64,000 nt of DNA, from positions 124,001 to 188,000 of the forward strand of contig JANXOD010000020.1 in the NCBI GenBank assembly GCA_025353765.1. The letters run 5' to 3'. This document shows positions 1-64,000 of the stretch, piece by piece. Numbering within the stretch: the first letter of the stretch is position 1; each line of letters starts with the position of its first letter. Under the pieces are notes generated by a model. It worked only from the letters and a program-made list of their open reading frames with translations. It did not search any database and had not been told where the DNA came from. Source of the DNA: Sphingobacteriales bacterium (GTDB taxonomy: Bacteria > Bacteroidota > Bacteroidia > Sphingobacteriales > Sphingobacteriaceae). Both the position numbers and the translations under genes were made by a program.

Positions 1-975
1 AAACGTAAATTTTCCAGTCCAAAGAAAATTTCATCCAGTTTGCCTTTAGATGGTGGTGGATCTATCCCCCGATCTGATTTCTTAATAAAGGCAGGAACAT
101 TGGTTGCTGCAATTCCTTTGGCTTCATTAACCTATGGTATAATTTCCAGCGCTTATGATTATCGCGTAAAGCGCAAAATATTGTATTTGCCTAATCTTCC
201 AAAAGCCTTTGAAGGAATTAGACTCGGTCAAATATCTGATATCCATTCGGGTAGTTTTTACAATCAAAAAGCAGTTAAAGGCGGTGTTGATTTGTTATTA
301 AAAGAGAAACCTGATTTCATTTTCTTTACGGGAGATCTGGTTAATAATATTGCATCAGAAATGCGGGATTACCAGGATATTTTTTCGAAAGTTAAAGCCC
401 CATTGGGCGTATTTTCCACTTTAGGAAATCATGATTATGGCGATTATTATTTCGGTAAAGAAGCTTCGGCAGCTAAGGCTAAAAGTTTAGCAGATGTTAA
501 AACCACACATAAAAATATGGGCTGGGATCTTCTGCTCAATGAAAACCGCAGGTTAAAAGTAGATGGAGAAGAGATCGCCATTATAGGCATCGAAAACTGG
601 GGTGCGGGACGATTTGCAAAATATGGCCGCATGGACTTAGCTGTTAAAGGCACTGATGATGCACCGGTCAAATTACTTTTATCTCACGATCCCTCACATT
701 GGAAAGCACAAGTTGTTCCTGAGTATCCACAAATTGATGCCATGTTTAGTGGACATACACACGGAATGCAGTTTGGAATTGTGACTGAAAAATTTCAGTG
801 GAGCCCAATTCAATACATTTATAAAGAATGGGCGGGGCATTACCAAGAAAAACAGCAGCAATTATATGTGAATGTTGGTTATGGGTTTTTAGGCTATCCC
901 GGTCGTGTTGGAATCTTGCCTGAAATTACGATATTTGAATTACGTCAGGGGAATTTAAATAGCACTAATTCATAA
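1..975 (+). CDS. Metallophosphoesterase (calcineurin-like), 5' end outside window
   Basis: A phosphoesterase of the calcineurin superfamily, probably membrane-anchored and acting on the outer face of the inner membrane. Counting from the TTG at 40, the metal ligands are all present: D-I-H at 67-69, GDLVNN at 98-103, GNHD at 129-132, SHDPSH at 215-220 and GHTHG at 238-242. The frame stays open from base 1, so the TTG at 40 is not the start; the N-terminal membrane part lies upstream of the window. The sequence around residues 11-33 (R-S-D-F-L followed by a hydrophobic stretch) looks like an internal membrane or export segment. This resembles YkuE-type phosphoesterases, which can act on lipid phosphates; the substrate here is unknown. 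Confidence 0.85.
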   Translation, partial: KRKFSSPKKISSSLPLDGGGSIPRSDFLIKAGTLVAAIPLASLTYGIISSAYDYRVKRKILYLPNLPKAFEGIRLGQISDIHSGSFYNQKAVKGGVDLLLKEKPDFIFFTGDLVNNIASEMRDYQDIFSKVKAPLGVFSTLGNHDYGDYYFGKEASAAKAKSLADVKTTHKNMGWDLLLNENRRLKVDGEEIAIIGIENWGAGRFAKYGRMDLAVKGTDDAPVKLLLSHDPSHWKAQVVPEYPQIDAMFSGHTHGMQFGIVTEKFQWSPIQYIYKEWAGHYQEKQQQLYVNVGYGFLGYPGRVGILPEITIFELRQGNLNSTNS

Positions 976-1014
976 AGATCAGGTATTATTCAGTTATCCG
1001 CAGGCAAATCTTAC

Positions 1015-1893
1015 ATGAAAAAATACATCAACCAAACGCTGGATTTTCTTTTATTCAGTAATATTTTTATTGCTTTATGTGCTGTAGCACAGGGATTGGT
1101 GACTTATCAATTAGTACGTGCTAAACCCGAAAAATATGTATTAGCACTCTTGTTTTTCTCAACATTAGCCTTATATAATTTCAGTATTTTGCTCGCTAAA
1201 CCTAAAGATCCGGATAAATCACCTTTTCGAAGAGTCCAGTGGATTTTCTCGCATTATCGGTTAATGATTACGTTAACAATTATAGCAATTCTATCCATAC
1301 TTCCATTAATCCTCTTTTTATCTGTAACCTCACAAATATTATTGTTCTTTTTAGGCTTAGTATCAATTGCCTATAATTTGCCCATATTTAGTATTCATGA
1401 GAAGCGGTTCGGACTACGCAACATACCAGGGATAAAGCTTTTTCTTATTGCGATGATCTGGTCATTAAGTTGTGTTTTGCTCCCTATTTTGGAAATGGAA
1501 AGCGATCAAATTATTATGGTATCTGCCAAGGATACAATATTGCTGATTGCCAAACGATTTCTCTTTATAGCAGCCATCACTATTCCCTTTGATATTCGGG
1601 ACTTATTTCAGGACAAAACAAGTGAATTGAAAACCATCCCCGTAATGCTGGGTGAGAAAAAAGCGTACTTAATTTGCCAGATATTATTGCTTGCTTATCT
1701 TATCCTATTGTTTTTATTCACGCGAAATTTCGATAAAAACTTCTTTGGATTAATGCTTACCATTTTATTAACCGGCTGGCTAATATTTCGCTCTAACTGG
1801 CAAAAGAAGGAGTATTATTATTTTCTGTATTTAGACGGGACTATGATTTTACAATTTTTAATACTGCTATTATTTAGTTTTGTCCCAATATGA
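1015..1893 (+). CDS. UbiA-like prenyltransferase family membrane protein
   Basis: A 292-residue polytopic membrane protein with about eight hydrophobic segments. The D-I-R-D-x-x-x-D motif at residues 193-200, followed by KTSELKTIPV, is the second Asp-rich motif of UbiA-type intramembrane prenyltransferases. The first NDxxD motif is not recognisable (the region reads YNFSILLAK), so catalytic competence is uncertain. It follows the phosphoesterase by 39 bp and overlaps the next gene by 4 bp (ATGA), so the three probably form one transcript. Substrate unknown. Confidence 0.7.
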   Translation: MKKYINQTLDFLLFSNIFIALCAVAQGLVTYQLVRAKPEKYVLALLFFSTLALYNFSILLAKPKDPDKSPFRRVQWIFSHYRLMITLTIIAILSILPLILFLSVTSQILLFFLGLVSIAYNLPIFSIHEKRFGLRNIPGIKLFLIAMIWSLSCVLLPILEMESDQIIMVSAKDTILLIAKRFLFIAAITIPFDIRDLFQDKTSELKTIPVMLGEKKAYLICQILLLAYLILLFLFTRNFDKNFFGLMLTILLTGWLIFRSNWQKKEYYYFLYLDGTMILQFLILLLFSFVPI

Positions 1894-2549
1894 AATCCAT
1901 TGATATACTTTCTATAAATATTTGTGGTGAAGCAGAGCTTCTCGTTGCTGATCATCAATCTGCAAAATCAGCATATCGCAAAATGTCTATTAATTTTGAT
2001 AGCATTGAATTGGGAATGGAAGGATTTACAGGAGATATGGTTCAGGATAAAAAGCATCACGGAGGTAATGATAAAGCTATCTGTTGCTATAATTCGGATC
2101 ATTTTTCTAAATGGAAAAAGGATTTAGGATTTGATCTTTTGGCTGCTGCTTTTGGTGAAAACCTAACTCTTACAGGAGAAAATGCCCTCGAAACGAATGT
2201 CTTTATAGGAGATAGATATCAATTAGGTAAAGCCATTGTTGAGGTTTCTGAACCTCGCGGCCCATGTTACATTATTGGGATCCGATATAATTACAAAAAA
2301 TTTCCTGTTCATCTTCAGGAAACAGGTTTTACAGGATTTTATCTTCGAATCATTCAACCAGGCTTAGTTACAAAAACAGATAAACTAATTCATCTAAGTT
2401 CTCATCCCGAAAAAATTTCTGTCATGGATGTAAACTATATTCGTTATCACGATTCTAAGAATAAAGAATGGCTTCAAAAACTTATAAAGTTAAAAGAGCT
2501 TACTTTAGAATGGCGGGAATATTTTGAGAAAATACTTATAAAATTATAG
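1890..2549 (+). CDS. MOSC domain-containing protein (YiiM-like)
   Basis: A 219-residue soluble protein of the MOSC family, the sulfur-carrier domain related to molybdenum-cofactor sulfurase C-termini; YiiM-type members act in resistance to N-hydroxylated base analogues. Visible signatures are HHGGNDKAIC at residues 56-65, FGENL at 88-92, the GDRYQLG strand near 107-113, and EPRGPC, which places the conserved cysteine at 126. The start overlaps the UbiA-like gene by 4 bp, suggesting translational coupling. The specific substrate cannot be read from sequence. Confidence 0.85.
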   Translation: MKSIDILSINICGEAELLVADHQSAKSAYRKMSINFDSIELGMEGFTGDMVQDKKHHGGNDKAICCYNSDHFSKWKKDLGFDLLAAAFGENLTLTGENALETNVFIGDRYQLGKAIVEVSEPRGPCYIIGIRYNYKKFPVHLQETGFTGFYLRIIQPGLVTKTDKLIHLSSHPEKISVMDVNYIRYHDSKNKEWLQKLIKLKELTLEWREYFEKILIKL

Positions 2550-2599
2550 CATCTATACTTCTCTGCATAGTTGAACCCATGAGATTGGTAGGATCATAA

Positions 2600-3250
2600 T
2601 TATTCCTCTATAATTTCACTATTCAAGTAAATCTCCTCTTTTTTTTCTTCTTTAAAGTAGCGCTTTTGATAAATAAGGATCAATATAACTCCTATAGAAA
2701 TAGCGGCATCTGCAACGTTAAATACTGGCCTGAAAAAGATAAACTCTTCTCCTTTCCATATAGGAAACCATTGTGGAAAGATGCCTTGAAATATTGGAAA
2801 ATAGAACATATCCACAACTTTACCATGAAATAAACTGGCATAACCACCTGCATGAGGGAATAATTTTGCTGGAGAATAGTAAGTGCTTTCACTAAAAAGT
2901 AATCCGTAAAATGTAGAATCAATAATATTGCCCATAGCCCCGGCAAAAATAAAGGCTACATTCAGAATTAATCCACGATGGTATTTCTTTTTAATTAGGT
3001 ATACTACTCCATAACCTATTCCTAAGACTGCCGCAATCCGAAATAAAGTTAAGGCAAGTTTGCCGGCTTCGCCGCCAAACTCCATACCGAAAGCCATTCC
3101 GTTATTTTCAGTAAAATGAATAATAGACCAATTACCCAATAGCTTATACTCTTGACCTAAAGTCATGTGTAATTTGACCCAGAATTTTAAAATTTGATCA
3201 GCTAATAAGATAAAGAAGACTGCTAAAAATGGTTTAGTATACCCTTTCAT
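2600..3250 (-). CDS. lspA: Lipoprotein signal peptidase (signal peptidase II)
   Basis: An inner-membrane aspartyl protease that removes signal peptides from diacylglyceryl-modified prolipoproteins. Family motifs are present: NNGMAFG at 49-55, GNIID with catalytic Asp111, and FNVADAAIS with catalytic Asp181. It has 216 residues rather than the roughly 160 of E. coli, because an extra segment (about 118-170) lies between the two aspartates, as is common in Bacteroidota. It ends in an acidic cytoplasmic tail. Its start directly abuts the stop of the DksA-like gene, in the order ileS-dksA-like-lspA, so it is probably co-transcribed. Confidence 0.95.
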   Translation of the reverse strand: MKGYTKPFLAVFFILLADQILKFWVKLHMTLGQEYKLLGNWSIIHFTENNGMAFGMEFGGEAGKLALTLFRIAAVLGIGYGVVYLIKKKYHRGLILNVAFIFAGAMGNIIDSTFYGLLFSESTYYSPAKLFPHAGGYASLFHGKVVDMFYFPIFQGIFPQWFPIWKGEEFIFFRPVFNVADAAISIGVILILIYQKRYFKEEKKEEIYLNSEIIEE

Positions 3251-3634
3251 TTATCCTTGTTTCAATTTTGCTTCCATACTTAATGTGGCATGAGGTACAG
3301 CACGTAAGCGTTCTTTTTGGATTAGTTTGCCTGTTTCTCTGCAAATGCCGTATGTTTTATTTTCAATTCGTACCAATGCAGCTTCTAAATTCTCTATGAA
3401 TTTTTTCTGGCGTGCAGCCAGTTGATTAATTGATTCTTTTTCTAATGTAGCAGAGCCGTCTTCGAGTGTTTTATAGGTACCGGCCGTATCATCTGTTCCA
3501 TTCACATTTGGATTACTTAAAGATTGCGTTAAAGCACTCAATTCTTCTCTTGAACTTCGTAATTTTTCTAAAATTAAATCTTTAAATTCCTGCAATTCTG
3601 CATCAGAATACCTTGTTTTTTCGTTGTTGTCCAT
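3251..3634 (-). CDS. DksA/TraR-family protein lacking the zinc finger
   Basis: A 127-residue protein with the DksA/TraR layout: an N-terminal coiled-coil-prone helical region (about 10-90) and a C-terminal YGIC-x-x-TG-K-L-I-x-x-x-RLRAVPHA segment. DksA-type proteins bind in the RNA polymerase secondary channel and modulate rRNA and stringent-response promoters. Only one of the four zinc-finger cysteines remains (in YGIC); the second reads Thr and the last pair is replaced by S-M-E-A. A cysteine-poor finger is also known in some DksA paralogues. It lies between ileS and lspA in the same direction. Confidence 0.85.
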   Translation of the reverse strand: MDNNEKTRYSDAELQEFKDLILEKLRSSREELSALTQSLSNPNVNGTDDTAGTYKTLEDGSATLEKESINQLAARQKKFIENLEAALVRIENKTYGICRETGKLIQKERLRAVPHATLSMEAKLKQG

Positions 3635-3635
3635 A

Positions 3636-6600
3636 TTAAGCTTTCGTTATAGATATTATTAATTCATTCTCGTCTATCTCTACTTTCTCACCATCAATCA
3701 GCTCATTATGAAGCTCAAATGAGTCTGCCAAAATTTCGGCGCAAATATAAGATAAATTATTTCTAACTGCTTCAGTAATGTAAGGATGATCTTTTGCACG
3801 TACATTAATCTTATCAGTTATTTCGAAATTCAGCTCTTTTCGCATGTTCTGGATACGATTAACCAGTTCACGTGATATTCCTTCTTGTTTCAGTTCGTTG
3901 GTTAAGGTAACATCTAATGCGACAGTTAGTTTTCCTAAATTAGTTACCTGCCATCCCGGAACATCTTCTGCAACAATTTCTACATCATTAATGAGTATTA
4001 AGTATTGAGTATTGGGTATTGCGACGCTCCCTTCATTCTCAAACTGGCTAATTTCTTTTTGAGTTAATGACGTTAAGGCATCTGCTACAGCTTTCATGTC
4101 CTTTCCAACTTTTGGACCCAAAGCTTTAAAGTTTGGTTTGATCTTTTTGCTTATGATTCCGGAAGTATCATTGATATACTCCATATCTTTCAAATTAGTT
4201 TCAGAAAGGATCAAATCTTTTACTTTGTCCAATTTGATACGAAAAGATTCATCCAAAACTGGTATCAATGCTTTACTTAAAGGCTGACGAACATTTATAC
4301 CCACTTTTTTCCGTAAGGATAAAATCATAGATGAAATATCCTGTGCCAATGCCATACGCTCTTCTAAAGCCTGATCTACCAGTTCGGGTTTATAAACAGG
4401 AAAATCTGCAAGATGAACGGATTCTGCCTGCTCTTTACTAGTTACCGCATTTAGATCTAAAAACAAACGATCGCTAAAAAACGGTGCAATGGGAGACATT
4501 AATTTTGCTATCGTATTTAAACAGGTGTAAAGTGTTTGGTAAGCAGAGATTTTATCAGCAGAATAATCCCCTTTCCAAAAACGGCGACGGCACAAACGAA
4601 CATACCAATTACTTAGATGTTCATCCACAAAATTTTGTATGGAACGGGCTGCTTTGGTAGGTTCAAAATCGGCATAATAACCATCAACTTCCTGGGTTAA
4701 TGAATTAATTACCGAAATAATCCACCGATCTATTTCGGGGCGATCATTAAATGCAATTTCATCTTCTTTATAGCTGAAACCATCAATATTGGCATATAAT
4801 GTGAAGAAAGCATAAGTATTGTATAAAGTCCCAAAGAATTTTCGACGAACTTCATCAATACCATCTATATTAAATTTTAGGTTATCCCAAGGAGATGCAT
4901 TACTGATCATGTACCAGCGGGTAGCATCAGCACTATGCTGCTCTATCGTTTCAAACGGATCAACGCCATTGCCTAAACGTTTAGACATCTTGTTGCCATT
5001 TTTATCTAATACCAATCCGTTAGAGATCACATTTTTAAAGGCAACGCTATCATTTAGCATTACGGCGATGGCATGTAAAGTAAAAAACCAACCACGAGTT
5101 TGATCTACACCTTCGGCAATAAAATCTGCCGGGTATGAATTTGCAAATTCCTCTTTATTTTCAAACGGATAATGCCATTGTGCATAAGGCATCGCACCAG
5201 AATCGAACCAAACGTCGATAAGATCAGGTTCGCGAAAATAGAAAGTATAAAAACCAGGATCTTGGTATTTAACAATAACAATATTGTCAACATAAGGCCT
5301 GTGCAAATCAATCTTGTTTCCATTGTACCAAGTTGTTAAATCCTTGGAAAAATTTTCAATTACCCATTTTTTTGATTTTGCATCTATTCTATTTAATAGA
5401 TATTTAAGACTATCTAAATCAAACTTATTGCTTTTTGCATCCGATAACGTTTGAGATTTTGTTTCTTCAAAAGATTGTTTTTCTGAATCCCAGAAGGCAG
5501 CTTCTAAGCCGCTTAATTTTTCATCAGTTTCAAGAATATCATTTGTGATATTCTTGAAGAAACTTTCATTATTTGTATTGATTGATGTTTCTATTTCTTT
5601 AAAATTAAAATATAAAGATGATAAGTTTTCTCCTGGATGCAGCAATTCGTTAATGCTTCCAATACAAATCTCAAATTTGTCTTCATGTTTTATAACTCCA
5701 CTAGCTTTGATAGTACCAGATTTTGAAGCTCTCCAAATAGGTAAAGGCGTTCCCCAATATCTTGAACGGGATAAATTCCAGTCTACCAAATTTTCCAGCC
5801 AGTTTCCAAAACGGCCCGTTCCTGTTGATTCTGGTTTCCAATTGATGGTTTTATTGAGTTCAACCATCCGGTCTTTTACCTTCGTAGTTTTGATAAACCA
5901 ACTATCCAGTGGGTAATATAAAATAGGTTTATCTGTACGCCAGCAATGCGGATAACTGTGTTCATATTTCTTTACATCGAAGGCTTTATTATCTTCCTTT
6001 AATTTAATAGCAATTAAAACATCTGTTGGCCTGAAATCTGGATCTGCACGTTCTTCATCACTGTAATATTCTTCTTTAACGTATCGGCCTGCAAAATCAC
6101 CTATTTCGTCTACAAATTTACCCTGCTTATTTACAAGCGGATATTCGTTTCCTTTTTCATCGGTAACCATAACTGATGGAACTCCGTTTTCGCGGGCAAC
6201 CCGAAAGTCATCTGAACCAAAAACAGAAGCGATATGGACAATTCCGGTTCCATCCTCGGTAGTTACAAAATCGCCAGAGATAACACGAAAAGCATTTTCT
6301 TCAAGCTTTTCATTGGTAACATACGGCATCAACTGATGAAAACGAAGATTTAATAATTCAGCTCCTTTAAATTCAGCGGCAATTTCCCAGGGAATAAATT
6401 TATCGCCCTCTCTATAATCTTGAAAAGGAATTTCTTTGGCCTCTTCTTTAAAATATTTAGAAACCAGATCTTTTGCTAAAACTACACTAACCGGTGCAAA
6501 AGTGTATTGATTAAAGGTTTTAACTTTTACATAGGATATATTTACCCCAACAGCTAGTGCACAATTTGCGGGCAGTGTCCATGGTGTGGTGGTCCAGGCT

Positions 6601-7310
6601 AATAGGGTAGTATCTTCTGTGTCATCCTCAAACAAAATAGGAATTAATGGATGAGCCTGGTCTTTTTTTGGACGGAACTGAGCCACAATAGAAGTATCTT
6701 TCAGCATTTTGTAAGTGCCAGACTGATTTAACTCGTGTGAGCTTAATCCAGTTCCGGCTGCCGGTGAATAGGGCTGAACAGTATATCCTTTGTATAAAAG
6801 ATCTTTTTTATAAAATTCTTTTAATATCCACCATAAGGTTTCAATATATTCATTCTCATAGGTAATGTATGGGTTTTCAAGATCAACCCAATAACCCATT
6901 TTTTCGGTTAGATCATTCCATACATCGGTATATTTCATTACCTCTGTTCGACAAGCGGCATTATAATCTTCAACAGATATTTTTTTGCCGATATCATCTT
7001 TGGTAATACCTAACTTTTTTTCTACAGCTAGTTCTATTGGTAGTCCATGAGTATCCCAACCACCTTTACGTTTAACCTGGTAGCCTTTTAGGGTTTTGTA
7101 GCGACAAAAAATATCCTTAATAGAGCGTGACATGACGTGATGAATGCCAGGCATACCATTTGCAGAAGGCGGGCCTTCATAAAATGTATAAGGCTTGGAA
7201 GCAGGGCGATTTGAAATACTTTTCTCAAATATTTGGTTACTCTTCCAATATTCCAATATTTCTTTACCAACCAATGATAAATTAAGGTGCTTATATTCTT
7301 TGTACATCAA
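3636..7310 (-). CDS. ileS: Isoleucine--tRNA ligase (eukaryote-like type)
   Basis: A class I aminoacyl-tRNA synthetase charging tRNA-Ile, 1224 residues. The HIGH-type motif is G-I-H-H at 55-58 in PPSANGMPGIHHVMSR, and KMSKR lies near residue 773. WDTHGLPIE, the KMSKRLGN form and the lack of a C-terminal CxxC zinc motif indicate the eukaryote-like IleS2 class, whose members are often mupirocin-tolerant (family knowledge, not tested here). A lineage-variable insertion of roughly 90-100 residues sits at about 560-665, between the CIGSINELL strand and KIDLHRPYVDNI. It is charged and helical and has no intein motifs. It is the first gene of the ileS-dksA-like-lspA group. Confidence 0.97.
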   Translation of the reverse strand: MMYKEYKHLNLSLVGKEILEYWKSNQIFEKSISNRPASKPYTFYEGPPSANGMPGIHHVMSRSIKDIFCRYKTLKGYQVKRKGGWDTHGLPIELAVEKKLGITKDDIGKKISVEDYNAACRTEVMKYTDVWNDLTEKMGYWVDLENPYITYENEYIETLWWILKEFYKKDLLYKGYTVQPYSPAAGTGLSSHELNQSGTYKMLKDTSIVAQFRPKKDQAHPLIPILFEDDTEDTTLLAWTTTPWTLPANCALAVGVNISYVKVKTFNQYTFAPVSVVLAKDLVSKYFKEEAKEIPFQDYREGDKFIPWEIAAEFKGAELLNLRFHQLMPYVTNEKLEENAFRVISGDFVTTEDGTGIVHIASVFGSDDFRVARENGVPSVMVTDEKGNEYPLVNKQGKFVDEIGDFAGRYVKEEYYSDEERADPDFRPTDVLIAIKLKEDNKAFDVKKYEHSYPHCWRTDKPILYYPLDSWFIKTTKVKDRMVELNKTINWKPESTGTGRFGNWLENLVDWNLSRSRYWGTPLPIWRASKSGTIKASGVIKHEDKFEICIGSINELLHPGENLSSLYFNFKEIETSINTNNESFFKNITNDILETDEKLSGLEAAFWDSEKQSFEETKSQTLSDAKSNKFDLDSLKYLLNRIDAKSKKWVIENFSKDLTTWYNGNKIDLHRPYVDNIVIVKYQDPGFYTFYFREPDLIDVWFDSGAMPYAQWHYPFENKEEFANSYPADFIAEGVDQTRGWFFTLHAIAVMLNDSVAFKNVISNGLVLDKNGNKMSKRLGNGVDPFETIEQHSADATRWYMISNASPWDNLKFNIDGIDEVRRKFFGTLYNTYAFFTLYANIDGFSYKEDEIAFNDRPEIDRWIISVINSLTQEVDGYYADFEPTKAARSIQNFVDEHLSNWYVRLCRRRFWKGDYSADKISAYQTLYTCLNTIAKLMSPIAPFFSDRLFLDLNAVTSKEQAESVHLADFPVYKPELVDQALEERMALAQDISSMILSLRKKVGINVRQPLSKALIPVLDESFRIKLDKVKDLILSETNLKDMEYINDTSGIISKKIKPNFKALGPKVGKDMKAVADALTSLTQKEISQFENEGSVAIPNTQYLILINDVEIVAEDVPGWQVTNLGKLTVALDVTLTNELKQEGISRELVNRIQNMRKELNFEITDKINVRAKDHPYITEAVRNNLSYICAEILADSFELHNELIDGEKVEIDENELIISITKA

Positions 7311-7336
7311 GGCTTATCTCCAAAAATTTAAGGTTG

Positions 7337-7344
7337 CAAAGTTA
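7337..7344 (-). promoter_or_regulatory. Candidate -7 element for ileS
   Basis: On the minus strand the octamer TAACTTTG matches the Bacteroidota -7 consensus TAnnTTTG, 26 bp before the ileS ATG. No TTG is seen at the right distance for a -33 box, so this is a partial match. Confidence 0.45.
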
Positions 7345-7439
7345 GGGATTTAAGTTTTAAAAGGAGGATTTTATAATCCTTGCTAATTATTAAATTAAGA
7401 TAGAAGCCGGTAAAAAATTATCCAGGCACCTATTTTGCT

Positions 7440-7447
7440 TATATTTG
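7440..7447 (+). promoter_or_regulatory. Candidate -7 element for the 85-residue membrane protein
   Basis: TATATTTG matches TAnnTTTG and lies 21 bp before the ATG at 7469. No clear -33 TTG is present. Confidence 0.4.
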
Positions 7448-7468
7448 TAAGGCTAAAAACAATATTAT

Positions 7469-7726
7469 ATGAGAAATAGATACATGCGTCGCGGAGTAAA
7501 ACTGTTTATTGCGGGAATTGTATTAATCCTTATTGGGTATTATCTTAAGGATACTGAAATCATGAAATATGGGTGGGCAATGATCATAGGATATATTGCT
7601 TTTGGCGCCGGATTTTTATTTATTATTTATAGTCTTATTCGTAAAATAGACCGGAAATCAATACTTGAAGAACGGGCAAATGAAGTTGAAAAAGAAGAGT
7701 CTGAAACAAAAAATGATAAGCCTTAG
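7469..7726 (+). CDS. Small two-helix membrane protein, unknown function
   Basis: An 85-residue protein with two strongly hydrophobic segments (about 10-26 and 34-58) separated by a short loop, and a charged, Glu/Lys-rich cytoplasmic tail. The basic start (MRNRYMRRGVK) suggests the N-terminus is in the cytoplasm. It stands alone between divergent ileS and a convergent transporter gene. No family recognised. Confidence 0.7.
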   Translation: MRNRYMRRGVKLFIAGIVLILIGYYLKDTEIMKYGWAMIIGYIAFGAGFLFIIYSLIRKIDRKSILEERANEVEKEESETKNDKP

Positions 7727-7742
7727 CCACGTTATAACTCAA

Positions 7743-10091
7743 TTACTCCAACTCCTCGGCTTGTACCTCTAACAAAGACTTTTCGATTTTTTCTTTATTC
7801 ATTCGGGTTTCTAATGAAAGTAGTAAAGCAGGTAGTAAGGTAAGATTGGCAATCAGGGCCACTAATAAAGTAATAGATAATAGTAATCCTAAAGCCACAG
7901 TTCCTCCAAATGTGGATGCGGTAAAAATTCCAAATCCAAAGAATAAAATTAGTGCCACATAGATCATACTTACACCGGTTTCCTTCAATGTATCTGAAAC
8001 TATCTGTGAAATAGTGAGATCTGTTTCCTTCAATTCCTGTCGGTATCTTGTTAAAAAATAGATAGTTTGATCGGAGGCAATTCCAAAGGCAATGCTAAAG
8101 ATCAAAATTGTAGATGGTTTTAAGGGGATGCCGAAAAACCCCATAATTCCGGCCGTAATAATTAAGGGAATAATATTGGGAATAAGTGAGATCAAGATCA
8201 TGCGGCCACCACGAAATAATATCCACATTAAAATAGCAATTAATGTAATGGCAAGTAAAAGACTGTCTCTTAGATTATTTACCAGGTAATTGGTGCCCTT
8301 AATAAATATAATACTTGATCCTGTTAATTCAACATCGTACTTCTCAGGATTAAAAATGGAATCAATACGCGGCTGGATTTCTTTAATTAGTTGATTCATG
8401 CGTTTTGAGCCTACATCAGCCATTTGAAAACTTACACGTGTGACCTGCTTATTGCTATCCAGAAAGTTTTTAAGCATGTTATTGTTGCCTCCTGAGTTTG
8501 CAGCATAGCTTAATATGAAGTTTTTTTCCATATCATTAGGCACGCGGTAAAATGCGCTGTCTCCACCATAAAATGCCTGGGATGAGAATTTTAAAACTTC
8601 AATTAAAGATACAGCTCTTGAAAATTCGGGATATGTTGAGATCATATTTTGCATTCGCTCTATTTTCTTAATAACAGAGAGGTTCATAATACCATTTTTG
8701 CGTTTGGTATCAATGCTTACTTCCAGCGGTAGTATACCATCGAAATTTTTCTCAAAAAATGACATGTCCTGATATACGGGATCCTTTTGAGGTAAATCAT
8801 CAATAACATATCCATTAACCTGGATACGAACTATGCCCACAATGGCAATAGCTAATAATATTACTGTGCTGATATAAATAAGACTGCGACGGTGATGCAC
8901 CAGATTGGTTATACTGCTAATAATTTTACTTAAAAATTTATTGTCGAGATGTGTAATATGTTTTATATCCGGGTTTGGCAGGTAACTGAAGATAATTGGA
9001 ATAAGGCAAAGAGAAATAATCCAGGTAGCCATTATATTCAATGAAGCTACAATACCAAATTGCATCAATAATTCGCTTTTGGTAAAATATAAAACTCCAA
9101 AGCCAATAGCTGATGTTAAATTTGCTATGAAAGTTGTAATTGCAATACGTTCAATTACAATTTTTAAGGCATTTGCTTTATTCCCTGTTTTTTTAAATTC
9201 ATTATGATATTTATTGAGCAGTAGAATACTATTAGGAATACCAATGATAACTATTAAAGGTGGAATCAAACCTGTTAAGAGTGTAATGTCATAGCCTAAA
9301 AGTACCAGTGTGCCTAAACTCCAAATCACACCTATAATAACCAGTAAAACAGGGAAAAGAACAGCATAGAATGATCTGAAAAAAATAAGCAAGATAAGTG
9401 CGGCAACTGCAATAGATAATCCTAAAAACAATGAAAATTCGTGTGAAACTTTTTGGGTAATTACAGTACGGATATAGGGCAGCCCCGAATAATGAATTTC
9501 AATATTGTTTTTAGTACTAAAGACTTTGCTTTTTTCTAAAATAGAGTTTATTACGGCTATTCGTTCTGATGAATTCAAAACCTTGTTTTCAAAAGTGATA
9601 GCCATTATGGATGCATTATTTTTATGGCTATAAATTAAACCATCATAAAAAGGGAGGCTATAAATTTTCCTCTTAATGCTATCCATTCCGGCATCGGTAA
9701 GTACTACACCTTTGGTAATGGGTTGAAGTACAAATTTCTGGTTTGCGGTATCTTTTTTTAATTCGAATAGTTTACCAATAGATAGGACCTGCTTAATGCC
9801 ATGTAATTTTTGAATTTCATTATTTAGAGATAACCAATCATTAAATTGATTCCGTTTTAAAAGATCTTCAGATTGTATTCCCAACACCATGATGCTGCCA
9901 TCTTCACCGAATTTGTTTTTGAATTCGTTATATTTAATAAAAGCAGAATCGGTAACAGGCAATACTTTACCAGCATTAAATGATAATTTTACCAAGCTTG
10001 CCTGCCAGGCCATAAAAGCAGTTGCAGCAATAAAAAATAGAAGAAGTAGAAGACGATTAGTTAATATAAATTTTGAAAGTTTCTCCCACAT
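7743..10091 (-). CDS. RND/MMPL-family transporter
   Basis: A 782-residue inner-membrane protein with the duplicated RND layout. There is one N-terminal helix (about 11-30), a large extracytoplasmic loop and a block of about five helices (roughly 215-370), then a helix near 405, a second loop and a second helix block (roughly 615-765). Patched/HpnN-like MMPL proteins of this size move lipids or hydrophobic compounds using the proton gradient. The sequence GIPNSILLLNK in the first block and GIASDQTIYFLTRYRQE in the second are typical of the central helices. No fusion-protein or outer-membrane partner gene is adjacent. Substrate unknown. Confidence 0.85.
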   Translation of the reverse strand: MWEKLSKFILTNRLLLLLFFIAATAFMAWQASLVKLSFNAGKVLPVTDSAFIKYNEFKNKFGEDGSIMVLGIQSEDLLKRNQFNDWLSLNNEIQKLHGIKQVLSIGKLFELKKDTANQKFVLQPITKGVVLTDAGMDSIKRKIYSLPFYDGLIYSHKNNASIMAITFENKVLNSSERIAVINSILEKSKVFSTKNNIEIHYSGLPYIRTVITQKVSHEFSLFLGLSIAVAALILLIFFRSFYAVLFPVLLVIIGVIWSLGTLVLLGYDITLLTGLIPPLIVIIGIPNSILLLNKYHNEFKKTGNKANALKIVIERIAITTFIANLTSAIGFGVLYFTKSELLMQFGIVASLNIMATWIISLCLIPIIFSYLPNPDIKHITHLDNKFLSKIISSITNLVHHRRSLIYISTVILLAIAIVGIVRIQVNGYVIDDLPQKDPVYQDMSFFEKNFDGILPLEVSIDTKRKNGIMNLSVIKKIERMQNMISTYPEFSRAVSLIEVLKFSSQAFYGGDSAFYRVPNDMEKNFILSYAANSGGNNNMLKNFLDSNKQVTRVSFQMADVGSKRMNQLIKEIQPRIDSIFNPEKYDVELTGSSIIFIKGTNYLVNNLRDSLLLAITLIAILMWILFRGGRMILISLIPNIIPLIITAGIMGFFGIPLKPSTILIFSIAFGIASDQTIYFLTRYRQELKETDLTISQIVSDTLKETGVSMIYVALILFFGFGIFTASTFGGTVALGLLLSITLLVALIANLTLLPALLLSLETRMNKEKIEKSLLEVQAEELE

Positions 10092-10131
10092 AAAAAGTGC
10101 AAATTCTAAAAGTTAAAATGACCTATGCTTG

Positions 10132-10139
10132 CAAAAGTA
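10132..10139 (-). promoter_or_regulatory. Candidate -7 element for the MMPL transporter
   Basis: Minus-strand TACTTTTG fits TAnnTTTG, 40 bp before the transporter ATG. A -33 TTG at the right spacing is not evident. Confidence 0.35.
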
Positions 10140-10224
10140 CAAATTTTCTTAATTTGGAGCAGTTTATCTGAACAGCGCAGGGTAATCATAATGAACTGTA
10201 AGTAAAATTTTGATAATAAGATAA

Positions 10225-10572
10225 ATGGAGAAGTTTTTCAAAGGATTTACTTATGCTTTTAAGGGACTAGCTTACGCATTCAAAACACAAATTAATTTTA
10301 AGTTTCATAGCGCAACAGCAGGACTAGTTTTATGCTTAGCTTTATATTTAAAAATTAATATAGTTGAGTGGCTATGGATCATTACAGCCATTGCAATAGT
10401 GTTCATTGCGGAATTGTTTAATACCGCATTAGAGGTTTTTGTTGATTTGATTTCGCCAGATCATCATCCTAAAGCAGGAGTTATTAAAGATCTATCTGCG
10501 GCGGCAGTTCTTATGGCATCAGTTTCAGCCGCTCTGATTGGCTTATTTATCTTTATTCCTAAACTTTTGTAA
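10225..10572 (+). CDS. dgkA: Diacylglycerol/undecaprenol kinase family protein
   Basis: A 115-residue DgkA-family integral membrane kinase with three predicted helices (about 30-46, 48-66, 92-112). The signature E-L-F-N-T-A-L-E at 63-70 and K-D-L-S-A-A-A-V at 88-95 match the active-site residues of the family. Gram-positive-type members phosphorylate undecaprenol, feeding the cell-wall lipid carrier pool; which lipid is used here is not determined. It precedes recO by 3 bp, so the two are likely co-transcribed. Confidence 0.9.
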   Translation: MEKFFKGFTYAFKGLAYAFKTQINFKFHSATAGLVLCLALYLKINIVEWLWIITAIAIVFIAELFNTALEVFVDLISPDHHPKAGVIKDLSAAAVLMASVSAALIGLFIFIPKLL

Positions 10573-10575
10573 AAC

Positions 10576-11301
10576 ATGCTTCATAAAACCCGAGGCATTG
10601 TTTTTAAAACCACCAATTATTCAGAAAGTAGTGTGGTGGTGCAGGTTTTCACCGAAAAATTCGGCTTGCAATCCTACCTTATTAATGGTGTAAAGAAACC
10701 AAAGTCAAAAATCAAGCAAAACATTTTACAGTCCTTGCATCTGCTAGATATGGTGGTATACCATAAAGCAGCTGGAAATCTCCAGAGAATTGCAGAAGTA
10801 CGTCAGCAGCCTGTATTTCTAAGTATACCGTATGATATTGTTAAGAGTTCAATTGCACTATTTTTGAATGAAGTGTTGTATAAAGCCATTCGCCAGCAAA
10901 CAGCAGATGATGTTTTATTTGAATTTTTGTTTCATGCCATTGAGATTCTGGATAGGACAGAAGCGGGACTCGCAAACTTTCATTTATATTTTTTGTTGCG
11001 TTTAACCCGTTTTCTGGGATTTTATCCAGATACTACCTTAACTGATTCGGCTAATTATTTTGATATAAGGAATGGATATTACTCGAAAAACCAACCACTA
11101 CATTCATCTGTAATACAAGATCCACAAATCAAATTCTTTACGGATCTGCTTAACAGTAATTTTGACAATTTGCATCTTTTGACTATTCCGGCAGCAGATC
11201 GAAGAATACTTTTAGGTAAAATACTGGATTATTATCAGTTACATATCGAAGGTTTTGGGCAAATAAAATCGCATCATGTTCTGGAAGAAGTACTTAGCTG
11301 A
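10576..11301 (+). CDS. recO: DNA repair protein RecO
   Basis: A 241-residue RecO, which with RecF/RecR loads RecA on SSB-coated gaps. The N-terminal OB-fold region reads LHKTRGIVFKTTNYSESSVVVQVFTE (split: LHKTRGIVF then KTTNYSESS), typical of the family. The C-terminal helical part carries the L-R-L-T-R-F-L-G-F-Y-P segment. The zinc-finger cysteines found in some RecO proteins are absent. It lies 3 bp after dgkA and ends 58 bp before tRNA-Val. Confidence 0.92.
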   Translation: MLHKTRGIVFKTTNYSESSVVVQVFTEKFGLQSYLINGVKKPKSKIKQNILQSLHLLDMVVYHKAAGNLQRIAEVRQQPVFLSIPYDIVKSSIALFLNEVLYKAIRQQTADDVLFEFLFHAIEILDRTEAGLANFHLYFLLRLTRFLGFYPDTTLTDSANYFDIRNGYYSKNQPLHSSVIQDPQIKFFTDLLNSNFDNLHLLTIPAADRRILLGKILDYYQLHIEGFGQIKSHHVLEEVLS

Positions 11302-11317
11302 AAAGATGAAAATTATT

Positions 11318-11347
11318 TTGCTAAGTTGAATCAGAGGTCTATATTTG
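11318..11347 (+). promoter_or_regulatory. Promoter of tRNA-Val
   Basis: TTG at 11318-11320, a 19-bp spacer and TATATTTG at 11340-11347 match the Bacteroidota -33/-7 promoter. The mature tRNA begins 13 bp downstream. Confidence 0.8.
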
Positions 11348-11359
11348 CAGTCCTAAAAA

Positions 11360-11434
11360 GGGAGATTAGCTCAGCTGGTTCAGAGCACCTGCCTTACAAG
11401 CAGGGGGTCACTGGTTCGAACCCAGTATCTCCCA
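11360..11434 (+). tRNA. tRNA-Val (anticodon TAC)
   Basis: A 75-nt cloverleaf can be folded by eye. The acceptor arm pairs GGGAGAT with ATCTCCC, discriminator A. The anticodon stem CCTGC/GCAGG encloses the loop CTTACAA, giving anticodon TAC (valine). The T arm pairs ACTGG with CCAGT around TTCGAAC. CCA is not encoded. The 3' half from 11389 is repeated at 22414-22460, so this is the island's integration site; the gene stays intact because the repeat restores the 3' end. Confidence 0.97.
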
Positions 11435-11435
11435 C
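11389..11435 (+). repeat. attL: 47-bp direct repeat within tRNA-Val
   Basis: The segment from the anticodon stem to the base after the discriminator is identical to 22414-22460. Sequence diverges outside on both sides. This copy belongs to the complete tRNA. Confidence 0.93.
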
Positions 11436-11444
11436 CTGATTATC

Positions 11445-11484
11445 AAGCACTTATAGTTTATTATACTGTAAGTGCTTTTTATTT
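11445..11484 (+). terminator. Island-supplied terminator after tRNA-Val
   Basis: AAGCACTTA (11445-11453) pairs with TAAGTGCTT (11469-11477), followed by a T-rich run. It lies just inside the island, so it replaces the native terminator that was displaced to the right of attR. Confidence 0.75.
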
Positions 11485-11508
11485 GCATATAGTTTGCATA
11501 TAGTTTGC
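11482..11508 (+). repeat. Left arm-type sites (TTTGCATATAG repeats)
   Basis: TTTGCATATAG occurs at 11482-11492 and 11493-11503, with a partial third copy (TTTGC) at 11504, an 11-bp period. The same word in the same orientation is at 22290-22300, with a shorter copy at 22279-22286, beside the integrase gene. Direct repeats inside both ends of a tRNA-borne element are typical integrase arm-binding sites. Confidence 0.7.
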
Positions 11509-11766
11509 TCTTTTATTAATATTTGTAATACTTGTAGTATCTGTTTTTTCAACCCATTTCTAAATTTGAGTTTTATGATATAAGGCCATGATATGTTAAT
11601 CTATATTTAATAATAAAGGCAGTAGATTTTGTAAATGATGAAAGTTTCCCTTTTTTATGGAGTCGGAAAATTCATCCATTTTTTTATTTTAATATTGGGG
11701 GTTGATGCTTTGAATATATTTAAATTAGATAATATTTGTGTTGTTAATACAAACAGATATACAATA
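11509..11766. other. Left-end non-coding region of the island
   Basis: The stretch between the arm sites and the first island gene is very AT-rich. Its one distinct item is the repeat unit at 11646-11672. A frame runs from ATG 11635 into the next gene, but its composition (Phe/Leu/Ile-rich, low complexity) argues that it is untranslated leader. No other feature is seen. Confidence 0.5.
11646..11672 (+). repeat. 27-bp internal direct repeat, copy 1
   Basis: Matches 16050-16076 in the same orientation with one mismatch (base 17 of the unit, G here and C there). The unit reads TTCCC, six T, ATGGA, then TCGGAAAATT after the variable base. Both copies are in non-coding sequence. Confidence 0.75.
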
Positions 11767-12030
11767 ATGAAGAAAGTACCAACAGAAACAGTGTTAAGAG
11801 TCGCCTACATAGCTAATTCCGAATCTAAAAAGGAAACTGCTCCAAGAGTGGACAATGTGGCTTTGCGGATTCAAAGAAGGTATCATGCAGATTTTCGGAA
11901 GGCTTTAAAAGAGCATGCAGAACTAATAAAGGAAATGCAAAAGAGAGTTCCGGGATGGATGCCAACAATGCCAACAGAGGAAGAAATGAAAAAAGCCCTG
12001 CGCAAACAGAGCTTGTTAGTTAATAAATAA
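11767..12030 (+). CDS. Hypothetical island protein, 87 residues
   Basis: An 87-residue basic protein, Lys/Arg/Glu-rich and mostly helical by composition, with no membrane segment. I choose the ATG at 11767 over the in-frame ATG at 11635, because the upstream 44 codons are AT-rich low-complexity sequence and contain a repeat unit found elsewhere as non-coding DNA. It ends inside a terminator-like inverted repeat. It is one of only two island genes running rightward. No family recognised. Confidence 0.55.
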   Translation: MKKVPTETVLRVAYIANSESKKETAPRVDNVALRIQRRYHADFRKALKEHAELIKEMQKRVPGWMPTMPTEEEMKKALRKQSLLVNK

Positions 12031-12067
12031 ATATTATTGAGAATGAATAACTAACAAGCCGTTTTTT
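12011..12067 (+). terminator. Terminator-like hairpin
   Basis: GCTTGTTAGTTA (12011-12022) pairs perfectly with TAACTAACAAGC (12048-12059), followed by C-G and a run of seven T. The first arm covers the last codons of the 87-residue gene. Confidence 0.7.
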
Positions 12068-12098
12068 TGTATTAAAATAGAATTAGACTTATTAAGTA

Positions 12099-12257
12099 AT
12101 GAAAATATTACAATTATACCCTTCGCCAGAACCTCAAAAAGCACCCACAAAGAGGGAGTTAAGGTCTGAATTTGCCGAAAGAGTTTGGAGAAATATTGAA
12201 AACAACTTAGTAAAACAATACGAAAAGAAAAAAGCCAAAGAGAATCCCAAGCTTTAG
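12099..12257 (+). CDS. Small hypothetical island protein, 52 residues
   Basis: An open frame from ATG 12099 to TAG 12257 encodes a 52-residue highly charged peptide starting MKILQLYPSPEPQKAP and ending KKKAKENPKL. It has the same direction and the same Lys/Glu-rich style as the 87-residue gene just upstream. Its coding status rests on composition and on the clean start after the terminator. Confidence 0.4.
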   Translation: MKILQLYPSPEPQKAPTKRELRSEFAERVWRNIENNLVKQYEKKKAKENPKL

Positions 12258-12393
12258 ATCAAAACTTGAATTGCTAACAAAAAAAACGTCCAGAGAGCGA
12301 CTGATACTGGTTTCAGTATTATAATAAACAATCCCTTTACATACAAGTCCGAAATTCCTTATTCTCCCTCCTCTATCCAAATGGTAGGCCGCT

Positions 12394-12849
12394 TCATTCT
12401 AATTCGCCATGCTCCCTGAATGAATGATAACTATTTTTTGATATTATTACGTGGTCTAACAACATTATATCCATAAAGCTTGCAGCTTGCTTTAATTTGT
12501 TGGTTAAGGCAAGGTCTTCATTTGATGGATTACAGTTACCCATTGGATGATTGTGTGCAATTATTATTTTACTTGCCAAGCATCCCAAGGCTATTGCCAG
12601 TAAAAGCTTAACATCCATAACAAAAGAATTTGAAGTGCCTATAGCTAAACATTTCCAACATATCACTTTATTGTCGTGGTTTACATACAATACATATACC
12701 TGTTCAATTATATTGAAAAGCTCCTTATCCCAAATCCCTTTTAAAAATTTAATGCATGTCGTAGAAGAATTGATATAGACTGGCTTAACAATAGGCTCAA
12801 AGCACACGTGCAACATTCCGGGAATACTTATATTGTTTATTTTTTTCAT
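12394..12849 (-). CDS. RadC-like JAMM/MPN-domain protein B
   Basis: A 151-residue protein that is almost entirely a RadC-type JAB/MPN domain. The metal-site pattern is complete: Glu49 in NIIEQVYVLYVN, His99 and His101 in IIAHNHP, Ser109 and Asp112 in NPSNED, then LLDHVII and the closing S-F-R-E-H-G. The N-terminal helix-hairpin-helix region of housekeeping RadC is missing. Stand-alone RadC-like proteins are common in mobile elements, and their role is not settled. It overlaps the upstream paralogue by 4 bp (ATGA), implying coupled translation. Confidence 0.8.
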   Translation of the reverse strand: MKKINNISIPGMLHVCFEPIVKPVYINSSTTCIKFLKGIWDKELFNIIEQVYVLYVNHDNKVICWKCLAIGTSNSFVMDVKLLLAIALGCLASKIIIAHNHPMGNCNPSNEDLALTNKLKQAASFMDIMLLDHVIISKNSYHSFREHGELE

Positions 12850-13376
12850 TTTAGCCCTCCCTTCTCCATGAATGAGTAATGCCCAAATTGGGATAAAATA
12901 ACATGATCTATTAATTTCAACCCCAAATATTTAGCATCATCATTTAATTTTTTGGTTAGTACCCTATCTGGATCGGAGGGGTTAGGATTGCCAATTGGAT
13001 GATTATGCGATACGATTATTTTACTTGCAAGGCAGGTAATTGCCATGGCTAATAGTAACTTAACATCTATCATGCATTCATCGGCAGAACCTGTATTTAA
13101 GCATGTCCAACTAATAAGTGAATTGTATTTATCTAAAAAAACAACATAGAACTGCTCTTGAATATTAAATAGATTGTTATCCCAGATAATGTTTAAAAAT
13201 CTAACACAATCAGAAGTTGATTCTATTTTAATGTTTTTGCGTGTCGGCTTAAAGCTTACCTGCAACATCCTGCTTTTGAACTCTTTGTATATCGTAATGC
13301 TATTATCTTTGTATATCGTACTGCTATTAAAAGAGGTTTCAAACAGATTGCGGGAGTTATTTGTTATAGTATTCAT
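12846..13376 (-). CDS. RadC-like JAMM/MPN-domain protein A
   Basis: A 176-residue paralogue of the next gene, with an added N-terminal tail of about 35 residues that is Ser/Asn-rich and contains the near-repeat YKDNSITIYK. JAMM residues are Glu74, His124, His126, Ser134 and Asp137. It overlaps its neighbours by 4 bp on both sides. The two paralogues share the layout CVRFLN.IWD.NLFNI.EQFYV, so they arose by duplication but have diverged well beyond recent copies. Confidence 0.8.
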   Translation of the reverse strand: MNTITNNSRNLFETSFNSSTIYKDNSITIYKEFKSRMLQVSFKPTRKNIKIESTSDCVRFLNIIWDNNLFNIQEQFYVVFLDKYNSLISWTCLNTGSADECMIDVKLLLAMAITCLASKIIVSHNHPIGNPNPSDPDRVLTKKLNDDAKYLGLKLIDHVILSQFGHYSFMEKGGLK

Positions 13377-13570
13377 GCTAAGCCCTCCTTTCTCAAAAAA
13401 GCTTCATAATCAAAAGAAGACAATACATCATTTGTTGAATAATCATCAGCAAATAACTCATTAGCAAGAGTAGTAATTACAATTGGGGGGATTTGGCCGT
13501 TTCGTGAGCCAGACGCAGTTACAACGCTACTTACTGTAGGTTGAGCCTGAGTGTTGATATTGTTCTGCAT
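13373..13570 (-). CDS. Small island protein leading the JAMM operon, 65 residues
   Basis: A 65-residue Ser/Thr/Asn-rich protein with an apparently disordered first half and an acidic second half (FADDYSTNDVLSSFDYEAF), no recognised family. Its stop overlaps the start of JAMM protein A by 4 bp, so three genes run as one coupled unit. Its start codon lies next to an 11-bp inverted-repeat arm, so initiation may be structure-controlled. Confidence 0.6.
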   Translation of the reverse strand: MQNNINTQAQPTVSSVVTASGSRNGQIPPIVITTLANELFADDYSTNDVLSSFDYEAFLRKEGLA

Positions 13571-13662
13571 TTAATGTGGTTAAAATAACCCGGAGGCTGC
13601 AGAACAATCTATTACCGTTTAGGGAAAAGGAAAAATTACCAGGCCAACTGGCTCCTCCGGGT
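13559..13662 (-). promoter_or_regulatory. Interleaved inverted repeats before the JAMM operon
   Basis: Arm A, ATTGTTCTGCA (13559-13569), is the exact complement of A', TGCAGAACAAT (13598-13608). Arm B, ACCCGGAGG (13588-13596), is the exact complement of B', CCTCCGGGT (13654-13662). The order A-B-A'-B' interleaves, as in a pseudoknot or two competing hairpins. Arm A lies within the first codons of the 65-residue gene. The GC-rich B arms stand out in an AT-rich region. Confidence 0.6.
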
Positions 13663-13815
13663 AGGTTGTTAAATAAGATGAAATCTAAAGGTGATTTCCT
13701 AAACATAATGAAAATGATAAAAAATTATTCTGCATTGCTAATATGCAAATAATAAATAGGAATCATGCAAATTATTTTAGAAAATATAAATCACTATCTA
13801 AAAAGCATGAAAACA

Positions 13816-15753
13816 TTAATATAATTTCACTAATTCAACTTGTGTAGGTCTACCTTTAATCCAGTTGGATACCTTGTTAATATAAAAATATGACGATTCT
13901 TGTTCTAAATAAACAGGAATCATTAAATCTAATTCTGCAATATCAATAGGAGACAGAATAAAAAATGCTCCTATTTTCTTTGGTCGGTGTAACAACCTTT
14001 GTATGGCTTGGTAATACGTTTTACGTAAGTAATCAAAGCTTAACGATTCCTCAATAGCTGGATTTTCAAAGTAAGGTAAGCTTACTATTCCACTTACATT
14101 AACTGGCACGCCTCCATCTGTAAAACTAAATATCTTACCTGTCTGTGAAAGATCGACTTTGTTGTCAATCAATAAACGGGGTTGTGTGCTGATTGTAAAA
14201 TCAGTCGCATCGGTAGTTTCCAGCTTCTTAATTAAAGCACATGAAAACCCGTTTATCGTACTACCTACGCTGGCTGCAAAAATACTTTCAATGATATTGG
14301 TTTGCAGAGGCAAGGTTAAATCATCGATTGGGATGGAAGATTTTCCTAGCTTAGCAGGAACATTATCATCCGGCTTGCAGATCATGTCGTTATTTTGTGC
14401 ATAGCTCCCTAATTGGAAAAAGGTAGTTTTCCCCTGATCAACCACTTTCTTTGACCAGTCCTTTGCCTTGGGAATGTTCTTTATAATATCATCAAAATGA
14501 TTAAAGGCTATTTCTTTCTTATTGGGATTTGAGCTGCATATTATACCAAAATGCTGAAAGGTATCTTTTAATAATTCCTTCTGGCTAATATCCGGGAATA
14601 TCATTTCAGCATCTATCTCTTGCCCATAGGCTAAATCTGCTGCTGTATTGGTTATGGTTAATGTTGCACCTGCATAAATAATCCCTCGCGGAACAAATGA
14701 ACCCGGTATTTCAATTACAGCCCTGATCTTATCTCCTACCTGTAAATCTATATCAAAAATTAACGGCTGATTATAAAAGTAATTGGGATTAACAAAGTCG
14801 ACCATGGTATGGGTATTATATGGCCCGTCCACCCACCCTGACCCATCATTTGATTGTAGTTTTACCAGAATATTAGGATCTGATGCAGGGAGTATTTTTT
14901 GAACCGATGCATCGTATTTTAGTTTAACATTGGCTTTTATATTTTCTTTTGCGGTATACACGGATTGTGCTACTTCATAGCTATTTGATGGATCGGATAT
15001 AATTGAAGTAAATAGTATTGTCGCGCTTGGTGTTACGGAAATCTGGTCTGTTGACTTCTGAACGGAAGCGCTGGTGTTGGCTGCTTTTTCTTTAAACAAT
15101 TCGCCATGCTCAAAGCTATCATTGGCAAAAGCCACAATGAGCTTATTATACAAAGCCGAATTAAACATGCTTCCGGTTGCCTTATACCCCGTAGTTTTTA
15201 CAATTTCATCTACAATGGTTTTTAGATAGAAAGCAGGGCGTAGATTTTTTACATTTATATGCTCACCAACATCACCAGTAAAACCTCCGTAGTCAATAAC
15301 TGGCCATAATAAGCCTTCTGTTTTGGTTTGCGATGCAACTACATTTGCCAAAGTCCATTTCTGGCTGTATTTAGCCAGTTCTTTGTACATATCGTATATC
15401 TTAATATTCAGTAGATCAAAGAAATCTACATTGCCGGATAATACCGTTATGTCTGCTGTACTGTTATCCGTTTGTTTAATTTCGGCAAACCCGTTAGGGA
15501 TAACTTCGATTCCATCTTGGATGATCTTTGCTGCATACTTACGGTATGGCAATACGGTAGTAAACTGTGTTTCGCTTGGATAACCAAGTATGCGCCTGTT
15601 TTTGGAAGTTAGAGGTAGTTTGAACTGGTTAGATGTATTACCGCTCTGGCTCTTTACATCCGCTAAGTCATTGATTCCAAACTGCAATGTGATAGGATTA
15701 TCGTCTGATAGATCAACTAACTCGTCATTGAGATATAACTCTATTTTTTGCAT
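13816..15753 (-). CDS. Phage-virion-like protein (tail/baseplate type)
   Basis: A 645-residue protein that I match by memory to a family of Bacteroidota prophage structural proteins. It starts with IELYLNDELVDLSDDNP and a GNTSNQFKLPLT segment, is beta-rich with many IDLQVGDKI-type strands, and ends in SSYFYINKVSNWIKGRPTQVELVKL. There is no signal peptide or membrane helix. It is the only structural-looking gene of size in the island. No tape measure, portal or capsid is adjacent, so it either modifies a helper phage particle or is left over from a prophage. Assignment to tail or baseplate is inference. Confidence 0.5.
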   Translation of the reverse strand: MQKIELYLNDELVDLSDDNPITLQFGINDLADVKSQSGNTSNQFKLPLTSKNRRILGYPSETQFTTVLPYRKYAAKIIQDGIEVIPNGFAEIKQTDNSTADITVLSGNVDFFDLLNIKIYDMYKELAKYSQKWTLANVVASQTKTEGLLWPVIDYGGFTGDVGEHINVKNLRPAFYLKTIVDEIVKTTGYKATGSMFNSALYNKLIVAFANDSFEHGELFKEKAANTSASVQKSTDQISVTPSATILFTSIISDPSNSYEVAQSVYTAKENIKANVKLKYDASVQKILPASDPNILVKLQSNDGSGWVDGPYNTHTMVDFVNPNYFYNQPLIFDIDLQVGDKIRAVIEIPGSFVPRGIIYAGATLTITNTAADLAYGQEIDAEMIFPDISQKELLKDTFQHFGIICSSNPNKKEIAFNHFDDIIKNIPKAKDWSKKVVDQGKTTFFQLGSYAQNNDMICKPDDNVPAKLGKSSIPIDDLTLPLQTNIIESIFAASVGSTINGFSCALIKKLETTDATDFTISTQPRLLIDNKVDLSQTGKIFSFTDGGVPVNVSGIVSLPYFENPAIEESLSFDYLRKTYYQAIQRLLHRPKKIGAFFILSPIDIAELDLMIPVYLEQESSYFYINKVSNWIKGRPTQVELVKLY

Positions 15754-15764
15754 TACTGATTTTA

Positions 15765-16016
15765 TTAAAGTTGAACCCTTTTTTCATCGAAAGCAAGTGG
15801 TATATCACATCTTAAAACGGCTATATCTATTCTGTTTTTTAGCCCCTGAATGCTTTTTAGTTCACTTCGGCTTAATATCTCGCCTTCATCATTTTGATAC
15901 GTGCCTTCGCTAGTTTCTTTCCAAATAACTATCCTTAACTTATCAAAAGCATCTTTGGCAGTCGCTTCGCCTCTAATGATGCTTTTTAATCTTAAAATTT
16001 TTTCTTCTCTATTCAT
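15765..16016 (-). CDS. Hypothetical island protein, 83 residues
   Basis: An 83-residue charged protein beginning MNREEKILRLKSIIRGEATAKDAF, probably helical, no cysteine pairs or membrane segment. It lies between the TerS-like gene and the virion-like gene in the same direction, 11 bp before the latter, so they are likely co-expressed. No family recognised. Confidence 0.65.
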   Translation of the reverse strand: MNREEKILRLKSIIRGEATAKDAFDKLRIVIWKETSEGTYQNDEGEILSRSELKSIQGLKNRIDIAVLRCDIPLAFDEKRVQL

Positions 16017-16049
16017 CTTATATTTTATTTAATTTGTTAATCCTTATAC

Positions 16050-16076
16050 TTCCCTTTTTTATGGACTCGGAAAATT
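16050..16076 (+). repeat. 27-bp internal direct repeat, copy 2
   Basis: One mismatch to 11646-11672 in the same orientation. It lies between the stop of the TerS-like gene and the start of the 83-residue gene. The two copies flank a 4.4-kb segment with the JAMM operon and the virion-like gene. Confidence 0.75.
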
Positions 16077-16092
16077 ATTTGTAGCCTTTCCA

Positions 16093-16389
16093 TCAGCTGT
16101 TTTTTAGCTCCTCTACCAAATTGTTTAATTCCTCATCGGTCAAGCGATCAATCATTTTTTCTGTTTCATCAGTATAGGCGACACTTGATAATTTAGGGAT
16201 ACTATAACTCATAAGTTTTTCTAAAAAATGAAGCTTATCCTTTGGCTCTAGCTTGCTAAACTCTATTTGTACTGCTTCCCAGTTATCGGTAATAAAATCA
16301 GCAACTTTTGATCTGATATTAAATACTACCTTATTTTTTGCTCCTTTCGGCTTTCCGGGGTTACCGGGTTTAAATTTTGTATCCTTCAT
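16093..16389 (-). CDS. TerS/DUF5681-like small DNA-binding protein
   Basis: A 98-residue protein opening with KFKPGNPGKPKGAKNK, the basic N-terminal signature of DUF5681-type proteins and of some phage small terminase-like proteins. A helical part follows, including SKLEPKDKLHFLEKLMSY and IPKLSS, and an acidic tail. Small terminase subunits recognise the packaging site; satellites often carry their own to redirect packaging. I choose the ATG at 16389, because an earlier in-frame ATG at 16440 would place a perfect hairpin inside the coding sequence. The terminase role is not proven; other DUF5681 proteins have no known function. Confidence 0.5.
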   Translation of the reverse strand: MKDTKFKPGNPGKPKGAKNKVVFNIRSKVADFITDNWEAVQIEFSKLEPKDKLHFLEKLMSYSIPKLSSVAYTDETEKMIDRLTDEELNNLVEELKNS

Positions 16390-16404
16390 TACATTTACGG
16401 CTAA

Positions 16405-16427
16405 ACAGCCCGTATTTAACGGGCTGT
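16405..16427 (-). terminator. Perfect hairpin between two island genes
   Basis: ACAGCCCGT and ACGGGCTGT form a 9-bp perfect stem with a 5-nt loop. It lies just after the stop of the 229-residue gene and just before the TerS-like start. On the minus strand it is followed by only a short T run, so it may attenuate rather than fully terminate. Confidence 0.6.
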
Positions 16428-16442
16428 AATTCATTCCCATAG

Positions 16443-17132
16443 TTAAATACCTCTTTGCTTCAATTCTTTGAAAATTTGTATGTTAGGTTTAAAACTATTG
16501 CGGCTCAATTCGATAAAACGATCAAGTTTTATTCCATTCACTTTATAAGTGTGCTCGGTTAAATCATGGAATAGTGAGGAATAAAGAGTTTCGTTAGCCG
16601 CTTTCTCAATATTATCAATAGCTATTATTAAGTTGTTTATCAAGCCCTGAAATTCAAATTGCTTTGGAGTATCAATATAAAACGAACACCTTTCTATATC
16701 ATCGCTAACCCTATCTTCATCAACTACAATTGTGTTATTTAAAATCTTGAAATATTCAATAGAAACATATTTATTGTCAATTAAACTATGTACTTCGAAA
16801 TAATATTTTACGTTTTCCATAACGCTGCTCATGTCTGGAAGAGCGACTAAGTTTATGCCCGCTGCTGGAAGTATCCCAATATTTCTATGAGCTTCGCCAT
16901 ATTTCCTCTCATAGAAATCTTCTTTAGTTTCCTTATTGAAAGTTTCAGGATTATTAAAGAGATTGTGGAGATCCTCTGTTACCAATTCTTTGAGTTCTGG
17001 GATTTCATTCCATTTTTTTAGTGTGTCTTCCATAAGGGGCTTAGTACCTTTAATGCCCTCTTTTAAATTTGCAATGCTGATTTCGTCTCTGAAAATCAAT
17101 TGCTTTTCTGCTGCTTTTTTTTCTGCTTTCAT
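16443..17132 (-). CDS. Hypothetical island protein, 229 residues
   Basis: A 229-residue soluble protein starting MKAEKKAAEKQLIF, Lys/Glu-rich in the first third, then mixed alpha/beta with many Asn and Ile. It has no membrane segment and no motif I recognise. It is placed 30 bp after the VirE_N-type gene and before the TerS-like gene, so it belongs to the replication-to-packaging stretch of the island. Confidence 0.6.
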   Translation of the reverse strand: MKAEKKAAEKQLIFRDEISIANLKEGIKGTKPLMEDTLKKWNEIPELKELVTEDLHNLFNNPETFNKETKEDFYERKYGEAHRNIGILPAAGINLVALPDMSSVMENVKYYFEVHSLIDNKYVSIEYFKILNNTIVVDEDRVSDDIERCSFYIDTPKQFEFQGLINNLIIAIDNIEKAANETLYSSLFHDLTEHTYKVNGIKLDRFIELSRNSFKPNIQIFKELKQRGI

Positions 17133-17162
17133 TTTTATTTATTTATGATTTATTAAAATTTA

Positions 17163-18092
17163 TTAAACTGTTTTACCATATCCTAAAGCTCGGAGCTTAC
17201 GCCCGCATAGCTTAATATCTCCACCGCATTCCAATTGGCAATACACACTTACGTTGTTGTATGCCTTATTAGGCAATTCTAAGCCCGTGGCTGCATCATC
17301 GCTAAAAAGATATAGTAGTTTGCGTTCTGTGCAATAATCAGCGCTAATACCCCTTTCTTTCCCAGGTCTGGCATATCGGTGCCGAGTGCCTTTATCGTGT
17401 TTAGGCTGATATGTCCATCCGTAAGCAATAAGCAAACTTTCAACATCCCCCGATTGGTTAAAAGCATCAAAGGGATTTAAATCGGTACTTCCTACAGCCT
17501 TTGGCTCATAGGGTTTTTTAGACTTTACAGGTACTTCATAAGTATAATTGAATACTTCTGCACTATGGTTAAAATATGCATTCCTATCTACTGAATAATA
17601 GCGGAAGCGTGCTATGTCCTTTACCGCTATATCAAAGTATGGCCTATCAATTCCTAATGATTTAAAATAAAGCTGTAAAGCATCAAAATGTTGATTAAAC
17701 TTAGCAGGGTTGCTGATTGGAACCAATCCCCAATACCCTGATCCACTTACAGATAACCCGCAATAGGCTACATAAGGCATATTGGTAATGATGGAATAAA
17801 ACAGATCTAATTTTTCAGCCGGGATTTTATCTATGTCAAAGCTTATTAAACCTGTACGGGTTACAACGTTTTGCTCATTGCGTGTTGGATAGCATATTGC
17901 TGAAGGTGTTATACCCGGTAACTTTGCTTTCAATTCGTCCCGTTCTGCTTTAGTGGTTTTTGAGCGTATTTCTGCAACATAGTTTTCAAGTGAATAATCA
18001 GATAAATAACTTAATAAGTTGCGCTCAATAGGGTTTTTGCCTGAATAATGATTGTAGTATGATACTGTTACATTTAATATTGAATTTTCCAT
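17163..18092 (-). CDS. BT4734/VirE_N-type primase-like protein
   Basis: A 309-residue protein matching the BT4734-like/VirE N-terminal domain, a branch of the archaeo-eukaryotic primase fold common in Bacteroidota mobile DNA. Visible hallmarks are ITPSAICYPTR (61-71), the acidic F-D-I-D at 85-88, SVSGSGYWGLVPI (114-126) and the PYFDIAVKDIARFRYYS stretch, where the last acidic residues lie. With the RepA-like ATPase next to it, it forms a probable primase-helicase replication module. The C-terminal 100 residues, GWTYQPKHDKGTRHRYARPGK onward split by a Cys-containing strand, resemble the small domain that follows primases in these elements. Confidence 0.75.
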   Translation of the reverse strand: MENSILNVTVSYYNHYSGKNPIERNLLSYLSDYSLENYVAEIRSKTTKAERDELKAKLPGITPSAICYPTRNEQNVVTRTGLISFDIDKIPAEKLDLFYSIITNMPYVAYCGLSVSGSGYWGLVPISNPAKFNQHFDALQLYFKSLGIDRPYFDIAVKDIARFRYYSVDRNAYFNHSAEVFNYTYEVPVKSKKPYEPKAVGSTDLNPFDAFNQSGDVESLLIAYGWTYQPKHDKGTRHRYARPGKERGISADYCTERKLLYLFSDDAATGLELPNKAYNNVSVYCQLECGGDIKLCGRKLRALGYGKTV

Positions 18093-18207
18093 CTTTTTAT
18101 CTTTACTGGTTTACTGATTTAAATCAGTAGATTTAATAATACCACTGTACTGGTTTACTGGTATTTAGCTTATATCTATGTAAGCTAAACCAGTAATACT
18201 AATAAAG

Positions 18208-19329
18208 TTATTCTACTGGTTCAGGTCTCTCTAATTGATAGTATGTATGAGGCCTTGCACCTTGTTTAAAAATTAATTGTTTATCGACATAATATTGTAT
18301 GTAGCCTTTAACCTTAGCTTCAGCAATGGAGTATCCATACCAACTATCAACCTCATTTTTAAGACTTAGCATTAAAGTGCCATATTTAGGCTTAACGTTC
18401 GCCTTAAATACCCTATTTAGTATTTCAAGGTGTGTATCCTTTGCTATTTCGCCCGGCAATAAGGCTTTTTGTTTCTTAGATGCACCTTCTTTGCCTGGTA
18501 AATAATCTTGTATGATGTAAGGCAATCCATATTCATCAATGCTAAAGGCAAAGGGCTCAGGATCAATTTCCCGGCAGAAGTCTGGGTGTATGATTGACTG
18601 CTCTTTATTTTCTGTTGATTTAGTAACTGAGTAAACCGCTTCTGCCTTATTTTGAGCCTCTGTTCCAACTGTCCCACGTACGGCTAAATCTGTTTTATTT
18701 TGATGTAAGACACATATTATACAAATATTAAGTTCCTCACTCCATTTCATTAGTTTACTGGTAATCATACTAGCCTGCTCTTCATCATTAATAGATGTTA
18801 TTAAATCCCGAAGACCATCAATTAAAACTATCCCGATATTAGGAGTATTATAAATTGTGTATTCAATAAAACTTAATCTTAAAGCAGCCGCGTATTTTCT
18901 AAGCCTGTAAACCTTTAGGTTTTCGCTTGTCTGAAGATTTGCAAGTTTTAATATTCTTCTTTGAGCATTACCAACATGGTAACTACCCATTTCGGTATCA
19001 AAAACTAATGTAACTTGCTTATCTTCATATAGATGGTTTTTTAAATGGATATTGTCAGTACATTTCTCAACTGAAAGCGAGCTTGCAACTAAAGAATGAG
19101 CAAAAAATGATTTTCGACTTTTTGCCTTACCTGTAATTACTACAAAGTTACCCAAGGTGCATAGAGTATATTCTTTACCATCCTGTGAAACCGTAAGGGC
19201 TATTTCAGGCTTTGCAATAAACCCTGTTTGGCTAACTAAAGATTCTTGATCTATACTTAAATAGTCTGGTTCTTCGACTATCCCCGCTATTAGGCGAAGA
19301 TTTAAGGCGTTATTTTCCATTAGCCCCAC
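18208..19329 (-). CDS. RepA-like RecA-fold ATPase (AAA_25 type)
   Basis: A 373-residue P-loop ATPase. Walker A is GKAKSRKS at 67-74, and Walker B is IVLIDG at 167-172. A DTEMGSYHVGNAQRR segment at 111-125 is typical of the hexameric RepA/DnaB-related helicases of plasmids and phage islands. The C-terminal 80 residues (from about 290) form a separate winged-helix-like part ending TYYQLERPEP. It overlaps the winged-helix gene upstream by 20 bp. With the primase-like gene 115 bp downstream it is likely the island's replication unit. Confidence 0.8.
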   Translation of the reverse strand: MGLMENNALNLRLIAGIVEEPDYLSIDQESLVSQTGFIAKPEIALTVSQDGKEYTLCTLGNFVVITGKAKSRKSFFAHSLVASSLSVEKCTDNIHLKNHLYEDKQVTLVFDTEMGSYHVGNAQRRILKLANLQTSENLKVYRLRKYAAALRLSFIEYTIYNTPNIGIVLIDGLRDLITSINDEEQASMITSKLMKWSEELNICIICVLHQNKTDLAVRGTVGTEAQNKAEAVYSVTKSTENKEQSIIHPDFCREIDPEPFAFSIDEYGLPYIIQDYLPGKEGASKKQKALLPGEIAKDTHLEILNRVFKANVKPKYGTLMLSLKNEVDSWYGYSIAEAKVKGYIQYYVDKQLIFKQGARPHTYYQLERPEPVE

Positions 19330-19612
19330 CTTTCACATATTCATAAACACTAAGGTTCGTTGAATAAAACCCCGCTGTGCGTTTAGTATAAGGACAATGC
19401 CCTTTATAAACCAATACGATATTTTTTAACTTCCTTAATGCGGCAATATGCCTACAGATATTCGGGCGTAGGATTCCGGTCTCAACCTCAACCATTCGCA
19501 TAGTCTTAGGTCTTTCAAGTAGTGAATTTCCTACTATTTTTAATTCTCTTTTAAAATGATTATCTTCGTTTGCAGACAAAGAATAATGGGGGATACTATT
19601 ATGCTGATCCAT
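19310..19612 (-). CDS. Winged-helix DNA-binding protein of the island
   Basis: A 100-residue protein whose central part, RPKTMRMVEVETGILRPNIC followed by RHIAALRKLKNIV, has the pattern of a helix-turn-helix. A wing with G-H-C-P-Y-T-K-R-T-A-G-F-Y-S-T-N follows. Similar short proteins sit before RepA-like genes in Bacteroidota elements. It is 3 bp after the AlpA-type gene, and its end overlaps the ATPase start, so it is part of one operon. A regulatory role is inferred from context. Confidence 0.6.
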   Translation of the reverse strand: MDQHNSIPHYSLSANEDNHFKRELKIVGNSLLERPKTMRMVEVETGILRPNICRHIAALRKLKNIVLVYKGHCPYTKRTAGFYSTNLSVYEYVKGGANGK

Positions 19613-19615
19613 GAT

Positions 19616-19951
19616 TTATCCCCTCTTTTTATTTTGTAAAAAGGAACCAGCTTCGCTAGCAATTTCTGCTAAAGTTTTTTTTCTGCCAGCCTTAATCCAT
19701 TCAGTTAGTTCTTGCTTTGAGAAATAAAGGCGTTTCCCTCGTTTAGAAACAGGTATTTCAGATCTATGGACTAAGCCGTAAATGGTTGGTACGGACAAAC
19801 TTATTAATGAGCCGGCTTGCTCAATGGTTAAGAGACTGTCTGACTCTACAGGAGTGCGGTTACTATTGTGAAGTAGCAGCCGTTCAATATTTTCCAGTTT
19901 ATCATAGAGCTGGGTAACGGCTTTCGGTAATTGTTCAAATGTGATTTCCAT
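19616..19951 (-). CDS. AlpA/excisionase-type helix-turn-helix protein
   Basis: A 111-residue protein. Its C-terminal half reads LLTIEQAGSLISLSVPTIYG followed by LVHRSEIPVSKRGKRLYFSK, the MerR-like HTH_17 fold used by excisionases and AlpA-type activators. The N-terminal half (EITFEQLPKAVTQLYDKLENI) is coiled-coil-like. I prefer ATG 19951 over an in-frame ATG at 19984, because the intervening bases form a perfect 12-bp inverted repeat, more likely an operator. AlpA proteins are usual controllers of excision and of satellite induction. Confidence 0.8.
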   Translation of the reverse strand: MEITFEQLPKAVTQLYDKLENIERLLLHNSNRTPVESDSLLTIEQAGSLISLSVPTIYGLVHRSEIPVSKRGKRLYFSKQELTEWIKAGRKKTLAEIASEAGSFLQNKKRG

Positions 19952-19952
19952 C

Positions 19953-20031
19953 TTGCAAAGCGTTGTCTTAAAAACGCTTTGCAATACTACTAGTGGGTTT
20001 TGTAGGGTTGCAATACGGCGGGTTATAACCC
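19953..20031 (-). promoter_or_regulatory. Palindromic control region before the HTH gene
   Basis: TTGCAAAGCGTT (19953-19964) is the exact complement of AACGCTTTGCAA (19973-19984). Further upstream, GGGTTATAACCC (20020-20031) is a perfect 12-bp palindrome. TTGCAATAC occurs twice in this stretch, at about 19980 and 20009. The cluster lies in the 100 bp between the HTH gene and the RteC-like gene. Confidence 0.6.
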
Positions 20032-20052
20032 ATGTAAAACCCGTATGAGATT

Positions 20053-20979
20053 TTATGCTTTGTTTATGGAATAATTGCCTGTGGTTCTATCCTGAATAGT
20101 ATTTAAGATTGGTCTTTGGCATCTGTCCTTGTTCGATGAAATAATATCATTGAGGTAACGAATTGTATAATCTTTTACTGTTTGATTCTTATACTGGAAG
20201 TTCTTATAAATCCAATATTCGAGTTCCTTTTGTTCACAACCTGTAATGATATCAGCTTTGATTAGTTGCTTAAATGCATCTGCTAAACGGTTTCCCCTAT
20301 CTAAAAATATCAATTTTTGTGGAGCATCTGTACCATTTTTTAAAATATTCTCAAGATCCATTTGATGTTCTCTACTAAAAAAATTCTTTAATAAGTCAAA
20401 AACTGTTTGGACGGCTTCCGATTTGAAAATGGGGGTTATTAAATCGCTTGATTGAATAATATTTTGTTGGATTTGGATATTAGCACTAGTTGAATTTTCA
20501 GAATCAACCAAACCATTAAGCCAATCAACGTATGCTTCAAAAATATCAATTTCTTTCTTTATAAGACCGTTAACAGTATTAAACTTTAATAAGTTACTTT
20601 TTGATAATTTTTCTAATGTATTATTTGCTGAGATCAATTCTTGCCTATTGAATTTCTCTATATTCACCTTATCATTAAATTTTGTACCAGTATTCCTTTT
20701 TTTCTTTTCAAGGTATTTAGATAATGCTAAAAAATAATATTCCTCAATCAAGTCAGCACAATGTTTAGGAAATATTAATGGAGCTCCGTCACGAAAATAG
20801 TATTTCTTGAACCCCTCAATCCCTGAATAGATTTTATTGTCTTTATTAGAAGCAAAAATACAGTCGTATCCAGAATGATAAAAGGCTTCATAAGTAATCT
20901 CCCAGGTTGAGAACCTTTCTATACTTTCAGTACTAAATCCGTATTTTTTTAATTTTTCAATCGTTAATTTTTCAATCAT
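20053..20979 (-). CDS. Hypothetical island protein with RteC-like C-terminus
   Basis: A 308-residue protein. The last 90 residues, with KLIFLDRGNRLADAFKQLIK, a GCEQKELEYWI helix, FQYKN and YLNDIISSNKDRCQRPI, resemble the C-terminal domain of RteC-type regulators and of other proteins placed beside integrases in Bacteroidota elements. The N-terminal 200 residues are Lys/Asn-rich and unfamiliar. It is 15 bp downstream of the integrase in the same direction, so probably co-transcribed. An element-control role is inferred; a defence or cargo role cannot be excluded. Confidence 0.55.
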   Translation of the reverse strand: MIEKLTIEKLKKYGFSTESIERFSTWEITYEAFYHSGYDCIFASNKDNKIYSGIEGFKKYYFRDGAPLIFPKHCADLIEEYYFLALSKYLEKKKRNTGTKFNDKVNIEKFNRQELISANNTLEKLSKSNLLKFNTVNGLIKKEIDIFEAYVDWLNGLVDSENSTSANIQIQQNIIQSSDLITPIFKSEAVQTVFDLLKNFFSREHQMDLENILKNGTDAPQKLIFLDRGNRLADAFKQLIKADIITGCEQKELEYWIYKNFQYKNQTVKDYTIRYLNDIISSNKDRCQRPILNTIQDRTTGNYSINKA

Positions 20980-20994
20980 TCGTTATAGTTATAA

Positions 20995-22248
20995 TTAAAA
21001 ATCAATTAAGCTTTCCATTACTTCATTTTTATTGATATCCTCAAATCCTGCAAAATAGCCCTGAGTTGTTTTCATGCTGCTATGAGTGAAAGCTTCACTT
21101 ACAAATTCCATGCTTAATCCGCTTCGTATCGCATTAGTGGCAAAGCTATGCCTAGCCCAATAAGTGGATATTTCAGAAGTAATATTAACAGATTTAGCCA
21201 ATTTTTTGACATTTTGATTAATGAATCTAGTAAAATTCTTTATCGTCTTAAATTTTACTTCTTCACTCTGTATTTCATTAAGGATAGGGAAAATGAACTC
21301 TTTAGGGATTTTATTAGTATTGCCATACTTTTCTATTACTTGTTTCGCAAATTCTGTTAAATAAACTACAATTGGCCGTAAGTCTGCTTTAGCTGTGTTA
21401 ATGGTTTTTGCACGATAAAAAATAATTTTATTTTCCTGTATATCTTCATAACGAAGTAAGGCAATATCTTTAATATTCATACCATTACAGATATAACTAA
21501 AAAACCAAAAATCCCTTGCTTTAGCCTGTTCCGGCGTTTTGGCCTCAGCTTGCATCAGTTTTTTTAAATCCCCTTTTGTTAACGATTTTTTCACACTCTT
21601 GACTGCGGGAACTTGATATTTACGTTTACCAAAAGGATAACTTTCAGGATCAATTTCTTTTTCACTAATAGCCGTGTTAAATACTGTTCGTAAGGCCCTT
21701 AGATAAATTGATACTGTAGTACGACTTCGTTTTTTAGTATTTATCATATAGCTTTCATATTTTGTTAACCATGCAGGATTAATCTCGCTGAAAAATAATT
21801 TTTGGGGGTCACTGCCTTTAAAGTTAGAAAGGAATTTTTTTAAAGATTTTAAGCTTAGATCATAGTTGCTAGCTGTACCTAATTGATTATTTTCCTTTAG
21901 CTTTTTAATAATCAAATCATATTGGTAAAAGATATTTCCACCCTCACCTGCATTTCGGTATAGCTTTTTCTCGAATTGGTCAAAACTAAAAGGATTAATA
22001 GCATTAGCTACATCATTTGCCATTTTTTCAAGCGATTGTAGTTGATGTCTAACCTCCTTATGTTCCGAACGGGGCTTTGATGTTTCCCAAATACTTTCAA
22101 ACTCTTTCTTTGTAAAATAAAACTTAGTTGAGTAAAGTTTTTGTATGCGGGGGCTGGATGTAAAAACTCTGATTTTTACAGGATAAGTATCGTTTGTTTT
22201 TGCCCGGCGTGTATCAAGATAAACGGAAATAAAAGTATCTTTATTCAT
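20995..22248 (-). CDS. int: Tyrosine recombinase (island integrase)
   Basis: A 417-residue integrase. The N-terminal arm-binding domain starts FISVYLDTRRAKTNDTYPVK, followed by a SAM-like core-binding domain (about 105-200) and the catalytic domain. Catalytic residues visible are W-A-R-H-S at 364-368 (Arg366), His389 and the nucleophile Tyr398 in TTQGYF. At the usual first arginine position (TGLR) the sequence is NGMN, so Asn258 replaces it. I choose ATG 22248; an upstream in-frame ATG at 22296 would read through the arm-type repeats. It acts on the tRNA-Val site 166 bp away. Confidence 0.93.
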   Translation of the reverse strand: MNKDTFISVYLDTRRAKTNDTYPVKIRVFTSSPRIQKLYSTKFYFTKKEFESIWETSKPRSEHKEVRHQLQSLEKMANDVANAINPFSFDQFEKKLYRNAGEGGNIFYQYDLIIKKLKENNQLGTASNYDLSLKSLKKFLSNFKGSDPQKLFFSEINPAWLTKYESYMINTKKRSRTTVSIYLRALRTVFNTAISEKEIDPESYPFGKRKYQVPAVKSVKKSLTKGDLKKLMQAEAKTPEQAKARDFWFFSYICNGMNIKDIALLRYEDIQENKIIFYRAKTINTAKADLRPIVVYLTEFAKQVIEKYGNTNKIPKEFIFPILNEIQSEEVKFKTIKNFTRFINQNVKKLAKSVNITSEISTYWARHSFATNAIRSGLSMEFVSEAFTHSSMKTTQGYFAGFEDINKNEVMESLIDF

Positions 22249-22278
22249 TGCTTCTAATGCTATAAACAAATATAATGA

Positions 22279-22300
22279 TTTGCATACCATTTGCATATAG
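22279..22300 (+). repeat. Right arm-type sites
   Basis: TTTGCATA at 22279-22286 and TTTGCATATAG at 22290-22300, 11 bp apart and in the same orientation as the pair at the left end. They lie between the integrase start and attR. Confidence 0.7.
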
Positions 22301-22413
22301 ATTTAATCAATAAATAGATAGTAACACGAATTAAACTCTTTGAAATTTGCTTTTTAACAACGTTATACGCACTATCAAGTTAATATTTAATGAACTATCA
22401 AATAGTATAATTT

Positions 22414-22460
22414 CTGCCTTACAAGCAGGGGGTCACTGGTTCGAACCCAGTATCTCCCAC
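22414..22460 (+). repeat. attR: 47-bp copy of the tRNA-Val 3' half
   Basis: Identical to 11389-11435. The bases before it do not supply an acceptor or D arm, so this is not a second tRNA gene. Confidence 0.93.
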
Positions 22461-22461
22461 T

Positions 22462-22496
22462 AAAACTTCATCAGGTAATACTGGTGAGGTTTTTTT
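22462..22496 (+). terminator. Native tRNA-Val terminator, displaced
   Basis: ACTTCATCAG (22465-22474) pairs with CTGGTGAGGT (22481-22490) with two G-T pairs and a 6-base loop, followed by seven T. Before integration it would have followed tRNA-Val directly. Confidence 0.7.
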
Positions 22497-22647
22497 GTTT
22501 AAGTCTGCCAGATTTTACAAGAAATGAAGATCTGCATAATTATATTTGTTGAGTAGAATATAATATTTAAAAAGCAATTTTTATCAATTAAAGAGGGAGA
22601 GTTTTTAGATTAGTTCATCTTAATAATAGTAATTCTTTTTATATATT

Positions 22648-23382
22648 ATGTTAGAAAAACTTGGAATAGAAGGAATATACGTTGTTCATGCAAAGAAAGG
22701 ATATGAAAGACATGAGCAAAGAATAAATGACTTGTTTTCTCAATATGGACTCAAGTATGAATTTGTAACAGACGGGGATATAACTTGCTTTACTCCTGAA
22801 TTATTGAACAAATATTTTATACCTGACATACAAGAAAGATTATCGAACGGATCAATTTCTTGTACTTTTAATCATATTTTAAGCTGTAAAAAGGTTGTAG
22901 AAAATAATAATAAGTATGCGCTAATTTTTGAGGATGATCCTTTTTTTATAGGTAATTTTTTGAAAGAAATAGAGAAAGTAACAAAAGAAGCAGATACGCT
23001 GGAAAAAGGATTTATTATTTCTTTAGAAAACACATCATTAAAGTTTCCTTCTTTCAAAAGCATTAAAAAGAACAAATACCTATATGAAGCTTCTTACGGA
23101 AGATGTGCTGGCGCTTATTTGATTGATTTAGTAGGTGCAAAAAATATTATGCATTATTTAGAAAAATATAAATGCGATAGGATAATAGATTGGTGGCATA
23201 ATAAACTTATTGATAACAAGGTTATTAAAATGTATTGGGCCTATCCCGCTTTCATAGAACAATGCTCTCATAATGGCATGATGTCTTCCACTATTTCATC
23301 TCGAAACCAAAGTTTAATTCGTCGTTTTAAATGGCTGGTTCATAAACATTATAAGACTTATATTTTAAGATTTTTTAAATAA
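22648..23382 (+). CDS. Glycosyltransferase family 25 protein
   Basis: A 244-residue cytoplasmic sugar transferase of the LPS-type GT25 family. The start GIEGIYVVHAKKGYERHEQR is the family's opening strand. SCTFNHILSCKKVVEN (about 71-86) and YALIFEDDPFF, with the acidic EDD, form the sugar-nucleotide and metal site. GAYLIDLVGAKNIMHYL matches the later conserved helix. It lies just outside attR, with no other polysaccharide gene beside it. The sugar and acceptor are unknown. Confidence 0.8.
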   Translation: MLEKLGIEGIYVVHAKKGYERHEQRINDLFSQYGLKYEFVTDGDITCFTPELLNKYFIPDIQERLSNGSISCTFNHILSCKKVVENNNKYALIFEDDPFFIGNFLKEIEKVTKEADTLEKGFIISLENTSLKFPSFKSIKKNKYLYEASYGRCAGAYLIDLVGAKNIMHYLEKYKCDRIIDWWHNKLIDNKVIKMYWAYPAFIEQCSHNGMMSSTISSRNQSLIRRFKWLVHKHYKTYILRFFK

Positions 23383-23439
23383 GGCCATAAACTCGAGATT
23401 AAGATAAACCAGGATTGTTATCTTGCAGAAAAAAAGATC

Positions 23440-23664
23440 ATGGCAAATACAAAACTAACCATAAATAGTAACGGATCGGTAAAAATAGAAGGCGACTTTG
23501 AAATAGTGGATATGCAGGGGAACAATTATGGCCTGCAGGGAAGGACTGTTGTTTCCATTTGCCGTTGTGGTCTTTCGGCTAATAAGCCGTTTTGTGATGG
23601 TTCGCATAGAGGGCATTTTGAACATGATGCACAAGCATTTGATCTTCCGCCACGCAAGGTTTAA
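23440..23664 (+). CDS. CDGSH iron-sulfur domain protein
   Basis: A 74-residue protein with the 2Fe-2S signature C-R-C-x7-F-C-D-G-S-H in the segment SICRCGLSANKPFCDGSH, giving three cysteines and one histidine as ligands. Bacterial CDGSH proteins are small redox or cluster-transfer factors. The N-terminal half (LTINSNGSVKIEGDFEIVD) is beta-rich. It stands alone between the glycosyltransferase and a convergent gene. Confidence 0.9.
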   Translation: MANTKLTINSNGSVKIEGDFEIVDMQGNNYGLQGRTVVSICRCGLSANKPFCDGSHRGHFEHDAQAFDLPPRKV

Positions 23665-23708
23665 TGATCTGAATTTTAAAAATTAATAGTTTAGGTATCA
23701 GGTAAGGA

Positions 23709-24473
23709 CTATGCAGAATTAACATCCAAATCTGCTATCTGCTTTTTGTATTCAGGTGGAAGGATCATATTTTTTAGTAACCCTTCTATAGTTAGCAGGC
23801 GGCTCAGTTTGTACAAATACAAAATCGGGGATAGAAGCGGGATTTTCCCAAGTGATAACAGTTCATTTACTTTTTGGGGAACAACGAGCACTTGTGCCTG
23901 CCTTAAGAGTTGGTATCTTGTTAATCCCAGATGCTTTTTATACTGTTTATACAGGTCTCTGGTAAAATCACTGCAAATAAGATTTTTACTGATATGATCG
24001 TTTCGCATGATTAACCATTGCTGAAAATTTTCAGTCAATCCCTTAATTTCCATACCTAATCCAACCTTGTAAAAAACGTTAAAAACTTCTTCCTTTTCTG
24101 TATCAATTAGTTTTCGTTCCAGCAATTCAAAGGCACGTATAGAATAATCAATCAGCATAAATAATACATCCCGATAGGTACAATCCGGGATTTGTGCTCC
24201 ACGTTGCTGTTCTACTCCTTTATGGATAGCGGCAATTTTATAAATGGCATCAACAGCTGCCTGATGTTCTGAGAAAACAATTTGACGGGCATAAGAAACC
24301 GTAGAAAACAATCGTCCCAATGGATCTGCCGGGAGGCGGCCGGTAAAATAAAGCCAATCAACCGCTTTATTTAAAGCAAATTCAGCAGAAGCACCTGCAA
24401 AAATGAAGAGAATCGTATCGCCATTACCCCAGATCTGACGTACTATTGAATCTCTGCTTACAAAAAATGTCAT
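23709..24473 (-). CDS. MpaB/DUF2236-type oxygenase family protein
   Basis: A 254-residue all-helical protein. GNGDTILFIFAGASAEFALN followed by PADPLGRLFSTVSYARQIVF matches the N-terminal pattern of DUF2236, the family of latex-clearing and MpaB-like oxygenases. A conserved RNDHISKN region (about residues 157-164) and a C-terminal basic helix follow. It is 18 bp downstream of the DUF2809 gene in the same direction, so the two probably share a transcript. Substrate unknown. Confidence 0.7.
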   Translation of the reverse strand: MTFFVSRDSIVRQIWGNGDTILFIFAGASAEFALNKAVDWLYFTGRLPADPLGRLFSTVSYARQIVFSEHQAAVDAIYKIAAIHKGVEQQRGAQIPDCTYRDVLFMLIDYSIRAFELLERKLIDTEKEEVFNVFYKVGLGMEIKGLTENFQQWLIMRNDHISKNLICSDFTRDLYKQYKKHLGLTRYQLLRQAQVLVVPQKVNELLSLGKIPLLSPILYLYKLSRLLTIEGLLKNMILPPEYKKQIADLDVNSA

Positions 24474-24491
24474 GCTTAAGTGGTTATGATG

Positions 24492-24920
24492 TTAAATAAA
24501 GCAGTGTGATTCTTCTTCATTTCTCATATTGGCTAGGAAATATCTTTTCTGGCTTGAGAGATTTAGTTTTTCAATGCCTAATACAATTAAGATTCCCAAG
24601 GTATATGCCAAAATATCTGCCCAGGCAAAGTAATTGCCGATCACAATATTAGCGATTTTTGAATGGTCCAGTCCCAGACGGTGGACTAAATGGAAATACT
24701 GTAAAGTTTCTACCAGGTAAGAAAACAGAAGAGCTGATAAGGCAGTAATTGTTATTGACCAATTTATAAAACTCTTCACTAAACAATAGAGCAGGATAAC
24801 TACTAAAAGATCGCCAAAATAAGGACGGATAATTTTATCATGTGCAAATAGTGCAATGAGGACTTCTGTTAAAAATAATAGAAGAGTTAGGATCAAGTAT
24901 TTCTTAGAAAAGGTTAACAT
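24492..24920 (-). CDS. DUF2809-type membrane protein
   Basis: A 142-residue protein with about four membrane helices. KIIRPYFGDLLVVILLYCLV and the later HRLGLDHSKIANIVIGNYFAWADILAY (read as two parts) match DUF2809. I take ATG 24920; the in-frame ATG at 24959 adds a polar, Asn/Lys-rich stretch unlike a membrane-protein start. It is followed by the MpaB-like gene. Function unknown. Confidence 0.75.
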   Translation of the reverse strand: MLTFSKKYLILTLLLFLTEVLIALFAHDKIIRPYFGDLLVVILLYCLVKSFINWSITITALSALLFSYLVETLQYFHLVHRLGLDHSKIANIVIGNYFAWADILAYTLGILIVLGIEKLNLSSQKRYFLANMRNEEESHCFI

Positions 24921-25013
24921 ATTTTTTAAATTAATTTTTAAATTATTTCCAGATGGCAACTACTGATGAGAAATATAATCAGTATAGTTTATACTGCACT
25001 GATTATATAAATG

Positions 25014-26381
25014 TTACATAGAAGGCTCGGTGGCCGGTTTTTTACTCCAATCTATTTTAGCTGAGAGATACATCATTGCAGCTACAATTATGAATAAACC
25101 AATGCTTCCAAAAAGTAAAGCCAGATCCTGCAGCTGGATAATCACAAAAATAAAACTGTAAAAAATACTCAGGATACCAGCAAAGATTATAGCCGGCTTT
25201 TTGTTTTTGAGAAGCGATGCGATAAAGATCCCGATAAGAGAAACAGTAGCGACTGAAGCAATAAGATACGCCATATTAAAGCCAACCTGTTCACTAAATG
25301 ACAGGAGCAGAGTGTAATAAATTGTCATAGCTGCGCCAATAAGTACATATTGTAGAAGATGTACTTTCTTTTTGTTTAAAAGTTCTGTAAAAAAGAGGGA
25401 TATAAAGGTTAACAGTATAATTAATATGGCATATTTGGCAGACCGCATCGTCTTTTGATACTGATCTACCGGTAATATAAATTTTACGCCAAAAGAAGCT
25501 GCATTATCTGTGCTGTTTAATGTTGAGTTTTCCTCTGTCCATTGTTGCGGAAACGGACGATTGAAATAAGGCATTTTCCAGGTAGCTGTAAATCCGTCAG
25601 CAGATATTTTACGTTCTTCCGGCAAATAGCGGCCTGTAAAGCTTGGATTATTCCATTTACCTTCCACTTTTACGGTTGTGCTTTTGCCTAAATGCAGGAA
25701 GTTGAGTTCGCTGCTTCCACGTATGTCCAGATCAAAATTGAAGCTTAGGGCTGTATTTTTTTGGGCACTTAAGTCGGGTTGAATTATTAAGTTATTACTG
25801 AATAGTTTTAGAGTAAAGTCTGGTTCAACATTATAAACGGCGTTTCCAAACGTGATAGCAGGATTATTTTTAAGCCCTTTTAAATCGCTTAAGCCAATAT
25901 CTAATTTTACTTTATCCCACTGTATCATCGTTGGATCAATACCTGATTTTTTTAATTCAAGAGGGCTAAATTTCCCACTGACCTCGATTTTAGTATTATA
26001 TACTACAGCATCAAATATTCCTCTATGAAGAATTTCAGGATCTGCTTTACTTGTTATATTAAGGGTTTCGGGAAGGATATAAATATTTTCTAAGACTTCT
26101 TTATAAGAGATCTTTCCTGAACTATCCTTATGGCTGACCAGAGTTTTATAAGGAAGCACCATAACGGGGCCTTCCAACAGCTGGCTGCCAGACCATTTAT
26201 CAGATATCTCTTTAATTACTTCGTTCTGCCTTGACTGGCGTTCCCATATCAAACCTTGTATCCAATTGGAAGGAATGAGTAAAAGAAGAGTAAGAGCTCC
26301 GATAAGGAACAGTTTAATTAGTACTGATTCTCCGAACCAGTTCTTAATTTCATTTTTGATTGGTGTTTGTTCTATATTCAT
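25014..26381 (-). CDS. creD: CreD-family inner membrane protein
   Basis: A 455-residue protein. It has an N-terminal membrane helix (about 22-42), the family-typical R-Q-x-E-V-I-K-E-I-S-D-K-W-S segment after it, a large periplasmic beta-rich domain up to about 315, and six C-terminal helices. CreD proteins are linked to envelope stress and, in some bacteria, beta-lactam response. It lies 52 bp after the HTH regulator gene, and the copy of the palindromic operator at 26399-26417 sits 17 bp before its start, so it has its own regulated promoter. Confidence 0.9.
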   Translation of the reverse strand: MNIEQTPIKNEIKNWFGESVLIKLFLIGALTLLLLIPSNWIQGLIWERQSRQNEVIKEISDKWSGSQLLEGPVMVLPYKTLVSHKDSSGKISYKEVLENIYILPETLNITSKADPEILHRGIFDAVVYNTKIEVSGKFSPLELKKSGIDPTMIQWDKVKLDIGLSDLKGLKNNPAITFGNAVYNVEPDFTLKLFSNNLIIQPDLSAQKNTALSFNFDLDIRGSSELNFLHLGKSTTVKVEGKWNNPSFTGRYLPEERKISADGFTATWKMPYFNRPFPQQWTEENSTLNSTDNAASFGVKFILPVDQYQKTMRSAKYAILIILLTFISLFFTELLNKKKVHLLQYVLIGAAMTIYYTLLLSFSEQVGFNMAYLIASVATVSLIGIFIASLLKNKKPAIIFAGILSIFYSFIFVIIQLQDLALLFGSIGLFIIVAAMMYLSAKIDWSKKPATEPSM

Positions 26382-26393
26382 GATTGTTTGTTT

Positions 26394-26417
26394 AAAAGTA
26401 CTTTGTATTTCAAAGTA
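26394..26417 (-). promoter_or_regulatory. Palindromic operator before creD
   Basis: The core TACTTTG-TATTT-CAAAGTA (26399-26417) has perfect 7-bp arms. With flanks it is identical to 27359-27382 over 24 bp. The minus-strand TACTTTG is close to a Bacteroidota -7 box, so the operator probably overlaps the promoter. Confidence 0.75.
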
Positions 26418-26433
26418 TGTGAATAAAAAAAGT

Positions 26434-26736
26434 TTATTGTTTCTGTTGTCGGATTAAATTTTCAAGAGCCTTTAAGTGTTTTTCAAATGCGGTTCGGCCT
26501 TTTTCTGAAGCTGTATATTGTGTATTAGGTTTCCGTCCTACAAAGGTTTTGTTTACTGTTATATATTCTTCTTTTTCCAATGCCTTTAAATGAGATGCTA
26601 AATTGCCATCAGTCACCTCCAGTAATTCTTTAAGCGAATTAAAGTCGTAATACTCATTGGCAACCAGTACACTCATAATTTGCAGGCGTATCCGGTTTTC
26701 AAATGCTTTATCAAACTGATCTAAAGAAATCTTCAC
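26434..26736 (-). CDS. Winged-helix transcriptional regulator
   Basis: A 100-residue single-domain regulator of the ArsR/MarR-like winged-helix class. RIRLQIMSVLVANEYYDFNS then LKELLEVTDGNLASHLKALE contains the recognition helix, and the wing is FVGRKPNTQYTASEKG. Members placed before creD-like genes are common in Bacteroidota. It overlaps the upstream membrane-protein gene by 4 bp. The two identical palindromes before that gene and before creD are its likely binding sites (inference). Confidence 0.88.
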   Translation of the reverse strand: MKISLDQFDKAFENRIRLQIMSVLVANEYYDFNSLKELLEVTDGNLASHLKALEKEEYITVNKTFVGRKPNTQYTASEKGRTAFEKHLKALENLIRQQKQ

Positions 26737-27356
26737 CTGTCGTATTTAAAGTGCATGATTGTACCATAAAGAATATGTAGCAAGCCAAATCCAATGGTCC
26801 AGAATATTAATCCATACCCAGGTAGGAGAGCAGTTAGCAATCCCAGCAAAATCTCACATATTCCCAGCCATTTGACATCTGTAAAAGTGTAATGACTGCC
26901 CGCTACTAAAGCCAGTCCATAAAAAATTAAACAGGCTGGTGCAATAGCTTCATAAGAGCCACGAAACAGTAATATTAGAATAAACAGTCCGCCGGTTAAA
27001 AGGGGAATAGCCATATTTATCAGTAAGTTCCTGCTACCAGTATTCCAGAAATTCTGATTCTTTTTTTTAGCTTTTCGAATGGTGAGCCATATTCCTGTAG
27101 TAAGAGAAAGTACAAGTACTGTCATAGCTACTACGAATAATTTTGTAAGTATTAGTGTTTCATTCACATAATGATCCCTGTATAATAGTGGATCAGGATT
27201 GTTCTGATAAACAATTTTAAAACTGATAAAAGCACCAATAAGTGCATAAACCCCAGCCAAAATGCCCGAAAGGCCACTAAGAGAAATGAATTTTGTGGAT
27301 CGTTCCATCAGGTCCCTGATGGAGCTGATCTCTGAATAGATATCTTTTTCTATCAT
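26733..27356 (-). CDS. Membrane protein of the regulator-creD cluster
   Basis: A 207-residue protein with about six hydrophobic helices after a soluble N-terminal start (MIEKDIYSEISSIRDLMERS). No enzymatic motif is seen. It is the first gene of the cluster, overlapping the regulator by 4 bp. The operator lies 3-26 bp before its ATG. It may sense or support the envelope function of CreD; no specific function can be assigned. Confidence 0.75.
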   Translation of the reverse strand: MIEKDIYSEISSIRDLMERSTKFISLSGLSGILAGVYALIGAFISFKIVYQNNPDPLLYRDHYVNETLILTKLFVVAMTVLVLSLTTGIWLTIRKAKKKNQNFWNTGSRNLLINMAIPLLTGGLFILILLFRGSYEAIAPACLIFYGLALVAGSHYTFTDVKWLGICEILLGLLTALLPGYGLIFWTIGFGLLHILYGTIMHFKYDR

Positions 27357-27358
27357 GT

Positions 27359-27382
27359 AAAAGTACTTTGTATTTCAAAGTA
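27359..27382 (-). promoter_or_regulatory. Palindromic operator before the regulator operon
   Basis: Same core as at 26399-26417, here at 27364-27382. On the minus strand a TTG lies 20 bp upstream of TTACTTTG, so the site overlaps the -7 region of a likely promoter and leaves a leader of only about 15 nt. Confidence 0.75.
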
Positions 27383-27578
27383 ACAATATTTTTTTTAGAA
27401 TTGCAAGAGAAATAAAAAATAATTTATTAATGTGAAACTAGCTGTTCGTTTAGTAATCAATAAATTTAGTTTCCTGACTGTTAGTAAGAATGAAAATTTC
27501 TTTTGCCAGCTAGATAAGTATGTAACAAGAATAATAATTTATCTTTATCTTTTATATATAGTAAACAGCTGAAAAAAT

Positions 27579-27935
27579 ATGATAAAACGTATACTTATTT
27601 GTGATGATGATATTGATATACTTTCTATCTGTACTTACATTTTAGAAGAGCAGGGCTGGGAAGTTCATACGGCAATACATTGCAATAATATTATAGATAC
27701 AATAAGTGAGATTAATCCTCAGGTAATTTTAATGGATAATTGGATACCAGATTTAGGAGGTATTGTAGCTATCCAATCTATCAAAAATCACCCTGAATTT
27801 TCAAAAATTCCCATTATTTATTTTTCAGCAAATAATGATATTAAAGCCTTGGCCCAGCAAGCAGGAGCAGATAGTTTTTTGGCCAAACCTTTTGATATAG
27901 AGGATCTTGAACGTATAATTTTGAGTGTTTCTTAA
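27579..27935 (+). CDS. Single-domain response regulator
   Basis: A 118-residue stand-alone receiver domain. The acidic pocket is Asp9/Asp10, the phosphoacceptor is Asp53 in ILMDNWIPD, the switch Ser is Ser83 in YFSAN, and Lys103 sits in AKPFD. There is no output domain, so it acts through protein contacts as in CheY/Spo0F-like phosphorelays. No kinase gene is adjacent. The usual M-P after the phosphoacceptor is I-P here. Confidence 0.92.
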   Translation: MIKRILICDDDIDILSICTYILEEQGWEVHTAIHCNNIIDTISEINPQVILMDNWIPDLGGIVAIQSIKNHPEFSKIPIIYFSANNDIKALAQQAGADSFLAKPFDIEDLERIILSVS

Positions 27936-28131
27936 GTAAACTCAAGTCATATTTAGTTCTCCATCATTACGTATTATATCTTGAACTGTTTTAACGACTA
28001 AATCAGTTACTTATGAAAAATGAGTATTGTTATAAGTTAATTTATTTATAGTCTCTATAGCTTTAATAGTTAATGTGGATAACATAAACTATTGATTATT
28101 AGTAGAATTTGTATTATTTATATGTGTTTTA

Positions 28132-28161
28132 TTGACTTATTCACAAATGCTTGTATATTTA
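28132..28161 (+). promoter_or_regulatory. Candidate promoter of the 2OG oxygenase gene
   Basis: TTG (28132-28134), 19 bp, then TATATTTA (28154-28161), one base off TAnnTTTG. The ATG follows 24 bp later. The rest of 27936-28131 shows no other feature. Confidence 0.45.
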
Positions 28162-28185
28162 GTTTATTAATAATTTTTAAAAACT

Positions 28186-29151
28186 ATGTCAGTAGAAGTA
28201 AACATTCCACGCCTTGATCTTAACGATTATGTTAACGGTACGGCCGAGCAAAAAAAGAAATTTTCTGATAATATTGGAAAAGCATACAATGACACAGGAT
28301 TTGTAACTATTGCAAATCATGGTATGACTAAAGAATTGATGGATGAGCTATATGCTGAAGTGAAAAAATTCTTTACTCTTCCTGATGCAATTAAATCAAA
28401 ATACGAAAAACCTGAATTAGCTGGACAAAGAGGGTACACCAGTAAAGGCAAAGAAAAAGCTAAAGATTCTAAAACTCCTGATCTAAAAGAATTTTGGCAA
28501 AGCGGACAGGTTGTTACGGATAATGATCCTGTAAAAGAAGAATACCCGGATAATGTGTTTGTAGACGATCTGCCACGATTTAATACAGTAACCCGCGAAG
28601 TTTACCAACGTTTGGAATATGCAGGTAAGCATTTATTGCGGGCAATTGCAGTATATTTAAATTTACCCGAAACCTATTTTGATGATAAAGTTCATAATGG
28701 TAATTCTATTTTAAGAGCGATCCATTATTTTCCTATTGAAGATCCGAATAGTTTACCTGACGATGCTGTGCGTGCCGGTGCACACGAAGATATTAACCTG
28801 ATTACCTTATTAATTGGCGCAAGTGCTGATGGGCTTGAAGTATTGACCCGTGACGGACAATGGTTTCCTGTAAAAGCAAATGCAGAAGATATTGTAGTCA
28901 ACGTAGGCGATATGTTGCAAAGGTTAACAAATAATAAATTGAAATCAACCACGCACCGTGTAGTAAATCCACCACGTAAACTGATGAAAACTGCACGTTA
29001 TTCAGTGCCTTTTTTCCTTCATCCAAGATCTGCAATGGATTTAACCTGTTTAGATTCTTGTATTGATGGAGCTAATCCGAAAGCTTATGCAGATACTAAT
29101 GCAGGAGATTATTTAGATGAACGTTTAAGAGAAATAGGATTAAAAATGTAA
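28186..29151 (+). CDS. 2-oxoglutarate/Fe(II)-dependent oxygenase (isopenicillin N synthase family)
   Basis: A 321-residue non-haem iron oxygenase. The DIOX_N region (residues 6-120) contains the typical DTGFVTIANHG. The facial triad is His200-x-Asp202 in AHEDINL and His257 in THRVVNP, and Arg271-x-Ser273 in ARYSVPFF binds 2-oxoglutarate. Close relatives occur widely in bacteria with unassigned substrates. It is monocistronic by context, with a strong candidate promoter. The family name does not imply antibiotic synthesis here. Confidence 0.92.
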   Translation: MSVEVNIPRLDLNDYVNGTAEQKKKFSDNIGKAYNDTGFVTIANHGMTKELMDELYAEVKKFFTLPDAIKSKYEKPELAGQRGYTSKGKEKAKDSKTPDLKEFWQSGQVVTDNDPVKEEYPDNVFVDDLPRFNTVTREVYQRLEYAGKHLLRAIAVYLNLPETYFDDKVHNGNSILRAIHYFPIEDPNSLPDDAVRAGAHEDINLITLLIGASADGLEVLTRDGQWFPVKANAEDIVVNVGDMLQRLTNNKLKSTTHRVVNPPRKLMKTARYSVPFFLHPRSAMDLTCLDSCIDGANPKAYADTNAGDYLDERLREIGLKM

Positions 29152-29209
29152 TTATTTCATGAGTCAGGTGGCAACACCTAACTCATTTTTGAAAAGCTTT
29201 GGAACAAGC

Positions 29210-29692
29210 TTATTTCTGCATGGCTACTTTTATACTTTGTTCAAATTCTGATGGACATTGAGTACCAATAATATAGAATAAACCTTTTTTATCTGTCAGT
29301 TTGATGGCATCCCTGCCACCTGCATAAAACTTAATAGTTCCTTTTTTGTGTAAATTATAAACCGGGTTATTTATAAGATAAGAACTGTATGGAATACGTT
29401 CTGCTTTTGCGATGGAACTCAGATCAATTTTTACTGGTTTAGTGGTCCATAAGCCATTCAATAGAATGTTTTTATCTTCAACAATAGTTCTATAATGAAG
29501 CATAAACATCATAATAATAGAAACTATCAAAATACTACAGCCAACCACAAGGAATAGATCTGCATTGCGTTCCCGATCTTCTGTAATGAAATAAGCTGCA
29601 AAACAGAATAATGCCATTACAATCCTAATGCTAATTCTTACATAGTCACGACCTATATATTGTTTTTCGATAAAGATTGGTTTATTTTCCAT
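29210..29692 (-). CDS. Membrane protein of unknown function (PH-like)
   Basis: A 160-residue protein with two hydrophobic helices (about 18-36 and 46-66). A beta-rich cytoplasmic part follows, and its layout (LHYRTIVEDKNILLNGLW, then AIKLTDKKGLFYI) recalls the bacterial PH-like domain of small membrane proteins. The start overlaps the end of tilS by 11 bp, so it is translated from the tilS message. Function unknown. Confidence 0.7.
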   Translation of the reverse strand: MENKPIFIEKQYIGRDYVRISIRIVMALFCFAAYFITEDRERNADLFLVVGCSILIVSIIMMFMLHYRTIVEDKNILLNGLWTTKPVKIDLSSIAKAERIPYSSYLINNPVYNLHKKGTIKFYAGGRDAIKLTDKKGLFYIIGTQCPSEFEQSIKVAMQK

Positions 29693-31031
29693 GAGATGTT
29701 TGCTGTTCGAAGATAAAAACTTTTTTGGTGTTGGGGTTAATTTTAAAATGATCTGCCATGCAAAAACCTGCTATCCAAATAATTTCACCTGTCCCATTTT
29801 CAAGTATTCCAATATCATCTTTAAGATTTAATGGGATCTTTTGCCCTATAAAAAAATCACTTACTTTTTTCTTTCCTTTCATTCCCAATGGCTGGAAACT
29901 ATCGCCAATTTTCCAGGATCGTAATATCAACGGAAATTTTAACAAATCGATATCTACTTGCACCAGGTTCTGAGTTTTTTTGATCGTAAAATCTTCTATC
30001 GATAAGATATTACTTTTAAAATATTGCTTATTCCATTCAATATAATGTGCATTTACATCTATTTGAACTGATGATTTTTTTTCGAACGATTTCTTTGTCA
30101 GAATTAGGCTTTTCCGATCTAGAAGCAATTGGTGAGAAACAGATTCAAAGATTTTTCCCGACTGGCCATCCCATGATTTTATCAGATCATGCAGTACCGC
30201 TTCAGTAAAACCATAGGGATGAAATAAACCGAACAATAAAGTTTTTACAGGGTGTAATTTTTTTAAGGATGAAAGCTCAATATTAAACTGATCTTTATTT
30301 ATCTCTTTAAATAAGGATTGCTTTAATTCTGCAAGGCGTTCGTTGAGCACGATTTCCAGTTCTGCAAAACGACTGCGATTTGCCTCAAATGTTTCTTCCA
30401 GATTTGGGTTTAACTCTTTGAGCTTAGGTATAACTTCTAATCGGATCTTGTTTCGGCCATATTTAGAGGAGCTATTTGAACTATCATCCCGATAGGAAAT
30501 ATTTTCTGAACTAACAATCTCATCAATTTCATCTCTGTTAAGAAATAATAATGGCCGGATAAGATGATCTCTTTTAGGCAAAATTCCATGTAGGCCGGCA
30601 ATACCAGTTCCACGGATTAAATTCAGCAACATGGTTTCAACGGTATCATTTTGATTGTGAGCCAGAGAGATATGTCGATAATCAAAATCATTTCTGATCT
30701 CTTCCAGCCAGCTATATCGCAAATTACGAGCGGCCATTTGGATAGAAATATGATGCTCTTTTGAATAGGCTTTGGTATCAAAACATGTAGAAAAGAAAGG
30801 CGCTTCCAACTCTAAAGCCAAATCAGATGTAAATTGTTCGTCTGCCTCAGCTTCATGCTTGCGTAAATTAAAATTACAATGGGCTATACCAAAATTAAAT
30901 CCACTCTGTTTAAAAAGATGAGCCATTAAAACAGAGTCGCGTCCGCCGCTTACTGCAAGCAAGACCTTATCTTCGCGTTGAAAAAGGGAGTGCTTTTTGA
31001 TGAAAGAATGAAAACGATTAAGGGCTAACAT
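29682..31031 (-). CDS. tilS: tRNA(Ile)-lysidine synthase
   Basis: A 449-residue N-type ATP pyrophosphatase that converts C34 of tRNA-Ile(CAU) to lysidine so it reads AUA. The P-loop SGGRDS is at 28-33. The catalytic domain continues with HCNFNLR, HISLAHNQNDTVETMLLNLI (start of the second motif) and RGTGIAGLHG. C-terminal TilS-specific domains follow, ending with the LGMKGKKKVSDFFIGQKIP motif. It is divergent from the OstA-like gene. Confidence 0.95.
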   Translation of the reverse strand: MLALNRFHSFIKKHSLFQREDKVLLAVSGGRDSVLMAHLFKQSGFNFGIAHCNFNLRKHEAEADEQFTSDLALELEAPFFSTCFDTKAYSKEHHISIQMAARNLRYSWLEEIRNDFDYRHISLAHNQNDTVETMLLNLIRGTGIAGLHGILPKRDHLIRPLLFLNRDEIDEIVSSENISYRDDSSNSSSKYGRNKIRLEVIPKLKELNPNLEETFEANRSRFAELEIVLNERLAELKQSLFKEINKDQFNIELSSLKKLHPVKTLLFGLFHPYGFTEAVLHDLIKSWDGQSGKIFESVSHQLLLDRKSLILTKKSFEKKSSVQIDVNAHYIEWNKQYFKSNILSIEDFTIKKTQNLVQVDIDLLKFPLILRSWKIGDSFQPLGMKGKKKVSDFFIGQKIPLNLKDDIGILENGTGEIIWIAGFCMADHFKINPNTKKVFIFEQQTSHGK

Positions 31032-31072
31032 GGCATCAAAAATATTTAATTAAAAATCCTTAGCCAAAAAAC

Positions 31073-31080
31073 TAATTTTG
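31073..31080 (+). promoter_or_regulatory. Candidate -7 element of the OstA-like gene
   Basis: TAATTTTG matches TAnnTTTG, only 4 bp before the GTG start, so the transcript would begin at or next to the start codon. Confidence 0.5.
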
Positions 31081-31084
31081 TACC

Positions 31085-33112
31085 GTGAGAAAAATCATTT
31101 TTTCGATATTATTTTGTTGTATAAGTAGTTTTGTTTTTGCGCAGCAGCCTAAACAGGTTAAGCTGGTATCATCACAATTGGTTAAAGGTTTGCAACGAAA
31201 TGATCTCGTTCGTGTGATCCGGCCGGTTTTTGCCCAGGAAGGATCAACTTTAGCAGCCGATAGTGCAGATTTCAATCAGAATGCGAATACTTTTGATGCT
31301 TTTGGGAATGTGGTAATCACTCAACCCAACGGCACCACCATACACTCTGATCTTTTAAACTATAATGGCAATACTAAATTAGCTATTTTGACACGAAATG
31401 TGAGGTTAATAGATGGTGATGCGACATTAACCACTGATTTGTTAACTTATAATTTGGCTACAAAAATTGGAGCATATAATGGGGGTGGTAAAATTGTGAA
31501 CGGGCAGAATGTGCTTACCAGTAAAAATGGGTACTATTTTACTAATTCCAGAGATGCTTATTTTCGTTATAATGTTATTTTAAATACTCCAGATGTCTTA
31601 ATAAAAACAGATACACTACGCTATAATTCCAATTCTAAGATTGCCTATTTTTATGGTCCCACCAATATTTTCGGTAAAAAAGATAGTAGTAACCTCTACA
31701 CCGAAAACGGAGATTATAATACTGCAAATGAGCAGGCTCACTTTGGTAAAAAGAATTTATATACCGATGGAAGCAAATCTTTAAAAGGAGATAGTTTATT
31801 CTACGATGGTAAAGCCGGCTTTGGACGGGCTATAAAAAATATCACTTTTATAGATACGGCAGGGAAAATCACTTTTAGGGGAGATATTGGTATATATCAC
31901 AAGGCAGATGAGAGCATTTTGGCTACAAAAAATGCCTATGTAATTATCACTACAGAATCCGACTCGGCAAAAGTAGATTCTATTTGGATGGCAGCCGATA
32001 CTTTGTTCAGTAAAGTTGTTTTAACGAAACTAATAAAACCGTATCATCAAACAGAAATGAAGAAAGATACGGAACTGGAAGATGAACCTGTGGTAAAAGA
32101 AGCCTCTAAAGCAGGGAATCTTCCAAAAGATAAAAAGGAATCTAAAGGCAAAAAAATAACGAAGCCCAATTCAAAGGATGATAAGTTACTTAAAAAATTA
32201 CCTCCCGATTCTATTATCGTACCTAAAGACACGGTGAGCATAACCCCCAGAGATACATTAAATAAACCTCCGGTTTTAGTTATGGATACATCTAAAGCTA
32301 TTTCGACTGTAAAAGTACCGGATAAAAAAGTAGTTTCTGATTCCAAATCTAAAATAGCACCAATAAAAAATGCAACAGATACTGTTGGCAAGAAACCACT
32401 TTCTAAATTAAAAGAGTATGCTGTTCAAGATACTTCACGATCACGGATTGTAATGGCTTACCACCGGGCGAAAATATTTAAATCCGATTTGCAGGCCAGA
32501 GCCGATTCTATGTTTTTTAGTTATTCGGATTCAACGCTTAGATGCTATGTAACTCCCATGATCTGGACGCAAGGCTCACAACTAACCGGAGATACTGTTT
32601 ATCTGCAAATGAAAAATAAGAAGCTGGATAATATGGTTTTGCAACATAATGGCTTTGTTGTAAATACAGAATCTAAAGATTCGGCAAACTTTAACCAGGT
32701 AAAGGGCAAAATAATCACCGGATATTTTAAAGATAGTAAGCTTAAGAGAATGTATGTGGATGGCAATGCCGAAAGCATTTATTATGTGAAAGATGATACT
32801 ACTTACAGCGGAATGAATCACATGGTTAGCAGCCGGATTAAAATATTGCTGAATCAAAATAAACTAAAGGATATTGTTTCTATTCGTAAGCCTGAAGGAT
32901 CTTATTACCCGATAGACAAGATTCCGGCGGATGAAAACATCTTAAAAGGATTTATCTGGAAACCCAAAGATAGGCCCCGATCCAAGGAAGAAATCATACC
33001 CAGTCGGGCGAGGGTAAAAACAGACACAAAAGCTCCTGCTAAAAAACCGGATAAAGTATCTCCTGAAAAACCAATTGAGGGAATAAAAAAGAGGGTTAAA
33101 ACTAAAAATTAG
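31085..33112 (+). CDS. OstA/LptA-like outer-membrane biogenesis protein
   Basis: A 675-residue secreted protein with a signal peptide (MRKIIFSILFCCISSFVFAQ). OstA-like repeats such as SDLLNYNGNTKLAILTRNV and KTDTLRYNSNSKIAYFYGP form the beta-jellyroll of the LptA/LptD periplasmic family. A long Lys/Asp/Pro-rich low-complexity segment (about 320-450) precedes a second OstA-like region. It ends in a basic tail. LptA family members bridge lipopolysaccharide to the outer membrane. The start is GTG. It converges on rdgB with a 4-bp overlap. Confidence 0.85.
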   Translation: MRKIIFSILFCCISSFVFAQQPKQVKLVSSQLVKGLQRNDLVRVIRPVFAQEGSTLAADSADFNQNANTFDAFGNVVITQPNGTTIHSDLLNYNGNTKLAILTRNVRLIDGDATLTTDLLTYNLATKIGAYNGGGKIVNGQNVLTSKNGYYFTNSRDAYFRYNVILNTPDVLIKTDTLRYNSNSKIAYFYGPTNIFGKKDSSNLYTENGDYNTANEQAHFGKKNLYTDGSKSLKGDSLFYDGKAGFGRAIKNITFIDTAGKITFRGDIGIYHKADESILATKNAYVIITTESDSAKVDSIWMAADTLFSKVVLTKLIKPYHQTEMKKDTELEDEPVVKEASKAGNLPKDKKESKGKKITKPNSKDDKLLKKLPPDSIIVPKDTVSITPRDTLNKPPVLVMDTSKAISTVKVPDKKVVSDSKSKIAPIKNATDTVGKKPLSKLKEYAVQDTSRSRIVMAYHRAKIFKSDLQARADSMFFSYSDSTLRCYVTPMIWTQGSQLTGDTVYLQMKNKKLDNMVLQHNGFVVNTESKDSANFNQVKGKIITGYFKDSKLKRMYVDGNAESIYYVKDDTTYSGMNHMVSSRIKILLNQNKLKDIVSIRKPEGSYYPIDKIPADENILKGFIWKPKDRPRSKEEIIPSRARVKTDTKAPAKKPDKVSPEKPIEGIKKRVKTKN

Positions 33113-33684
33113 GATTGAGCTTTCAGGAAAGCAACTAATTGTTCTATGGCTTTAGCACGATGGCTGATTTTGTTCTTCTCTGACAGATCCATATCGGCAA
33201 AGGTAATATCATATCCATCCGGTTGGAAGACCGGATCGTATCCAAATCCTTTATTCCCAGATCTTTGATTAGTAATTTTACCTTCTACCATACCTTCAAA
33301 AAAATATTCGAAGCCTTTATAAATTAAAGAAATAACGGTTTTAAAACGAGCTTTTCGATTGTTATTGTTGCCTAATTTATCCAAAACCAATTGTAAATTT
33401 TGTTCCGCATTACGCGTTCCGTTATAATGGGCAGAATAAACTCCGGGTTCACCGTTAAGGGCATCAACTTCCAATCCCGAATCATCGGCAAAACAATCTA
33501 ATTGAAATTTTTCAAACACATAATGGCTTTTTTGAATCGCATTTGCATAAAATGTATTTCCCGTTTCCGGGATGTCATCTGTGCAATGGATATCATTCAG
33601 GCTTTTCAATTCAAAATTATCCCCGATAAGGGATTGAACTTCTTCCAGTTTATGCTGATTGTTAGTTGCAAATACTAAGATCAT
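33109..33684 (-). CDS. rdgB: XTP/dITP pyrophosphatase (RdgB/HAM1)
   Basis: A 191-residue housecleaning pyrophosphatase that removes non-canonical purine triphosphates such as XTP and dITP. The family motifs are FATNNQHKLEEV at the start, FADDSGLEVDALNGEPGVYS in the middle, FGYDPVFQP, and KNKISHRAKA near the end. It converges on the OstA-like gene with a 4-bp overlap and starts 1 bp after the stop of the 183-residue gene. Confidence 0.96.
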   Translation of the reverse strand: MILVFATNNQHKLEEVQSLIGDNFELKSLNDIHCTDDIPETGNTFYANAIQKSHYVFEKFQLDCFADDSGLEVDALNGEPGVYSAHYNGTRNAEQNLQLVLDKLGNNNNRKARFKTVISLIYKGFEYFFEGMVEGKITNQRSGNKGFGYDPVFQPDGYDITFADMDLSEKNKISHRAKAIEQLVAFLKAQS

Positions 33685-33685
33685 C

Positions 33686-34237
33686 TTAAAAGGGTTTCAT
33701 TACGTTCCAGAATTGTTTCTTTTTAGCCTCATCATGTATCATTTCTTCTAAGCTATAAGTGGCTAAAATGCTCACTTCATTATGCTTTTCGGGTTGGTTA
33801 GCTGTTAAAGACCGTAAAGAGATCTGCAATGGCGAAATGCCAAAGAGGGCTAAACGATTGCATCCAAAAAATTCTTTTAGATCAGAGAATGAAGAGTTTG
33901 GGTAATTATTCAGGTTAAGGATGGCCAAATCACACAATTCTAATTTTTTGGCCAACATGATTTTTAAAAGTAGTTCTAAATGAGGGGCATTTAGTTCCTT
34001 ATGTGCGGTATCATTTATCAAAATCAGGAAGTACTTATTGTTTTCTCCTAAATAAGTAAAATCCTTAAGGGAAAGGGTTATTGGCACCTCTTTTTCTGCC
34101 TCAACAGATGAAAAACTTTCTAGTTGAGTATTAATCGGGATTTCAATTACGGACGTTTGCTTTTCGCTGATCAGGTAAATATCATCCGTCATTAATAATT
34201 GCAAAGCTGTTGGATTATCTGTTATTAAACTTTTCAT
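33686..34237 (-). CDS. Conserved hypothetical protein upstream of rdgB
   Basis: A 183-residue soluble protein starting MKSLITDNPTALQLLMTDDI, mixed alpha/beta. The stretch LLKIMLAKKLELCDLAILNL then FFGCNRLALFGISPLQI may form a Rossmann-like core. I do not recognise a named family. It lies 1 bp before rdgB in the same direction, so it is expressed with it. Confidence 0.75.
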   Translation of the reverse strand: MKSLITDNPTALQLLMTDDIYLISEKQTSVIEIPINTQLESFSSVEAEKEVPITLSLKDFTYLGENNKYFLILINDTAHKELNAPHLELLLKIMLAKKLELCDLAILNLNNYPNSSFSDLKEFFGCNRLALFGISPLQISLRSLTANQPEKHNEVSILATYSLEEMIHDEAKKKQFWNVMKPF

Positions 34238-34355
34238 GATACTGCAAATTTAACAAAGCATCTGTTAAAAATAGTTAAATGCATGGAGCTTCTTAGTCAA
34301 AACACTAACTTAGCCCACTATTACGTTAGCTTTCAAACTAACAGGTAAATATTCT

Positions 34356-36251
34356 ATGAGAAAATTTTTCTTAGCTGTCATAATCTTATCTAATTTCGGG
34401 CTACAAGCTCAAACCCTATTAAAAGTTGGCAATACAGAAATTTCGGTTCCTGAATTTTTGTGGGTATATGAAAAAAGTAATGGCTCTGTGGTTCATTATG
34501 ATGAGAAAAGTTTGCGAAGCTATTTAGATTTGTATATTAATTTTCGCTTAAAAGTTTTAGATGCAGAGGCTCAAAATCTTGATCATGAAGCTAGTTTTAA
34601 GGAAGAACTGGCAGGTTATCGTGCTCGTTTGGCAGATCGTTTTCTATTGGACAGGGAAGTTACAGATAAGCTCATTCGCGAAGCATATAAAAGATCTTTA
34701 AAAATAGTAAATGCCAGTCACCTGCTCATTCTTTGTGCTCCGGATGCTTCTCCGGCAGATACGTTAAAGGCTTATACAAAAATAGCAGACATCCGTAAAC
34801 AAGCTCTTTCCGGAATTTCTTTTAGTGATTTGGCTGCAAAATATTCTGAAGAGCCAGGGGCCGCAGAACGTAAAGGACTGCTTGGAAATTTTTCTGTTTT
34901 TCAAATGGTTTATGCTTTTGAAAATGCTGCTTATGAAACACCAAAAGGACAGATTTCTTCTATTGTTAGAACCAGGTTTGGATATCATTTAGTTAAAGTG
35001 AATGATGTTTTGCCTAATCGCGGGCAAATTGAAGTAGCTCATATTATGGTTGCTACACCTAAAAATCAGTCAGCCGCTGATTCAATTTCAGCTTATAATA
35101 AAGCTTTTGAAATTTATAAACGTGCTGTTGCCGGAGAAAAATTTGGAGTACTGGCCAAGCAATATTCGGATGATAAGGAATCGGCTCTTAAAGATGGCGT
35201 TTTACCAGTTTTGACAATAGGTCAAACCGTAAAATCTTTTGAAAATGCGACCCTGGCTTTAAAATCAGAAGGAGATATTTCCAAGCCAATAAAAACTGAT
35301 TTTGGATGGCATATTATCAAACTCATCCGAAAAATACCATTGCCACCTTATGATCAAATGAAAGAGATGTTGAAAAATAAAGTTTCATCCGATGAACGTT
35401 CTGCTCTTAGTCAGGAGATATTTCTGAGCAGGCTTAAAAAACAATATAATTTTTCTGAAAATCCGGAAACACAATCCATCATAGCTCAATCAGATTCCGC
35501 ATTAGCTAAAGTAAATCCTGGACAGTCATTATTTACAGTCAATGGCAATCCTATATTGCTTGGAGAATTTACAGACTATGTGAATGATAGCAATCCGGGA
35601 AAATCTCCAAAGAAAGCAACCGTTAATTCTTATCGGGATTTTGTAGCTCAAAAATTAATTGGTTTGGAAAATAAAAATTTAGAAAGTAAATACCCGGATT
35701 TTAAATACCTGATGAATGAATATCATAATGGGATACTTCTATATACTATCTCTGATCAGAAAATTTGGAGCTTTGCCCAGACAGATACGATTGGTTTAAA
35801 GAATTTTTATAGTTCGGTTTCTGATAACTACAAATGGAAACAACGTGCTGATGCCAGTGTATATATCGCAAATTCTCAGGCAAACCTGGCTGAAACAAAA
35901 CTATTGCTTCAACAAAATATGCCAAAAGATAGTATTCTGGCGAAAATAAACAGTACAAACCCACTGAACTTGGTTATAAACGATGGAATTTTTGAACGGG
36001 GCGAAAACTTGTTTTTAGATCGTGCTAAATGGCAAAAAAATACAGATAGTGAAGTAACGGTGGGTAATTCATACGCAATTATTAAAGTTAAAGATATTTA
36101 TAGCCCGACTAAAAAGAATTTATCTGAAATTAAAGGAACAGTGTTGGCAGATTATCAAAGTCGTTTAGATGAAGAGTGGATTAAACAGCTTCATCAAAAA
36201 TATCAGGTAACTATAAACCAGGCAGAACTTAAAAAACTAGTTCGGAAATAA
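34356..36251 (+). CDS. Parvulin-type peptidylprolyl isomerase (periplasmic)
   Basis: A 631-residue periplasmic chaperone/isomerase. It has a signal peptide (cleavage after about 19), a SurA-N-like helical part, then two parvulin domains at about 115-215 and 223-325. The motifs ASHLLIL, KYSEEPGAAERKGLLGNFSV, FGYHLVKV and AHIMVAT, YSDDKESALKDG, FGWHIIKLI mark both domains. The C-terminal 300 residues are helical and unique. It likely assists folding of outer-membrane proteins, with the SurA-like gene just downstream. Confidence 0.9.
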   Translation: MRKFFLAVIILSNFGLQAQTLLKVGNTEISVPEFLWVYEKSNGSVVHYDEKSLRSYLDLYINFRLKVLDAEAQNLDHEASFKEELAGYRARLADRFLLDREVTDKLIREAYKRSLKIVNASHLLILCAPDASPADTLKAYTKIADIRKQALSGISFSDLAAKYSEEPGAAERKGLLGNFSVFQMVYAFENAAYETPKGQISSIVRTRFGYHLVKVNDVLPNRGQIEVAHIMVATPKNQSAADSISAYNKAFEIYKRAVAGEKFGVLAKQYSDDKESALKDGVLPVLTIGQTVKSFENATLALKSEGDISKPIKTDFGWHIIKLIRKIPLPPYDQMKEMLKNKVSSDERSALSQEIFLSRLKKQYNFSENPETQSIIAQSDSALAKVNPGQSLFTVNGNPILLGEFTDYVNDSNPGKSPKKATVNSYRDFVAQKLIGLENKNLESKYPDFKYLMNEYHNGILLYTISDQKIWSFAQTDTIGLKNFYSSVSDNYKWKQRADASVYIANSQANLAETKLLLQQNMPKDSILAKINSTNPLNLVINDGIFERGENLFLDRAKWQKNTDSEVTVGNSYAIIKVKDIYSPTKKNLSEIKGTVLADYQSRLDEEWIKQLHQKYQVTINQAELKKLVRK

Positions 36252-36274
36252 CAATTCCAATTCTATTTTAGAAA

Positions 36275-36308
36275 TTGAGTAAATAATTAATTATATCTGA
36301 TAATTTTG
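36275..36308 (+). promoter_or_regulatory. Candidate promoter of the SurA-like gene
   Basis: TTG at 36275-36277 and TAATTTTG at 36301-36308 with a 23-bp spacer, at the long end of the accepted range. About 97 bp of leader follow before the ATG at 36405. Confidence 0.5.
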
Positions 36309-36404
36309 CATCCTTCGAGTCCGCTTAGAATCACAAATGTGTTAATTTGAAAATGATAACAACTCAATCACTAAACAGTTAAACGATTAACAATATTTAT
36401 ACAA

Positions 36405-37766
36405 ATGAAAAAAGCCTTAGGGATATTGATAGGATTACTTTTTATTACATTGGCACAAGTACAGGCACAAAAAAAATCTCTGGATAAAATTGCAGCTGTT
36501 GTTGGTGGTACTATTATTTTGCAATCGGATATTGAAATGCAGTATGCTCAATATTTGGCTCAGGGCAATCCGGAGAAACAGGATGTAAAGTGTTACTTCT
36601 TGCAGCAATTATTAACTCAAAAATTGCTGTCTCAACAGGCCGTTATTGATTCAGTTTCTGTAACTGAAGCTCAGGTTGATGATGAAATTAGTCGCCGTTT
36701 ACGCACCATGATTTCCCGTGCAGGTGGACAGGAACGCTTGGAACAGTTTTTAAACCGTTCAGTATTACAATATAAGGATGAAATTAGGCCTGATATACGC
36801 GAACAGCTTGTAGCAAATAAAATGCAGGGCAAAATCACCGAAAATGTAGGCGTTACTCCACTAGAGGTTAAGCGTTATTTTGATGCGATACCTAAAGATA
36901 GTTTGCCTTACTATAATACAGAAGTAGAAGTAGGCGAAATCATTGTTCGACCTAAATTAGCAAAAGCAGAAAAAGAAACATTCAGGGATAAAGCCGAAGT
37001 ATTACGACTTCGGATTAAAGGCGGTGAAGATTTTGCAACTCTTGCCCGTTTATATTCACAAGATCCCGGTTCTGCACGTGAAGGCGGTGATTTAGGATTT
37101 ACAGATCGTTCAAGTTTGGTAAAAGAATTTGCAGCTATGGCATTTAAATTAAAACCCGGCGAACTTTCACCGGTATTTGAAACAGAATACGGTTTCCATG
37201 TATTGCAGGTAATTGAAAGACGTGGCGAACAGGTAAATGTGCGTCATATTCTCATTAAAACAGAATCTACTCCTGCAAGTTTAGCCAGAGCAAAAGCACA
37301 TATTGATAGCATTTATAATCAGGTGCTTTCTAAGAAAATGAATTTTTCCGCTGCTGCCTCAGTATACTCTGATGATAATGAAACAAAATATAATGGTGGG
37401 ATGATGCTTAATGCAGAGAATGTACAAAGCCGCACAACCTATATTCCTACAGATAAATTAGATCCTCAGGTTTTTCTAACAGTTGATACCATGAAAGTTG
37501 GTGATTTTTCGAAACCTGATATATTTACTTCACAGGATGGAAAGCAAGGTTATCGTTTTTTATACCTCAAATCTAAAACGGGTCCTCATAAAGCTAATCT
37601 GGAACAGGATTATCCCAAGATAAAAGAAGTAGCATTTCAAGATAAAACCAACCGCACCATAAGTGAATGGTTTGAGAAACGCAGAAAAACGACTTACATC
37701 AAAATTGATCCGGAGTATCAGGCTTGCCCGAGCTTAAAAACCTGGACTACAGCCATCGCAAACTGA
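36405..37766 (+). CDS. SurA-like periplasmic chaperone/peptidylprolyl isomerase
   Basis: A 453-residue protein with a signal peptide (MKKALGILIGLLFITLAQVQA). A SurA_N region follows (LDKIAAVVGGTIILQSDIEM), then two parvulin domains at about 178-277 and 284-390. Motifs include EVGEIIVRP, LYSQDPGSAREGGDLGF, EYGFHVLQVI and VRHILIKT. The N-terminal region binds nascent outer-membrane porins. It is followed by the MoxR gene 4 bp downstream, so the two share a transcript. Confidence 0.92.
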   Translation: MKKALGILIGLLFITLAQVQAQKKSLDKIAAVVGGTIILQSDIEMQYAQYLAQGNPEKQDVKCYFLQQLLTQKLLSQQAVIDSVSVTEAQVDDEISRRLRTMISRAGGQERLEQFLNRSVLQYKDEIRPDIREQLVANKMQGKITENVGVTPLEVKRYFDAIPKDSLPYYNTEVEVGEIIVRPKLAKAEKETFRDKAEVLRLRIKGGEDFATLARLYSQDPGSAREGGDLGFTDRSSLVKEFAAMAFKLKPGELSPVFETEYGFHVLQVIERRGEQVNVRHILIKTESTPASLARAKAHIDSIYNQVLSKKMNFSAAASVYSDDNETKYNGGMMLNAENVQSRTTYIPTDKLDPQVFLTVDTMKVGDFSKPDIFTSQDGKQGYRFLYLKSKTGPHKANLEQDYPKIKEVAFQDKTNRTISEWFEKRRKTTYIKIDPEYQACPSLKTWTTAIAN

Positions 37767-37770
37767 TCTT

Positions 37771-38736
37771 ATGAAAACATACAGCTCGGATGTGGAAGCC
37801 GTGGATGCGTTACATGTATCATACGATCAGATTAAAGCGGAAATAGGTAAAGTTATTGTTGGACAGGATGATGTTGTAAAATCGGTATTGATCTCCATTT
37901 TTAGCAATGGACATTGTTTATTAGTAGGTGTGCCTGGACTGGCAAAAACCTTATTAGTTCAAACTGTGGCACAGGTTCTTGATCTAAGCTATAATCGCAT
38001 TCAGTTTACACCCGATCTGATGCCTTCAGATATTGTGGGATCAGAGATTTTGGGCGAAGACCGCACATTCAAATTTATACGTGGCCCGGTGTTTTCAAAT
38101 ATTATTCTGGCTGATGAGATTAACCGCACACCGCCCAAAACCCAGGCCGCACTGTTGGAGGCTATGCAGGAAAAAGTAGTAACCGTAGGCGGACAAACAC
38201 ATCAACTACCTAATCCATTTTTTGTATTGGCTACTCAAAATCCAATTGAGCAGGAAGGTACCTATCCATTGCCCGAAGCACAATTAGATCGCTTTATGTT
38301 TAATGTATTTTTATCTTATCCATCTTTCCAGGAAGAATTGGAGGTAGTGAAAAATACCACGGCAAACCGTAAGGTTGAGCTTAAAAAAGTATTAGATGCA
38401 TCAGAAATCAACTATTTTCAGCAGTTGGTTAGAAATATCCCAATAACAGACAATGTGCTGGAATATGCGGTATCGCTTGCCGCAAAAACCCGTCCGGGTA
38501 CGGCTACGGCTACAGATGAAGTCAATAAATTTTTAAGTTGGGGAGCTGGCCCGAGGGCATCTCAGTTTTTAGTTTTAGGGGCTAAATGTCATGCAGCAAT
38601 TTCTGGTAAATATTCGCCTGATAAAGAAGATGTACAGGCAGTAGCCGAATCTATTTTAAGGCATCGCATTGTTCGTAATTATAAAGCAGAAGCAGAAGGA
38701 ATCAGCACAGAAAAACTGATTAGTAATTTGCTTTAA
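37771..38736 (+). CDS. MoxR-family AAA+ ATPase
   Basis: A 321-residue AAA+ chaperone-like ATPase. Walker A is GVPGLAKT at 53-60, and Walker B is IILADEINRTPPKTQAALLE near 113-132. Sensor 1 is ATQNPIEQEGTYPLPEAQLD, and the lid domain contains the conserved GASPR-like segment GAGPRASQFL. MoxR proteins usually work with a von Willebrand factor A-domain partner to assemble complexes, but no such gene follows here. Confidence 0.95.
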   Translation: MKTYSSDVEAVDALHVSYDQIKAEIGKVIVGQDDVVKSVLISIFSNGHCLLVGVPGLAKTLLVQTVAQVLDLSYNRIQFTPDLMPSDIVGSEILGEDRTFKFIRGPVFSNIILADEINRTPPKTQAALLEAMQEKVVTVGGQTHQLPNPFFVLATQNPIEQEGTYPLPEAQLDRFMFNVFLSYPSFQEELEVVKNTTANRKVELKKVLDASEINYFQQLVRNIPITDNVLEYAVSLAAKTRPGTATATDEVNKFLSWGAGPRASQFLVLGAKCHAAISGKYSPDKEDVQAVAESILRHRIVRNYKAEAEGISTEKLISNLL

Positions 38737-38835
38737 TTTATTTGCGATATTTAAATCGAAGGGATCTGCATTTGAGATAACCCAAAATTCGTAACTAATT
38801 ATGGAATAGTTGATGTTTTTTAATCTGGTTATATA

Positions 38836-39387
38836 ATGAGCAGTAATATGAATTCTATTTTTTTAATTCTGAAAATCACTTTAGGCATTGCAGTTCTTGT
38901 AAGCATTGGTTTTTTAATGAGAAAAACAGTCAAGAATAGTATTGTTAACTCAGGAGGTACCATTTTTAATAAAAATGCCAATATATCTATGGATACTATA
39001 GCCAATAATTCTCAACCCAATTTTCAACAATTATCTGCTGAAGCTAAGAAAGTATGGGAGCAGCAAAGAAGTATAAAGCCTGAGTTTATGAAACTGATAA
39101 AGTACAGGATTAAAGAAAACAGCTTTCTAACTAAAGATGCCATTGCTATTTTTGGGAAACCGGATAAAGAACGAACTCATCTAAATACCACTTTTCAGGA
39201 AGCTCTTATTAATAATCTGTCAGGGCGTGAACCCATATTAAAAACCTATGATTATAAAACACTAACTGTACTTTCGTATGAATGCGGAATAGTGAATGGT
39301 TGTTCTGAATCTATTCACTTTGTATACTCTGATGAAAGTCCTGATAATATTTTGGCTGCTGTGAAATGGGTTGCTTGTCCTGAGTAA
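38836..39387 (+). CDS. Single-pass membrane protein, unknown function
   Basis: A 183-residue protein with one N-terminal membrane helix (about 7-26) and an extracytoplasmic domain. The segment SFLTKDAIAIFGKPDKERTH resembles the BamE/SmpA-type turn before a short beta domain, but this is weak. Two cysteines (CGIVNGC) may form a disulfide. It lies 99 bp after the MoxR gene. Confidence 0.6.
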   Translation: MSSNMNSIFLILKITLGIAVLVSIGFLMRKTVKNSIVNSGGTIFNKNANISMDTIANNSQPNFQQLSAEAKKVWEQQRSIKPEFMKLIKYRIKENSFLTKDAIAIFGKPDKERTHLNTTFQEALINNLSGREPILKTYDYKTLTVLSYECGIVNGCSESIHFVYSDESPDNILAAVKWVACPE

Positions 39388-39425
39388 GTTGTTAATTAAA
39401 TTATTTCTAAGTTCTGCAAACCACT

Positions 39426-40055
39426 ATGACTACACCAACAACTACACATGGCGCATTTTATGCGAAGATTAAATTTCCTTCTTCTTTAAAATTCAGGGAA
39501 TGGGAAGAAACGGTAATTGATATTTATTCTGACGAGGCTAAAGAGGCACTCGCACCCATATCTGCTATTTGGATGAATGATTATCCCCGCACTTTGCTTT
39601 TTAATAAGAAAGAAAAGGGCCCTCTTACAAGTCCCATAAAAGTTGGTTTGCTTTTAACGTATTTTACTAAACTGTATCAGGATAAAAAAGAAAATTTCAC
39701 GATTACCACTGATGATACATCTCTTGTATTAAGTGTTTATTTGAGTTGTTACGATGCAATAGAAGATTATACAGAAATTCTTTTTCTAATATTCATCACC
39801 GCTGCACAGTATCAGGCAAAAGGAACAGCTTTTTTAGTGCCCGATAATTACTATTTTGATTTCTATGATTTTATTGATCTTAAATTAGCTAATTCTGAAT
39901 ATGAATTGGAAATTAGTGATTTGCAAAACATAGATAATAAGCTGAACAAGCGAATAGTTGCCGTAGAGACTTTGATGATCGCAGATTATAAAGAATGGCT
40001 GAGCAAGGCTTCATCCGAATTAAAGAAAGAAAATTTGGCGTATCAAGGGGATTGA
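39426..40055 (+). CDS. Hypothetical protein, 209 residues
   Basis: A 209-residue soluble acidic protein, rich in Tyr, Asp and Glu, with no membrane segment and no motif I recognise. It follows the membrane protein by 38 bp in the same direction and may be its partner. It ends 307 bp before rpsL, beyond a non-coding stretch. Confidence 0.6.
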   Translation: MTTPTTTHGAFYAKIKFPSSLKFREWEETVIDIYSDEAKEALAPISAIWMNDYPRTLLFNKKEKGPLTSPIKVGLLLTYFTKLYQDKKENFTITTDDTSLVLSVYLSCYDAIEDYTEILFLIFITAAQYQAKGTAFLVPDNYYFDFYDFIDLKLANSEYELEISDLQNIDNKLNKRIVAVETLMIADYKEWLSKASSELKKENLAYQGD

Positions 40056-40280
40056 TGAAATACAAAGGGAAACACCCCTAATCGGGATTTGTAATCCGAA
40101 TAAACAGCACAAACCATACGTTTATAAACCCGATTACAGCGGATACCGGCCATGCGCCCAATGCCTTGAGCGGTATGAGCATAAAGCGGGGCTACAGAAA
40201 ATAGAATTATTGCCATTCGTTTTTAAAAACGGGAAACCTTCAATGCAACCTCAAAATCTTAACCTGAAACTTTTTCTTAC
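40056..40280. other. Non-coding stretch with REP-like palindrome
   Basis: No gene is seen. Near 40085-40103 an imperfect palindrome, GGATTTGTAATCC with GC-rich flanks, recalls the REP-like sequences found near Bacteroidota IS200-type transposases, with a second partial copy of the word (CCCGATTACAGCGG) near 40129. No transposase gene remains, so this looks like a leftover. Confidence 0.4.
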
Positions 40281-40286
40281 AAGCAC

Positions 40287-40317
40287 TTGAATATCACGAA
40301 TTAAGTTCCTATTTTTG
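40287..40317 (+). promoter_or_regulatory. Promoter of the rpsL-rpsG-fusA-rpsJ operon
   Basis: TTG (40287-40289), 20 bp, TATTTTTG (40310-40317). TCCTT-AAAAT-AAGGA at 40320-40334 forms a small hairpin right at the expected transcript start. Confidence 0.85.
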
Positions 40318-40362
40318 CAGTCCTTAAAATAAGGATAAAAAATAAAACACTAAAAAGGAAAA

Positions 40363-40776
40363 ATGCCTACTATTCAACAATTAGTTAGAAAAGGTAGAGT
40401 AGCTCTGGTTGACAAGAGTAAGTCACCAGCGTTGGACAGTTGTCCACAGCGAAGAGGAGTGTGTACACGTGTATACACCACTACCCCTAAAAAACCAAAC
40501 TCAGCAATGCGTAAAGTTGCACGTGTGCGCTTAACCAATGGAAAAGAAGTGAATGCTTATATTCCTGGAGAAGGCCATAATTTGCAGGAACACTCTATCG
40601 TGTTGATACGTGGTGGTCGTGTGAAAGATTTACCGGGTGTACGTTACCATATTATTCGTGGTGCATTAGATACTTCGGGTGTTGCGGGTCGTAATCAACG
40701 TCGTTCTAAATACGGAACTAAGAAACCAAAACCAGGTCAGGTTGCTGCGGCTCCTGCTAAAGGGAAGAAGAAATAA
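40363..40776 (+). CDS. rpsL: 30S ribosomal protein S12
   Basis: A 137-residue S12, in the decoding centre. [11 protein letters not shown] contains the conserved lysine 43 and [13 protein letters not shown] the lysine 88; both are the unmutated, streptomycin-sensitive form. The C-terminus has a short Lys/Pro/Ala extension. First gene of the str operon. Confidence 0.98.
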
Positions 40777-40795
40777 TTAAACGGAGGAAAGCAAA

Positions 40796-41263
40796 ATGAG
40801 AAAGTCAAAACCAAAAAAGAGAATCTTACTGCCAGATCCAAAGTTTAACGACGTAATGGTGACCAGGTTTGTAAATAATATGATGTACGATGGTAAAAAA
40901 TCTATCGCATACACTATTTTCTACGATGCAGTTGAGTTAGTAGAGAAAAAAACAAGTGAGAACGGATTAGAGGCTTGGAAAAAAGCTTTGAATAATGTAA
41001 TGCCGGCTGTTGAGGTTAAATCTCGCCGTGTGGGTGGTGCAAATTTTCAGGTTCCAACTGAAGTTCGTCCGGAGCGTAAAATTGCTTTGGGAATGAAATG
41101 GCTAATTAACTATTCTCGTAAACGTGGGGAAAAAACCATGATGGAGAAATTAGCAGGAGAGATCATTTCAGCTTCAAAAGGTGAGGGTGCCGCAGTAAAG
41201 AAGAAAGAAGATACACATAAAATGGCTGAGGCGAATAAAGCGTTCTCACATTTTAGATTCTAA
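40796..41263 (+). CDS. rpsG: 30S ribosomal protein S7
   Basis: A 155-residue S7, the primary binder of the 16S rRNA 3' major domain near the E site. [20 protein letters not shown] is the family core. It follows rpsL by 19 bp. Confidence 0.98.
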
Positions 41264-41278
41264 TTTAAAATGATAGCA

Positions 41279-41345
41279 TGAGAGAGTGATTGAATGATTG
41301 AGTTTTTTATTCTGTCATTCATTCCTTCAATCCTTCATTCATTAA
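41279..41345. repeat. Intergenic word repeat (TTGAATGA type)
   Basis: The rpsG-fusA spacer contains a GATTGAATGATTGAG stretch followed by CATTCATTCCTTCAATCC and CATTCATTAATCAC, forming an imperfect inverted repeat of the same short words. Similar words are at 58258-58310 and 58469-58527. Confidence 0.55.
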
Positions 41346-41355
41346 TCACATAAAA

Positions 41356-43461
41356 ATGTCAAGAGATTTAAAATACACAAGAAATATAGGGATTGCAGCT
41401 CATATTGATGCGGGTAAAACCACAACAACTGAGCGTATTCTATATTATTCAGGCGTTAGTCATAAAATAGGTGAAGTGCATGAAGGTGCCGCAACTATGG
41501 ACTGGATGGCGCAGGAGCAGGAACGTGGTATTACCATTACTTCTGCTGCTACTACAGTTGACTGGAAATACAGAGATCAAACTTATCATATCAATATTAT
41601 TGATACACCGGGTCACGTGGATTTTACCGTTGAGGTGAATCGTTCATTACGTGTATTGGATGGATTGGTATTTCTTTTTTCGGCAGTTGACGGTGTGGAG
41701 CCTCAATCTGAAACGAACTGGCGTTTGGCAAATAATTATAATGTGGCCCGTATTGGTTTCGTTAATAAAATGGACCGTTCCGGAGCAGATTTTTTAAAGG
41801 TTGTTAAACAGGTTAAAGATATGTTGGGCAGTAATGCCGTTCCTCTGCAATTGCCTATTGGTGCCGAAGATAGCTTTAAAGGTGTTGTTGACTTAATCAA
41901 CATGCGTGGTATTGTTTGGAATGAGCATGATAAAGGAATAACCTTTACCGAAGTGCCTATTCCGGATGATATGCTTGCTGAAGCTACTGAATGGAGAGAG
42001 AAATTATTAGAATCTGTAGCCGAATACGATGAAAGCTTAATGGAGAAATTCTTCGAAGCTCCGGAAACAATTACAGAACGTGAAGTTTTAGATGCTTTAC
42101 GTCAGGCTGTTTTGGATGCGAAGATCGTTCCTATGGTATGTGGTTCATCCTTTAAAAACAAAGGTGTTCAAACCATGCTTGATTATGTGATGGAATTATT
42201 GCCATCTCCGATGGATGTAGAAGGTATTGTTGGAACTCATCCGGATACCGGGGCAGAAATTATTCGTAAACCATCAGAAAAAGAGCCTTTTGCAGCTTTA
42301 GCATTTAAAATTGCAACCGATCCTTTCGTAGGCCGTTTATGTTTTATCCGTGTATACTCCGGTAATCTGGAAGCAGGTTCTTATGTATATAATATGCGCT
42401 CTGAAAATAAAGAGCGTATTTCTCGTATCTTCCAAATGCACGCCAATAAGCAAAATCCTATTCCAAATGTTGGAGCGGGAGATATTGCTGCGGTAGTTGG
42501 TTTTAAAGATATCAAAACAGGAGATACACTTTGTGATGAAAAACATCAAATCGTGTTAGAATCTATGAATTTCCCTGAGCCGGTTATTGGTTTAGCTATT
42601 GAGCCTAAAACTCAGGCAGACGTAGATAAATTGGGTATGGCTTTAGGTAAATTAGCTGAAGAAGATCCTACATTCCACGTTAAAACGGATGAAGAAACAG
42701 GTCAGACTGTAATTTCAGGAATGGGCGAACTTCACCTGGATATTTTAATGGATCGTTTAAAGCGTGAATTTAAAGTGGAAGTGAATCAGGGGGCACCGCA
42801 AGTAGCCTATAAAGAAGCTATCACTGGAACTATCCAACACAGAGAAACATATAAGAAACAAACGGGTGGACGTGGTAAATTTGCCGATATCCAGATTATT
42901 ATATCTCCTGTTGATGAAGGTAAAACCGGGTTACAATTTGTGAATGAAATTTCAGGTGGTTCTATCCCTCGTGAATTTATTCCATCTGTTGAAAAAGGAT
43001 TTGCAGCTGCCATGGTGAATGGTGTATTAGCAGGTTATCCTTTACAGGATATGAAAGTACGTTTGATTGATGGTTCATTCCACGCAGTCGATTCGGATGC
43101 TTTATCTTTCGAGATTTGTGCACGTTCAGCTTTCCGCGAAGCATTGCCAAAAGCCAAGCCGGTATTGATGGAGCCAATTATGAAAGTAGAAATACTTACA
43201 CCTGAAGAGAACATGGGTGATGTAATTGGTGATATGAACCGTCGCCGTGGCCAGCTTTTAGGTATGGATTCTCGTGCCGGTTCACAAGTAATTAAAGCTA
43301 CTGTACCACTTTCAGAAATGTTTGGATATGTAACTCAGTTACGTACTATTACTTCAGGACGTGCCACATCAACGATGGAATTTGATCACTATGCCGAAGC
43401 GCCTAAAGGTGTTCAGGAAGAGGTTGTAGCCAAAGTTAAAGGAGCAAAAGCAAACGCGTAA
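41356..43461 (+). CDS. fusA: Elongation factor G
   Basis: A 701-residue translational GTPase that drives translocation and, with RRF, ribosome recycling. The P-loop AHIDAGKT is at 15-22. G2 and G3 follow in [10 protein letters not shown] and DTPGHVDFT, then NKMD. Domains II to V run in order, with [14 protein letters not shown] in domain III and the usual C-terminus. It is between rpsG and rpsJ. Confidence 0.98.
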
Positions 43462-43519
43462 TTAATTATAAATCATCCGCTATAAATAATAGCTCTTATA
43501 ACGGATTAAAAAAACAACA

Positions 43520-43825
43520 ATGAGCCAAAGAATTAGAATTAAATTAAAATCTTACGATTACAACTTAGTAGACAAGTCTGCTGAGAAAATTGTAAAAACC
43601 GTTAAACCTACGGGTGCGGTGGTTAGTGGTCCAATTCCATTACCAACTGAAAAGAAAATCTTCACAGTTTTACGTTCTCCACACGTGAACAAAAAAGCTC
43701 GTGAGCAATTTCAATTATGTGCATACAAGCGTTTGTTAGATATCTACAGTTCTAACTCTAAAACTGTTGATGCGTTAATGAAGCTTGAATTGCCAAGTGG
43801 AGTTGAAGTAGAGATTAAAGTTTAA
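43520..43825 (+). CDS. rpsJ: 30S ribosomal protein S10
   Basis: A 101-residue S10, also the NusE partner of NusB in antitermination. [20 protein letters not shown] and [10 protein letters not shown] are typical. It should begin the S10 operon, but here a terminator follows, and the next ribosomal gene is 2.9 kb away. Confidence 0.98.
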
Positions 43826-43848
43826 CTCCCTACTATAATTAATAATTT

Positions 43849-43885
43849 AAGAAATGCTTTCCAATTTTTGGAAGCATTTCTTGTT
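43849..43885 (+). terminator. Bidirectional terminator after rpsJ
   Basis: AAGAAATGCTTTCC (43849-43862) pairs with GGAAGCATTTCTT (43870-43882) with one bulged T, around ATTTTT. It lies between rpsJ and a convergent gene, and ends the str transcript. Confidence 0.8.
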
Positions 43886-43901
43886 TGTAAATAAAAGTAG
43901 T

Positions 43902-45326
43902 CTATTTTAAAGAAGCATAATTGTAAAATACTAGCCTTCCCGTTCCCTCAACAGTAATAACTTGAGTTTCCTCCCTGCCGGATTTATCCTTCATCTTTAT
44001 TTTGATTTCATTTTTCCCTTTTTGTAAAGGAATACGTGCAGAATAAATACTTGAAGGGAGAGATTGCCAGTTACGAGTGTCTGCTTTTTCAGAAAATAAG
44101 CTATATAGTTGTATGGCAGTTGCTAGTCCATCTCGAACATTATCTTGCTTCTTATCATCTTTTTTTCTTCTTACGGCATATTCTGCCAATTTTTTTACAG
44201 CAAGCCTGGAAAGTGCTGTGGCCATTTCTTTAACAAAGCGCTGTTTGAAGGTTGCAAATGCCAGTTCATTAATATCTTCTGCTTTTTCCAAGTGAATAGT
44301 ACTATCATTCACTAATATGCTAGCAGAGGAATAAAATAGAGGTCTTGCTACATATTTTGGAAAAGTCACCCGGAAAGTTTCCAGGTCTGTAAGTTTTATA
44401 TTATCAGCATTAGAGCCCAGACTTCCGTAAAACGGAATCCTGGTTTGTCCGCCCGGATCTGTAAAATAAAAGCCAGCCTGGTCTTTTAATAAGGTAAAAA
44501 AGAAATCCTGCTGTTCTTTTACAGGAGCAAGGCCATTTTCCCAAAATAATATCAATTCTCCACCGGCAGATTTTTGGTTTGGCTGGTATTTTATATTAAA
44601 TAGTTGCTCAAAGCGATCTACTTCATTTTGAAATCCATTTAAATACGCTGTTCTAATTAGATCTTTCTTTAGTTGTTCAGGCATTAAAACTCCATAATAA
44701 GTTTTATCAGGACTTGTTTGATAGGCCTCAACAGCATTGCGGTAAGATATAAAGGCATTATTAATGTCATCACCAGCTTCGTATATAATTCCCTGCAACA
44801 TCAATGAAAAAGTATCTTTGGAATACCGTGTGTTTTTATCATTAAATTTATCTCCCTGTTGCTGTGTTTGTAGCGTAATACGTCGGGCTTCAACTATTGC
44901 ATCATCTGTTTTATTGAGATATAAGTAATTTAAGGCTTTATAATAATGGATCATAAACTTCTCAAAATCTTCTCCCTTATATGTTTGCATCATAGGATTA
45001 ACTAAAGTTCCTATAGCTAGGTCCCCTACACCAGATCGAACTTCATCCATATATTCATCGGCTTTGTTAAAATAGACATTACTGCTGTCATGCTCATTAA
45101 GCATATAATATGTTTTACCTTTTTCTAATAAATACAAGAGTTCATTACGGCTTTTCTTTAATAATTTGTTTTGATCGAGATCTTTATTTGCAGCCACATA
45201 ATCACCCTCAGATAAGTGGGTATAATAATTATTAATCTGTTTATGATAACTTGAGCAACTAAATAAAACGAGCATCAGTAGACTAAAAACTGATGCTCGG
45301 AATAACTTGAAATAAGTAATGATCAT
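43902..45326 (-). CDS. COG3014-type lipoprotein
   Basis: A 474-residue protein with a lipoprotein signal ending LMLVLFSCSSY, so Cys24 or so would be lipidated. A helical-repeat part follows (NYYTHLSEGDYVAANKDLDQ onward, to about 240), then a beta-rich C-terminal domain ending VITVEGTGRLVFYNYASLK. This layout matches the COG3014 family often found beside lpoB-like genes. It is the last of three genes on the minus strand inside the ribosomal cluster. Confidence 0.75.
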   Translation of the reverse strand: MIITYFKLFRASVFSLLMLVLFSCSSYHKQINNYYTHLSEGDYVAANKDLDQNKLLKKSRNELLYLLEKGKTYYMLNEHDSSNVYFNKADEYMDEVRSGVGDLAIGTLVNPMMQTYKGEDFEKFMIHYYKALNYLYLNKTDDAIVEARRITLQTQQQGDKFNDKNTRYSKDTFSLMLQGIIYEAGDDINNAFISYRNAVEAYQTSPDKTYYGVLMPEQLKKDLIRTAYLNGFQNEVDRFEQLFNIKYQPNQKSAGGELILFWENGLAPVKEQQDFFFTLLKDQAGFYFTDPGGQTRIPFYGSLGSNADNIKLTDLETFRVTFPKYVARPLFYSSASILVNDSTIHLEKAEDINELAFATFKQRFVKEMATALSRLAVKKLAEYAVRRKKDDKKQDNVRDGLATAIQLYSLFSEKADTRNWQSLPSSIYSARIPLQKGKNEIKIKMKDKSGREETQVITVEGTGRLVFYNYASLK

Positions 45327-45389
45327 TATAGGACAATAGGGTAGATACTGTACGAATTGTAGTGTTTGCCTATTAAGGCAGACATTAAA

Positions 45390-45983
45390 TTAGTTTTTAA
45401 TGTATTTAGCAATCTTTTTCTCACCAACCCACACTACTTCATTGGTTTCGATATTGGTTAGCTCTAGATTTACCTGGTAATAAACAACTTTTTTCTTGTT
45501 TAAAGCATCCACAATAGAATTGATGGAACCTTGAAGAATATAATCTGCACCGTTCTCTAAACCAAATTTTTTCATAGTAGAAATTGAAGAATTAGTTTGC
45601 TGATCTGCTTTTTCACCTCTTAATTCTTCCCGTTTTTTTCCTCCCTGCACCAGGCGTACTTTCTCTGTTTGAACAAACGCCCGTTCAACATCCTTTACAA
45701 AAGTTTCAGCTTCAATGTGTTCGTGGCTTTTGTTTTGCACAAAACCAACAATTACTACGGGTTTCTTTCCAGCTTTTTCACTTAAGTGATCAGTGAGCCA
45801 GTGGGCATTTAATATCGTAGTGGTCATTTCTTCTGCAACCTGTCGTGAATCTGTATTATTCCAGTTTCCACTGATGTCAATTTGTTCTGTTGGATCAACA
45901 CGGGTTACCGTTCTTGAGCAGGAAGACACAAAAGTTAAGGTAATTGCTGCTACAGCAATCGTTAGGAGTTTTTTAAATAGCAT
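45390..45983 (-). CDS. LpoB-like penicillin-binding protein activator lipoprotein
   Basis: A 197-residue lipoprotein with lipobox FVSSC. The mature part, with VVIVGFVQNKSHEHI, ADYILQGSINSIVD and YYQVNLELTNIETNEVVW, matches the LpoB/DUF3280-like fold; in enterobacteria LpoB is the outer-membrane activator of PBP1b. It is transcribed with the COG3014-type gene 63 bp downstream. Whether it activates a PBP in this organism is unknown. Confidence 0.85.
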   Translation of the reverse strand: MLFKKLLTIAVAAITLTFVSSCSRTVTRVDPTEQIDISGNWNNTDSRQVAEEMTTTILNAHWLTDHLSEKAGKKPVVIVGFVQNKSHEHIEAETFVKDVERAFVQTEKVRLVQGGKKREELRGEKADQQTNSSISTMKKFGLENGADYILQGSINSIVDALNKKKVVYYQVNLELTNIETNEVVWVGEKKIAKYIKN

Positions 45984-46028
45984 GTGATGAATTTTAAAAG
46001 TGAATTTTTAGATATAAGTTAATTTATA

Positions 46029-46376
46029 TTACCACCAGAATCTGTGGTATTCTCTTCTCCATGGATTACTATAATAGTTATTGTATGGGTTATAATCCGG
46101 ATAGTAATTAGTAATGTATTTTCTGTTCATGCGTTCCTGATGGAGCCATTCACGGTCTTGCCGTTTCCGCTCCAATTTAGCCTCATACCAATCATAAGCT
46201 TTATAGGTTTGCTGTATTGTAGTACTATGGGATTTAGTCAGAGAATCGGCTATTTTCAGATATTTATCCTGGCTTTCTTTGTAATGCGGGTTCTGATCAA
46301 CAGCAAAAGCTATTTGCTGACAGTTGGCCATTGCTGGTAAAATCAGTAAAATGGCAATATAAAATAGATGTTTCAT
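46029..46376 (-). CDS. Small secreted protein, Tyr/Arg-rich
   Basis: A 115-residue protein with a signal peptide (MKHLFYIAILLILPAMANC, possibly a lipobox at the last Cys). A helical middle is followed by a C-terminal tail of Tyr/Asn/Arg/Trp (YYPDYNPYNNYYSNPWRRE). No family recognised. First gene of the minus-strand group, 45 bp before lpoB-like. Confidence 0.6.
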   Translation of the reverse strand: MKHLFYIAILLILPAMANCQQIAFAVDQNPHYKESQDKYLKIADSLTKSHSTTIQQTYKAYDWYEAKLERKRQDREWLHQERMNRKYITNYYPDYNPYNNYYSNPWRREYHRFWW

Positions 46377-46630
46377 AATTTATGCGATATTAAACGGTAA
46401 ACAAATTAATTACAAATAAGTTTTTAGATATTAATTTTTTCTGCATTAAAATAAGACAAGCATAATCTTATTTAATAATTAATATAAAAATACTTATTAT
46501 TTAGAATAATTATTCCTTTAATACTGAAAATAATAAGATAATAACGCGACTTGACTATTTTTATTTTTTTGTATTGGCAGAAAGACGGAAAGCTAATTCA
46601 ATATTTTCTGAAAAATAACTTGCTAAGTAT
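46377..46630. other. AT-rich non-coding stretch
   Basis: The region between the small secreted gene and rplC is strongly AT-rich and has no gene or clear palindrome. It must carry the divergent promoter for the minus-strand trio, but no clean TAnnTTTG on that strand was seen. Confidence 0.4.
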
Positions 46631-46660
46631 TTGTTAATTAAGAACAGTTTCCTATCTTTG
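46631..46660 (+). promoter_or_regulatory. Promoter of the rplC ribosomal operon
   Basis: TTG (46631-46633), 19 bp, TATCTTTG (46653-46660): a full Bacteroidota promoter, giving the split S10 operon its own start. Confidence 0.85.
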
Positions 46661-46735
46661 CCCTCCCTTTCAAGGGGTTTACACTGTCTTGAACGAAGCC
46701 CTACTGCTTCGATGGACACAAATTGATTAAAGAAA
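46661..46735 (+). promoter_or_regulatory. rplC leader with two small hairpins
   Basis: The 75-nt leader can form CCCTTTCAAGGG at its 5' end (about 46664-46676) and a perfect 6-bp hairpin, CGAAGC-CCTACT-GCTTCG (46694-46711). It is a candidate site for ribosomal-protein autoregulation. Confidence 0.5.
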
Positions 46736-47353
46736 ATGTCAGGAATTATTGGAAAAAAAGTAGGAATGACCAGCATATTCGATGCTGAAGGGAAGAATAT
46801 CCCCTGTACAGTTATCGAAGCTGGCCCTTGCGTAGTTACTCAACTACGTACCGTTGATCACGACGGTTACTCAGCAGTTCAGTTAGCTTTCGATGAGAAG
46901 AAAGAGAAAAACACTACTGGTTCATTAAAAGGACATTTCGCGAAAGCAAACACAACTCCGAAGCGTAAGCTGGTTGAGTTTAAAACGTTTCCGGATGCAA
47001 AAACTTTAGGTGAAACTATTACTGTTGATATCTTTGCAGAAGGCGACTTTGTGGATGTAGTTGGTACATCAAAAGGTAAAGGTTTTCAGGGAGTTGTTAA
47101 GCGTCACGGATTTGGTGGTGTGGGTGGTCAAACTCACGGTCAGCATAACCGTTTAAGAGCTCCGGGTTCACTGGGTGCTTCTTCATGGCCTTCACGTGTA
47201 TTCAAAGGAATGCGTATGGCAGGCCGTATGGGTGGTGATCGTGTAAAAATTCAAAACTTAGAAATTTTGAAAGTCTATCCTGAGCAAAACTTATTAGTAG
47301 TTAGCGGTTCAATCCCGGGAGCTAAAGGTTCTTACGTAATAGTTGATAAATAG
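46736..47353 (+). CDS. rplC: 50S ribosomal protein L3
   Basis: A 205-residue L3, one of the first 50S assembly proteins, reaching the peptidyl-transferase centre. The start [15 protein letters not shown] and the [16 protein letters not shown] loop are the family marks. First gene after the interruption. Confidence 0.98.
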
Positions 47354-47356
47354 CAG

Positions 47357-47986
47357 ATGGAAGTTAACGTAATAAATATATCAGGCAAAGCAACAGGTGC
47401 CAAGGTGCAACTTCCTGATGGGATCTTTGCGGTAGAACCAAATGATCACGCGATATACTTAGATGTAAAGCAATACTTAGCAAATCAACGCCAGGGAACG
47501 CACAAGTCTAAACAGCGTAATGAAATTGCAGGTTCAACCCGTAAATTATATAAGCAAAAAGGTACAGGTGGTGCCCGTGCCGGTTCGATTAAATCTCCAT
47601 TGTTTAATGGTGGTGGTCGTGTATTTGGTCCGCAACCACGTGATTATAGCTTTAAGCTGAATAAAAAGTTAAAATCTTTAGCTCGTAAATCAGCCTTAAC
47701 ATATAAAGCACAGGATAATAACATTGTAGTATTGGAAGATTTCAATTTCGATTCAATCAAAACTAAGAACTATATTAAATTAGTAGCAGATCTTAAATTA
47801 ACTGATGCTAAAACGTTGTTGGTTTTACCAACCGCAAATAATAATGTTTATTTATCAAGCAGAAATATAAAGAAAGCAAAAGTAGTTACCGCAGCAGAAC
47901 TGAATACATATGATGTATTAAATGCAGGTACTCTTATACTTACTACAGAAACTGTTAAAACATTGGAGGAGGCTTTTGCCAAGTAA
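47357..47986 (+). CDS. rplD: 50S ribosomal protein L4
   Basis: A 209-residue L4, lining the exit tunnel. [20 protein letters not shown] is the tunnel loop. In enterobacteria L4 represses its own operon; a similar role here, through the rplC leader, is possible. It starts 3 bp after rplC. Confidence 0.98.
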
Positions 47987-47987
47987 G

Positions 47988-48278
47988 ATGGAAATATTAA
48001 AAAAACCTATTTTAACCGAAAAAGCATCAGCATTAACTGAAAAGTTAAACCGCTTTTCTTTTAAAGTTGATCACAGAGCCAACAAATTAGAAATCAAACA
48101 ATCGATTGAAAAAATGTATGGTGTGAATATCCAGGCTATTAATACGATGGTAGTATTTGGAAAATCAAAATCGCGTAACACAAAAGCTGGTGTTGTATCA
48201 GGTAATGCACCTAAATACAAAAAAGCAATTGTAACGCTTAAGGATGGTGAAACTATTGACTTTTACAGCAATATTTAA
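47988..48278 (+). CDS. rplW: 50S ribosomal protein L23
   Basis: A 96-residue L23, at the tunnel exit and docking site for trigger factor and SRP. The start is ATG 47988 (MEILKKPILTEKAS), one base after the rplD stop; an upstream in-frame start would overlap rplD by 65 bp and is unlikely. Confidence 0.97.
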   Translation: MEILKKPILTEKASALTEKLNRFSFKVDHRANKLEIKQSIEKMYGVNIQAINTMVVFGKSKSRNTKAGVVSGNAPKYKKAIVTLKDGETIDFYSNI

Positions 48279-48285
48279 TTAAGAC

Positions 48286-49110
48286 ATGGCAGTAAGAAGA
48301 TTTAAACCGGTTACCCCAGGCACTCGTTTCAGAGTGGGAGGAGACTATTCAGATGTGACCACTAACGTTCCAGAAAAATCGTTAGTAACCTCTATCAAGA
48401 AGTCTGGTGGTAGAAATAATTCCGGTAAAATGACTATGCGTTATCTCGGTGGGGGACATAAAAAGTCATACCGATTGATTGATTTTAAACGCGATAAAAA
48501 TAATATCCCCGCAACTGTTGCCACTATTGAGTACGATCCAAATCGTAGCGCACGTATTGCATTGGTAAACTATGCCGATGGCGAGAAACGTTACATTATC
48601 GCTCCGGAAGGCTTAAAGGTTGGCATGAAAATTATTTCAGGCGAAGCTTCAGCTCCTGAGGTGGGAAATGCATTACCGTTAAAGAATATCCCTTTAGGTT
48701 CAATCATTCATAATATAGAATTAAACCCTGGGCAGGGAGCAATTATCGCACGTAGTGCAGGTACTTATGCTCAGCTATCAGCACGTGACGGTAAATACGC
48801 GATCATTAAAATGCCTTCAGGCGAAACCCGCATGATATTAGCAACTTGTATGGCAACTATCGGCACCGTTTCTAACTCCGAAAAAGCTAACGAGGTGTTA
48901 GGTAAAGCAGGAAGAAATCGTTGGTTAGGCCGTCGTCCAAGAGTTCGTGGTGTTGCCATGAATCCTGTCGATCACCCTATGGGTGGTGGTGAAGGTAGAT
49001 CATCTGGCGGTCACCCTCGCTCAAGAAAAGGTTTATTAGCTAAAGGCTTTAAAACCCGCGACAAAAAGAAATCGTCTGATCGTTACATCATTGAGAGAAG
49101 GAAGAAATAA
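48286..49110 (+). CDS. rplB: 50S ribosomal protein L2
   Basis: A 274-residue L2, needed for subunit association and peptidyl transfer. [20 protein letters not shown] carries the conserved histidine near the active centre. Its stop overlaps the rpsS start by 1 bp. Confidence 0.98.
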
Positions 49111-49376
49111 TGGCTCGTTCAATAAAAAAAGGCCCGTATATAGATCATAACGTAGAGAAAAAAGTATCTGCGATGAATGAGGGTAACAAAAAATCAGTGA
49201 TCAAAACCTGGTCACGCCGATCAATGATCTCTCCGGATTTCGTAGGTCATACTTTTGCAGTGCACAACGGAAATAAATTTATTCCTGTTTATGTAACTGA
49301 AAACATGGTTGGGCATAAGCTTGGTGAATTTTCTCCAACCAGAACATTTAGAGGTCACTCGGATAAGAAAAAATAA
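49110..49376 (+). CDS. rpsS: 30S ribosomal protein S19
   Basis: An 88-residue S19 in the 30S head. [16 protein letters not shown] and [14 protein letters not shown] are typical. Overlaps rplB by 1 bp. Confidence 0.98.
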
Positions 49377-49379
49377 GCA

Positions 49380-49742
49380 ATGGAAGCAATAGCAAAATTA
49401 AATGATTGCCCTACATCACCTCGTAAAATGAGATTGGTTGTTGATCTGATCCGTGGTGAGCGAGTTGAGAAAGCATTATACATTTTAAAGTTTACCAACA
49501 AAGAAGCTGCAATACGAGTTGAAAAACTTTTATTATCAGCGATCAAAAACTGGGAAGCTAAAAATGAAGGACAACGTCCGGAAGATAATGAGTTGTTTGT
49601 GAAAACAGTCATGGTTGACGGCGGGCGTCAGTTAAAGAGATTAAGACCAGCTCCTCAAGGTCGTGGACATAGAATTCGTAAGCGTTCTAACCATGTAACT
49701 ATAGTAGTTGACAGTAAAAATATTGAGCCAAAAACTAAGTAA
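49380..49742 (+). CDS. rplV: 50S ribosomal protein L22
   Basis: A 120-residue L22 whose beta-hairpin enters the exit tunnel. [20 protein letters not shown] and [20 protein letters not shown] are the conserved parts. It follows rpsS by 3 bp. Confidence 0.98.
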
Positions 49743-49748
49743 AGAGAA

Positions 49749-50642
49749 ATGGGACAAAAAGCACATCCAATAGGTAACAGATTAGGGATCATCAAAGGTT
49801 GGGATTCTAATTGGTTCGGTGGCAATGATTACTCTGAGAAATTAGTTGAGGACGAAAAGATCAGAAAATATCTGGCTGCACGTATTTCTAAAGGCGGAAT
49901 ATCTAAAGTGGTTATTGAGCGTACTTTAAAGCGTATCACCATTACTGTTCACACTGCCCGTCCAGGTATTGTAATTGGTAAAGGTGGCCAGGAAGTAGAT
50001 AAGATCAAGGAAGAGTTAAAAAAACTAACTAAAAAAGATGTTCAGATCAATATCTTTGAAATCAAACGTCCGGAATTAGACGCACAATTAGTAGGCGAAG
50101 GAATTGCAAAGCAACTAGAAGCCCGTATTTCCTTCCGTCGTGCTATGAAAACTTCAATCGCATCCACAATGCGTATGGGGGCTGAAGGTATAAAAATTAT
50201 GTGTTCAGGCCGTTTAGGTGGTGCCGAGATGGCTCGTACCGAACAATATAAAGATGGTAGAGTTCCATTGCATACTTTCCGTGCCGACATTGATTACGCT
50301 TTAGCAGAAGCTTTAACTACTTATGGTAAAATAGGTATTAAAGTATGGATCATGAAAGGCGAGGTTTACGGTAAGCGTGATCTATCTCCCAACATTGGTC
50401 AAACTACAGGTGTAAAAGGCAGAGGAGAAGGAAGTCAGGCATCTTTTGGGGGTAATGACAGACGTGGTGGAGCAGGTGCTAGTGAAAGACGCGGTGGCGG
50501 TGATAACAGACGTGGCGGTGGTGATAACCGTGGCGGAGGCCAAAATCGTGGCGGCGGCGGTGCTAATCGTGGCGGTGGCCAGGGTCAGAATCGTGGTGGT
50601 GGCGGTGGAAACACAGGTGGTGGTTTCAGAGGAAAGAAATAA
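49749..50642 (+). CDS. rpsC: 30S ribosomal protein S3 with RGG-rich tail
   Basis: A 297-residue S3, part of the mRNA entry channel and helicase. The core (1-220) has the KH motif [20 protein letters not shown] and the C-terminal [12 protein letters not shown]-type end ([15 protein letters not shown]). From about 235 onward there is a 60-residue Gly/Arg/Asn tail with repeated RGG and RGGG units. E. coli S3 is 233 residues, so this tail is extra. Confidence 0.97.
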
Positions 50643-50682
50643 TACAGATTTAGAGATCGTTTAACGATAAAAATATAACAAC

Positions 50683-51105
50683 ATGTTACAGCCAAAAAGA
50701 ACGAAGTTCAGAAAGATGCAGAAGGGCAAAATGAAAGGTCTGGCCGGTAGAGGTGCAGAACTTGCATTTGGTTCTTTCGGAATCAAATCATTAGAGCCAG
50801 CCTGGATCACCAGCCGTCAAATAGAAGCTGCCCGTATCGCGGTTACGCGTTTTATGAAACGTGAAGGCCAGGTTTGGATTCGTATTTTCCCGGACAAGCC
50901 AGTTACTAAAAAACCTGCTGAAGTACGTATGGGTAAAGGTAAAGGTGCTCCTGAATATTGGGTTGCAGTTGTTAGACCAGGAAGAATGATTTTTGAAGCC
51001 GAAGGTGTTCCTTTGGAAATTGCTAAAGAAGCTATGCGTTTAGCCGCTCAGAAATTACCGGTTCAAACTAAGTTCGTTATGCGTAGAGATTACGTAGAAG
51101 CATAA
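50683..51105 (+). CDS. rplP: 50S ribosomal protein L16
   Basis: A 140-residue L16 at the A-site side of the 50[21 protein letters not shown] and the [20 protein letters not shown] loop are the hallmarks. It starts 40 bp after rpsC. Confidence 0.98.
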
Positions 51106-51184
51106 ATAGTTAGCAGTTGTCAGTTGGCAATTATCAGTTAAATGATACTTACAACATATAACTATAACGTCAAACTAGAAAAAA
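51106..51184. repeat. Intergenic word repeat (AGTTGTCAGTT type)
   Basis: The rplP-rpmC spacer holds a run of near-repeats of GTTAGCAGTTGTCAGTTGGC and then ATTATCAGTT. No gene or terminator. Confidence 0.45.
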
Positions 51185-51412
51185 ATGAAAAACTCAGAAA
51201 TTTTAGAGCTAACAACAGAAGAAGTTATTGCCAGAATTAATGAAGAGAAAGCTAATCTCACTAAATTGAAATTTGCACATACGGTATCTGCAATTGAAAA
51301 TCCTACACGGATTACAAAAGTTAGAAAAGATGTAGCACGTTTAAACACAGAATTGACTAAGCGCAAGGCGGAAGCAAGAGCATCTGCTGCGACAGAGTCC
51401 GCTTCTGAATAA
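51185..51412 (+). CDS. rpmC: 50S ribosomal protein L29
   Basis: A 75-residue L29 (usual length about 65) at the tunnel exit. [20 protein letters not shown] and [17 protein letters not shown] match. A short Ala/Ser tail is added. Confidence 0.96.
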
Positions 51413-51425
51413 ATTAGAATCCAAA

Positions 51426-51680
51426 ATGGAAAGACAATTAAGAAAAACAAGAACCGGGTTGGTAGTAAGTAACAAAATGGAAAAGTCCATTGTAGTTGCG
51501 GTTGAGCGGAAAGTGAAACACCCGATCTATGGTAAGTTTGTAAAGAAAACTACCAAATTTATGGCTCATGACGAGACTAACACCTGTGGTATTGGCGATA
51601 CGGTGTTGATTATGGAAACTCGTCCGCTGAGTAAGACCAAGAACTGGAGATTAGTTGAAATTTTAGAAAGAGCTAAGTAA
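51426..51680 (+). CDS. rpsQ: 30S ribosomal protein S17
   Basis: An 84-residue S17, an early 16S binder. [20 protein letters not shown] and [20 protein letters not shown] are conserved. Its stop overlaps the rplN start by 1 bp. Confidence 0.98.
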
Positions 51681-52048
51681 TGGTACAACAGGAATCAAGA
51701 CTGAATGTTGCTGATAACAGCGGAGCTAAAGAAGTATTAGTGATCCGTGTTTTAGGTGGTACTGCAAAGCGTTATGCATCATTAGGTGACAAAGTTGTTG
51801 TCACAGTTAAGAGTGCATTGCCTTCAGGTAATATCAAAAAAGGAACTATTTCCAAAGCAGTTGTTGTAAGAACAAAGAAAGAAGTTAGACGCAAAGATGG
51901 TTCTTACATCCGTTTTGACGATAACGCAGCAGTATTATTAAATGCACAGGACGAACCGCGTGGAACACGTATTTTCGGCCCCGTAGCCAGAGAATTGCGT
52001 GAAAAACAATTCATGAAAATTGTATCATTAGCACCAGAGGTTTTGTAA
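51680..52048 (+). CDS. rplN: 50S ribosomal protein L14
   Basis: A 122-residue L14 at the subunit interface. [20 protein letters not shown] is the family start. It is followed 1 bp later by rplX. Confidence 0.98.
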
Positions 52049-52049
52049 A

Positions 52050-52391
52050 ATGAAAAAGAGAATAGATATAACACCTAAACTGAAAATCCGCAAAGGAGAT
52101 CTGGTTCAAGTTATGGCCGGCGACTCTAAGGGTAAACAGGGAAAGGTTTTAGAAGTAATGTTGCAAGTTAACAGAGTAATTGTTGAAGGTGCCAATATGG
52201 TATCTAAACATACAAAACCTAGTGCTGCTACCCCTAATGGTGGTATTGTTAAGAAGGAAGCTACTCTTCATGTATCCAATGTTATGCTTGTTGATGTCAA
52301 ATCTGGCAAACCAACACGCGTAGGTAAAAAGAAAAATGCAGAAGGTAAATCAGTTCGGGTTGCTAAAAAATCTGGGGAGGAAATTAAGTAA
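52050..52391 (+). CDS. rplX: 50S ribosomal protein L24
   Basis: A 113-residue L24, an assembly initiator with a KOW motif ([20 protein letters not shown]). It overlaps rplE by 1 bp. Confidence 0.98.
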
Positions 52392-52957
52392 TGGCTTACG
52401 TACCAAGATTAAAATCAAAATATAACGAGGAAATCGTTACCGCTTTAAAGGATAAATTCCAATATAAAAGCGTAATGCAAGTTCCACGTTTAGAAAAAAT
52501 TGCTATCAACCAAGGTGTTGGCGCAGCAGTAACTGACAAAAAATTAATTGACAACTCTATTAAAGAGATGACAACAATTACTGGTCAGCAGGCAATTCCT
52601 ACAAAATCAAAAAAGGATATCTCTAACTTTAAATTACGTAAAGGTATGCCAATAGGTGTACGAGTTACTTTACGGGATAATAATATGTATGAGTTTTTAG
52701 ATCGTTTGATCGCAGTAGCTTTGCCACGTATCCGTGATTTTAAAGGTATTAATGATAAAGGATTTGATGGACGCGGTAACTATACATTAGGTGTTACTGA
52801 ACAGATTATTTTTCCGGAAATTAATATTGATCAAATTAACAAGATAATGGGTATGGATATTACTTTTGTAACAACTGCTCAAACTGATGTTGAAGCATTA
52901 GAATTACTGAAGCAATTTGGTTTACCATTTAAAAATCAAAACACAAATCAACAATAA
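52391..52957 (+). CDS. rplE: 50S ribosomal protein L5
   Basis: A 188-residue L5 that binds 5S rRNA and contacts P-site t[17 protein letters not shown] and [16 protein letters not shown] are conserved. It overlaps rpsN by 1 bp. Confidence 0.98.
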
Positions 52958-53226
52958 TGGCTAAAGAAGGTGTAAAAGCACGTGAAGTTAAACGTGCCAG
53001 ATTAGTTGCCAAGTATGCAGACAAAAGAGCGATCTTGAAAGCTGCCGGAGATTTCGAAGGATTAGATAAATTACCTAAAAACTCTTCTCCGGTTCGTTTA
53101 CATAATCGCTGTAAATTAACAGGACGTCCACGTGGCTATATGCGTCAATTCGGAATTTCACGTGTAACTTTCCGTGATATGGCTTTGGCAGGTAAAATTC
53201 CTGGAGTTAGAAAAGCAAGTTGGTAA
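52957..53226 (+). CDS. rpsN: 30S ribosomal protein S14 (zinc-free form)
   Basis: An 89-residue S14 of the long, cysteine-poor type: [20 protein letters not shown] has a single Cys where zinc-binding forms have CxxC pairs. The C-terminus [11 protein letters not shown] is standard. Confidence 0.97.
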
Positions 53227-53227
53227 A

Positions 53228-53283
53228 TCAGTATTTAGTATCAAGTATAAAGGTATCTTGATTCCTGATACTTCATACTCAAA
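53228..53283. repeat. Intergenic word repeat (AGTATTTAGTATCAAG type)
   Basis: The rpsN-rpsH spacer has CAGTATTTAGTATCAAG, then ATCTTGATTCCTGATACTTC, words that pair with each other (GTATCAAG with CTTGATT) and recur at 63862-63887. Confidence 0.5.
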
Positions 53284-53352
53284 ATAAATTAACCGATAGA
53301 AGGTCGTTCTGAATAGTTTAGAAAAGGAAACCGCTATCACAAACAATAAATA

Positions 53353-53751
53353 ATGAATACAGATCCAATAGCAGATTATCTTACACGAGTAAGGAATGCC
53401 ATTAAGGCAAACCACCGTGTAGTAGAAATTCCTGCATCAAACCTAAAAAAGGAAATGACAAAAGTACTTTTTGATAAAGGGTACATTACAAATTACAAGT
53501 TTGAGGATACTACTGCTCAAGGTATTATTAAAATAGCTTTAAAGTATAATCCAATAACTAAAATACCGGCTATTCGTACCATTTCACGTATTAGCAGACC
53601 GGGTTTGAGAAAATACGCCGGCGTAGATAATATGCCACGTGTTTTAAATGGTTTAGGAATCGCTATTCTTTCAACTTCTAAAGGTGTAATGACTGATAAA
53701 GAAGCTAAAAATCTGAATATAGGCGGCGAAGTTTTATGTTACGTTTACTAA
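53353..53751 (+). CDS. rpsH: 30S ribosomal protein S8
   Basis: A 132-residue S8, a key 16S central-domain binder and, in E. coli, the spc operon repressor. DPIADYLTRVRNAIKANHR and STSKGVMTDKEAK are the family motifs. It starts 126 bp after rpsN. Confidence 0.98.
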   Translation: MNTDPIADYLTRVRNAIKANHRVVEIPASNLKKEMTKVLFDKGYITNYKFEDTTAQGIIKIALKYNPITKIPAIRTISRISRPGLRKYAGVDNMPRVLNGLGIAILSTSKGVMTDKEAKNLNIGGEVLCYVY

Positions 53752-53765
53752 TAGGAGGATAAGAG

Positions 53766-54323
53766 ATGTCAAGAATAGGAAAAGCCCCAATTAGTATTCC
53801 AGCTGGTGTTACCATTTCAGTTTCTGAAAAGAATACGGTTACAGTTAAAGGACCCAAAGGTCAATTAACTCAGGATGTTGATACAGATATTACTATTGCT
53901 CAGGAAGATGGAACTCTTACAGTTTCCCGTCCATCAGAGCAAAAACGTCATAAAGCATTACATGGTTTATATCGTTCATTAATCAATAATATGGTTATTG
54001 GTGTAACAGAAGGATATAAATCACAACAAGAATTAGTTGGTGTAGGTTACCGTGCCACTAACGTTGGTAACACACTGGATATGGTTTTAGGATATTCTCA
54101 CCATTATGTGTTTGAATTGCCAAAAGAAATATCAGTTACAACAACTGCAGAAAAAGGGAAAAATCCCATCATCATATTAGAAAGTATCGACAAGCAATTG
54201 TTAGGTCAGGTAGCGGCTAAGATACGTTCATTACGTACTCCAGAGCCTTATAAGGGTAAAGGTATTAAGTTTGTTGGTGAAGTGTTAAGAAGAAAAGCAG
54301 GTAAATCAGCAGCTAAAAAATAA
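53766..54323 (+). CDS. rplF: 50S ribosomal protein L6
   Basis: A 185-residue L6 near the factor-binding site. [16 protein letters not shown] begins the first domain, and the C-terminal domain ends with [28 protein letters not shown] precedes the start by a few bases, unusual for this phylum. Confidence 0.98.
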
Positions 54324-54328
54324 TCATC

Positions 54329-54682
54329 ATGGCAGTAATTAAATTATCTCGCAGAGAGCGAATTAAAAGAGGAATCAGAAAGAGATTAACAGGTTCTGCT
54401 GAGCGCCCACGTTTATCTGTATACAGAAGTAATAAAGGGATTTACGCACAGGTTATCGACGATAATACCGGTAAAACCATCGTTTCAGCATCGTCCTTAT
54501 CTAAGGATTTTACTGCAAACGGTAACAAATCAGAACAATCAAAAGCAGTTGGAAAAGCAGTTGCTGAAAAAGCAATAGCAGCTGGTGTAAATCAAGTTGT
54601 TTTTGATAGAAATGGTTATTTATACCACGGTCGTGTGAAATCATTGGCTGATGGTGCCCGCGAAGCTGGGTTAATATTTTAA
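54329..54682 (+). CDS. rplR: 50S ribosomal protein L18
   Basis: A 117-residue L18, 5S rRNA binder. [20 protein letters not shown] and [20 protein letters not shown] are diagnostic. Follows rplF by 5 bp. Confidence 0.98.
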
Positions 54683-54692
54683 TTGAAAGAGA

Positions 54693-55211
54693 ATGTCAAC
54701 TATTAACATAAAAAGAGTAAAATCTAGCGAGATCGAATTAAAAGACCGCTTAGTTAGCATCCAACGTGTTGCTAAAGTTACCAAAGGTGGACGTACCTTC
54801 AGTTTTTCAGCTATCGTTGTAGTGGGCGATGAAAACGGTGTGGTAGGTTATGGTCTTGGTAAAGCAAAAGAGGTTACTGAAGCAATTGCTAAAGGAATTG
54901 ATGATGCTAAAAAGAATTTGGTGAAAGTTCCAATTATAAATGGTACTGTGCCTCATGAACAATATGGCAAATATTCTGGTGGCTTTGTGTTCATTAAGCC
55001 TGCAGCGCCTGGTACAGGTGTAATTGCTGGTGGTGCAATGCGTGCAGTATTAGAAAGTGCCGGCGTACATAATGTATTGGCAAAATCAAAAGGCTCTTCA
55101 AACCCACATAACGTGGTAAAAGCAACCGTATTGGCCTTGTCACAACTTCGCGATGCATATACAGTAGCTCAGCAACGCGGTGTAGATTTAAATAAAGTAT
55201 TTAACGGATAA
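54693..55211 (+). CDS. rpsE: 30S ribosomal protein S5
   Basis: A 172-residue S5, involved in decoding accuracy. [20 protein letters not shown] carries the loop where spectinomycin-resistance mutations occur elsewhere; it looks wild-type. [20 protein letters not shown] is the second conserved part. Confidence 0.98.
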
Positions 55212-55216
55212 GCATC

Positions 55217-55396
55217 ATGGCTAAGATTAAAATTACACAAATCAAAAGCGTTATCGATAGAAGCGAGCGCCAGAAAAGAACCATGCAAGCGTTAGGTTTA
55301 AGAAAAATCAATCACTCTGTAGAGGTAGAAGCTAATCCGGCTATTATCGGAATGGTGAGAAAAGTTAATCATTTAGTAGCAGTAGAAAGTATCTAA
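55217..55396 (+). CDS. rpmD: 50S ribosomal protein L30
   Basis: ATG 55217 to TAA 55396 encodes 59 residues starting [20 protein letters not shown] and including [14 protein letters not shown], the L30 core. It fits between rpsE (5 bp before) and rplO (2 bp after), the usual order. Confidence 0.97.
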
Positions 55397-55398
55397 TC

Positions 55399-55845
55399 AT
55401 GAACTTAAGTAACTTAAAACCTGCAGAAGGTTCAACAAAAAATAGAAAACGAATTGGTCGTGGTACCGGTTCTGGCCGTGGTGGTACATCAACACGTGGT
55501 CATAAGGGGGCTGGCTCGCGTTCTGGTTATAAGAGCAAAGTTGGTTTTGAAGGCGGTCAAATGCCTTTACAACGTCGTGTGCCTAAAGTAGGTTTCAATC
55601 CAATTAATCGTACAGAGTATGTAGGTATCAATTTAGATGCTTTACAAACATTGGCTGAAAAATTTAATTTAACAGCAATTGACTTTGATACTTTTAGAGA
55701 GCATGGTTTAGCTTCCAGAAACGACTTAATAAAAATATTAGGCAGAGGAGAAGTTAAATCTAAATTAGAAGTTAAAGCTCATGCGTTTTCAGCTACCGCT
55801 CAAAAGGCTATTGAAGCTCTTGGTGGTGCAATAGTTAAATTGTAA
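55399..55845 (+). CDS. rplO: 50S ribosomal protein L15
   Basis: A 148-residue L15, late assembly protein. The Gly/Arg-rich start [20 protein letters not shown] and [15 protein letters not shown] are typical. Confidence 0.98.
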
Positions 55846-55848
55846 TTC

Positions 55849-57171
55849 ATGAAAAAGCTGTTTACAACCTTATCCAATATCTGGAAGATTGATGATTTAA
55901 GATCACGAATTCTATTCACCCTCTTATGTCTATTAATTTATAGAATTGGTTCATTTATAGTATTACCAGGTGTAGATCATGCTGCCTTACAAACAAAGGC
56001 TAAAGAAGGTTTACTTGGATTACTTAATATGTTTGCCGGAGGTTCTTTTTCAAGAGCTTCCATATTTGCATTAGGGGTAATGCCTTATATATCTGCTTCC
56101 ATCGTAGTTCAATTATTAGGTATTGCCGTTCCTTATTTTCAAAAATTACAGAAAGAAGGAGAAAGCGGACGTAAAAAGATTAACCAAGTAACACGTTATT
56201 TAACGATAATAATAACTGCTTTACAGGCTATAGGTTATGTTCGTTCTCAAATTACTCCAGATGCAAAAATGATGTCTGAACCATTGTTTACCATATCTTC
56301 TTTATTTATTTTAACTGCAGGAACCATGTTTGTTATGTGGTTAGGTGAAAAAATAACTGATAAAGGTATCGGAAATGGAATCTCTTTAATTATTATGGTA
56401 GGTATTATTGCTCAACTTCCATTTGGTGTAACTTCAGAGTTTACATCACGTATGGGCGGACAGGGTGGTTTAATACCATTTATTGTTGAGATTGCTGCTT
56501 TATTTTTAGTGGTGATGTTTACCATACTTATTGTACAGGGAGTTCGAAAAATACCGGTACAATATGCCAAAAAGATAGTAGGTAGTAAACAATATGGTGG
56601 TGTTCGTCAATATATTCCATTAAAGGTAAATGCTGCTGGTGTTATGCCAATTATATTTGCTCAGGCAATTATGTTTATTCCGAGCACTGTCAGTCAGTTT
56701 CTTCCTAGCACTCAACCATTTTTATCTTCATTCAGTAATATAAATTCATTAGCGTATAATCTTACGTTTGCTTTTATGATTATTGCATTCACTTTTTTCT
56801 ATACAGCTATTACTGTTAATCCAGTTCAAATGGCTGACGATATGAAAAAGAATGGTGGTTTTGTACCAGGTGTTAAACCTGGAAAAACTACGGGTGATTA
56901 TATTGATGCAGTTATTTCTAAAATTACATTGCCAGGATCTATATTTCTTGCAATGATTGCAATTATGCCTTCAATAGCGAGTATACTTGGTGTAAATAGC
57001 CAGTTTGGTCACTTCTTTGGTGGAACATCATTACTAATTTTAGTAGGTGTAGTATTAGATACATTGCAACAAATTGAAAGTCATTTATTAATGCGTCATT
57101 ATGATGGATTGATGAAAACCGGAAGAATTAAAGGTCGAACACCGATTGCGGCAGGTGGACCGGTAATTTAG
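55849..57171 (+). CDS. secY: Protein translocase subunit SecY
   Basis: A 440-residue channel subunit of SecYEG with ten membrane helices. Helix 2 plug region GLLGLLNMFAGGSFSRASIF, IQVVQLLGI-like segment (SIVVQLLGIA), and the cytoplasmic loop RRKI/YAKKIVGSKQYGGVRQYIP for ribosome/SecA contact are seen. It is 3 bp after rplO. Confidence 0.98.
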   Translation: MKKLFTTLSNIWKIDDLRSRILFTLLCLLIYRIGSFIVLPGVDHAALQTKAKEGLLGLLNMFAGGSFSRASIFALGVMPYISASIVVQLLGIAVPYFQKLQKEGESGRKKINQVTRYLTIIITALQAIGYVRSQITPDAKMMSEPLFTISSLFILTAGTMFVMWLGEKITDKGIGNGISLIIMVGIIAQLPFGVTSEFTSRMGGQGGLIPFIVEIAALFLVVMFTILIVQGVRKIPVQYAKKIVGSKQYGGVRQYIPLKVNAAGVMPIIFAQAIMFIPSTVSQFLPSTQPFLSSFSNINSLAYNLTFAFMIIAFTFFYTAITVNPVQMADDMKKNGGFVPGVKPGKTTGDYIDAVISKITLPGSIFLAMIAIMPSIASILGVNSQFGHFFGGTSLLILVGVVLDTLQQIESHLLMRHYDGLMKTGRIKGRTPIAAGGPVI

Positions 57172-57177
57172 GATCAC

Positions 57178-57963
57178 ATGTCAAAGGTGCATTATAAGTC
57201 TGTCGAAGAGATAGAACTGATAAGAAAAAGTTCTTTACTTGTTTCTAAAACTCTGGCAGAAGTTGCTAAAGTAATTAAAGCAGGAATCCAAACTATAGAG
57301 TTAGATAAATTGGCCGAAACCTTCATTCGTGATAATGGCGGTGTACCAGCTTTTTTAAATTATAATGGATTTCCTTATTCACTTTGTATCTCATTAAATG
57401 ATCAGGTAGTACATGGCTTCCCTGGAATTTATGAATTAAAAGATGGGGATACAGTTTCAGTTGATTGTGGTGTGGTTCTGAATAATTTTTATGGAGATTC
57501 TGCTTATACATTTGCCGTTGGTGAGGTAGATCCGGAAACATCCAAATTATTGAAAGTTACTAAGGAATGTTTAATACTTGGGATTGAGAAAGCTGTGGTT
57601 GGAATGCGTGTTGGAGATATAGGTTTTGCAGTTCAACAACATGCAGAAAAAAACGATTATGGTGTAGTAAAGGAATTGGTTGGCCATGGTGTTGGTGTAC
57701 AACTCCATGAAAAACCCGAAATTCCAAATTATGGTAAACGCGGATCAGGAATGAAGCTGGAAGAAGGCATGGTGATAGCAATTGAGCCTATGATTAATGC
57801 CGGACGTGCAGGTGTGAAGTTTTGGAAAGACGGTTGGACTGTAAGTACAGTGGATGGTAAACCATCAGCTCATTTTGAGCATACTGTAGCTATAAAAAAG
57901 GGTAAAGCAGACATACTTTCCACTTTTAATTATATTGAAGAAGTTTTAAAACAAAAAGATTAA
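57178..57963 (+). CDS. map: Methionine aminopeptidase, type I
   Basis: A 261-residue metalloprotease removing N-terminal Met from new proteins. The five metal ligands are Asp96, Asp107, His170, Glu203 and Glu234, in VDCGV, YGDSAY, GHGVG, IEPMI and HFEHT. It lacks the N-terminal zinc-finger extension. The secY-map order without adk is typical of Bacteroidota. Confidence 0.97.
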   Translation: MSKVHYKSVEEIELIRKSSLLVSKTLAEVAKVIKAGIQTIELDKLAETFIRDNGGVPAFLNYNGFPYSLCISLNDQVVHGFPGIYELKDGDTVSVDCGVVLNNFYGDSAYTFAVGEVDPETSKLLKVTKECLILGIEKAVVGMRVGDIGFAVQQHAEKNDYGVVKELVGHGVGVQLHEKPEIPNYGKRGSGMKLEEGMVIAIEPMINAGRAGVKFWKDGWTVSTVDGKPSAHFEHTVAIKKGKADILSTFNYIEEVLKQKD

Positions 57964-57981
57964 ATATCAAAAATTTTTATT

Positions 57982-58007
57982 TAATTTTGCATCCCCGTTG
58001 TATGGGG
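57982..58007 (+). promoter_or_regulatory. Candidate infA promoter and 5' hairpin
   Basis: TAATTTTG (57982-57989) matches the -7 consensus. CCCC (57993-57996) pairs with GGGG (58004-58007) at the expected transcript start. No TTG at -33 is found, so it is a partial promoter. Confidence 0.5.
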
Positions 58008-58035
58008 CTAATTGAGTAAAAATCAATAAAAATAT

Positions 58036-58254
58036 ATGGCCAAACAGGCTTCAATTGAACAAGACGGTATAATTAGAGAAGCATTATCTAATGCAATGTT
58101 TCGGGTTGAATTAGAAAACGGACATGAAATAATAGCTCATATTTCCGGTAAAATGAGGATGCACTACATCAAAATTTTGCCAGGCGATAAAGTAAAGTTA
58201 GAAATGTCACCTTATGATTTGAGTAAAGGCAGAATAACGTATAGATATAAATAA
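58036..58254 (+). CDS. infA: Translation initiation factor IF-1
   Basis: A 72-residue OB-fold factor occupying the A site during initiation. [20 protein letters not shown] and [21 protein letters not shown] (split) are standard. Own partial promoter upstream. Confidence 0.98.
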
Positions 58255-58257
58255 GAT

Positions 58258-58310
58258 GAAGGCGTGATGAATAAGTTTATATCATTCATCGATCGAAGTC
58301 ATCTAACAAC
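58258..58310. repeat. Intergenic word repeat, infA-rpmJ spacer
   Basis: GATGAAGGCGTGATGAATAA, then ATCATTCATCGATCG, forming an imperfect inverted repeat of the GATGAA/TTCATC type, related to the words at 41279-41345. Confidence 0.4.
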
Positions 58311-58329
58311 TTAAAATAAATTATTACAG

Positions 58330-58446
58330 ATGAAAGTTAGAGCATCCATCAAAAAACGCAGCGCTGATTGTAAGATCATTCGTCGTAAAGGAAAACTTTT
58401 TGTGATAAACAAAAAGAACCCTAAATATAAACAACGTCAGGGATAA
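58330..58446 (+). CDS. rpmJ: 50S ribosomal protein L36 (zinc-free form)
   Basis: ATG 58330 to TAA 58446 encodes 38 residues: [20 protein letters not shown], then [18 protein letters not shown]. Only one of the usual zinc cysteines (Cys14) is kept; the others read Ser and Asn. This is the non-zinc L36 type. Confidence 0.97.
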
Positions 58447-58468
58447 TTAAATTTTTGAAAGATAGAAT

Positions 58469-58527
58469 GAAAGAAGGGCTGAATCGTCATTCAGTCATTT
58501 TAAAATTCAATCATTCAATCATTAAAT
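58469..58527. repeat. Intergenic word repeat, rpmJ-rpsM spacer
   Basis: TGAATCGTCATTCAGTCATT followed by ATTCAATCATTCAATCATT, the same ATTCAATCA words as at 41279-41345. Confidence 0.5.
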
Positions 58528-58533
58528 AGAAAT

Positions 58534-58911
58534 ATGGCAAGGATAGCAGGTATTGATTTACCAAAAAACAAAAGAGGAGAGATCGGACTTACTTACATTT
58601 TCGGTATCGGCAAGGCAACTGCACAACGCATTTTGAATACAGCTGGTATTAGTTATGATGTAAAAGTCCAAGATTGGTCTGATGATCAATTAGCATCAAT
58701 TCGTGGTCTTATAAATGATGAGATCAAAGTTGAAGGAGCACTTCGTTCTGAAGTTCAATTAAATATTAAACGTTTAATGGATATTGGATGTTATCGTGGT
58801 TTACGTCACCGTAAGGGTTTACCGGTTCGTGGTCAGCGTACTAAAAATAACTCACGTACACGTAAGGGTAAACGTAAAACTGTCGCAAATAAAAAGAAAG
58901 CTACTAAATAA
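58534..58911 (+). CDS. rpsM: 30S ribosomal protein S13
   Basis: A 125-residue S13 in the 30S head, contacting P-site t[23 protein letters not shown] and [20 protein letters not shown] are diagnostic. Confidence 0.98.
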
Positions 58912-58917
58912 TATATA

Positions 58918-59307
58918 ATGGCTAAAACTAAAAAAGTAACTAAAAAGCGTGTTGTTATTGTTGAACCAATAGGTGAAGCACATGTAAACGCTACATTCAA
59001 TAATATCATTATAACTTTAACCAATACTCAGGGGCAGACCATTTCTTGGTCTTCTGCTGGTAAAATGGGCTTTAAAGGTTCTAAGAAAAATACTCCTTAT
59101 GCTGCCGGTCAGGCTGCTGGGGATTGTGCTAAAGTAGCACATGATTTAGGATTACGTAAAGTGCAGGTATTTGTAAAAGGGCCAGGGTCTGGCCGTGAGT
59201 CTGCTATCCGTACGTTACAAACCTCAGGTATTGAAGTAACTACTATACAGGATATCACACCACTTCCACATAATGGTTGTCGTCCTCCAAAAAGAAGAAG
59301 AGTTTAA
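58918..59307 (+). CDS. rpsK: 30S ribosomal protein S11
   Basis: A 129-residue S11 on the 30S platform. [20 protein letters not shown] and [17 protein letters not shown] are conserved. Six bp after rpsM. Confidence 0.98.
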
Positions 59308-59377
59308 TTAATTAATCAGTTTTAAAGCTAAGATTCAGCAGCAAAAGGTTGTCTGATACTTTAAAAACAAATCAAAA

Positions 59378-59986
59378 ATGGCAAGATATACCGGACCAAA
59401 ATCCAAAATCGCCCGTAGATTCAGAGAACCAATTTTCGGTCCTGATAAGGCACTAGAAAGAAAAAACTATCCTCCGGGAATGCATGGAACCTCCAGAAAA
59501 AGAGGTAAGCAATCAGAATTTGCAGTGCAATTAATGGAAAAGCAAAAGGTTAAATATACTTATGGTGTGTTAGAACGCTATTTCGAAAACCTTTTCCACA
59601 CATCATCCGCTAAGGAAGGTATCACTGGAGAAAACTTATTAAAATTCTTAGAAGCCCGTTTAGATAATACAGTTTATCGTTTAGGTATTGCTCCAACCCG
59701 TTCAGCTGCTCGCCAGTTAGTGGGCCACAAGCATATTACTGTAAATGGTGGTATTGTAAATATTGCATCGTATTCATTACGGGCAGGTGATGTGATTGCA
59801 GTGCGTGAGCGTTCAAAAACATTAGAAGCGGTTGCAAAGTCTGTAGCTGCCAGAACCATTAATAAATACAGTTGGTTAGAATGGGATGCAAAAAACTTAA
59901 CAGGCAAATTCCTGAATTATCCATCTCGTGATGAGATTCCTGAAAATATTAAGGAAAATCTCATCGTCGAATTGTACTCTAAGTAA
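59378..59986 (+). CDS. rpsD: 30S ribosomal protein S4
   Basis: A 202-residue S4, primary 16S binder and accuracy protein. [20 protein letters not shown] and the S4 domain [20 protein letters not shown] are clear. No zinc cysteines at the N-terminus. Confidence 0.98.
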
Positions 59987-60059
59987 TAGCGTTAATATGC
60001 TCATTGAGAGTATATCAATACTACATTAACATTAACAATTACATTTAATAATATAGTAA

Positions 60060-61052
60060 ATGGCAATCTTAGCATTTCAGAAACCGGATAAAGTTATTAT
60101 GCAGAAATCTACGGATTTCGATGGAACATTCGAATTTAGACCGTTGGAGCCTGGTTTCGGGATCACTATAGGTAATGCTTTACGGCGGATCCTGTTATCT
60201 TCATTAGAAGGTTTTGCAATCACATCTGTACGTTTTTCTGGTGTATCCCATGAGTTTTCTACCATTAAAGGTGTTGTAGAAGATGTTACCGAGATCATCC
60301 TAAACTTGAAACAAGTGCGTTTTCAGAAAACAGGAGAATCCGGTGATTCAGAAAAAGTATTCGTGATCATTAATGGTCAGGATCAATTCAAAGCTGGCGA
60401 TATCACTAAATTCTCTAACAATTTTACGGTGTTAAATTCTGACATGGTAATTTGTAATATGGAATCATCTGTTACTTTAGAAATTGAATTAACAGTAAGC
60501 AAAGGCAGAGGGTATATAGCAGCGGAAGAGAACAAAAATGTGGATTCTCCACTTGGTGTAATCGCAATTGATTCGATCTTTACTCCGATCAAAAATGTGA
60601 AATACACTATTGAGAACTTCCGTGTTGAGCAAAAAACAGATTACGAGAAGTTAGTTCTTGATATCACTACTGATGGTTCAATTCATCCGGAAGATGCTTT
60701 GAAAGAGGCAGCTAAAATTCTAATTCACCACTTCATGTTATTCTCTGATGAAAATATCATGTTAGAATCACAAGCTAAAGAAGAAACTAAAGAAGTAGAT
60801 GAGGAAATTTTACACATGCGTAAAATCCTTAAAATGGAATTGGTAGATCTTGATCTTTCTGTACGGGCATTAAACTGCTTAAAAGCGGCAGATATCCGTT
60901 CATTAGCTGATCTGGTATCTTATGATGTAGCAGATATGCTTAAGTTCAGAAATTTCGGTAAAAAATCTTTAACTGAAATTCAGGATTTAGTAAAATCTAA
61001 AGGTTTATCATTTGGTATGAACCTTTCAAAATTTAAGTTAGACGAAGAATAA
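60060..61052 (+). CDS. rpoA: DNA-directed RNA polymerase subunit alpha
   Basis: A 330-residue alpha subunit. The N-terminal domain (1-235) dimerises and carries [21 protein letters not shown] linker with acidic residues follows. The C-terminal domain (about 260-330) has [20 protein letters not shown] and [16 protein letters not shown] for UP-element and activator contact. Confidence 0.98.
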
Positions 61053-61121
61053 TAGCGAAATGCGTAATTCCCGATCCCGAAAGGTTGATCGACGGTATGC
61101 ACGTGCACAAAAAAACAAATA

Positions 61122-61724
61122 ATGAGACACGGAAAAAAGAACAATCACCTAAGTCGTACAGACAGCCATCGCAGAGCGATGCTGGCTAATATGGCTTCTT
61201 CGCTTATACTTCACAAGCGCATTACAACTACTCTTGCAAAAGCAAAAGCCTTGCGTGTGTATGTTGAACCTATTATTACAAAAGCAAAAGATGATACGAC
61301 ACACTCTCGTCGTACTGTATTTAGTTATTTGCAAAATAAAGAAGTAGTAACAATGCTTTTCCGCGAAGTTGCTGAAAAAGTAGCTAACCGTCCGGGCGGA
61401 TATACCCGTATCCTTAAAATGGGTAACCGTTTAGGAGATAATGCATCTATGGCGCTGATTGAATTAGTAGATTATAATGAAATCTACATATTAGGTGATG
61501 TTGCTACTGAAAAGAAAACAACTCGTCGTCGGGGCTCTAAAGCTAAAAAAGCGGATGATACTGCAACAGTAGTAAAGGCTGAAAAGGAAGAAGTTAAAGC
61601 TCCTGAAGCAATAGCAGAAACCAAAGTTGAAGCTAAAGAAGAAACCCCTACTGTTGAAGAAACTCTTGCAGCTGATACTGCACCTGCTGAAGATGCAGAT
61701 ACGGATGAGAAAAAAGAAGAATAA
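61122..61724 (+). CDS. rplQ: 50S ribosomal protein L17 with acidic tail
   Basis: A 200-residue L17 at the tunnel exit. The core (1-130) has [20 protein letters not shown] and [20 protein letters not shown]. The last 70 residues are an Ala/Glu/Lys/Thr-rich low-complexity tail not present in E. coli L17 (127 residues). Last gene of the ribosomal cluster. Confidence 0.97.
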
Positions 61725-61750
61725 TAACTTCATACTAATCATACAAATGG

Positions 61751-61780
61751 AAACCCTGCTCAATTGGAGCGGGGTTTTTT
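61751..61780 (+). terminator. Terminator of the ribosomal supercluster
   Basis: AAACCCTGCTC (61751-61761) pairs with GAGCGGGGTTT (61767-61777) around AATTG, with one T-G pair, followed by T. Confidence 0.88.
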
Positions 61781-61880
61781 ATTTGTGCCCATTGTTTTTC
61801 TGCCATCCTGTCATTTTCAAAAAACCTTCTAATGATACTAATTTGGTCAAAATCATGTCAATATATATGTTAAAACTCAC

Positions 61881-61897
61881 TTGGCACATGCATTGAT
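61881..61897 (+). promoter_or_regulatory. Sigma-54-like -24/-12 element before dnaK
   Basis: TTGGCAC, five bases, TTGAT resembles the sigma-54 form TTGGCAC-N5-TTGCW, missing the C of the -12 GC pair. It lies 53 bp before the dnaK ATG. No clear TAnnTTTG promoter is present in this spacer. Confidence 0.4.
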
Positions 61898-61949
61898 AAT
61901 TGATTCATATCTCAATATAATAATTAAACTTAGGAAAGGAATATATAAC

Positions 61950-63860
61950 ATGTCAAAAATCATCGGTATCGACTTAGGAACAACAAATTCATGTGTGGCA
62001 GTAATGGAAGGTAATGAGCCTGTAGTGATTGCTAATAGTGAGGGTAAGCGTACAACTCCATCAATTGTTGCTTTTTTAGATAATGGAGAGCGCAAAGTAG
62101 GTGATCCGGCAAAACGCCAGGCAATTACCAATCCAACCAGAACTATATCTTCTATCAAACGGTTCATGGGAAACAGTTTTGATGAAGTAAAAAAAGAAAT
62201 TGAACGCGTACCTTATACTGTAGTAAAAGGTGATAATAACACGGTACGTATAGAAATAGATGGCCGTAAATATACTCCTCAGGAAATTTCTGCAATGGTA
62301 TTGCAGAAGATGAAAAAAACTGCAGAAGACTTTTTAGGTCATGAAGTAAACGAGGCAGTTATTACTGTTCCCGCTTATTTTAATGATGCACAACGTCAGG
62401 CTACTAAAGAAGCCGGAGAAATTGCAGGTTTAAAAGTGAGCCGTATTATCAATGAACCAACAGCTGCAGCTTTAGCTTATGGTTTAGATAAAGCTCATCG
62501 CGATATGAAGATCGTGGTGTTTGATTGCGGTGGTGGTACTCATGATGTATCTGTATTAGAATTAGGTGACGGAGTTTTTGAGGTAAAATCAACCGATGGT
62601 GATACCCATTTAGGTGGTGATGACTTTGATGCAGTGATTATTGACTGGATGGCTGATGAATTTAAAAGCGATGAAGGTATTGATCTGCGTAAAGATCCAA
62701 TGGCCTTACAACGTTTGAAAGAAGCAGCAGAAAAAGCAAAAATTGAATTATCCAGCACCGCACAAACTGAAATTAACCTGCCTTATATCTCCGCAGGTGA
62801 TGGAATGCCTAAACACTTGGTTAAAACCTTAACCCGTGCAAAATTTGAGCAACTGGCAGATAGCCTGATCAAACGCACTATTGATCCTTGTAAAACAGCA
62901 TTAAAAAATGCGGGTTTAAAAACATCAGATATTGATGAGATTATTTTAGTGGGTGGATCTACCCGTATTCCTGCTATTCAGGATGCAGTTAAAGCTTTCT
63001 TTGGTAAAGAACCTTCAAAAGGTGTAAATCCTGATGAAGTTGTGGCTATTGGTGCAGCTATTCAAGGTGGTGTTTTAACTGGTGAAGTAAAAGATGTATT
63101 GCTATTAGATGTAACTCCACTTTCATTGGGTATTGAAACTATGGGCGGTGTAATGACTAAATTGATAGAAGCCAATACAACTATCCCAACTAAAAAATCG
63201 GAAGTGTTTTCAACGGCTTCTGAGAATCAACCATCTGTAGAAATACATATTTTACAGGGTGAGCGTCCAATGGCTAATCAAAATCGAACGATAGGTCGTT
63301 TCCATTTAGATGGAATTCCGCCTGCACCGCGTGGCATTCCTCAAATTGAAGTAACTTTTGATATTGATGCTAATGGTATATTACATGTAGCTGCAAAAGA
63401 TAAAGCGACTAATAAAGAACAAAAAATCCGTATTGAAGCTTCTTCCGGTTTAACCGAGGCTGATATTAAAAAGATGAAAGAGGAAGCTGAAGCAAATGCA
63501 GAATCTGATAAAAAGGCAAAAGAAGAAGTTGAAAAATTGAATGCAGCCGATGCTTTAATCTTCTCAACTGAAAAGCAATTGAAAGAATATGGTGAAAAAA
63601 TATCTGCGGATAAAAAAGCGCCAATTGAAGAAGGATTGAAAAAGTTGAAAGAGGCTCACGCTTCTAAAAACTTTGATGTTATGGATATAGCTCAAACTGA
63701 ACTTCAAAATGCATGGAATGTAGCATCAGAAGAAATGTACAAAGCTACTGAAGGTGCAACTCAGGATGGTGGTGCAACTGCCGGTGAGGCTCAGCCTGAA
63801 GCAGGTGATCATGTAACTGATGTGGACTTTGAAGAAGTGAAAGAGGATGATAAAAAATAG
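61950..63860 (+). CDS. dnaK: Chaperone protein DnaK (Hsp70)
   Basis: A 636-residue Hsp70. The ATPase domain starts [20 protein letters not shown] and has [20 protein letters not shown] and the [19 protein letters not shown] loop (usual DLGGGT reads DCGGGT). The linker [14 protein letters not shown] precedes the substrate-binding domain. The tail ends [13 protein letters not shown] choose ATG 61950; an upstream frame from 61881 would run through the candidate promoter. Acts with DnaJ/GrpE, whose genes are not in the window. Confidence 0.97.
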
Positions 63861-63861
63861 T

Positions 63862-63890
63862 ATTAAGTAGTTAGTATTTAGTATCAAGGT
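63862..63890. repeat. Word repeat after dnaK
   Basis: TATTAAGTAGTTAGTATTTA then GTATCAAGG, the same AGTATTTAGTATCAAG word as in the rpsN-rpsH spacer. Confidence 0.5.
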
Positions 63891-63926
63891 AAATCCCGAT
63901 GTGAAAATTCACATCGGGATTTTTGC
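63891..63926 (+). terminator. dnaK terminator
   Basis: AAATCCCGATGTGAA (63891-63905) is the exact complement of TTCACATCGGGATTT (63908-63922), with a 2-base formal loop and a T run. Confidence 0.9.
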
Positions 63927-64000
63927 TTTTAGGTTTTATTGGAAAAGGAAATCATTCTAATAGTTCTATTCTATTGTTTTAAGTACTATTTGGAATTACC

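Follow-up and report, generated by a model that had tools for sequence, protein, structure and literature searches.

Does the island at a tRNA-Val gene of this Sphingobacteriaceae bacterium travel as a phage satellite, or is it what remains of a prophage or a form of mobilisable element? In the present study, the island was examined within a window of 64,000 nucleotides, which is the whole stretch of DNA that was analysed. With a probability of about two in three, we consider it a phage satellite with its own integrase, RepA/primase pair, putative small terminase (TerS) and baseplate hub, which would use helper heads and form chimeric tails. An earlier note on this DNA had proposed a satellite of the phage-inducible island (PICI) type. 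The satellite is still the best explanation; the class PICI is not established, as the genes are ordered much as in PICIs but include one for a tail protein.

Limits and gene content of the island

The island measures 11,025 bp, the spacing of the exact 47-bp direct repeats which the earlier note had reported and which were located here (Table 1). This 47-mer has two copies in the host genome of the island and one copy in most genus mates; hence the single copy represents the empty state. The reported integrase was confirmed by its Phage_integrase and Phage_int_SAM_5 domains. The coding density is 90%, and the GC content is 34.0% in the island compared with 35.9% in the rest of the window. A survey of 20 genus genomes showed no other version of the tRNA-Val island; the two other genomes of the genus that have a double att (G086 and G119) hold unrelated small tRNA-Val islands, in which no phage gene was recognised. 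The exact window island has so far been recorded in a single genome.

Table 1. Features of the tRNA-Val island, in window coordinates
Feature	Position	Strand	Basis
tRNA-Val (tac), intact; 3' part is the left att site	11360..11436	+	ARAGORN
att repeat, left copy, 47 bp, exact	11389..11435	+	repeat search
Two TTTGCATATAG copies beside attL; candidate integrase arm-type sites	11481..11506	+	repeat family D2
orf131, rightward, no family match	11635..12030	+	ORF call
27-bp repeat, copy 1, 26/27 identical to copy 2	11646..11672	+	repeat search
orf52, rightward	12099..12257	+	ORF call
RadC-like JAB protein 1	12394..12849	-	Pfam RadC 6.9e-34
RadC-like JAB protein 2	12846..13376	-	Pfam RadC 2.7e-29
orf65	13373..13570	-	ORF call
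Predicted tail baseplate hub, 645 aa	13816..15753	-	homologues, AlphaFold model, structure matches
orf83, small, after DUF5681-like gene	15765..16016	-	ORF call
27-bp repeat, copy 2, just downstream of TerS-like gene	16050..16076	+	repeat search
DUF5681-like protein, 115 aa, proposed small terminase	16093..16440	-	homologues 35-49% identical
orf229	16443..17132	-	no family matches
Primase-like protein, BT4734-like N domain	17163..18092	-	Pfam 8.8e-12
RepA-like AAA_25 ATPase	18208..19329	-	Pfam AAA_25 6e-6, just under its cut-off
hth100, putative helix-turn-helix protein	19310..19612	-	no family match; weak match to same-position gene of L077
AlpA/excisionase-type HTH_17 protein	19616..19984	-	Pfam HTH_17 1e-10; TIGR01764 above cut-off
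orf308, adjoins int	20053..20979	-	no matches
Tyrosine integrase	20995..22296	-	Phage_integrase 3.6e-15; Phage_int_SAM_5 1.1e-17
Two TTTGCATA-type repeats near attR; candidate arm-type sites	22278..22303	+	repeat family D2
att repeat, right copy, 47 bp	22414..22460	+	repeat search

The main gene row runs leftward, as had been described for all genes, and ends with the two RadC-like JAB genes; the pair of short ORFs at its left end (11635-12257) has the opposite, rightward direction. Pfam and PHROGs confirmed the HTH_17 domain of the AlpA-type protein and supported the proposed primase-like and RepA-like pair by BT4734-like and AAA_25 domains. The sole phage genes are the DUF5681-like gene and the hub gene. 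In agreement with the absences noted earlier, Pfam/PHROGs and further profile searches found no terL, portal, capsid, tape-measure or relaxase domain among the island proteins, and PADLOC gave no convincing defence system.

The island and its relatives are alike in layout more than in sequence, and orf308, orf229 and orf83 have no significant alignment to their positional counterparts. For orf308, homology to genes of the same position and size in other islands was undetectable; orf229 lacked relatives both in the 300 remaining family genomes and in viral contigs, and its local match to same-position genes of other islands was marginal; an 83-aa ORF at the position of orf83 in island L259 is similar by eye only. 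The 27-bp repeat has no copies elsewhere in the genome and is a candidate operator or packaging site. It showed no notable RNA fold and is not a general trait, being absent near DUF5681 in 8 of 10 other islands and only weak in the other two. Promoter-like sites (57 against 49.3 expected, sd 7.0) were not clearly above chance.

The baseplate hub and the candidate small terminase

The 645-residue protein, previously called virion-like, is, as judged from its homologues and predicted structure, a baseplate hub of the tail into which a hypervariable C1q-like domain is inserted. It is homologous to gp20 of Cellulophaga phage phi46:1, a virion protein proven by MS/MS. The AlphaFold model (pLDDT 84) matched 8fqc_C1, a baseplate chain of Agrobacterium phage Milano (Z 15.0, 301 residues spanning 1-645), the baseplate chain of Agrobacterium phage 7-7-1 (Z 14.8) and the MuSo2 43-kDa tail protein (Foldseek 2.4e-6). 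Residues 223-376 form the inserted C1q/TNF-like domain (structure match, Z 16.6), which is hypervariable in the homologue comparison. Neither the hub nor DUF5681 had a significant sequence match in PDB. Homologues of the hub were found in 58 other family genomes (301 in the set) and, by an alignment-based scan, in 74 IMG/VR contigs; a single-protein query against viral contigs gave nothing. In complete phages, these homologues adjoin the tape-measure gene. The island hub retains 47 of the 50 columns conserved in phage hubs at an identity of only 23-45%, which argues that it is under constraint.

The earlier description of a TerS/DUF5681-like protein was supported through homologues rather than by the protein itself, of which the Pfam match is weak (E=0.014, below the cut-off). 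Some homologues pass the DUF5681 cut-off, and homologues overlap the start of terL, i.e. lie at the TerS position, in prophage G012, the G202 island and phage MW202710. Judged solely by gene position in relatives, the DUF5681-like protein most likely has the role of small terminase.

Prophage G012, which is complete, carries a hub homologue besides the DUF5681-like gene, in the same order and on the same strand as in the island, and RepA-type genes were also found in prophages with terL and portal-like genes. These observations would suit a decayed prophage, in which a phage of the hub family lost its terL, portal, tail and capsid genes and left TerS, hub, integrase and replication genes behind. 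However, no fragmented or frameshifted genes were seen in the island, the hub is intact and constrained, and decay would require two or more clean internal deletions. A full-length prophage at the same tRNA, named by the earlier note as the case against a satellite, was looked for among the 20 genus genomes and none was found. Furthermore, reduced layouts with intact genes recur in other genera, which independent decay would hardly produce. Overall, we regard decay as unlikely.

Related islands and known systems

A search for the same gene order at tRNA genes elsewhere, as suggested earlier, showed that the layout recurs in Sphingobacteriaceae and in other Bacteroidia, where tRNA islands that lack capsid genes and contain int, AlpA, rep and DUF5681 were found. 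Five Sphingobacteriaceae islands of similar layout carry a tape-measure gene (L131, L132, L133, L134 and L137/L145), and some counterparts in this family have the tape measure together with a tail-completion-like gene. The islands of G250, G174, G016 (which also carries AbiH) and G202 are bounded by att repeats derived from tRNA genes and contain tape-measure genes but neither portal nor capsid genes; L131, L130 and small islands in other Bacteroidia show related layouts, again without portal or capsid genes. One island outside Sphingobacteriaceae has a Terminase_4 TerS without TerL. Three virome scaffolds (MT835752, MT836288 and MT835630) were assessed as possible packaged satellites and rejected: two are fragments of phages that contain terL and more genes of structural size; the third has a tape-measure gene, but its length of 11 kb does not allow a verdict.

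The primase-like protein has counterparts of 62-63% identity in two Mucilaginibacter islands, and relatives of the RepA-like protein occur in 26 other family genomes. The RepA-like gene is also found in relaxase-bearing integrative mobilisable elements (IMEs) of the same family, together with MobC/NikA and a MobA/VirD2 relaxase. As far as gene content tells, this shows a shared replication module, not that the island is an IME. Bacteroidota IMEs (int, RepA, primase, MobC and relaxase; L079-L090) resemble the island in a RepA-like gene of 36-38% identity and in similar backbone order, but they carry MobC and relaxase where the island has DUF5681 and hub, and a Toprim-type primase instead of the BT4734-like one. 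An IME that obtains its relaxase in trans, with DUF5681 and hub as passengers, would also agree with the RadC-like genes, which Bacteroidota mobile elements often carry. Against this, no relaxase or MobC was detected among the island proteins, no relaxase was seen in capsid-less relatives with tape-measure genes or TerS, and conjugation has no evident use for a phage baseplate hub or a TerS-like protein. We find this explanation quite improbable.

PICIs are about 11 kb long, have the order int, alpA, rep/pri, terS, lack terL and use a specific att. As known from its genes, the window island has a similar size, an integrase with a specific att, an AlpA-type regulator and pri-rep in the order int, alpA, rep/pri followed by a terS-like gene, and no terL. 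It differs by the tail hub and the DUF5681-type TerS candidate, and no stl-, cpm- or ppi-type genes were recognised in it. Because it encodes a baseplate hub, the island was not filed as a classical PICI, which itself encodes neither tail nor capsid proteins. The cf-PICIs are likewise satellites with virion genes, but they make heads and take tails, whereas the island brings a tail part and no head genes; own capsid, portal and packaging genes of the cf-PICI type were not found in it. Some cf-PICIs carry putative tmp genes (PMC12987554). Mucilaginibacter and related phages (L034 family) share a hub gene of about 45% identity but have a complete structural set (terS, terL, TMP and capsid genes), which the island lacks; terL, portal and major capsid genes, expected of a complete prophage, were not found in it.

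The Vibrio cholerae satellite PLE11, one of the PICI-like elements (PLE), encodes TMP, TAC and BhuB, takes its capsid from the helper and builds chimeric tails in which tape measure and baseplate hub are its own; the satellite-encoded TMP and hub are contained in its virions (PMC12987554). The likeness lies in satellite-encoded tail parts, including a baseplate hub, without capsid genes, and concerns the proposed mechanism only. The host phyla differ, and the island has the hub only. A PLE-type tape measure and tail chaperone are not present in it, and it would therefore have to use the tape measure of the helper.

Proposed life cycle and significance

In the proposed cycle, the satellite would integrate at tRNA-Val by its own tyrosine integrase. 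Upon helper infection or induction, it would excise and, as its domains suggest, replicate by its own RepA/primase pair. The DUF5681-like putative small terminase, from its position in relatives, would direct the large terminase of the helper to satellite DNA, while heads and most of the tail would come from the helper. By analogy with PLE11, the satellite-made hub would replace that of the helper at the tail tip, giving chimeric tails, and its hypervariable C1q-like knob may determine or modify cell-surface contact.

The hub might instead be a decoy that disrupts the tail assembly of the helper and shields the host cell, without being part of the satellite's own particle. Tail-assembly interference is an established defence strategy (PMC11364771), and PLE11 joins a tail-assembly inhibitor with its own tail parts (PMC12987554). 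Nevertheless, a conserved hub of full length whose surface domain varies suits a working tail tip better than an inhibitor, and other islands pair tape-measure and tail-completion-like genes, a set fit for assembly. A decoy is thus very unlikely in our judgement.

No helper was identified: the host genome has no Terminase_6N, and no L034-type TerL was present in the 20 genus genomes. A lytic helper would leave no genomic trace.

Known satellite families are described from phyla other than Bacteroidota (PMC11389934), and no description of Bacteroidota satellites was found in the open-access papers searched. For satellites, chimeric tails have been reported in a single family, in 2026. We tentatively suggest, as a possibility open to considerable doubt, a Bacteroidia-wide satellite class with int, an AlpA-type regulator, rep and a DUF5681 small terminase. 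In some lineages, this set would be joined by a tail cassette (either the hub or a tape measure with a tail-completion protein) that gives chimeric tails, the C1q-like knob influencing receptor specificity of the hijacked particles. Since the RepA module is common to elements with a conjugative relaxase, the island backbones may alternate between transport by phages and by conjugation. For finding such elements, a DUF5681 gene that follows a rep gene in a capsid-less tRNA island is a usable marker. A Bacteroidota satellite that brings a tail hub of its own would point to tail takeover as a general satellite strategy.

Borders, gene content and replication module

The 11,025-bp tRNA-Val element is bounded by exact 47-bp repeats, as the earlier note had claimed. 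This 47-mer has two copies in the source genome and one in most genus mates. Two copies were also found in genomes G086 and G119, 14.2 and 10.3 kb apart, respectively; the islands between them (loci L128 and L129) differ from the window island, and both carry RadC-like genes and no recognised phage gene. From right to left, the island encodes the integrase, orf308, an AlpA-type HTH protein, hth100, a RepA-like AAA_25 protein, a BT4734-like primase, orf229, the DUF5681-like protein (115 aa), orf83, the 645-aa protein, orf65 and two RadC-like genes. This main row is leftward as described before, but two short ORFs beyond the RadC-like pair at the left end point rightward. The coding fraction is 90%, and the GC content is 34.0% versus 35.9% in the rest of the window. 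The integration module is intact, with its att sites present. The 27-bp sequence listed in the table (26/27 identical) occurs only twice in the 2.83-Mb genome, both times in the island, and could be an operator or a packaging signal; the other islands did not show a counterpart.

Features of the window island and related islands
Feature	Coordinates	att repeat	Length	Remarks
tRNA-Val	11360-11436			left border of island
Exact repeat, two copies	11389-11435 and 22414-22460	47 bp		second copy is right border
TTTGCATA-type repeats	11481-11506 and 22278-22303			by both att copies; candidate integrase arm sites
27-bp sequence	11646-11672 and 16050-16076			near attL; just downstream of TerS-like gene
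645-aa protein	13816-15753 (-)			
DUF5681-like protein	16093-16440 (-)			candidate TerS
G250 island		23 bp	17.6 kb	int, AlpA, DnaB-like, DUF5681 twice, tape measure 1453 aa, tail-completion-like gene
G174 island		15 bp	19.2 kb	tape measure 1528 aa
G016 island (L134)		16 bp	20.2 kb	tape measure 1184 aa; AbiH
AbiH abortive-infection gene, G016 island	L134 12230-13381			leucine-rich-repeat-like protein nearby
G202 island		15 bp	21.4 kb	has terL and a tape-measure gene; lacks portal and capsid
L130 island		15 bp	12.0 kb	RepA, primase, DUF5681, 375-aa protein
L131 (G003)		not defined		tape measure and second tail protein

The reported absence of large terminase, portal, capsid, tape-measure and relaxase genes was upheld, none of these nor MobC being found within the island. 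It is possible that the element is an integrative mobilisable element (IME), a kind in which RepA-like genes also stand. Relatives of this gene, present in 27/301 family genomes (the window's own counted), occupy three settings: IMEs, prophages (L139, with terL and portal-like genes) and islands with phage genes. The IMEs (L079-L090) combine it with MobC/NikA and a relaxase, the domains having been tested in L079 and the others assigned by equal gene sizes. L079 has the RepA-like gene followed by a Toprim primase, MobC/NikA and a MobA/VirD2-type relaxase. Since the module is common to several kinds of element, it cannot alone separate a satellite from an IME.

A predicted baseplate hub

Tblastn with the 645-aa protein led to gp20 of Cellulophaga phage phi46:1, an MS/MS-proven virion protein whose gene adjoins the tape-measure gene. 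Homologues were found in 59 of the 301 family genomes, including the window's own, and 74 IMG/VR contigs match the profile. Where neighbourhoods were read, the homologues lay in phage structural modules, following terS and terL and preceding tape-measure and capsid genes in the best resolved ones. The AlphaFold model (20 sequences, pLDDT 83.9, pTM 0.75) matched the baseplate chains of two phages: 8fqc_C1 of Milano (Z 15.0 for 301 residues distributed over positions 1-645) and one of 7-7-1 (Z 14.8). Foldseek also gave the 43-kDa tail protein of prophage MuSo2 (2.4e-6). These structure matches and the place beside the tape-measure gene identify the protein as a predicted baseplate hub. A conserved phage hub sits in an element without head genes.

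Model comparison placed a C1q/TNF-like insert at residues 223-376 (Z up to 16.6). With a rough insert alignment, its identity is 19% between the window and 12 close phages (flanking hub parts 54% and 48%) and 23% from phage to phage (69% and 67%), so that the insert is hypervariable. The island may possibly be a decayed prophage; however, the window hub retains 47/50 columns conserved among phage hubs, which speaks for a functional hub and against decay.

Many Mucilaginibacter genomes carry, usually in single copy, a phage structural module whose hub is 42-47% identical (L034-L044; IMG/VR contigs L165-L238). From genome to genome, its terL and capsid proteins share roughly 65-87% identity; the module could be a domesticated particle or stem from highly successful temperate phages.

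Recurring islands and the putative small terminase

Reading outward from DUF5681 homologues, and judging portal and capsid absence by ORF content, we found family islands with tRNA-derived att repeats and neither gene in G250, G174, G016, G202 and L130. Tape measures were called by PHROGs in G250, G016 and L131, and by sequence reading and homology to these in G174 and G202. DUF5681 relatives occur in 34/345 class genomes, and at least 7 of the 20 class neighbourhoods read represent small islands linked to a tRNA gene and carrying an AlpA-type gene (L259, L261, L262, L267, L273, L274, L275). Most of the seven have a replication-type or unassigned gene of similar place and size ahead of DUF5681; six have an integrase and 13-21 bp repeats matching the tRNA end, 4.5 to 15.4 kb apart. 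Att matches as short as 13-15 bp, in the class and family islands alike, are weak on their own but coincide with tRNA 3' ends. In L275, a small subunit of the Terminase_4 type (5.4e-14) is encoded without TerL. Furthermore, Mucilaginibacter islands L075 and L076 have primases 62-63% identical to the window's, and L076 a TerS-like protein (PHROG 8e-5). The capsid-less int/AlpA/rep/DUF5681 layout appears to recur around tRNA genes beyond the window. The L141 island (G206), whose primase is 65% identical to the window's and which has 19-bp repeats about 9.2 kb apart close to tRNA-Phe, showed no recognised phage gene.

The window DUF5681-like protein alone scores below the Pfam cut-off. However, seven other family genomes encode homologues of 35-49% identity, and a profile of these yielded a class-wide set with members that pass the cut-off. 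Such genes overlap terL in the G202 island, in phage MW202710 and, at the terL start, in prophage G012, where a hub homologue also directly precedes the tape-measure gene. This gene position makes TerS function likely. By eye, the N-terminal GRPKG motif resembles an AT-hook; a PDB search gave a non-significant match (E 0.24).

Satellite reading and proposed mechanism

A phage satellite is likely, as proposed earlier, PICI-like by its gene order and PLE-like by its tail part. No description of phage satellites of Bacteroidota was found in the open-access literature searched. A search for a helper gave none: Terminase_6N was not found in the source genome (control genomes matched in 6/14), and L034-type TerL was not found among 20 genus genomes, a set without a positive control; the helper may be lytic or of another terminase type.

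We give the full statement, with own replication, TerS-directed helper packaging and the hub in the tail tip, a probability of about two in three, and the satellite part by itself a somewhat better chance. Judging from its domains, the island would excise and replicate itself, and from gene position, the helper's TerL would package its DNA under TerS direction. Virions of PLE11, a satellite of Vibrio cholerae, carry a satellite tape-measure protein and baseplate hub that replace the ICP1 proteins (PMC12987554). By analogy with PLE11, the hub of the window island would take the place of its helper counterpart at the tail tip.
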